Shown piece by piece: positions 1 through 25,250 of a stretch of 25,250 bases of DNA (position 1 is its first letter; every line of letters starts with the position of its first letter). The stretch spans positions 1 to 25,250 of the IMG/VR virus record IMGVR_UViG_3300005468_000057. The stretch is one strand, 5' to 3'. The DNA is from a virus. The notes beneath the pieces are model-generated. The model did not search any database. It worked only from the letters and a program-made list of their open reading frames with translations, and was not told where the DNA came from. Made by a program: the position numbers and the translations under genes.

Positions 1-434
1 GGACTTGGTACGTCGGCACAGGCTAGGGGCGTCAGCGAAAAGATCCGACTAGAGTTGTCGGCTAGGGGTGGGCGGGCTTATGTCTTGGATCGTCGTCGGT
101 TGATCGGTCTGGACTGTCGGCTAGGGATTACTCGTGGAAGATCCGGCGTGTCGGACAGGGATGGACCAGTGGTAGGCCCGACTTGGGACGTCGGTTTGGT
201 CTGGGCTGACGCGAGTTAGTCTGGATCGTCGGGGTGGAGAGTCTAGGGGAAGGCACGGAACAAGGGCGGGTGTGTCGGATCCGAGTCGAGCCGATGACGC
301 ACGGCGTAGGGTAGTCAGCGCGGGAAGGGTGGGACGCAGATAAGTCGGGTGGGGCGACAAGGTTCGGTCAAGGGCGGGATCGTCGGTTTCGGCCTCGGTC
401 TGGTGGGAAGTCGGAATGGGTCGTCAGATCCGGC
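1..434 (+). repeat. G-rich gene-free spacer 1 with GTCGG array
   Basis: I find no convincing gene here. The + strand is G-rich and carries GTCGG at 12, 57, 95, 116, 150, 190, 228, 274, 344, 382 and 410, with GTCAG variants at 313 and 423. Steps are mostly 30-46 nt. The 5' flank is usually GG plus three bases (for example GGATCGTCGG), and the 3' flank often runs into TAGGG or GGG. The array is cut by the window edge, so its full length is unknown. The same element fills two other spacers in this window. The function is unknown. The short open frames in it have the low-complexity composition expected of skewed non-coding DNA. Confidence 0.8.
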
Positions 435-448
435 CTCTATGCTAGCAG

Positions 449-533
449 AGTATGTGCCACCCAGTCAATCAGTGGCCCAACTGGCGTTTTACCGCTATAC
501 TGTTTCCAAACGCACGTTAGGCCAAAAGGGAAG
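449..533 (+). promoter_or_regulatory. Candidate promoter/leader of the glycan and head-tail operon
   Basis: Between the GTCGG array and the first gene lies a more AT-rich leader. It contains TATACT at 496-501, a possible -10 element, but no good -35 at the right distance. Upstream, TATGTG and GTCAAT (449-466) resemble the pieces found ahead of the genes at 7938 and 12873. A strong ribosome site, AAAAGGGAAG, lies at 524-533. The promoter call is weak and rests on position and composition. Confidence 0.3.
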
Positions 534-540
534 AATGAAC

Positions 541-789
541 ATGGCAACATACGTTTACCCCAACTGCGAAGCAGTGGTGAACTGGCAGGGCAGCCGGGTG
601 CGGATCAATCAGACGCAGGCGTGGCGCGCTGACGACCCCTTCGTAAAGGCTCGTCCGGAGCTATTCAGTCCGGACCCTGTGCGAGTCAGCTCGTCGGTTC
701 CCGAGACCGCTACCGCTCGTCCGGGTGAGACTAGGGACCTGCCGCCGCGCAAGCCGCGCGTCAGGAAGGCCGACCCCCCGCGTGACTGA
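541..789 (+). CDS. Small phage protein of the head region (hypothetical)
   Basis: Encodes 82 residues. I chose the ATG at 541 because AAAAGGGAAG ends 7 nt upstream; an in-frame ATG at 535 is too close to that site. The N-terminal half has short beta-prone stretches and the phrase WRADDPFVKARPELF, which resembles small proteins encoded next to capsid and connector genes in many actinophages. The C-terminal half is basic and low in complexity (PPRKPRVRKADPPRD), probably disordered. The end overlaps the glycosyltransferase start at 782 by 8 nt, so the two are likely translated together. The family function is not known to me; a minor head or neck role is inferred from context only. Confidence 0.7.
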   Translation: MATYVYPNCEAVVNWQGSRVRINQTQAWRADDPFVKARPELFSPDPVRVSSSVPETATARPGETRDLPPRKPRVRKADPPRD

Positions 790-1555
790 GATACTGGCTG
801 GGACAGTTCTGGCCGCGTATCTTCATCCAAATCACGTGAGCCACAGTTTCCAGGAATCGATGCACCGGCTGATCGGCTACGATCTGGCGCACAGCGCCCG
901 GGTGGTCCGAGGCGGCGGTCCGGTAATGTTCAGGTGCGGTCCTGGCAATTTGCCGGAGGGGCGTAACACGGTGGCGCGCCACTTCCTGGACGAATCCCAA
1001 GCTGAGTGGCTCTGGCTGATTGACTCGGATATGGGGTTTGAACCGGATACGGTGGACCGGCTGGTTGAGGCGGCCGGGCCAGCGGAGTATCCGGTGGTCG
1101 GCGCGCTGTGCTTCGGTCTGAAAGAGCACTCTCCTGATGGCATGGGCGGATTTCAGGTTCGAGCGTTTCCAACCCTGTATGGCTGGGCCAAGGATAAGAC
1201 GGGCACTTTTGGGTTCAGCGTGATGCGAACTTATCCGGCCAATACGCTGATGCGGGTGGCGGGCACCGGTGCGGCTTGTCTGCTGATCCACCGGTCGATC
1301 CTGGAGAAAATCCGATCGGACAGTGGTGGCGCGACTGTCTGGTTCGATCCCACCAAGCAGACCGACGGTAAACCAGTGAGCGAGGACCTGTCGTTTTGTT
1401 ACCGGGTGAACGCGACCGGGGCGCCGGTAATGGTGCACACGGGCGTGCAGACCAATCACTACAAGAACATTTGGGTGACCGAGGACCTGTACCGGCTGCT
1501 GGAGACACAGTACGGCAGCGTCGCGCAGGAGATCCAGCCGGTGGAGGCAGAGTGA
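782..1555 (+). CDS. GT-A-type glycosyltransferase
   Basis: A 257-residue protein from a GTG start that overlaps the preceding stop. The DSD motif (D81-S82-D83, in WLIDSDMGF) matches the DXD metal/nucleotide-sugar motif of GT-A (family 2-like) glycosyltransferases. The phrase CGPGNLPEGRNTVARHFLDE just before it is typical of glycosyltransferases encoded among actinophage structural genes. No signal peptide or membrane segment is visible, so it probably acts in the host cytoplasm on assembling virion proteins or a sugar intermediate. The stop overlaps the GTG of the next gene (GTGA), indicating translational coupling. The acceptor and the sugar cannot be read from sequence. An alternative is modification of host cell-wall glycans. 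Confidence 0.85.
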   Translation: MTEILAGTVLAAYLHPNHVSHSFQESMHRLIGYDLAHSARVVRGGGPVMFRCGPGNLPEGRNTVARHFLDESQAEWLWLIDSDMGFEPDTVDRLVEAAGPAEYPVVGALCFGLKEHSPDGMGGFQVRAFPTLYGWAKDKTGTFGFSVMRTYPANTLMRVAGTGAACLLIHRSILEKIRSDSGGATVWFDPTKQTDGKPVSEDLSFCYRVNATGAPVMVHTGVQTNHYKNIWVTEDLYRLLETQYGSVAQEIQPVEAE

Positions 1556-2235
1556 CCGAGCATGGCTCGCCCAAGCTGGTGGTGATCGTACCGTCCAGGG
1601 AACGCCCAGACGCTATTCGCCAGCTTGAGCTGGAGTTCGCGGCGACCTGCACTGAGCGCACCACGATGCTGCCGGTGGTGGACGACAACGACCCGACCAG
1701 AGACGCTTATCCGGACTACACCTGGCAAGCCCCTAGTCGGAACATGGTGCAGGCGCTGAATTGGGCTTCGGCTAAACTGTTGCGAGAGCGGGCACCGATC
1801 GCCGTCGGATTCATGGGCGACGACCATCGGCCGATCACCCGGGGTTGGGACAGCTTTTATCTGGAGGCGTTGGAGAAACTCGGCACAGGCATCGTGTACG
1901 GAAATGACCTGCTGCAGGGCCGAAAGCTCCCCACCCAGTGCGCGATGACGGTTGACATCGTCCAGACGATCGGCTACATGGCGCCACCGGCGTTTGGCCA
2001 CTTGTTTGTGGACAACGCGTGGCGCGCCTGGGGCGAGTTGGCCAAATGCATCTCGTACCTACCAGAAGTAATCATCGAGCACCGGCATCCGCTGGCCGGT
2101 CGGTCCGATTGGGACGATGGCTATCGCAGGGTTAACAGCGATAGCCAATACCGCGCCGATCGGCAGCGTTGGAGCGAGTACCGGCGGTTTGGTCTGGCAG
2201 AGGACGTGGCGCGCATCTCCAAGCTAAGAGACTGA
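1552..2235 (+). CDS. Second glycosyltransferase-like protein
   Basis: A 227-residue protein. The start is the GTG at 1552, which overlaps the previous stop and has GGAGGCAGA just upstream. The N-terminus KLVVIVPSRERPDAI is a typical first strand and loop of a GT-A fold, and FMGDDHRP (D90-D91) is a DXD-like sugar-nucleotide site. Later, YGNDLLQGRKLPTQCAMT and FVDNAW fit the acceptor half of such folds, as in phage proteins annotated as glycosyltransferases. It is unrelated in detail to the enzyme upstream, so the two probably add different sugars or act in sequence. The codons for AWRA at 2019-2028 contain one copy of the GTGGCGCGCC word. Confidence 0.75.
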   Translation: MTEHGSPKLVVIVPSRERPDAIRQLELEFAATCTERTTMLPVVDDNDPTRDAYPDYTWQAPSRNMVQALNWASAKLLRERAPIAVGFMGDDHRPITRGWDSFYLEALEKLGTGIVYGNDLLQGRKLPTQCAMTVDIVQTIGYMAPPAFGHLFVDNAWRAWGELAKCISYLPEVIIEHRHPLAGRSDWDDGYRRVNSDSQYRADRQRWSEYRRFGLAEDVARISKLRD

Positions 2236-2240
2236 ATCCG

Positions 2241-2792
2241 ATGAAACGACTCCGTGACACTCCAGGCGACAAGCAGCTGAGCCGAATGTACGACGTTCCG
2301 CACGACCACAGGCGGTGGCCAGACCATCTGTTGCGTGTTGGAGTAACCAGCGAGATGATCAGATGGCTGGCCGGTTCGGTGGCGTCTGCCGCCGATCTGT
2401 CCTGCGGGAATGGGACTCTGCTCAACCAGACTGATGCTGAGGTCAAATACTACGGAGACCTGGCACCGGGCTGGCCGTTGAACGGTAGCATTGAGCAGAC
2501 GTTGCAGGCTATTCCTAGGGTGGATCTGTTTATCTGCTCAGAGACGATCGAGCATTTGGACGACCCGGCCGGTGTGCTGACGCAGATCCGAAAGCGCACT
2601 AAGAAACTGGTGCTAAGCACGCCGGTGGATGCCTGGGACGATTCCAATCTGGAGCACCTGTGGGCATGGAGTCGCAACGACGTGGAACGCATGCTGAAGG
2701 CGGCCGGGTTTGAGATCGCAGCATATGTGTCCAGCGACGCCAGACCGCGCATCAAGGGATCTTATCTGTTTGGGGTGTGGGGTTGTCAATAG
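2241..2792 (+). CDS. Class I SAM-dependent methyltransferase
   Basis: A 183-residue protein starting at ATG 2241, six bases after the previous stop, with AAGAG upstream. LSCGNGTLL (C55-G56-N57-G58) corresponds to the glycine-rich SAM-binding loop. FICSETIEHLDDP (S100-H105) matches the post-motif segment common in small-molecule and sugar methyltransferases, and VLSTPVDAW followed by LEHLWAWSRNDVERMLKAAGFEI is the usual C-terminal pattern. Placement between glycosyltransferases and a sugar epimerase suggests O- or C-methylation of a sugar or glycan, as in actinobacterial deoxysugar biosynthesis. The substrate is inferred. The first motif acidic residue is replaced by Ser/Cys, so cofactor binding may be somewhat atypical. 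Confidence 0.75.
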   Translation: MKRLRDTPGDKQLSRMYDVPHDHRRWPDHLLRVGVTSEMIRWLAGSVASAADLSCGNGTLLNQTDAEVKYYGDLAPGWPLNGSIEQTLQAIPRVDLFICSETIEHLDDPAGVLTQIRKRTKKLVLSTPVDAWDDSNLEHLWAWSRNDVERMLKAAGFEIAAYVSSDARPRIKGSYLFGVWGCQ

Positions 2793-2794
2793 GG

Positions 2795-2863
2795 CTGGCC
2801 ACCGCCGCAGGGCTCAAGGCGACCCACCCCCTGGAGCACCGGCTCGACCACGGCGGTGGCCAG
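2795..2863. terminator. 13-bp inverted repeat between methyltransferase and epimerase
   Basis: The arms CTGGCCACCGCCG (2795-2807) and CGGCGGTGGCCAG (2851-2863) are perfectly complementary with a 43-nt loop, which itself holds a small GAGC/GCTC hairpin. There is no T-run after it. It lies in a 102-nt gap in an otherwise tightly packed operon, so it may attenuate or process the transcript rather than fully terminate it. Confidence 0.5.
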
Positions 2864-2894
2864 TTGCCAACAGCGTATCAGATAGGATGACGCG

Positions 2895-3803
2895 ATGTCA
2901 ATGCACGCGTTGGTCACCGGAAGCTCGGGCTTCCTGGGACGTCGTTTTGTCGAGGAGCTGAAGGCCAACGGGTACGATGTAGCCGCTTGCGACATAGCCG
3001 ATCGACCGTCCTGGGACGCGCTGGACCTGTTTCGGACCGACCAGTACAAATACGATCTGGCAATTCACTGCGCGGCGGTCAGTCCGTGGCGGCTAGCCAT
3101 CGACGGATGCCCGCTGCAGGTTGGGGCCAGCAACCTGGAGCTGGACGCGGCCTATTTTAGCTGGGCTGCTCGGGCCGAGCCGGAGCACCTCGTTTACATC
3201 AGCAGCAGCGCGGCTTATCCGGTATCGCTGCAAACCGGGCCGGGCTCGATCCCGCTGCGCGAAGACCAGATCGATCTGTCGGTCGATACGATCGGGTTGC
3301 CGGACGCTTCTTACGGCTGGACCAAGATCACCGGCGAGATGCTGGCGGGGCATTACCGGGCGGCGGGTGGCCGAGTTACGGTCGTCCGGCCATTTAGCGG
3401 CTACGGCGAATATCAGTCCAGCTATTTCCCGTTCGGAGCGTTCCGTGATCGGGCGTTGCGCCGGGTCAACCCGTTCGAGGTTTGGGGCAGCGGCCAGCAG
3501 GTGCGCGACTTCATCCACGTAGACGACGTGGTTAGGGGAACGCTGGAGGCGGTGCGACAGCAGGTGGCTGGTCCGGTAAATCTGGCCACCGGTGTCGGTA
3601 CGTCGCTTGTTGAGCTGGCCGAGATGTTCGCCAGCGAGGCCGAGTACCGGCCGGAGTTTTTGACCAAGCCCGATGCCCCGACCGGGGTGGCGCATCGCGT
3701 TGGCGACTCAGTATTGATGAGATCATTTTATCGGCCCAGGGTGAGCATTGAGCAAGGGGTGGCGCGCGCCGTCCGGACGGGGGTAATCAATGCCGTTGGG
3801 TGA
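2895..3803 (+). CDS. NAD-dependent sugar epimerase/dehydratase (extended SDR)
   Basis: A 302-residue extended short-chain dehydrogenase/reductase. TGSSGFLG at residues 8-15 is the Rossmann NAD(P)-binding motif. The catalytic triad is visible as Ser103-105 (ISSS), Tyr140 and Lys144 (YGWTK). VVRPFSGYGEYQ and DFIHVDDVVRGTLEAV are the conserved blocks of NDP-sugar epimerases and dehydratases. It probably makes a modified nucleotide sugar for the glycosyltransferases upstream. The start at 2895 has AGGATGACGCG before it. The last 14 nt overlap the connector gene, so this enzyme is co-translated with virion assembly proteins. The exact reaction (4-epimerase, 4,6-dehydratase or reductase) cannot be assigned by eye. 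Confidence 0.85.
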   Translation: MSMHALVTGSSGFLGRRFVEELKANGYDVAACDIADRPSWDALDLFRTDQYKYDLAIHCAAVSPWRLAIDGCPLQVGASNLELDAAYFSWAARAEPEHLVYISSSAAYPVSLQTGPGSIPLREDQIDLSVDTIGLPDASYGWTKITGEMLAGHYRAAGGRVTVVRPFSGYGEYQSSYFPFGAFRDRALRRVNPFEVWGSGQQVRDFIHVDDVVRGTLEAVRQQVAGPVNLATGVGTSLVELAEMFASEAEYRPEFLTKPDAPTGVAHRVGDSVLMRSFYRPRVSIEQGVARAVRTGVINAVG

Positions 3804-4407
3804 CAACTACGCCACACTGCTGGACCTTAAGAGCAGGCTTGGTATCGGCCAGTCGGACACACGGGACGATGGTCGCTGCAGCGCTGCTCTGGCCACCGCT
3901 TCACGTGGTATTGAGAACTGCTGCAACCGCCAGTTTAACGATGCCGGATCGGCCAGCGCCCGTATCTACCGTCCGGACGATTGGTACATGTCCGAGGTTG
4001 ACGACTTTCACACTCAGGTTGGTCTGGTGGTAAAGACCGACGAGGCGGATGACGGTGCGTACGAGGTTACCTGGGACACCAGCGATTTCCAAGCTGAGCC
4101 GCTGAACGGGGTGGTCAGCGGCACCCCCGGCTGGCCGTATTTCCGGTTGGTGGCTACCGAGAGCCGATATTTCAGCTACCTAGCGCGCCACCCCTGTTTG
4201 CAGGTTACCGCCAGGTGGGGCTGGGCAACGGTACCAGACCCGGTAAAGGAAGCTACGCTGATTGTCGCGGAGGAGACTTTTAAGCTGAAAGACGCCCCGT
4301 TCGGCGTGGCTGGGTTTGGCGAATTTGGCGCGGTCCGGGTTAAGCAAAATCCATTGGCCTGGGGGATGGTGGCCCCCTACCGCCGCGATCCGGTATTGGT
4401 GGGCTGA
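3790..4407 (+). CDS. Head-tail connector (gp6-like adaptor)
   Basis: A 205-residue protein resembling HK97 gp6/SPP1 gp15-type adaptors, which form a ring under the portal. The N-terminal helical part (YATLLDLKSRLGI, then ATASRGIENCCNRQF) is the hallmark of this family in actinophages. The C-terminal helix beginning near VKEATLIVAEETFKL is also typical. The start at 3790 lies inside the epimerase gene, preceded by GGGGG. The stop TGA shares bases with the next ATG (TGATG). The central part (about residues 60-145) is beta-rich and more variable, as expected. Confidence comes from family pattern and position before the tail terminator. Confidence 0.75.
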   Translation: MPLGDNYATLLDLKSRLGIGQSDTRDDGRCSAALATASRGIENCCNRQFNDAGSASARIYRPDDWYMSEVDDFHTQVGLVVKTDEADDGAYEVTWDTSDFQAEPLNGVVSGTPGWPYFRLVATESRYFSYLARHPCLQVTARWGWATVPDPVKEATLIVAEETFKLKDAPFGVAGFGEFGAVRVKQNPLAWGMVAPYRRDPVLVG

Positions 4408-4694
4408 TGCGGCTTACTGTTATCGACGCCAATGACGTCGATTACCTGAGTAGGGGCGATCAGTTTCGGGCCAGCGTTTGCGACTGGCTGATGGCGCATG
4501 GGATCGATCATCTGATCACGCATCGGGTCGAGCTTCATCTGATCGATACGTTGTTCATGCGGGTGTTTCAGTACGACACCGACCAAAGAGGCCGAGTGCG
4601 TTGGGATCGCGGGACGGACACGGTGGCGCGCCGCGCGCCGATTGACGTATTGGTTCGGTCTGATCCTCCGTTTGACTATCGGGAGGTAGCGTGA
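4407..4694 (+). CDS. Hypothetical neck-region protein
   Basis: A 95-residue protein coupled to genes on both sides (TGATG at its start, GTGA at its stop). DYLSRGDQFRASVCDWLMAHGID resembles the opening of small proteins found between connector and tail terminator in actinophages. The rest, with HRVELHLIDTLFMRVFQYD, looks beta-stranded. Its position fits a head-closure or stopper role, but the fold cannot be confirmed by eye. The sequence TVARR near its C-terminus is encoded by a copy of GTGGCGCGCC (4623-4632). Confidence 0.7.
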   Translation: MRLTVIDANDVDYLSRGDQFRASVCDWLMAHGIDHLITHRVELHLIDTLFMRVFQYDTDQRGRVRWDRGTDTVARRAPIDVLVRSDPPFDYREVA

Positions 4695-5113
4695 CTGCGC
4701 CAACCGTTCAGGCGATAATGGAGGCGGTACAGGACCGGTTGGAGACTGTGGTTGGCCTAAGGTCCGATCCGTTCCTGCCCGATCAAGTAAACCCTCCGCA
4801 CGCCGTTGTCAGTGTGCCGCCCATTGAAAATTACCGGACTACGTTCCGACGAGGCAGGTTCGAGCTCAGGTTCTCGGTCTATGTGCTGGTGTCGGCCACA
4901 TTGGACCGGATCGGGCAGATGGCGATGGCGTCTTATGCCGATGTGACCGGAGACAATTCGATCCCCCTGGCGATTGAAGGTGACCGCACTTTGGGGGGTG
5001 TGGTCGATGACTGCGTGGTTGTGGCGTTTCGGCCGATGACCCAGGAAGAGGTCGGGCAGATCAGCTATTACGGTGGGGTGTTTGACCTGCTGGTGATAGC
5101 CCGAGGCCAATGA
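4691..5113 (+). CDS. Tail terminator protein
   Basis: A 140-residue protein from a GTG overlapping the previous stop. The layout, an N-terminal helix (VQAIMEAVQDRLETV), then PHAVVSVPPIENYRTTFRRGRFELRFSVYVLV and a C-terminal strand FDLLVIARG, fits the lambda gpU/tail-terminator family that caps the tail tube and joins it to the head. Its place directly ahead of the tail-tube genes is the usual one. No membrane or catalytic motif is visible. An alternative is a minor capsid/head-closure protein. Confidence 0.65.
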   Translation: MTAPTVQAIMEAVQDRLETVVGLRSDPFLPDQVNPPHAVVSVPPIENYRTTFRRGRFELRFSVYVLVSATLDRIGQMAMASYADVTGDNSIPLAIEGDRTLGGVVDDCVVVAFRPMTQEEVGQISYYGGVFDLLVIARGQ

Positions 5114-5129
5114 GGGGGGGATACTTAGC

Positions 5130-5324
5130 ATGAAGGAATACAAAATCGTCGGGCCATGCAGTGTGGCGGGCGTGGCGCCCGGGGACACGGTCTCGGAGGG
5201 CACACTGTTGGATTGGCACGCCAACATCGAGGCACTCATGGGCGTCCACCTAGAAGAGCTTACCGTTGCTGATACCAAAGCCAAGGGGGCCAAGGGTAAG
5301 GACAAGGGGGGTGTGGCCGAATGA
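5130..5324 (+). CDS. Small basic-tailed protein preceding the tail tube
   Basis: Encodes 64 residues. GAGGGGGG lies about 10 nt before the ATG. The first half (KEYKIVGPCSVAGVAPGDTV) is a compact beta-type motif seen in short actinophage proteins encoded beside the tail-tube gene. The C-terminus (DTKAKGAKGKDKGGVAE) is lysine- and glycine-rich and probably disordered. The stop overlaps the tail-tube ATG by 4 nt (ATGA). The role is unknown; an assembly factor for the tube is a guess from context. Confidence 0.7.
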   Translation: MKEYKIVGPCSVAGVAPGDTVSEGTLLDWHANIEALMGVHLEELTVADTKAKGAKGKDKGGVAE

Positions 5325-6058
5325 GCACGTTTGTTCTTACTGACGTAACCACCTGGATCGGCGGGTACGATTTTACCTGCGACTCCAGCTCGGCTAGCCT
5401 GCAGGTAAAGGTAGACGACCAGGAGACCACCACTTTTTGTACCAATGGGTGGAAATCTCGGGTCGGCGGTCTGCGTGAAGTTAGCTGCGATCTCGATGGG
5501 TTCTGGCAGGCCGGTACTGGCCAGGTGGACCCTGAGATGTTCTCCACCATCGGGAACAGTAACGAGCCAGTGACGCAATCGCCTACGGGCAGCGTGGCTG
5601 GCAGTCCCGCGTTCATGTATCTGGGCGGAAAGTTCAGTTACGAGATCTTCGGGGACCTGGGCGATATCGCCCCATTCAGCGTTTCAGTGATGAGCACCGA
5701 TGGTATCGGCGTGGTGCGCGGACAGATTGCCAAATCCAAGGGTAATGTGTCGGCTACCGGCGTGTTGGGTTCGGGTCTGACCGGTCTGTCCACCAACAGC
5801 CAGGTGGGCACTGGTCAATACCTGTACGCCACGCTGCACGTGTTCAGCGCGGGTACCACAGTAACGGTTCAGCTCCAGTCAGACGACAATGCTGGGTTCT
5901 CGTCACCGACTACGCGCGCCACGCTCGGTCCGGTTACGACCACCGGCGGGACCTGGATGACCCGGGTGGCGGGACCGATCACCGACACCTACTACCGATT
6001 CAATGTGTCCGCCATCACCGGCACATTCAGCGTCGCTGGCGCCATCGCCATCGCTTAA
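5321..6058 (+). CDS. Major tail (tube) protein, long form
   Basis: A 245-residue protein. The first half carries the tube-type core, with SLQVKVDDQETTTF and KSRVGGLREVSCDLDGF at about residues 26-67. The second half, from about residue 165 (GQYLYATLHVFSAGTTVTVQLQ through DTYYRFNVSAI), is an added beta-sandwich common in actinophage major tail proteins. It begins in an ATGA overlap, so it is coupled to the gene before. The downstream gene is a shorter paralogue sharing the KVDDQE and RxGGLxE phrases. It probably polymerises to form the tail tube; the C-terminal domain would decorate its surface and is a possible target for the upstream glycosylation genes. Confidence 0.8.
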   Translation: MSTFVLTDVTTWIGGYDFTCDSSSASLQVKVDDQETTTFCTNGWKSRVGGLREVSCDLDGFWQAGTGQVDPEMFSTIGNSNEPVTQSPTGSVAGSPAFMYLGGKFSYEIFGDLGDIAPFSVSVMSTDGIGVVRGQIAKSKGNVSATGVLGSGLTGLSTNSQVGTGQYLYATLHVFSAGTTVTVQLQSDDNAGFSSPTTRATLGPVTTTGGTWMTRVAGPITDTYYRFNVSAITGTFSVAGAIAIA

Positions 6059-6074
6059 GGCAGAGAGGGAATAG

Positions 6075-6482
6075 ATGGCTACGTTCACCCTGACTGACGC
6101 CACCGTTACCGTAAACTCGGTGGACCTGTCGGACTGGATCACCTCGGTCACTCTTCAGATCAAGGTCGATGACCAGGAGGACACGGCGATGGGCGACACC
6201 TACCGGTCGCGTATCGGCGGTCTCAAGGAATGGTCGATGGATATCGACTTCAACGCTGACTTTGCTGCTAGTGCGGTTGACCAAACCGTCTGGCCGCTGC
6301 TTGGCACTGTTACTGCGGTGACCGTTAAGGCCACCAGTGCGTCAAACAGCTCAACTAACCCGCAGTATAGCGGGTCGGTGCTGGTAGCCGAGTACAGCCC
6401 TATCGATGGCGATGTGGGCGACCTGGCCACCACTTCGGTCAGCTGGCCGGGTACCGGCACGCTATCGCGCGCCACCTCCTAG
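6075..6482 (+). CDS. Tail-tube paralogue, short form
   Basis: A 135-residue protein with AGAGAGGGAATAG before its ATG. It matches the N-terminal core of its upstream neighbour: xTFxLTD at the start, LQIKVDDQEDTAMGDTYRSRIGGLKEWSMDIDF in the middle, then a TVKA/VLVAEYSPIDGDVGDLATTSVSW closing segment. It lacks the extra C-terminal domain. This compact form looks like the classic tube protein of many actinophages, so either gene could supply the bulk tube and the other a minor or terminal ring. Copies of this kind can arise by duplication. Confidence 0.8.
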   Translation: MATFTLTDATVTVNSVDLSDWITSVTLQIKVDDQEDTAMGDTYRSRIGGLKEWSMDIDFNADFAASAVDQTVWPLLGTVTAVTVKATSASNSSTNPQYSGSVLVAEYSPIDGDVGDLATTSVSWPGTGTLSRATS

Positions 6483-6503
6483 TAGACTGGGGAGCTGCTT
6501 GCC

Positions 6504-7025
6504 ATGGCCAACCGACGGTCGATCGAGTTTCGAGTAACCGGGACTAGTCAGCTGACCGAATTGCGTCGAGCGCTAAGTCGAGAGGCCGATGGCAAGCAGC
6601 GCGTCAGGCAGCTAAACAAGGAGCTAAAAGACGCAGCTAAACCCATCGTCCCGCTGGTGCGGGCCAATATCATGGCCCTGCCATCAAAGAACCAAAGTCG
6701 GATTCTTGGACACAAACCCCTGAGGAAACGTCTTAGCCGGGCTGTAACGGTTCAGGTCAGGTACGGATCGCGCGCGGGCGTGTTCGTGTTCATGAATCCG
6801 CGCAAAATGCCAGACGGCGAGAAAGCGTTGCCTGCGTATTTTGAGCGAAAGACCGGTCAGCCGCTGCTGCGGCACCCTGTGTTCGGCAACCGACAGGCCT
6901 GGGTTACCCAGCTAACCCCCCAAGAGGGGTACTTCACCAGGTCGTTGGGCGGGATCGAGCAGCGCGTAACTCGTAAGATCGAGCAGATCATCGACGATAC
7001 CAAACGCAGGGTAGAATCTGGGTGA
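6504..7025 (+). CDS. HK97 gp10-like neck/tail-completion protein
   Basis: A 173-residue basic protein with GGGGAG before its ATG. The N-terminal helix region (TELRRALSREADGKQRVRQLNKELKDAAKPIVPLVR) followed by LRKRLSRAVTVQVRYG, GVFVFMNP and the C-terminal helix with IEQIIDDTKRR is the pattern of HK97 gp10-type and related minor virion proteins. Such genes usually precede the tube gene; here it follows, which is less common. It is the last gene before the second G-rich spacer. An alternative is a tail assembly protein of unknown fold. Confidence 0.65.
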   Translation: MANRRSIEFRVTGTSQLTELRRALSREADGKQRVRQLNKELKDAAKPIVPLVRANIMALPSKNQSRILGHKPLRKRLSRAVTVQVRYGSRAGVFVFMNPRKMPDGEKALPAYFERKTGQPLLRHPVFGNRQAWVTQLTPQEGYFTRSLGGIEQRVTRKIEQIIDDTKRRVESG

Positions 7026-7860
7026 ATGGGCAGGGGAGCTTGGGTTCGTCGGAAAGAGGGTCGAATCGGGGTGACCCGTATCGGGGTGATTGGGGTTGTC
7101 GGGTAGACTCGGGCTCGGGGCGACTACAGGCTGGGTTGGGTCGTCGGGTGTGCGCAGGACTGAGGTCGGCCGGGTCGGATTTTGGATCGTCGGGAATGGC
7201 TGTGGATAGGCGCGTAATGACTCGTCGACTGAGCGGGGGGTAGGGCTGGACGGCAGGGTGGCGCGCTCACGGGGCGATTGGGATTGTCGGGCTTGTAGGG
7301 GGATCGGTGCGAGTGAGGGTAGTCGCTGAGGGAGAGGAGCGAACCGAGCGCGATGCGGGACTGGTCTGCGATAGGTGTGTCCCGTCGTCGTTGGGGAGGG
7401 ATTGGGCGAGCTGGGTTGGGTCGTCGGGACGAGAGTGGCGAGGGCAGAGTTAGATTGGTCCGGTTTGTCGGCTTGGATCGGGTTAGCTAAACCGGTCAGA
7501 CATGGTTCGTCGGACATGTCGATGATGGGGTGAATCGGTCCAGGGTCACGAGGGCATGTCGGAGGGGATTGGGCTTGCCGGTTGGTACGGGTGGTCGGAT
7601 TGGGCCCGCGTAAGCTAGTGGCACGGTATGTCGGATGGATGGGGGGGTCCGTGGATGACACGGATTGTCGGATAGGGCAGGGCACGGTAGCGATCTTGTA
7701 GCCGGGGGGACATGTCGGTATGGGTTTGTCGCGGTCCGTGAGTGGCACGGTCTGTCGGGTAGGGGACGACCCGTGGCCGGAAGGGCATGTCGGGGAGTAG
7801 GGGCGGCTGTCACGGTCTGACGTGGAACGGTTTGTCAGAGAGCGCGCGCTAGGGGCAGGT
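7026..7860 (+). repeat. G-rich gene-free spacer 2 with GTCGG array
   Basis: About 830 nt with no convincing gene. GTCGG occurs on the + strand at 7048, 7098, 7143, 7165, 7174, 7189, 7286, 7423, 7467, 7509, 7558, 7594, 7630, 7667, 7714, 7754 and 7789, with GTCGT, GTCGA, GTCGC or GTCAG in several of the remaining steps. From 7387 to 7834 the steps are 36, 44, 42, 49, 36, 36, 37, 47, 40, 35 and 45 nt. In the right half the units also share CACGG plus three bases before GTCGG, and two have small hairpins there. The long proline/serine/threonine-rich frame on the minus strand is a by-product of the G-rich strand. The spacer sits inside the tail operon. Confidence 0.85.
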
Positions 7861-7872
7861 GGCCAGCCTAGC
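7848..7872. terminator. Weak hairpin closing spacer 2
   Basis: GCTAGG (7848-7853) and CCTAGC (7867-7872) form a 6-bp stem with a 13-nt loop at the very end of the GTCGG array. No T-run follows. It may separate transcription through the spacer from the downstream start region, but the stem is short. Confidence 0.3.
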
Positions 7873-7878
7873 ACCTAC

Positions 7879-7903
7879 TGTGTCTCGGTGTCAATATAGA
7901 TAG
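7879..7903 (+). promoter_or_regulatory. Leader element shared with 12835-12858
   Basis: TGTGTC, GGTGTCAAT and ATAGATAG occur in order between the spacer and the chaperone gene. Nearly the same string (TATGTC, GGTGTCAAT, TAGAGAG) lies ahead of the gene at 12873. Both lie in leaders that follow non-coding DNA. TATAGA could act as a -10, but no clear -35 is present. A promoter or a conserved leader RNA element is possible. Confidence 0.4.
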
Positions 7904-7937
7904 TTCCAAAGGGAAGAACAGGCAGGGGAAGAACAAA

Positions 7938-8282
7938 ATGGTACAGCAGGTCAAGGGCAGGGATGACTCCAACCCGTTCGACTTCAACCTGGATGCGTTC
8001 AAGTCTGAAGTTGATCTGTCGGAGTTCGTGTTTCACTGGAGCGGCAAGCGCTGGACGATGACGCACGCCCAGGCGCTGGACAGCTGGGGCCTGATCGCGG
8101 CGTCGGCTGGCCGTGAGCTGGACATGATCGCTGGCATGTTTAAGGTGGCCATGGGCGGCGTCCAGTACACCGAGTTCATCCGGGTTCCGCTCCCGCAATA
8201 CAAGTTGTTGGCGTTGTTCGACGCCTACATGGACTACTGCGGCGTGGACCCGGGGGAATTGCAGGCCTCTACCGACTCCTGA
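7938..8282 (+). CDS. Tail assembly chaperone, short form (gpG-like)
   Basis: A 114-residue protein, with AGGGGAAG about 8 nt before the ATG. It lies just upstream of the tape measure gene, where lambda-type phages encode the G/GT chaperones that guide the tail ruler. The sequence (SEVDLSEFVFHWSGKRWTMTHAQALDSW then AGRELDMIAGMFKVAM and FRIPLPQYK-like FIRVPLPQYKLLALFDAYMDYCG) matches the helical N-terminal chaperone domain seen in actinophages. A C-rich/G-rich run at 8249-8256 near its end is the probable slip site that yields the longer product described next. Confidence 0.8.
   Translation: MVQQVKGRDDSNPFDFNLDAFKSEVDLSEFVFHWSGKRWTMTHAQALDSWGLIAASAGRELDMIAGMFKVAMGGVQYTEFIRVPLPQYKLLALFDAYMDYCGVDPGELQASTDS
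8249..8258 (+). other. Probable -1 ribosomal frameshift site
   Basis: The run CCCGGGGGAA lies in the overlap of the two chaperone frames. In the starting frame it reads CCG GGG GAA; after slipping back one base it reads CCC GGG GGA. The P-site codon GGG re-pairs perfectly. The stop of the short frame follows 22 nt later. The exact slip codon is inferred, but a -1 shift somewhere in 8225-8280 is required to join the two conserved halves. Confidence 0.7.
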
Positions 8283-8719
8283 TCGAATACGGAGCCGCGA
8301 TAGAGGCAGACATCCCACGGTATTACCCAGGCAGACGGCTGAAGGACCTGTGGCATCCCGATCCGTGGCAGCGGGTCAGCCATCGCGAGATGATCAACTG
8401 GATCCGGCATTTGCCGCCTGGGTGTGCGATGGACCGGGCCCAGCGAGGCGAGGCAGCCGATTGGTCGCTGGACTCGCACCTGTTGCGAGCCGTGGCCAAC
8501 ACTTTGGTAGCTGCCAACTTCCAACGAGCCAGTAAGAAACCACCCAAGGACGCGATGATTCCGGCTCCCGTCGACCGGTTGACGGCCAGGCTCCGGCGTG
8601 AGCAGGCGGAAGAGCGCAGGCAGCGGCAGGAGGCAGGTGGCGCGCCTGCTGACGACAAGGGTTGGGACGATTTGAACCGAATGTTCGACCAACAGGGAGG
8701 CAGATCAGCAGATGGCTAG
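8252..8719 (+). CDS. Tail assembly chaperone, frameshifted extension (gpT part)
   Basis: This frame is -1 relative to the short form. It is open from the overlap at about 8252 and reads [20 protein letters not shown], then [16 protein letters not shown] and [23 protein letters not shown] before a charged C-terminal tail. There is no suitable independent start before the conserved part, so it is expected to be made as a fusion of about 260 residues by ribosomal slippage. Its last 8 nt overlap the tape measure start. The arrangement, order and size match the conserved G-GT system of long-tailed phages. A GTGGCGCGCC copy at 8637 encodes GGAP here. Confidence 0.85.
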
Positions 8720-11700
8720 GGTCATTGCAATTAGCCTGCTGGCTACCGACCGAATGTCGCGCACATTCGATCGGGCCTCCGGTTCGGTTAGGCGGTTCGA
8801 AAAGAGCCTGGAGTCGATCGAGAAGGTCGGCAAATTTACGTCGTTGGCTATCGGTGCGGCTAGTGCGGTGGCACTCACCAAGGCGCTGGTTCCGCTAGCG
8901 GCGGCTACTACGGCGTTGCCTAGCGCACTGCTGTCGGTTAAGGCGGCAACGGTCACGCTAAAGGTCGGGCTGTATGGCGTAGGCGACGCCATGAAGCAGG
9001 TGGCCAGCGGCGACGCTAAGAAACTGGACGAAGCCCTAAAGAAGCTGTCGCCCAACGCCAGGGCGTTCGTCAAGGAGACGGCCAGCCTCAATAAGGAATG
9101 GACCAAGGTTCGGCGTCAGGTCCAGGACTCGATGTTTGTGGGGTTGGACAAGCAGCTTCGAGGCGTGGCCAAGAATCTGCTCCCCACGGTTAGTCTGGGC
9201 ATGAAGAGTGTGGCCACCGACATCAACCGCATGGGGGTTGAGGCCGCCAAGGTCATGCAAACCCAGTGGTTCAAGGGTCGTGTAGCCACGGTCTTTAAGA
9301 ATGCTGGTGACGCGACGCACATCTTGACCGGAGCGATCCGGCCGCTGCTGGACGTTGTGACGCGTCTGGCTGAGATCGGTGCACCGTTGGTCAATCAGTT
9401 CTTGCGCTGGGCGGTGGCGGGCCTAAAAACCGCCCAGGTATGGCTCAAGAACGCTGACAACATGGACCGTATGAAGGTCATGGCCAACGATTCGATCGGT
9501 GTCTTTGGTCAGCTGGGCCGAATCGGCAAGAACCTGGTCACCACCCTGGTCAATCTGACCGGGGCCAGCGACTCGTTCCTGGGCTCCAACGGCGACATGT
9601 TGACGGTGCTGGAGCAGCTAACCACCAAGATGGCCAACTGGTCCAAATCGTCCGAGGGCCAGCGGCAGGCGTCCGAGACATTCAAGCTGCTCGGCGACAC
9701 GATGCGGGCAATGCTGCCAATCCTGACCACGCTGGGTGGCATCATCGCCATGGTGGCCAAGGTGCTGACCAATCTGCCGGGACCGGTTCGGCAGGTGGTG
9801 GTACAAACGCTGGCCTGGTCGGTCGTGGTTGGTCTGCTCGGGTCCAAGCTTAAGATGTTGTCGATGGCCGGTGGCGGGCTGAAGATCCTGGCCGGTGGGT
9901 TCAAGGGCGTTTGGGCGTCCATGAAGTTCATGGTCGCCGCTCCTGGTCAGATCCGGATGTTTATCGGCGGGTTCCGCAACGTTAACTCGGCCATGTATTC
10001 GGGGGCCAGTCGCGCCACCACGTTCGGTGCCAGCGTCCGGCTGCTGGGCATGAAAATTAAAGAGCTGGCGCTATCGGGCGTGGGTGCGGTCAGGAATGCT
10101 TTGCTGCTGTCCAAGGCCTGGGCAGCGGCGCGTATTGAGGCACTGAAGACCGCCGCCGCTACGGCCAAGCAGAAAGCGGCGGCGGCTGGCAACTGGCTGA
10201 TGAGCCAGGTGGCGGCGCTGAAATCGCTAGTGGTGGCGCAGGCCCAGGCGGCTCGGGCCGCGATCGCCAGTGCGGTGGCCTCGGCCAGGCAGAAGGTAGC
10301 GGTTATCGCTACGGCGGTCGCGCAGAAGGCTGCAGCCGTGGGGGCCAGGCTGTGGGCGGCGGCACAATGGGTGCTAAACGCAGCTCTATCGGCCAACCCT
10401 ATTGGCCTGGTGGTCATTGCGATCGTGGCGCTGGTGGCCGGTATCGTGCTGGCCTATAACAAGTTCAGCTGGTTCCGAGCGGCGGTGAACGCTATCTGGA
10501 ACTGGTTGAAGAGCGCGGTCGTGACTACGATCAACTTCATCCGGGACCATTGGCAGCTAATCGTAGCGATCCTGCTGGGACCGCTAGGCATCGCATTCGC
10601 CGTGGTAACGCGTTACTGGACCCAGATCAAGAACTTCATCATGGGCGCAGTAAACGCGGTGATCAACTTTATCCGGGATCACTGGAAGCTGATCGTCACC
10701 ATCATCGGCGGGCCACTTGGTGCCGTGGTCGTACTGATCATCTCCAACTGGAACCGGATCAAATCGGCCATCTCGGCCGCGATGAACTTTATCACCGGTT
10801 TCTTGCGGACCTCGTGGAACACGGCCAAGGCCGTGGTCAGCTCGGTGATGAACGCCATCTGGTCGGTGGTGAATAACGCCTGGAACCGGGTTAAATCCAC
10901 CACGTCTAACGTGATGAACGGTGTCCGGTCGGTAATCTCTTCCGTACTCGGCCACATCAAGAGCGCGTTCAGTGGGGCGGTCAGCTCGATCGCCACGATC
11001 TGGTCCCGACTGCAGGAAGCGGCACGCAAGCCGGTTAACTTCGTGATCGGCATCTACAACAACGGCATCCGGCCGCTGGTACGTAACCTGTCCAAGATGG
11101 TGGGTCATGAGGTCGACCCGGGTGGCGTCAAGACGTTTGCCAAGGGCGGCATCATGCCGGGGTATGCGCCCGGTAAGGACAGCCTGCTGGCAGCGGTCAG
11201 TCCAGGCGAGTCCATTTTCCGGCCAGAGTTCACTCGGGCTGTTGGTCCGGGTTGGGTCACCCAAGCCAACGCGTTGGCCAGGCGCGGTGGCCCGTCCGCT
11301 GTCCGGGATTGGCTGGTCGGTGGCGGGAAGCTGGGCGGCGAGGGCATCGGGTTCGCCAATGGCGGCGTAGTCCGGGGCTTTGCTGGACACTTCGATATCG
11401 GCGGTGTGGTCGGCGGCCTGATGAAGGGTCTCAAGAACTTCTCCATCCTGGATCCGCTGAAGGCATTCCGTAGCGCACTGGATAAGATTACCGGCGGCAA
11501 GGTTCCTGGCGCGGGTATGATCCGGGACCAGGTGGCGGGCCTGCCCAAGTGGATCAACGACAAGGTCTGGGGCTGGATCAAGTCCAAGATTTCGTCGTTC
11601 GGCATCATCGGCGGCAAGGGCTATGCCAACGCACTGAACTGGGCTAAGAGCCAGTCCGGCAAGCCTTACGTCTGGGGCGGCGTCGGTCCGGGCGGCTACG

Positions 11701-12215
11701 ACTGCTCTGGTTTCATGTCAGCGATCACCAACGTGATCCATGGCAAGAGCCCCTACAGCCGACTGTTTTCTACGCACAGCTTCACCGGTGGCAGGTCCGG
11801 TCCGTCCGGGTTCCTTCGCAACGCGATCTCGCCGTTCCAGGTGGGAGTCACCAACGCTGGTGTTGGCCACATGGCTGGAACGTTGAACGGCGTTAATGTC
11901 GAATCCAACGGATCTCAGGGTGTGCACTACGGGTCTGGTGCCCGAGGCGCTAAAGACGGTCTGTTCTCGATGCGTTATGGTCTGCACGCCGACACTGGGT
12001 CGCTCACCTTGGCACGGGGTTGGAACCCAGTGTTCAATGGAACCGGAGGGACTGAATACTTGGCCACGCCTGAGATGGCAGGTGGTGGCAGCACCTACAA
12101 TATCAATGTCGTGGTCGATCCCGCATCTGGGGCGCACCCGGCCGATGTTGGTGAGGCCATCGTCAAGCGTATCAAGGACTACGAGCGGGCACGCGGCAAG
12201 AGCTGGAGGAGCTAG
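8712..12215 (+). CDS. Tape measure protein with NlpC/P60-like hydrolase domain
   Basis: A 1167-residue protein, the longest gene here, whose length would set tail length. The N-terminal half is Ala- and helix-rich; hydrophobic segments occur near residues 555-585 ([20 protein letters not shown]) and in a tandem repeat of about 44 residues starting NFIRDHW near 608 and 651. Near the C-terminus [19 protein letters not shown] places a nucleophile at Cys998, with His1053 in VGHMAG, the layout of NlpC/P60 peptidoglycan peptidases. The domain likely helps penetrate the cell wall during DNA entry. The start ATG is preceded by GGAGG and overlaps the chaperone stop. Confidence 0.95.
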
Positions 12216-12725
12216 ATGACTGTCGATGTCCTGCGCTGGTCCTGTCTAACCAGTGTGGCCAAATATCGGGACGGCTGGAATCGTCCCTATGACGTTCTGA
12301 CCATCCCCGGGAACCTGTTGATGTATGGCGGGGCGTCGTTGATTTGGCAATGCCTGATCGGCAACGGCACCAGCACAGCAGGGCAGGCGCTGACCTACGC
12401 CAATGCGTCCAATGCCTATCTTGGGGTGGGCGATAGCGCTACCGCAGCGGCAGCCAGCCAATCCGACTTGCAAGCGGCCACCAACAAGCTACGTCGAGGC
12501 ATGAACGCTACCTTCCCAGCGCACACCGATGGGTTGGCCAGTGGTAACGCGTCGATCCAGTTCCAGGCCACCTACGGGTCGGCCGACGCCAACTTCGCCT
12601 GGGCGGAGTGGGGTCTGTTCACCGCCAGCAGTGGTGGCCGGATGCTTAACCGCAAGGTGGAGGCCTTGGGGACCAAGAGTGCGGGCAACGTCTGGGTACT
12701 GACCGTTACGCTTAGTTTGGCATAA
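12216..12725 (+). CDS. Minor tail protein of conserved actinophage type
   Basis: A 169-residue protein starting one base after the tape measure stop, within TAGATG. YLGVGDSATAAAASQSDL, ATNKLRRGMNATFP, FAWAEWGLFTASSGGRML and NRKVEALGTKSAGNVWVLTVTLSL are phrases found again and again in small tail-tip or fibre proteins of actinophages and other siphophages. It is beta-rich with no membrane segment or catalytic motif, and probably forms part of the distal tail or fibre base. The stop is followed by an unusual 147-nt non-coding gap with palindromes. Confidence 0.7.
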   Translation: MTVDVLRWSCLTSVAKYRDGWNRPYDVLTIPGNLLMYGGASLIWQCLIGNGTSTAGQALTYANASNAYLGVGDSATAAAASQSDLQAATNKLRRGMNATFPAHTDGLASGNASIQFQATYGSADANFAWAEWGLFTASSGGRMLNRKVEALGTKSAGNVWVLTVTLSLA

Positions 12726-12731
12726 CAGAAG

Positions 12732-12781
12732 CGGTGGCGCGCCACCCTCTTCCGCCGTGGTCAACAGACGGCGCGCCACCG
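12732..12781. terminator. Paired GGTGGCGCGCC palindromes forming a hairpin
   Basis: CGGTGGCGCGCC (12732-12743) and GGCGCGCCACCG (12770-12781) are exact inverted copies, a 12-bp stem with a 26-nt loop. The left copy is itself a perfect 14-bp palindrome, GGTGGCGCGCCACC (12733-12746). It directly follows the gene ending at 12725. No T-run follows. It may be a terminator, a processing site or a protein-binding site. A third copy lies at 12861-12870. Confidence 0.6.
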
Positions 12782-12872
12782 ATTCCGGCTCAACGGAACA
12801 AACCCTGCCGCTACGGGCCTAGTCTATCGGGACGTATGTCCTGGTGTCAATTAGAGAGGAGGCGCGCCACCT
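12782..12872 (+). promoter_or_regulatory. Leader of the 12873 gene with shared GGTGTCAAT element
   Basis: The leader contains TATGTC then GGTGTCAAT and TAGAGAG (12835-12858), the element also seen at 7879-7903. The ribosome site AGAGGAGG (about 12855-12862) runs directly into GGCGCGCCAC (12861-12870), with GTG at 12873. A new transcript may start here, since the gap follows a strong hairpin. No clear -35/-10 pair can be defined. Confidence 0.4.
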
Positions 12873-13400
12873 GTGGCCACCGCCACCATCTTGCTGCCGA
12901 TCACGGCGGCCATTACCGGCGACGGGACCAGCGGCAACGAAGGTCCGGCGCTCATGCGGGTCAAATCGTCGGCCTCTGCCCCGTCACCGCATTTCCTTCA
13001 GGCCTCGTTCGACGCCAGCACGATTGAGCGCATTATGTGGTCTTTCCGCATGCCAGCTGATTATAATAACACACCGGTGCTTAAGGTTCAGTTCAAGATG
13101 ACCTCGGCCACCACCGGCAACGTGGTCATCGGCGGGCGGGTGGCAGCCTATACCGCCGGTGTGGACTCGACCGACGCCGATGCCAAGGCGTTTGCCGCCG
13201 TGAATACTGCGACGGTAGCTGTCCCGGCCACCACAGCCGGAAAGATTGGCGAGGGTAGCATCTCGCTGACCACCAACGATTCAGTTGCGGCGAACGACTG
13301 GGTAGTCATTTACTTGTCCAGGGAGGCGAGCAACGGATCCGACACCGCCACCGGCGATTGTGAGGTTGTTGCAGTGTCGCTGGAGTACCAGACCAACTAA
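12873..13400 (+). CDS. Tail-associated beta-sandwich protein
   Basis: A 175-residue protein from a GTG start; GGAGG lies about 10 nt upstream. PSPHFLQASFDASTIERIMWSFRMPADYNNTPVLKVQFKM, SATTGNVVIGGRVAAYT, ANDWVVIYLSREASNGSDTATGDCEVVAVSLEY are recurrent phrases of an actinophage structural family, strongly beta-stranded. It probably forms part of the tail tip or a fibre head. The ribosome site and start flank a copy of the GGCGCGCCAC word, unusual for initiation regions in this window. The exact role is not known. Confidence 0.7.
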   Translation: MATATILLPITAAITGDGTSGNEGPALMRVKSSASAPSPHFLQASFDASTIERIMWSFRMPADYNNTPVLKVQFKMTSATTGNVVIGGRVAAYTAGVDSTDADAKAFAAVNTATVAVPATTAGKIGEGSISLTTNDSVAANDWVVIYLSREASNGSDTATGDCEVVAVSLEYQTN

Positions 13401-13417
13401 CGAGTTGAGGGGGAGCG

Positions 13418-16400
13418 GTGGCGCGAGTATTTGGCGCAAGCGACTCGCTGCGCTGCGCCATCGGCGCGTTGTGGACGCGTACGCTGGGCAACACCACATA
13501 CGCCGTGGTGATGAACGTGTTCACCGACAGCGTGTGGCGAACCCCCATCGCGTTGCACAGTTCGGGCGGTACGGCGGCCGGTTACATCCAACTAAACCCG
13601 AGCAACAAGGTAGTGTTTGGTCATGCGTCGGGATCTGCGGCCAGCACGTTCACCGTAACCGGCGCTGATGGTTGGGTTCTGATCGCTTGTAGCAAGGCCA
13701 GCGGCACAGCCACCCCGCGCATGCACAAATACGTGTTCAGCACGGGGGCATGGACCCATCAGGACGGTGATGCGTCCATCTCCGATGGCGCCTCGGCCGG
13801 TGCGGGTGGAACTGTTAGGTTTGGCGATTGGCAGGGTGGGGACCGGCTGCAGGGCCGGATTCACGTTGCTGGTGTTTTTGGCGGAGTGCTGGCCGACGCC
13901 CAGGTGGAGAACCTGGCGGCCGGTTTGTCGCCCTGGATCGGCTATGCTGCGATGTCGGTCTGGCCGTTCGACCAGCAGGATCAGGCTACCCAGAAAGTCC
14001 GCGACCTGTGCGGTACCTCGCACGAGGCCACCCGGTCCGGCACTTCGGTTTCGAATCTGTCCGATTGGGGCTGGACCTACGGTGGGTCGCCTATTGCCGT
14101 CACCTCGACGGCGGTATCCACCGATAAACCGGTAACTGACTCCGGCACGCTGTCCGACAGCTCTGCGCTGACCGTGGCGACCGTGTTGGATGTGTCCGAT
14201 AGTGGCACGACCAGCGAGCACGCGTCGGTGGCTACCACCCAGGCCGGGCCACGGCTTCCCTCGCTATTCATCGAAGCCGGGTTTGGTGGAGACAGTGCCG
14301 ATACCTCCACTTATATGCATCTGGATGACCCGACACGGGGGGTCCTGGACACTGCCACGTTGGCGCCAGATTTCATCTGGAGCGACATCACCCAGTACGT
14401 TAGCTCAGGTTCGCTCAGGCGCGGAAGCAACCGAGCAGACGGCCCCATTCTTAAATACGAGACTGGCACCTGCTCGCTGACTCTGCGCAACGAAGACCGC
14501 AGGTTCGATCCGACCAATCTGGAAGGGCCGTACGTCAGTTACACGGTGGCTTCCGGTAGTAACACGGTAGTAAACTCTAACACCGGGTTCGAGAACAACA
14601 CGACCGCTGGTTGGACGGCGGCAGGTGGCGCGCTGACCGCCGATACAGCCCAGTTCCATTCGGGGTCGTACTCGGGGAAGCTGGTGCCAGACGGGGTGAC
14701 GTTCCGTCCGACGATCACCACCGATCAATACTCGGTTGACGCGGACCAGTGGTACCGAATCAGCATCTGGGCGCGTTGCGCTGCCACCTGGGGCATTCAC
14801 CTCTGCATATACGGGTACGACGCCGACACTGATCAAGTGATGATCAGCACCTCCGGCACGACTACGCTGGCGGCGGGCGTATGGACCAACGTGATCTATA
14901 CCGCTAAGATGCCGTCTGACGCGGTTACCGGATCGGCGCAGGTGGTGATGGAGGGCACCCCGGCCGGTGCGACCATCCTGTGGACAGACGATGCCGAGTT
15001 CTCGTTGATGCCAGAGGCGCCCGGTACCCAAGTTCGGCCGATGACGGCCATTCGGGTACGGGCTGGCTGGGCGGAACCCGATCCCGGTATCGCCGTTCAG
15101 GATGTGGGCACCCTGCCCAGCGATGACAGCTCGCTGATCTACTACCTGGGCAGCCCAGGCGTAGCAATGAACGCCAATCCGTCGTTCGACACGAACACCA
15201 CCGGCTGGACCGGGCTCAACGCCAGCATCAGCCGGGACACCGGGACGGTCTATCCGGAGCAGGTGGCCAGCCTAAAGATCACGCCGAACGGATCGTCGGC
15301 CAGCGGTGGCGCGGTTACCGACCACACGGCGGTGGGAACGGTGGCGCCGGGTCACACCTATCGAGCCTATATCTGGGCATATTCCCCCGCCGGATGGTCT
15401 GATCTGCGCACCGCCGTGTCCTGGTACGACAGTTCCGACTCGCTAATCCAGACCGATACCGGAACCCAGGTAACGGTGGCTGCTGCCACCTGGACGCAGC
15501 TGTCAGACGACTATGTGGCTCCGCCCAACGCGTCACGAATCCGTCTTCAGGCCTACCACGGTGGCACGCCTGCGGGCACCGACGTTTGGTACATCTGGAA
15601 CGCGACGGTGGCGCTGGTTGATTCTCCTGTGTTTCTGCCGATCGTGCTGGACGATTGGGTTGCGCACTATGACAACTCGAACAGCCGGTACGACACCGTT
15701 CCTCGACGGGTTACGGGGGTGACCAGCCTGGGTAATGGTTATTACCAGATTGCGCTTAGTCAGCCGTTGTCCCAGACGGCAGCGGCCGGGGACTATCTGC
15801 GCGGCATCGATCTGGTCTACGATCTGTTTCTGGGATTCGCCGATAATTGGGACATCAACTGGGATGGGCCCAACTGGAGCGAGGTCCAGGTAAACGCTAG
15901 TGACCAGTTCAAAGTGCTGAATAACGTAGGTATGGCCGAGGTAGGAGCGATTGGGAACGGCGATACGGTTAGCGACCGGCTTAACCGTATTCTGGACACA
16001 CTGGGCTGGTCGCAAGTCAGCCGGGCGATCAACGACACCGATACCACGGTGCTGCAGGACACCACCTACGGCACTGACGCGCTAAGTGAGCTCCAACTGG
16101 CCGCAGACTCTGGTCTGGGCGAGTTGTACATCGATGGTGCTGGTCGGATCTTTTACCGGGGGTTGGGATCGTCGTTGATCGAGGCGCGTAGCGCGCACAG
16201 CCAAGCAACTTTTGGCGATGGTGGCGGAGACGAGCTGCCCTATACCAACGTAGAAATCAGCTACGACGACGCCCAATTGGTCAATGATGCTACTATCAGC
16301 AGGGCCAACGGGACTCCACAGAACGCGTTTGACTCTAGCAGCATCCAGCGTTATTTGCGCCACACGTTTGAGCGGACCGACCTGCAGATGCAAAGCGACA

Positions 16401-16738
16401 CCATCGCGCTGACATTTGCGCAATGGCTGGTTGCCCAGCGCAAAGAGCCCGAGCTTAGGTTCGATGCGCTGACCATCTTCCCGCTGTCGGACGACACACT
16501 GTTGTTCCCGCAGGCGCTGGGACGGGAGATTGGCGACCGGATCACCGTGTTGCGCAGGCCTCCCGGAGGGGGTACTGTGATCAGTCGAGACGAGTATATT
16601 CGGGGCATCGCCCACGACTTCACCCCGGGATCCTGGGTGACCACATGGACCCTGCAATCGGCACAGGATCTTAGTCTGCTTACACTGGACGACGCTGATC
16701 TAGGCGCGCTGGATAACGACAACGCCCTGGGGTACTGA
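13418..16738 (+). CDS. Large minor tail protein with carbohydrate-binding insertions
   Basis: An 1106-residue protein from a GTG start preceded by GAGGGGGAG. Residues 1 to about 190 resemble a LamG/concanavalin-type lectin domain. Residues about 280-380 (WSDITQYVSSGSLRRGSN, SLTLRNEDRRFDPTN) match the start of a distal-tail/baseplate hub. Two similar beta-sandwich modules resembling CBM4/9-type domains follow, at about 382-535 (GFENNTTAGW) and 583-736 (SFDTNTTGW). The last part (about 750-1106) with DTVSDRLNRILDTLGW and GLGELYIDGAGRIFYR is a tail-tip hub typical of actinophages. It probably combines tail-tip structure with surface glycan binding. Confidence 0.85.
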   Translation: MARVFGASDSLRCAIGALWTRTLGNTTYAVVMNVFTDSVWRTPIALHSSGGTAAGYIQLNPSNKVVFGHASGSAASTFTVTGADGWVLIACSKASGTATPRMHKYVFSTGAWTHQDGDASISDGASAGAGGTVRFGDWQGGDRLQGRIHVAGVFGGVLADAQVENLAAGLSPWIGYAAMSVWPFDQQDQATQKVRDLCGTSHEATRSGTSVSNLSDWGWTYGGSPIAVTSTAVSTDKPVTDSGTLSDSSALTVATVLDVSDSGTTSEHASVATTQAGPRLPSLFIEAGFGGDSADTSTYMHLDDPTRGVLDTATLAPDFIWSDITQYVSSGSLRRGSNRADGPILKYETGTCSLTLRNEDRRFDPTNLEGPYVSYTVASGSNTVVNSNTGFENNTTAGWTAAGGALTADTAQFHSGSYSGKLVPDGVTFRPTITTDQYSVDADQWYRISIWARCAATWGIHLCIYGYDADTDQVMISTSGTTTLAAGVWTNVIYTAKMPSDAVTGSAQVVMEGTPAGATILWTDDAEFSLMPEAPGTQVRPMTAIRVRAGWAEPDPGIAVQDVGTLPSDDSSLIYYLGSPGVAMNANPSFDTNTTGWTGLNASISRDTGTVYPEQVASLKITPNGSSASGGAVTDHTAVGTVAPGHTYRAYIWAYSPAGWSDLRTAVSWYDSSDSLIQTDTGTQVTVAAATWTQLSDDYVAPPNASRIRLQAYHGGTPAGTDVWYIWNATVALVDSPVFLPIVLDDWVAHYDNSNSRYDTVPRRVTGVTSLGNGYYQIALSQPLSQTAAAGDYLRGIDLVYDLFLGFADNWDINWDGPNWSEVQVNASDQFKVLNNVGMAEVGAIGNGDTVSDRLNRILDTLGWSQVSRAINDTDTTVLQDTTYGTDALSELQLAADSGLGELYIDGAGRIFYRGLGSSLIEARSAHSQATFGDGGGDELPYTNVEISYDDAQLVNDATISRANGTPQNAFDSSSIQRYLRHTFERTDLQMQSDTIALTFAQWLVAQRKEPELRFDALTIFPLSDDTLLFPQALGREIGDRITVLRRPPGGGTVISRDEYIRGIAHDFTPGSWVTTWTLQSAQDLSLLTLDDADLGALDNDNALGY

Positions 16739-16767
16739 TTCAGGGAAGAGTAGAAAGAACATAGCCT

Positions 16768-17298
16768 GTGGGAACAGCACCAGCTCCGCGTACTTGGTCG
16801 GTGGGCGAGGTCGTAACGGCCAGCCTGATGAACACCGAAGTCCGCGATGCCATCTATTTTATGACTCACCAGCCGTTTGCCGAGGTACGACACAACGCCA
16901 ACCAATCCATCACCAACAACGTGGACACGGCGTTGAACTTCGCCACCGAGTTGTGGGACACCGACGGCATGCACGACACGGTGACCAACAACACCCGCAT
17001 CACCTCGAACACCAGCGGGATCTACTTGGTCTGCGCGTTCGGGGCATTTGCCGGGAATGCCACAGGAAAACGCGATATCTTCCTCAAGCGCAGTGACGGC
17101 GTGGTCTACGGCCGAGATGGCATGATGCCCAACTCGACGGCCAACGCGTATCTGTCCACATTTGCTTTCGTGCCGTTGCCCGCTGGGTTCTACGTCGAGG
17201 GATGCGTGTATCAGAACAGCGGTGGCGCGCTCAACATCGACAACTCCCTGGGCGGTGGCCAGTACATGATGGCTATGTGGATGCGCAAGCACGAATAA
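16768..17298 (+). CDS. Tail fibre protein with C1q/TNF-like head domain
   Basis: A 176-residue protein with a GTG start at 16768 and weak AGAAAGAA upstream. The N-terminus TWSVGEVVTASLMNTEVRDAI is a common phage tail/fibre attachment motif. The remainder, with GIYLVCAFGAFAGNATGKRDIFLKRS, STFAFVPLPAGFYVEGCVYQNSGGALNI and a closing MMAMWMRKHE, follows the jelly-roll pattern of C1q/TNF-like fibre tips. It likely forms a trimeric receptor-contacting or tail-tip component. It follows the large hub gene, a common place for such fibres. The 17221 region holds a near copy of the GTGGCGCGC word. Confidence 0.7.
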   Translation: MGTAPAPRTWSVGEVVTASLMNTEVRDAIYFMTHQPFAEVRHNANQSITNNVDTALNFATELWDTDGMHDTVTNNTRITSNTSGIYLVCAFGAFAGNATGKRDIFLKRSDGVVYGRDGMMPNSTANAYLSTFAFVPLPAGFYVEGCVYQNSGGALNIDNSLGGGQYMMAMWMRKHE

Positions 17299-17313
17299 AG
17301 GGGGGAAGACCAA

Positions 17314-17826
17314 ATGGCCTACATCAATGTAGACACCAGTACCTCATTCACTCCGGTCAGTGTGTCAATTACCGACCGGTTCACTGGTGGGGACGGCACG
17401 GCGATCAAGTTCAATCGGGCGGTATCGGATTCGGCCAACCATTGGGGCGGCACGTCTGCGCCCGATGTCGTATGTAAGGGCGGATCGGCCGGGTATCTGG
17501 CCCAGGGTGTGGTGGCTTGCCGGTTCGAGGACTTCAGTAGCGGCACCGAGCTGCAGTTCTGGCAGATCGAGTATGACCAGTCTGGGGATATCGTCGAGGT
17601 CGGATACCATGAGGAGTGGTATGCCCCGACCGAACACGACGACCTTAGCCGCAGCGACCCGAACCACGACGTATCGGTCTGTCACAAACGGTTCCCCGTG
17701 TTCGCCTACGTAAATCCTGGTCACGAACTGGGGTTCCGAGCGACCCAGTACCATGATTCCGTGGAGGGATGGCGAATCGGCGTAATAGCTAAAGCACAAT
17801 GCGCACTGCAAATCGTCCCCAAGTAA
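17314..17826 (+). CDS. Hypothetical tail-region protein
   Basis: A 170-residue protein; AAGGGGGGAAG lies 7-8 nt before the ATG. No family is recognised with certainty. It is beta-rich and has several Cys and aromatic residues (CRFEDFSSGTELQFWQIEYD, HEEWYAPTEHDDLSRSD, GWRIGVIAKAQCALQIVPK). No signal peptide or membrane segment is visible. The place between fibre and lysis genes suggests a receptor-binding or minor tail component; secretion or adhesion roles are less likely. Confidence 0.65.
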   Translation: MAYINVDTSTSFTPVSVSITDRFTGGDGTAIKFNRAVSDSANHWGGTSAPDVVCKGGSAGYLAQGVVACRFEDFSSGTELQFWQIEYDQSGDIVEVGYHEEWYAPTEHDDLSRSDPNHDVSVCHKRFPVFAYVNPGHELGFRATQYHDSVEGWRIGVIAKAQCALQIVPK

Positions 17827-17861
17827 CCCTACCGTCTAGCCCCAGGCAGAGAGGTGACCGT

Positions 17862-18107
17862 TTGTGGAGTCCATCAACCGTCGTGGCGATGATTCGGGAC
17901 CTGGTGCTGTTGGGCGTGGGTTCGTTTGGTATCTTGTACCAGCAGCTAAACGGCCAGGTGAACGTACCGCTACTGGCGTTGTATACAGCAATGGTCGGCA
18001 TCCCAGGAGCAGCGCGAGTGGTGCAACTGGCGCTGCGACCAGAACTTACCGATCCGTCATCGTCGCAATCTCAGCAGCCCTCACAGCCTGGGGCATCTGG
18101 GTCCTGA
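17862..18107 (+). CDS. Two-helix membrane protein, possible holin
   Basis: An 81-residue frame from TTG 17862, which has GAGAGGTG about 7 nt upstream; alternative in-frame starts are GTG 17883 and ATG 17889. MIRDLVLLGVGSFGILYQ and VPLLALYTAMVGIPGAARVV are two hydrophobic helices, followed by a Ser/Gln/Pro-rich tail. This layout is common in small membrane proteins ahead of endolysins in actinophages, so a holin or holin-partner role is likely. The start is uncertain: GTG 17864 shares the same ribosome site but opens another frame, which ends in a hydrophobic stretch coupled to the next gene. Confidence 0.6.
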   Translation: MWSPSTVVAMIRDLVLLGVGSFGILYQQLNGQVNVPLLALYTAMVGIPGAARVVQLALRPELTDPSSSQSQQPSQPGASGS

Positions 18108-18123
18108 TCATGGCGATGATGAA

Positions 18124-18402
18124 ATGAAGGCGGGCATCTCGCCACCCCCGCTTCCGCCCCGACAGGCGCTTATCATCTCGATAGCGGTGATCGTGCTCAG
18201 TGTGCTATTGATGTTGGGGTTTAGTATCGTGTACTCGGGCTACCAGCAGCGCCAATCGGATAAGCGCTGGTGTGATCTGTTCGAGACTCTCGATAACCCC
18301 GTGCCCGATACCATTCGAGATCCGGCCCAGAAGGCCAGGTCTATTCGCGCTCAGCAGCAGTTTCACAAACTACGGGTGGACCTGGGATGCCTGAAGAAGT
18401 AG
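18124..18402 (+). CDS. Single-pass membrane protein of the lysis cassette
   Basis: A 92-residue protein with one strong transmembrane helix (ALIISIAVIVLSVLLMLGFSIVYS, about residues 15-38) and a charged outer part containing two cysteines (RWCDLF, DLGCLKK) that could pair outside the membrane. The proline-rich start and QQRQSDKRWCDLFETLDNPVP match a family of short membrane proteins beside actinophage endolysins. It has no clear ribosome site of its own; its ATG overlaps the stop of the alternative frame that ends at 18127. A holin accessory or spanin-like role is inferred. Confidence 0.7.
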   Translation: MKAGISPPPLPPRQALIISIAVIVLSVLLMLGFSIVYSGYQQRQSDKRWCDLFETLDNPVPDTIRDPAQKARSIRAQQQFHKLRVDLGCLKK

Positions 18403-18548
18403 GTCAGCCGGAGGACATCGGCCATCTGGCAACTGTAGATGTCGACCCGCGCGCGCATCACGCTACCGAGCTAGACGAAGAGAAAGTGCTGGCCGGGTTG
18501 TTCGGCCCGCACGACCCGAACGGGTTCTATCGGGGAGCGGCGAAGTGA
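18387..18548 (+). CDS. 53-residue acidic protein between membrane protein and endolysin
   Basis: A short frame, ATG 18387 to TGA 18546-18548. It overlaps the previous gene by 16 nt and the endolysin GTG by 4 nt (GTGA), so it is tightly coupled on both sides. It is acidic and hydrophilic; EEKVLAGLFGPHDPNGFYRG at the C-terminus resembles small proteins that precede endolysins in other actinophages. No membrane segment is visible. The function is unknown. Confidence 0.7.
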   Translation: MPEEVGQPEDIGHLATVDVDPRAHHATELDEEKVLAGLFGPHDPNGFYRGAAK

Positions 18549-19279
18549 GCGGCGTTACCTCGATGCTGAACTCGGCCCGTGCGAGCATCGGCACTAGTGG
18601 ACGCCCCAACGACATCACCCGAGAGTATTCGACCAACCATGGCAGCCTGTATCTGCGCGAACCGTGGTGCGACATGTCGGTAACCTATTGGGCGCGTCAC
18701 TCTGGCAACGCGGCAGCCGTGCTACCTGCCGGAGACCGGGCCTATACGGTGTGGCACGCACAGGATTTTCAGCGCGCAGGCAGGTGGCACGTCGGAACCG
18801 AGTCGGAAATAAACTCGGCCAAACCCGGCGACATCGTGTTTTTCGACTGGGGCGCCACCAACAACGTTGGGGCCATCGATCACGTTGGTATAGTGGAGAC
18901 CGCGCTGGGCGATGGCCGTGTTCAAACTATCGAGGGGAACACGGGCGACGCGGTGGCGCGCCGAGTGCGCAGTTACAGCGTGATCGCTGGCTACGGGCGT
19001 CCGGCCTACAGCGGTGGCGCGTCATCGAGCGGTTGGACGGAGAACATGGTGGGCAAACTGCCGACGATCGCCAAGGGTGCCAAGGGGACCAACGAGGCGG
19101 TTCAGACGGCTCGTGGACTGCTGCTGGCACGCAGCCATCCGGAGATCGGCACGGTCATGGATCGCGATTTTGATACCACCATGGACAAGGCCGTTCGTTC
19201 GGTGCAGGCCTGGGGCAAGGTAGCGGTCGATGGCGTCATCGGTCCCGATACTTGGGGCGTGCTGCTCCGGGTGCATTAG
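18545..19279 (+). CDS. Endolysin: CHAP amidase/peptidase with PG-binding domain
   Basis: A 244-residue protein with GGGGAG ahead of its GTG. The N-terminal domain is CHAP-type: Cys42 in REPWCDMSVTYWA, His113 in IDHVGIV, and Glu130/Asn132 in TIEGN form the expected catalytic set. AKPGDIVFFDWG is typical of CHAP. From about residue 168 to 244 (GTNEAVQTARGLLLAR, KVAVDGVIGPDTWGVL) there is a peptidoglycan-binding domain of the PG_binding_1 kind. There is no signal peptide, so export requires a holin. It would cut peptidoglycan of the host at the end of infection. Two copies of the GTGGCGCG word lie within its reading frame. Confidence 0.92.
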   Translation: MSGVTSMLNSARASIGTSGRPNDITREYSTNHGSLYLREPWCDMSVTYWARHSGNAAAVLPAGDRAYTVWHAQDFQRAGRWHVGTESEINSAKPGDIVFFDWGATNNVGAIDHVGIVETALGDGRVQTIEGNTGDAVARRVRSYSVIAGYGRPAYSGGASSSGWTENMVGKLPTIAKGAKGTNEAVQTARGLLLARSHPEIGTVMDRDFDTTMDKAVRSVQAWGKVAVDGVIGPDTWGVLLRVH

Positions 19280-19290
19280 AAAGGTCGCGT

Positions 19291-19563
19291 ATGATCGAGT
19301 CCCTGATTCGAACGGTGATTCCGTTCCTGGTCAGTGTGGTGATCGGCCAGGCTGCTAGATTCGGGCTTGGCCTGGACCCGGGTACGACCACCCAGGCCGT
19401 TACCGGCGTCGTGTTCGTCGTGTATTATGCGCTGGCCAGATGGCTGGAGGAGAACGGGCACGGGCAGGTGGCGCGCCTCATGCTGTCTCTAGGGGCCACC
19501 GGTAAGTCTCCGTCGTACCAGGAGCAGCCTGCCCCCACCGACACCAGGCCCATGCCTATGTGA
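19291..19563 (+). CDS. Holin-like membrane protein after endolysin
   Basis: A 90-residue protein; ATG 19291 has AGAAAGG upstream. It has two possible hydrophobic segments, LIRTVIPFLVSVVIGQAARFGL and the weaker AVTGVVFVVYYALARWL, then a charged, Pro-rich tail (SYQEQPAPTDTRPMPM). The arrangement fits actinophage membrane proteins encoded just after the endolysin. It is the last rightward gene before a strong bidirectional hairpin. A holin is the best guess; with several membrane proteins in the cassette, which one triggers lysis is not determinable here. Confidence 0.7.
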   Translation: MIESLIRTVIPFLVSVVIGQAARFGLGLDPGTTTQAVTGVVFVVYYALARWLEENGHGQVARLMLSLGATGKSPSYQEQPAPTDTRPMPM

Positions 19564-19588
19564 CATTTACCAGAACCCCCCACACGCC

Positions 19589-19645
19589 GGTGCCCCACCG
19601 GTCTTGGCTGCTCCTCTTCCCTGGCGGCCGGACCGGTGGGGCACC
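19589..19645. terminator. Bidirectional terminator between convergent operons
   Basis: GGTGCCCCACCGGTC (19589-19603) and GACCGGTGGGGCACC (19631-19645) are a perfect 15-bp inverted repeat with a 27-nt loop. It lies between the last rightward gene (ends 19563) and the last leftward frame (ends 19655), where transcription from both sides meets. T-runs are lacking on both sides, so it may not be a textbook Rho-independent terminator. Confidence 0.75.
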
Positions 19646-19654
19646 TCGCTGTAT

Positions 19655-19714
19655 TCAGGTAGTCTTACCGGGGGGCCTGCAGACGCAGATCACTCGTCCG
19701 CAGTTGTCGCACAT
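19655..19714 (-). CDS. Tiny cysteine-rich peptide, 19 residues
   Basis: The frame MCDNCGRVICVCRPPGKTT starts in a TGATG overlap with the previous gene's stop. CxxC followed by CxC could bind one metal ion. It has no ribosome site of its own and is very short; coupling and the terminator close downstream are the only support. It may also be chance. Confidence 0.35.
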   Translation of the reverse strand: MCDNCGRVICVCRPPGKTT

Positions 19715-19884
19715 CAGATCGCTGCCAGAGCGTCGGTGGCGGTGACCCTCAGCACCTCGCGAACGGGATTGGTGTCCCATGCGATCGCCAACGAATGCTC
19801 CAGATACCGCTCCATGTCCCGTTCGCTGGCCCGGACGTCGGCGACCACGGTCATCGTGACGACCATCCTCTTGGTCTCTGGCAT
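19714..19884 (-). CDS. 56-residue hypothetical protein
   Basis: Reading leftward, ATG at 19884 with GGGAGAGGAC about 7 nt upstream. The sequence MPETKRMVVTMTVVADVRAS then ERDMERYLEHSLAIAWDTNP suggests a beta strand and amphipathic helix, with no membrane segment or signal. The codon use is regular with G/C-ending codons, supporting a real gene over the longer, arginine-rich frame that overlaps it. It is the first gene after a strong intergenic hairpin. The function is unknown. Confidence 0.6.
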   Translation of the reverse strand: MPETKRMVVTMTVVADVRASERDMERYLEHSLAIAWDTNPVREVLRVTATDALAAI

Positions 19885-19902
19885 CGGTTCCGTCCTCTCC
19901 CT

Positions 19903-19957
19903 GGGGGGATTGCTGGGGGCAGCGTATCACATTGGTTGTCCCCGTGGCAATCCCCCC
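19903..19957. terminator. 11-bp inverted repeat after the lipoprotein operon
   Basis: GGGGGGATTGC (19903-19913) and GCAATCCCCCC (19947-19957) pair perfectly; an inner GGGG/CCCC pair can extend the structure. It lies just past the stop of the leftward lipoprotein gene and directly abuts the ribosome site of the next leftward gene, so it could end transcription or regulate the 56-residue gene. Confidence 0.6.
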
Positions 19958-19987
19958 ACCCTACCTAAAGCTCGGCGGGGTCGTCGG

Positions 19988-20356
19988 TCACCCGCCATCG
20001 TCCTTGGAAGGCGGCGTGCTGCCGGTGGCGGGCTGGCCGGGTGCCTGCAGCCCTGGGCGCCAGCCGGGGCAACGCGGGTCGGGCACGACCACAGGTGGCG
20101 CGTCCCCGCTGTGGTGAGTGGCGGTGAAGATCAGGTAGCCGAACTCTCCGTCGCACTTGATCGAGACGTTGGGGTAGCCGTCGGCGTTGTTCACGATGCG
20201 CGGTGGCGTATAGTCCTTTTTGCCCGTGGTCACGTCGCCGTGTCCGCGATTGTCGTCACGCGATCCTGCGCCACTACCGCAAGCCGATAGCGCCAGGGCC
20301 ACCGTCGCCGCACAGGCGATGACGGCGCCGGACAGCTGATTGGCGCGCTGGTTCAT
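19988..20356 (-). CDS. Phage lipoprotein
   Basis: A 122-residue protein with an N-terminal hydrophobic signal and lipobox LSAC (Cys26), so it should be exported and lipid-anchored on the outer face of the host membrane. The mature part has NVSIKCDGEFGYLIFTATHHS and VVVPDPRCPGW, with two cysteines likely joined by a disulphide, then a Pro/Ser/Asp-rich tail. Similar lipoproteins are common in actinophages. The start codon lies in an ATGA overlap with the upstream lipoprotein gene. The role is unconfirmed; blocking superinfection by related phages is a reasonable proposal. Confidence 0.8.
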   Translation of the reverse strand: MNQRANQLSGAVIACAATVALALSACGSGAGSRDDNRGHGDVTTGKKDYTPPRIVNNADGYPNVSIKCDGEFGYLIFTATHHSGDAPPVVVPDPRCPGWRPGLQAPGQPATGSTPPSKDDGG

Positions 20357-20619
20357 CGGACCTTCCTCGGGTTGATGGGTTTGGCCGGGGACACCGGCTT
20401 GATCGGCTTGATCGGTCGGATGCCAGGACGGCGGGCGGGGGAGGTGGCGCGCTGGGTCGGCTTGGCGGTCACAGTGCGGGTCGGGTGGTCGATGTCGATA
20501 TCGACACCTCCGCCGTTTCCGCCGCCGTCATCGATCGGCGAACCTGACCGGCAGCCGGTGGCCAGGGCCACCGTTACGACCAGCGCGATAGCCGCGCTGG
20601 TGCCTAGTTTTCCTGTCAC
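20353..20619 (-). CDS. Small lipoprotein with Lys/Pro-rich tail
   Basis: An 88-residue protein. I chose GTG 20619 because AAAGGGAAG lies 5-6 nt upstream and the frame then starts with a clear signal, SAAIALVVTVALATGC, ending in lipobox Cys23. The longer upstream extension of this frame is arginine-rich and non-conserved in look. The mature part is a Gly-rich linker, an acidic segment (VDIDIDHP) and a basic repeat-like tail (IKPIKPVSPAKPINPRK). The tail could touch anionic wall polymers. It is coupled to the next lipoprotein gene through ATGA. Confidence 0.75.
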   Translation of the reverse strand: MTGKLGTSAAIALVVTVALATGCRSGSPIDDGGGNGGGVDIDIDHPTRTVTAKPTQRATSPARRPGIRPIKPIKPVSPAKPINPRKVR

Positions 20620-20654
20620 GAGGTTCTTCCCTTTTTCGGTTGGCGAGAACTCGG

Positions 20655-20780
20655 CTAGTCCATGTACTTGAACAGTGCGATCAGCACAGCGGCCACGCAG
20701 ATCGCCACACCGATGATGGTAACGGCGCCTGGCCAATTGACGTGGTTGAGGTCTAGACCGGAGGAGGCTAGGGCGATCAT
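20655..20780 (-). CDS. 41-residue membrane protein
   Basis: A short frame from ATG 20780, with GGGAAAGGAACCCC immediately before it. GAVTIIGVAICVAAVLIALF (about residues 18-37) is a single transmembrane helix, followed by KYMD. Actinophages often encode very small proteins like this between lipoproteins. It lies 35 nt ahead of the Lys/Pro-rich lipoprotein gene. The function is unknown; it may assist membrane modification by its neighbours. Confidence 0.65.
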   Translation of the reverse strand: MIALASSGLDLNHVNWPGAVTIIGVAICVAAVLIALFKYMD

Positions 20781-20834
20781 GGGGTTCCTTTCCCGTGGAG
20801 TGGAGCCGAGCTGGGCGGGGCTGAGGGAGGGTAG

Positions 20835-20963
20835 TCAGTTGCCCCCGCGAACGCATTTGCCTACGCCATGTTTCTGCAGATCGCAGCTAGGGCAGACGTT
20901 TCGGCGTCCACACAAACCGCAGTTTACCAGGACGCTTCCGCAGGTTGAGCAGTTTCCGGGCAC
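20835..20963 (-). CDS. 42-residue cysteine-rich (zinc-binding type) protein
   Basis: A frame from GTG 20963 with seven cysteines: Cys5, 8, 15, 18, 24, 27 and 37. The pairs CSTC, CGLC and CPSC are CxxC knuckles that could hold one or two zinc ions. A GGAG ribosome site lies about 14 nt upstream, with a GTGGCGCGCCAC palindrome between it and the start. No membrane segment is visible. Such small zinc ribbons often bind nucleic acid or other proteins. It is placed 24 nt after the lipoprotein gene ending at 20988. Confidence 0.6.
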   Translation of the reverse strand: MPGNCSTCGSVLVNCGLCGRRNVCPSCDLQKHGVGKCVRGGN

Positions 20964-20987
20964 AGTGGCGCGCCACGCTCCTATCAG

Positions 20988-21362
20988 CTAGTTTATTTTC
21001 TTCCAGGGCTGGCAGCCCGACGATTCGAACGCCTTGTCGGTGGTCTTGATGGTAACGACGGTGGACCCGCCGATGTCGCTGTTGGCCAGGATCGCGTCCA
21101 GCTCGCCCGTGGTGTCCTTCAGCCGGGCCCAATAGCAGTTCCCGCCGGAATCGGCGGCCGGACCGTTCGTCTGGTAGCGTCCGGGCGCCATCTGGCCCTT
21201 GCTCGGTCCGACCAGGGTCACGCCCTCGCCGGATATCGTTCCGGCGGCCAGCGTGGTGGAGGCAACGGGCGGGTCGGTAGGCTCCGGCTTGACATCGGTG
21301 TTGCAGCCCGTGCCGGTGGCCAGCACTCCGGCCGCGACCAAGACGATCACGAATGCGCGCAT
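20988..21362 (-). CDS. Lipoprotein with conserved actinobacterial secreted domain
   Basis: A 124-residue protein; AGAAGGAGAT precedes its ATG. The signal peptide MRAFVIVLVAAGVLATGTGC ends at lipobox Cys20. The mature domain, PGRYQTNGPAADSGGNCYWARLKD, then TVVTIKTTDKAFESSGCQPWKKI, closely follows a domain found in secreted actinobacterial proteins and in actinophage lipoproteins, with two cysteines likely bridged. It would sit on the outer face of the host membrane. Resemblance to a host-type domain suggests capture from a host. A role in superinfection exclusion or envelope change is inferred. Confidence 0.8.
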   Translation of the reverse strand: MRAFVIVLVAAGVLATGTGCNTDVKPEPTDPPVASTTLAAGTISGEGVTLVGPSKGQMAPGRYQTNGPAADSGGNCYWARLKDTTGELDAILANSDIGGSTVVTIKTTDKAFESSGCQPWKKIN

Positions 21363-21475
21363 GGTGAAATCTCCTTCTGTGTGGGTGCGTGCTGTCGTGG
21401 AGCTAGGACGCTGCTGGCCACTGTGTGGTTCCTCTCAGTCAAATACGCGATAGGGAATTATCACCACCGAGTAAG

Positions 21476-21706
21476 CTACCAGTCCTCGATGAACGACTTG
21501 GTCTCCAGCCGTCTGGCCCGGAACGCCAACCCCAATCGCTTTGCTCGCTTGCTCCCCCGCAGTTCCTTCAGCATCGATGGCACGCGCCAGCCGTAGGCGG
21601 TCTCGGTCACGTAGTCCCAATAATCCATCTGGTCCGGCTGGTCGGGGCTATGAGACTCGATCCGCCAGACGTTTTTTACCCGCCGATCCGGATCGGGCCT
21701 GGACAT
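21476..21706 (-). CDS. 76-residue hypothetical protein
   Basis: Starts at ATG 21706 with TAGGAGAACG upstream, 8 nt after the exonuclease stop, so it shares that transcript. It is charged and rich in aromatic residues (KNVWRIES, DQMDYWDYVTETAYGWRVPSML), with a basic middle (KELRGSKRAKRLGLAFRARRL). No cysteine, signal or membrane segment is visible. It may help the exonuclease or bind nucleic acid, but I do not recognise the family. Confidence 0.6.
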   Translation of the reverse strand: MSRPDPDRRVKNVWRIESHSPDQPDQMDYWDYVTETAYGWRVPSMLKELRGSKRAKRLGLAFRARRLETKSFIEDW

Positions 21707-21714
21707 ACGTTCTC

Positions 21715-23574
21715 CTAGTGACGGGTAAAGTCTTGCCGGTATCCTTTGGCGTCCAGATACTCGCGCAGATCAGCTCCCTTACGACCAGCCAGGCAGGGCT
21801 CGGTGTAATCGCACAGATAGCGGCAGGTCTGCGGGTCGGTGTGCCGAGGGCTGTCCACGCCCGCGCGCGACAACTCACGCTGCTGCTGATATCTGGCCTT
21901 GGCGGTCAGATAGGCTTCGACGGCGATCGTGTCCAGCTCGATGTCGGTGCGGTACATGGGTGTTCGCTGAAACCGCTCTTTTAGCGGTTGAACGATGCCG
22001 GGGTAGTAATCCTGGTCGGTGTTGCCGTCCCAGACCTTAGCCTCACCGACCAGCCGTTGCGAGCGTGCGGCGTCGTAGATCTGGCCGAACACCGTCTTAC
22101 CCATCTTGCGCAGACCCCAGGTGTACAGCCCGAATTGGTCGTCCAGGTCCAGCTCTTTGCCCTTGGGCAGATTGCTGACGAACTTGTGGTCGACCACCCA
22201 CAGCTGTTTGGCACCGGACTGCGTTAGTTTACCGACGATTAGGTCGATCTTCATCTTCAGTTTGAAACCGGATGGCCTGCCGGTTGGTGTCGGCAGCCTG
22301 CAGACCGCTTGGTGCTCCACCGCGACGACGCGCCACTCTTCGTCCAGACCATAGCAATTGTGGGTCAACAGTCCATCGGCAAAGTAGGTATGATCGTCGG
22401 CCACCTCCAGTGAATAAACCGGGCCGTCATAAGCCACGCGACGGACCTTCACCGGTTGCCACGCCTCTGACGTGTGCGGAGCGCGTATCTCGCCCCGGGG
22501 ACCGGGGACTATGTCGCCCAACGACAACAATCGCATCCCATCCATCAGATTGCACGCCCTGATTGGCTTGGGCACGATCATCCAGCGTTCAGCAGCACCG
22601 CCCAGTTCCCATAGCGGGTATTTGATGTCTCTGCCGTACGCGTTCAGGCAGGCAACAGCCCGATGGACGTTGGGTCCCACCGCAGCCCAGAACTGGTCCG
22701 AAGGGAATGCGCCAGACCGAAACAGCTGGGTAGGGATGCCATATCGGTGTGCCGCAGTCATTTCTGCCAGCCACGCCGATTCCTTGGTGTCGTGGCCGTT
22801 TAGGACCCATACAGCGTCGGCCTTTTCCGTGCGTGCGCGGTGGACTGGGCCGAACAGGTGTCCCTTACTACCTGTTCGCCACTTAGCATGCCCTATCCGG
22901 AACTGATCTCCTTTCCGCATGAGATACACGGCCCAACGGGCGGGCTCTTCACCGATGATCGCCACGGCGATATGGTCTGCGGTGTACCGACTGCTATGCG
23001 ACGCTGTTGCCGCCTCTATCAGGTTGCCTCGATAATGCCTAGTACCTACGCGAGTGACTGGTTTTCCGGATTTGGACACCCAACCCACACCTCGCTCATG
23101 CTTGGCCCAGCTAACTACGCGGTCGCCGGGCTTTACATCCTGTATGGGCACCTGTGTCCAAATAGCCGGTTGCCTACCTCCTCCCTGCCAGGTGGCCACA
23201 GTAACCATAGTGTTAGGAGGTTGGCAGGCCAGATGACCCGCATAGGCCCAGCGGATCAGGTCGGCCAGCTCTGGGCTGCGCGGCGCGATAACATCCTCGA
23301 TCAACGCGCTTACCCGCTGGCGGCAGGCCTGGAGCGTCTCCTGCAACGACCCAGGGGAAGTCCACGGATATTGGGCCGTTTGGGCGGCGTCCTGGTGCTT
23401 CTTGATGGTGTTATAGTGCTCCTCCAGCACGGCATGCCAGGCTGTGCCTTTGGATGTGGGCGCCAGCGCGTCGTGTTCTTTGGTCCACCGCTCGACATAG
23501 CTGAGTTGGTGTTTGAGCGGACAATGACGGGCGGTTTGCAGTTCACTAAACGACACGATCCTGGCTTCGGTCAC
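21715..23574 (-). CDS. Cas4/RecB-type Fe-S exonuclease, intein-containing
   Basis: A 619-residue precursor from GTG 23574 (AAGGGAGGAC upstream). The spliced protein would be about 329 residues. Extein motifs of the PD-(D/E)XK nuclease are Asp444 (KIDLIV), Asp462-x-Lys464 (VVDHKF) and Gln480xxxTyr484 (QFGLY). A 4Fe-4S cluster is indicated by Cys18 (ARHCPLKHQLSY) with Cys584, Cys588 and Cys594 near the end. His47 in KGTAWHAVLEEHY fits the N-terminal RecB motif. It probably acts in phage DNA recombination or processing. The intein occupies residues 117-406. The gene runs leftward next to the third G-rich spacer. Confidence 0.88.
   Translation of the reverse strand: MTEARIVSFSELQTARHCPLKHQLSYVERWTKEHDALAPTSKGTAWHAVLEEHYNTIKKHQDAAQTAQYPWTSPGSLQETLQACRQRVSALIEDVIAPRSPELADLIRWAYAGHLACQPPNTMVTVATWQGGGRQPAIWTQVPIQDVKPGDRVVSWAKHERGVGWVSKSGKPVTRVGTRHYRGNLIEAATASHSSRYTADHIAVAIIGEEPARWAVYLMRKGDQFRIGHAKWRTGSKGHLFGPVHRARTEKADAVWVLNGHDTKESAWLAEMTAAHRYGIPTQLFRSGAFPSDQFWAAVGPNVHRAVACLNAYGRDIKYPLWELGGAAERWMIVPKPIRACNLMDGMRLLSLGDIVPGPRGEIRAPHTSEAWQPVKVRRVAYDGPVYSLEVADDHTYFADGLLTHNCYGLDEEWRVVAVEHQAVCRLPTPTGRPSGFKLKMKIDLIVGKLTQSGAKQLWVVDHKFVSNLPKGKELDLDDQFGLYTWGLRKMGKTVFGQIYDAARSQRLVGEAKVWDGNTDQDYYPGIVQPLKERFQRTPMYRTDIELDTIAVEAYLTAKARYQQQRELSRAGVDSPRHTDPQTCRYLCDYTEPCLAGRKGADLREYLDAKGYRQDFTRH
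22357..23226 (-). mobile_element. Intein with GIY-YIG-like endonuclease region
   Basis: Residues 117-406 of the exonuclease precursor (290 residues). Cys117 starts a HINT block (CQPPNTMVTVA), TADH at about 198-201 is the block-B type sequence, and DDHTYFADGLLTHN ends the intein at Asn406 before Cys407. Between them, WAVYLMRKGDQFRIG resembles a degenerate GIY-YIG start, and ADAVWVLNGHDTKESAWLAEMTAAHRYGIPTQLF resembles the catalytic helix and acidic residue (Glu271) of that family, as in known phage inteins. Removal joins HLA to CYGLDEEW and restores an uninterrupted nuclease. Confidence 0.85.
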
Positions 23575-23634
23575 TAGCGTCCTCCCTTACGCGCGAACGC
23601 GTGATTATGGACTGATTCTATCGGGGGGGCCCTA

Positions 23635-24436
23635 GTCGGTGTGGCGAGGCAAGGTTTGCAGTCGACCAGTCGGTATGGAGACGGGGGGATCAGGCCTTGG
23701 GTCTAGACGGGTAGTCGAAGGGAGCGATTTGGGAAGGAGTTAGCGGGATAGTCGGATGAGGGTGGCTTTTTTATCGGATCGATCGGCTGTGTTCTGTCAG
23801 TAGGGATGCCGGTGCGGGGAATCGGTATGTCGGTTGATCGGGCTGGCGGGGGATCGGGCAAGGGTAGTCAGGAGAGGGTGGATGGCTGGGGGCAAGGGTA
23901 GTCGGCTGAGGATGGTACGACCGGGGCGAGGGTAGTCGGAGATGGGTCGACGAGGTACAGTAGCGATCTGATTTGTCGAGGTGGGAGGTAGCGATAGGCA
24001 GGGGCGGAAACGAAGTGGTGAGTCGGGTGGGTGGGGCGTATTGAGTCGGTTTGTCGGTGACGGGCCGCAGTTGGTGTGCGGGGGGTTGTCGGGCAGCGAG
24101 TGCGTAGGCGTCGGATCGCGGGGATACGTCAGTATGAGTGCGGATAGGATAGAAACGGTCTGTCGGACGTGGGGTAGCATCGGACGCGGTGAGTCGGGTT
24201 AGATCGGGAATGGGCTAGGGCCGGGTTGATTGGATGATGACAAGTCGGAAAAGGCGAAGGGAAGGCGAATCAGTGAGCTGGGTGGGGATGTCGGAACGGG
24301 GCAGCGACGGTAGTTTGGCTTGAACGGGACATGGCACGTCAGTCGCGAGGAGGGCCGGTGAGTCCCAGGGTAGGTTCGTCGGAATTGGGTGCGAAAGGGG
24401 CAGGTTCGTCGCTGGGGAGATTAGTCGGAGCGATCC
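23635..24436 (+). repeat. G-rich gene-free spacer 3 with GTCGG array
   Basis: About 800 nt without a convincing gene, between two leftward genes. On the + strand GTCGG occurs at 23635, 23669, 23751, 23829, 23901, 23935, 24022, 24045, 24053, 24088, 24110, 24162, 24193, 24244, 24290, 24378 and 24424, with GTCAG, GTCGA or GTCGC at 23714, 23796, 23877, 23975, 24128, 24338 and 24408. Most steps are 30-51 nt. A local variant, GGGTAGTCGG or near it, recurs at 23711, 23873, 23896 and 23931. The direction is the same as in spacers 1 and 2 although flanking genes point the other way. A T-run at 23767-23772 is the only obvious other feature. Between 23575 and 23634 lies the leader of the exonuclease gene. 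Confidence 0.85.
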
Positions 24437-24468
24437 GGGGGGGCAGATGGCGCGCCACCTGCTCCCCC
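24437..24468. terminator. Hairpin after the RAMP-like gene
   Basis: A nearly perfect palindrome centred on TGGCGCGCCA (24448-24457), with GGGGG-CAG on the left paired to CTG-CCCCC on the right (one A-C mismatch and one G-T pair). It lies 12 nt past the stop of the leftward gene at 24480, as expected for a terminator. No T-run follows. It reuses the GTGGCGCGCC word. Confidence 0.6.
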
Positions 24469-24479
24469 GCACCGGACGG

Positions 24480-25208
24480 TCACGCAGTGGGAACCAGTTC
24501 CCAAGAGGTGATCGAGTACCGGCCGTATCCCTGCGATCGACTGGCGCCCAGCCCCTGCTCCTGGCCGGTCAGCCAGATCATGCCCCACTGCTCCCGGGTG
24601 AAATCGTGGTCGGTCTTGACTCGGAACTTGACGCTGGCCAGTTCCACGTACTCTTCGTACTGGATGCCCGATCCCCGGAAGGTGTGGACGAACCGCTGGG
24701 TGATGCCAGTGGGGTCGGTGACCGGTGCTCCGCTGTTGGGGTCTCGCAGCGGCAGCACGTCCTCAACGACCATGACGTGCTCGGCCAGGTAGGACAACAG
24801 ACCCTTGTTGGTCTTGCCCCAGCCGCGCGCGCCGAGCTTGCCAGCCGCGACGGCCACGCTGGCAGCTTCCTTCAGAGCAGCCTTGAGCTGACGACCCTCG
24901 ATGTACAGAGCCTTGGCGGCCTCCGGGTCGTCTTCCGGCATCCGCTTGAAGCCGTTCAGGTGCTTGAGCTGGTCGACGATCTTGGTGGCCTCGTCGACCG
25001 TGACGCCACGCTCGGTCATGGTGGTGGCGATCATTTCCTGGATGACCTGGTCGGTGGTGCTGACCTTGGACCGTAGCCAGCCCTCGGCCACGCGCGGGTC
25101 GGAGGGGACGCCACCGGCGATGTTTCGTACCTGCAGCTCGCCCTCGAAGGTCCAGGGCCAAGCCTTCTTCTGGAGATCGGCGAACACCGAGTTGGGGTAG
25201 ACGGACAT
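24480..25208 (-). CDS. Conserved actinophage protein with RAMP (Cas7/Csm3)-like motifs
   Basis: A 242-residue protein from ATG 25208, with AAAGGAACC upstream. It belongs to a family I recognise from many actinophages near Cas4-type exonucleases, with no settled function. The N-terminus WTFEGELQVRNIAGGVPS resembles the first strand of RAMP proteins. YIEGRQLKAALKEAA (102-116) is close to the IPGSSLKGxLR-type motif of Csm3/Cmr4-like proteins, and GLGASRSQGYGRY (219-231) is like their glycine-rich loop. No catalytic residues are evident. It may bind single-stranded nucleic acid with the exonuclease. The RAMP link is my inference from motifs. Confidence 0.7.
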   Translation of the reverse strand: MSVYPNSVFADLQKKAWPWTFEGELQVRNIAGGVPSDPRVAEGWLRSKVSTTDQVIQEMIATTMTERGVTVDEATKIVDQLKHLNGFKRMPEDDPEAAKALYIEGRQLKAALKEAASVAVAAGKLGARGWGKTNKGLLSYLAEHVMVVEDVLPLRDPNSGAPVTDPTGITQRFVHTFRGSGIQYEEYVELASVKFRVKTDHDFTREQWGMIWLTGQEQGLGASRSQGYGRYSITSWELVPTA

Positions 25209-25250
25209 GTTCAGGTTCCTTTCTTCTTTGCTGTGTCGTGTTGTCAGGAT

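What the first reader, a model, noticed from the sequence alone, without database searches (positions are those of the whole stretch)
7026..7860. Quasi-periodic array of degenerate GTCGG elements in spacer 2
In 830 nt with no gene, GTCGG occurs 17 times on one strand; a hand estimate at an assumed 60% G+C gives one to two by chance. From 7387 to 7834 the element (or one-base variant) recurs at steps of 36, 44, 42, 49, 36, 36, 37, 47, 40, 35 and 45 nt. The sequence between is not conserved, so this is neither a simple tandem repeat nor CRISPR. It looks like an ordered array of short binding or structural sites, about 40 nt apart, kept inside the tail operon. I know of no described phage element matching this.
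Basis: seen in the sequence. Interest (0 to 1): 0.85.

Follow-up and report, generated by a model that had tools for sequence, protein, structure and literature searches.

The report
Phage guide-RNA arrays with gapped code
The odd gene-free stretch is an array of short guide RNAs that a phage uses, with a CRISPR-related protein encoded next to a sister array, to recognise genes of rival phages by reading two letters and skipping one; this VIPR mechanism was first reported in a 2026 preprint, and this looks like an undescribed variant of it.

Summary
The spacer is built of GG doublets every 5 nt (GG-N-NN pentamers), punctuated by GTC; successive GTCGG sites lie 3+5k nt apart, k mostly 6-7. The window holds three such arrays (2-430, 7028-7841, 23624-24446; z = 8.8-10.2 against dinucleotide shuffles). 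The third abuts a 242-aa gene (24480-25208, minus) whose family is the only one shared by nearly all array-bearing contigs (20 of 23) and folds like a Cas7/Csm3 RAMP. Of 79 loci fetched by that protein alone, 72 carry an array; 129 control loci gave one marginal call. This is the anatomy of VIPR (PMC13142463, 2026): a phage RAMP plus gapped-code guide RNAs. The published 1-nt-skip rule decodes these arrays: units match, in frame with the skip on the codon wobble base, terminase, capsid and rival vipr genes. Differences from characterised VIPR: GTC-delimited units without per-unit tail, no GGY pyrimidine, and promoters plus gene orientation indicating a C-rich RNA, complementary to target mRNAs. 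No target was found for the window's own guides. Strand is inferred, not shown; the preprint's supplement could not be read.

The parts
2..430 (-). Guide array S1 (cut by the contig edge); GG-every-5 pattern reads on the + strand, inferred transcript is the minus (C-rich) strand; 16 GTC punctuations, 75 pentamers
   Evidence: HMM score 130.5; z 8.8 against shuffles; the same array at the same place in relatives L002 and L003
439..468 (-). Promoter TTGACT-18-TAGCAT pointing into array S1
7028..7841 (-). Guide array S2 (the finding); 27 GTC punctuations, 143 pentamers
   Evidence: HMM score 251.1; z 9.4
7865..7894 (-). Promoter TTGACA-18-TAGGCT pointing into array S2; it can serve only a leftward, C-rich transcript of the array
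   Evidence: conserved in G001 and G002 at the array homologous to S1
23624..24446 (-). Guide array S3, 27 GTC punctuations, 145 pentamers, 34 nt downstream of the vipr-like gene on its strand
   Evidence: HMM score 245.5; z 10.2
24480..25208 (-). vipr-like gene, 242 aa, RAMP (Cas7/Csm3-like) with C-terminal glycine loop GLGASRSQGYGRY
   Evidence: family in 20 of 23 array contigs; PADLOC Csm4 E 1e-5 for family members; AlphaFold pLDDT 80.6; Foldseek to type VII Cas7 E 5e-7 and Csm3 E 4e-6
21715..23574 (-). 619-aa PD-(D/E)XK nuclease gene directly downstream of array S3; possible accessory (vap) or ordinary phage recombination gene
   Evidence: PF12705 E 4.5e-17; phrog_1218 exonuclease E 1e-45

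Best explanation
The spacer is a multi-guide array of a VIPR-type system. It is transcribed and cut or used in units of about 33-38 nt, each delimited by GTC (GAC on the other strand) and made of 6-8 pentamers. Two fixed bases per pentamer (GG on the + strand) anchor subunits of the phage-encoded RAMP protein, and the last two bases of each pentamer (NN) are exposed for pairing. Successive NNs pair with a target in which one base is skipped, so a unit reads NNxNNxNN. The skip falls on codon wobble positions, so one guide covers synonymous variants of a conserved protein motif. Targets are essential genes of rival phages, including rival vipr genes; the expected effect is repression of those genes. 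Shown here: array architecture, link to the RAMP gene, and the 1-nt-skip match to in-frame coding targets for guides of other arrays. Inferred: transcription of the C-rich strand, processing at GTC/GAC, repression, and targets of the window's own guides.
For: Pentamer and GTC architecture over 29 arrays and 521 sites; 59 arrays on 23 contigs, window included. RAMP family shared by otherwise unrelated array contigs. 72 of 79 protein-selected loci have an array, 1 marginal call in 129 control loci of 2.0 Mb. RAMP fold. Skip-rule test, 130 arrays against 5.6 Mb: with NN = pentamer positions 4-5 and a 1-nt skip, 48 exact 8-pentamer hits against 17 for reversed guides, other skips 20-29; at 9 pentamers 6 against 0. 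The excess is confined to sense coding with the skip at codon position 3: 8-pentamer units with up to 1 mismatch, 12 distinct guides against 4; 9-12 pentamers, 3 against 0. Exact targets: major head protein, terminase Walker A motif, vipr genes of other phages. Mechanism and skip rule published for VIPR (PMC13142463).
Against: No target was found for any guide of the window itself; its arrays have many 6-nt slips, which makes decoding uncertain. Only five guide families have exact targets, found in a small sequence set, and the 8-pentamer exact matches alone do not clearly exceed a control in number of guides (2 against 1). The third base of the pentamer is not the pyrimidine of GGY. The GG strand is antisense to the RAMP gene in nearly all loci, whereas in SUSP1 the two run the same way. 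Profile similarity to the SUSP1 Vipr is confined to the glycine loop (E 0.018). Transcription was not measured.
Confidence: 0.9

Rival explanations
1. The array is a guide array as above, but the G-rich strand is the RNA, as in SUSP1; the promoters at the other end are antisense or regulatory.
For: GG-N-NN on the + strand has the same layout as the published GGY-NN, and the NN register found by the target test fits it. Homologous proteins would be expected to hold the same bases.
Against: Consensus promoters point into arrays only from the C-strand start: 9 of 95 at score 14 or more, against 0 of 95 at the other end. C-rich strand co-oriented with vipr in nearly all loci, often 15-20 nt from its start codon. 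Leader hairpins sit between TATACT boxes and array starts in G013 and G015, and terminator-like hairpins at the far ends. In Mae-JY09 the C-rich array follows vipr on its strand and ends at a hairpin.
Confidence: 0.22
2. The array is an RNA or ssDNA scaffold or decoy for a RAMP filament, with neutral variable bases and no target pairing.
For: Strict 5-nt spacing suffices for a filament-binding protein; most guides have no target in the sequences at hand.
Against: The 1-nt-skip excess, confined to sense coding with the skip at the wobble base, is not expected. Hits lie in conserved motifs of phage essential genes and of vipr itself.
Confidence: 0.06
3. Skewed, C-rich minus-strand transcript acting as a Rho-dependent terminator region or other composition effect.
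For: Strong GC skew of about 0.45.
Against: Composition does not give 5-nt phase locking: z 8.8-10.2 against shuffles scored with the segment's own composition. No reason for the RAMP link.
Confidence: 0.01

Closest known systems
VIPR (Viral Interference Programmable Repeat), Escherichia phage SUSP1, type II (PMC13142463)
   Same: Phage-encoded single RAMP with glycine loop; intergenic RNA-coding tracts of 5-nt repeats with two fixed G and a hypervariable NN; 1-nt-skip decoding with the skip at wobble positions; targets in competing phages and in other VIPR systems
   Different: Here GTC delimits units of 6-8 pentamers, up to about 60 per array and up to 10 arrays per contig; no conserved tail after each unit; third pentamer base not Y; GG strand antisense to vipr and to the array promoters; guides complementary to target mRNA; no adjacent vap identified with certainty
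CRISPR-Cas type III (Csm3/Csm4) and type VII Cas7
   Same: RAMP fold, glycine loop, inferred multi-subunit binding along a guide RNA
   Different: No conserved repeats, no contiguous spacers, no Cas10; period 5, not 6
TRAP-binding RNAs ((G/U)AG repeats every 5 nt)
   Same: Trinucleotide repeats spaced so that one protein subunit reads every 5 nt (from general knowledge)
   Different: No TRAP homologue; RAMP protein; hypervariable positions carry information

Membership tests
VIPR | Phage-encoded RAMP homologue with glycine loop | tested here: met
   sequence relation to SUSP1 Vipr only at the glycine loop
VIPR | Intergenic tandem pentamers with two fixed bases and a hypervariable NN | tested here: met
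   (positions 4 and 5 at 1.98-1.99 bits entropy)
VIPR | Third conserved base is a pyrimidine (GGY), or a related consensus | tested here: not met
   On the G strand the third base is about G 0.38, C 0.27, A 0.17, T 0.17. The paper allows a related consensus, which could not be compared because the supplement is not readable here
VIPR | 1-nt-skip decoding of targets | tested here: met
   for guides of other arrays, not of the window
VIPR | Targets in competing phages or VIPR systems | tested here: met
   terminase, major head protein and vipr of other phages
VIPR | vrRNA of 9-16 repeats with an invariable structured 3' tail | tested here: not met
   Units mostly of 4-9 pentamers, no tail per unit; one leader hairpin per array in G013 and G015. 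This describes the characterised type; the paper mentions other array architectures
VIPR | Guide RNA binds Vipr and represses double-stranded DNA targets | not testable with these tools
   needs experiments
VIPR | Accessory vap gene | tested here: inconclusive
   PD-(D/E)XK nuclease downstream of S3; not shown to be conserved at other arrays
CRISPR array | Conserved repeats separated by contiguous spacers, cas1 or cas effector operon | tested here: not met
   no conserved repeats; no other Cas protein recognised among the window proteins scanned
Known RNA family (Rfam 15) | Covariance model match | tested here: not met
   no match in the window

The most novel reading that the evidence does not exclude
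A VIPR branch of actinobacterial phages whose guide RNA is the C-rich strand (NN-n-CC scaffold after a GAC handle), so that guides are complementary to the mRNA of the target, with dozens of guides per array; it may act on RNA, or on the coding DNA strand only, unlike the characterised GGY-type VIPR that binds either DNA strand.
Probability: 0.35. Interest if true: 0.85.

Novelty: new variant of a known kind. Interest (0 to 1): 0.75.

Why it matters
VIPR is proposed as the ancestor of CRISPR and was reported only in 2026. These arrays were found here from sequence alone, without knowledge of that work, and the published decoding rule reproduces on an independent data set. They add large multi-guide arrays in phages of actinobacteria, a natural source of many guide-target pairs, and evidence for a complementary scaffold and strand choice. 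They also explain a class of long 'empty' G-skewed spacers in actinophage genomes. The guide that reads the terminase Walker A motif matches exactly in 44 of 79 fetched terminase loci despite synonymous changes, a direct illustration of why skipping the wobble base is useful.

Tried and rejected
Simple tandem repeat and known RNA family. Decayed gene: neighbours intact in relatives, array at the same place. DNA-polarity signals of Chi or KOPS type: arrays occur on both strands of one contig, such as G013. Composition or Rho-site effect: phase locking survives a composition-matched background. Other pairing codes: NNN triplets with target period 3-7 gave no excess; positions 3-4 as NN gave none. 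A first skip test with 59 arrays was negative; the signal appeared with 130 arrays and a larger target set. Dinucleotide composition of NN against codon positions was compatible but not discriminating. Promoter scores averaged over all arrays do not differ between ends (p 0.34); only the strong ones do. BLAST of the arrays against GenBank phages found nothing. False positives of the pattern scan (collagen-like coding repeats, simple repeats) were set aside by eye.

Full report
OBSERVATION. The window is an IMG/VR viral contig of 25,250 bases with tail genes of an actinophage type. Spacer 2 (7026-7862) has 17 GTCGG on + and none on -, against 6.4 expected from shuffles. Two further gene-free stretches, at the left contig edge and at about 23.6-24.45 kb, have the same skew and motif.

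HIDDEN 5-NT PERIOD. Aligning GTCGG sites shows G at -5/-4, -10/-9, -15/-14 and so on, and at +3/+4, +8/+9, +13/+14. A pattern scan of viral contigs found the same arrays in many other contigs. Pooled over 29 arrays, spacings between GTCGG sites are 3 mod 5. The unit is GTC + (GG-N-NN)k, most often k = 6 or 7. A 10-state model finds 59 arrays on 23 contigs, including three in the window. The window arrays are 8.8, 9.4 and 10.2 SD above shuffles with a composition-matched background. Window arrays are less strict than most: about one pentamer in six has an extra base.

PARTNER PROTEIN. All-against-all comparison of genes on the array contigs gives one family far ahead of the rest: 17 contigs by BLAST, next best 8, and 20 of 23 by profile, the three others being fragments. 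In the window it is 24480-25208 on the minus strand, 34 nt from array S3. It has no Pfam family, weak Csm4-type matches in PADLOC and a predicted fold like Cas7/Csm3. Fetching loci by this protein alone gave 6 actinobacterial genomes and 73 viral loci. 72 of the 79 carry an array, nearly all with the C-rich strand running with the gene. Control loci (129, 2.0 Mb) gave one marginal call. One GenBank phage, Microcystis phage Mae-JY09 (PP395641.1), has the gene followed by an unannotated array.

MATCH WITH VIPR. PMC13142463 describes phage RAMP proteins with guide RNAs of YNNGG repeats and a 1-nt-skip target rule. I had inferred a RAMP bound to an array with gapped guide information before finding it. 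The SUSP1 locus was read for comparison: GG-Y-NN tracts run with its vipr gene.

TEST OF THE DECODING RULE. With 130 arrays and 5.6 Mb of phage sequence with arrays masked, NN at pentamer positions 4-5 and target period 3 gave 48 exact 8-pentamer hits against 17 for reversed guides. Periods 2, 4 and 5 gave 20-29 against 17-32. At 9 pentamers it was 6 against 0. The exact 9-pentamer hits all end at or next to a GTC. By coding class, the excess lies only where the skipped base is the third codon position of the sense strand: for 8-pentamer units with up to one mismatch 12 distinct guides against 4, for 9-12 pentamers 3 against 0; the antisense class shows none. The exact targets are a major head protein motif (NGGYLVPF) in four loci, the terminase Walker A motif (VRGPHGLGK), the vipr motif (N/K)VAEGWLK in other phages, one unidentified 655-aa protein, and one alanine-rich frame that may be spurious. 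In 79 newly fetched terminase loci the terminase guide matches exactly in 44, across synonymous variants. That set was chosen because of the hit, so it illustrates the logic and is not an independent test. No target was found for the window's guides.

WHICH STRAND. Consensus promoters point into S1 and S2 and into the homologous arrays of G001 and G002 from the C-strand start. Over 95 arrays, 9 reach score 14 at that end and none at the other, although the means do not differ. Several arrays of G013 and G015 start with a TATACT-like box and a leader hairpin with variants that keep pairing by eye; hairpins follow the far end of several arrays. With the gene orientation this favours a C-rich RNA, GAC-NN-n-CC-NN-n-CC..., complementary to the target mRNA. 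The layout of GG-N-NN argues the other way. I put about three to one on the C-rich strand.

LIMITS. Gene calls on fetched contigs are crude. Controls share composition but not all codon structure. The preprint's supplement, which shows other consensus types and 'staggered arrays', could not be read, so part of what is called different here may be described there.

Noticed in passing
L364 (PP395641.1, Microcystis phage Mae-JY09, record about 37713-38976): A vipr-like gene annotated as hypothetical, followed by an unannotated C-rich array and a terminator-like hairpin; the only GenBank phage record with a relative of this protein. The recorded cyanobacterial host is unexpected, as all six bacterial genomes with the family are actinobacteria.
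   Followed up: partly
G013 (IMGVR_UViG_3300037258_000549), ten arrays, and G015: Arrays on both strands, several preceded on the C strand by TATACT-like boxes and a leader hairpin (GCCAC-ACCAG-GGTGGC and variants that keep pairing).
   Followed up: partly
L374 array 5422-5975, second unit: A guide that reads the KVAEGWLK motif of vipr genes in other phages: VIPR aimed at VIPR.
   Followed up: yes
window 21715-23574 (-): PD-(D/E)XK nuclease gene directly after array S3; its relation to the system is unclear.
   Followed up: partly
G010 12428-12943 (+), G009 30113-30664 (-) and relatives: An uncharacterised protein of about 180 aa (171-236) on six array contigs, next to the array in at least two; no Pfam or PHROG match; candidate accessory gene.
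   Followed up: partly
window 725-3803: Sugar-nucleotide epimerase and glycosyltransferase-like genes inside the structural gene region, shared with several other array contigs.
   Followed up: no
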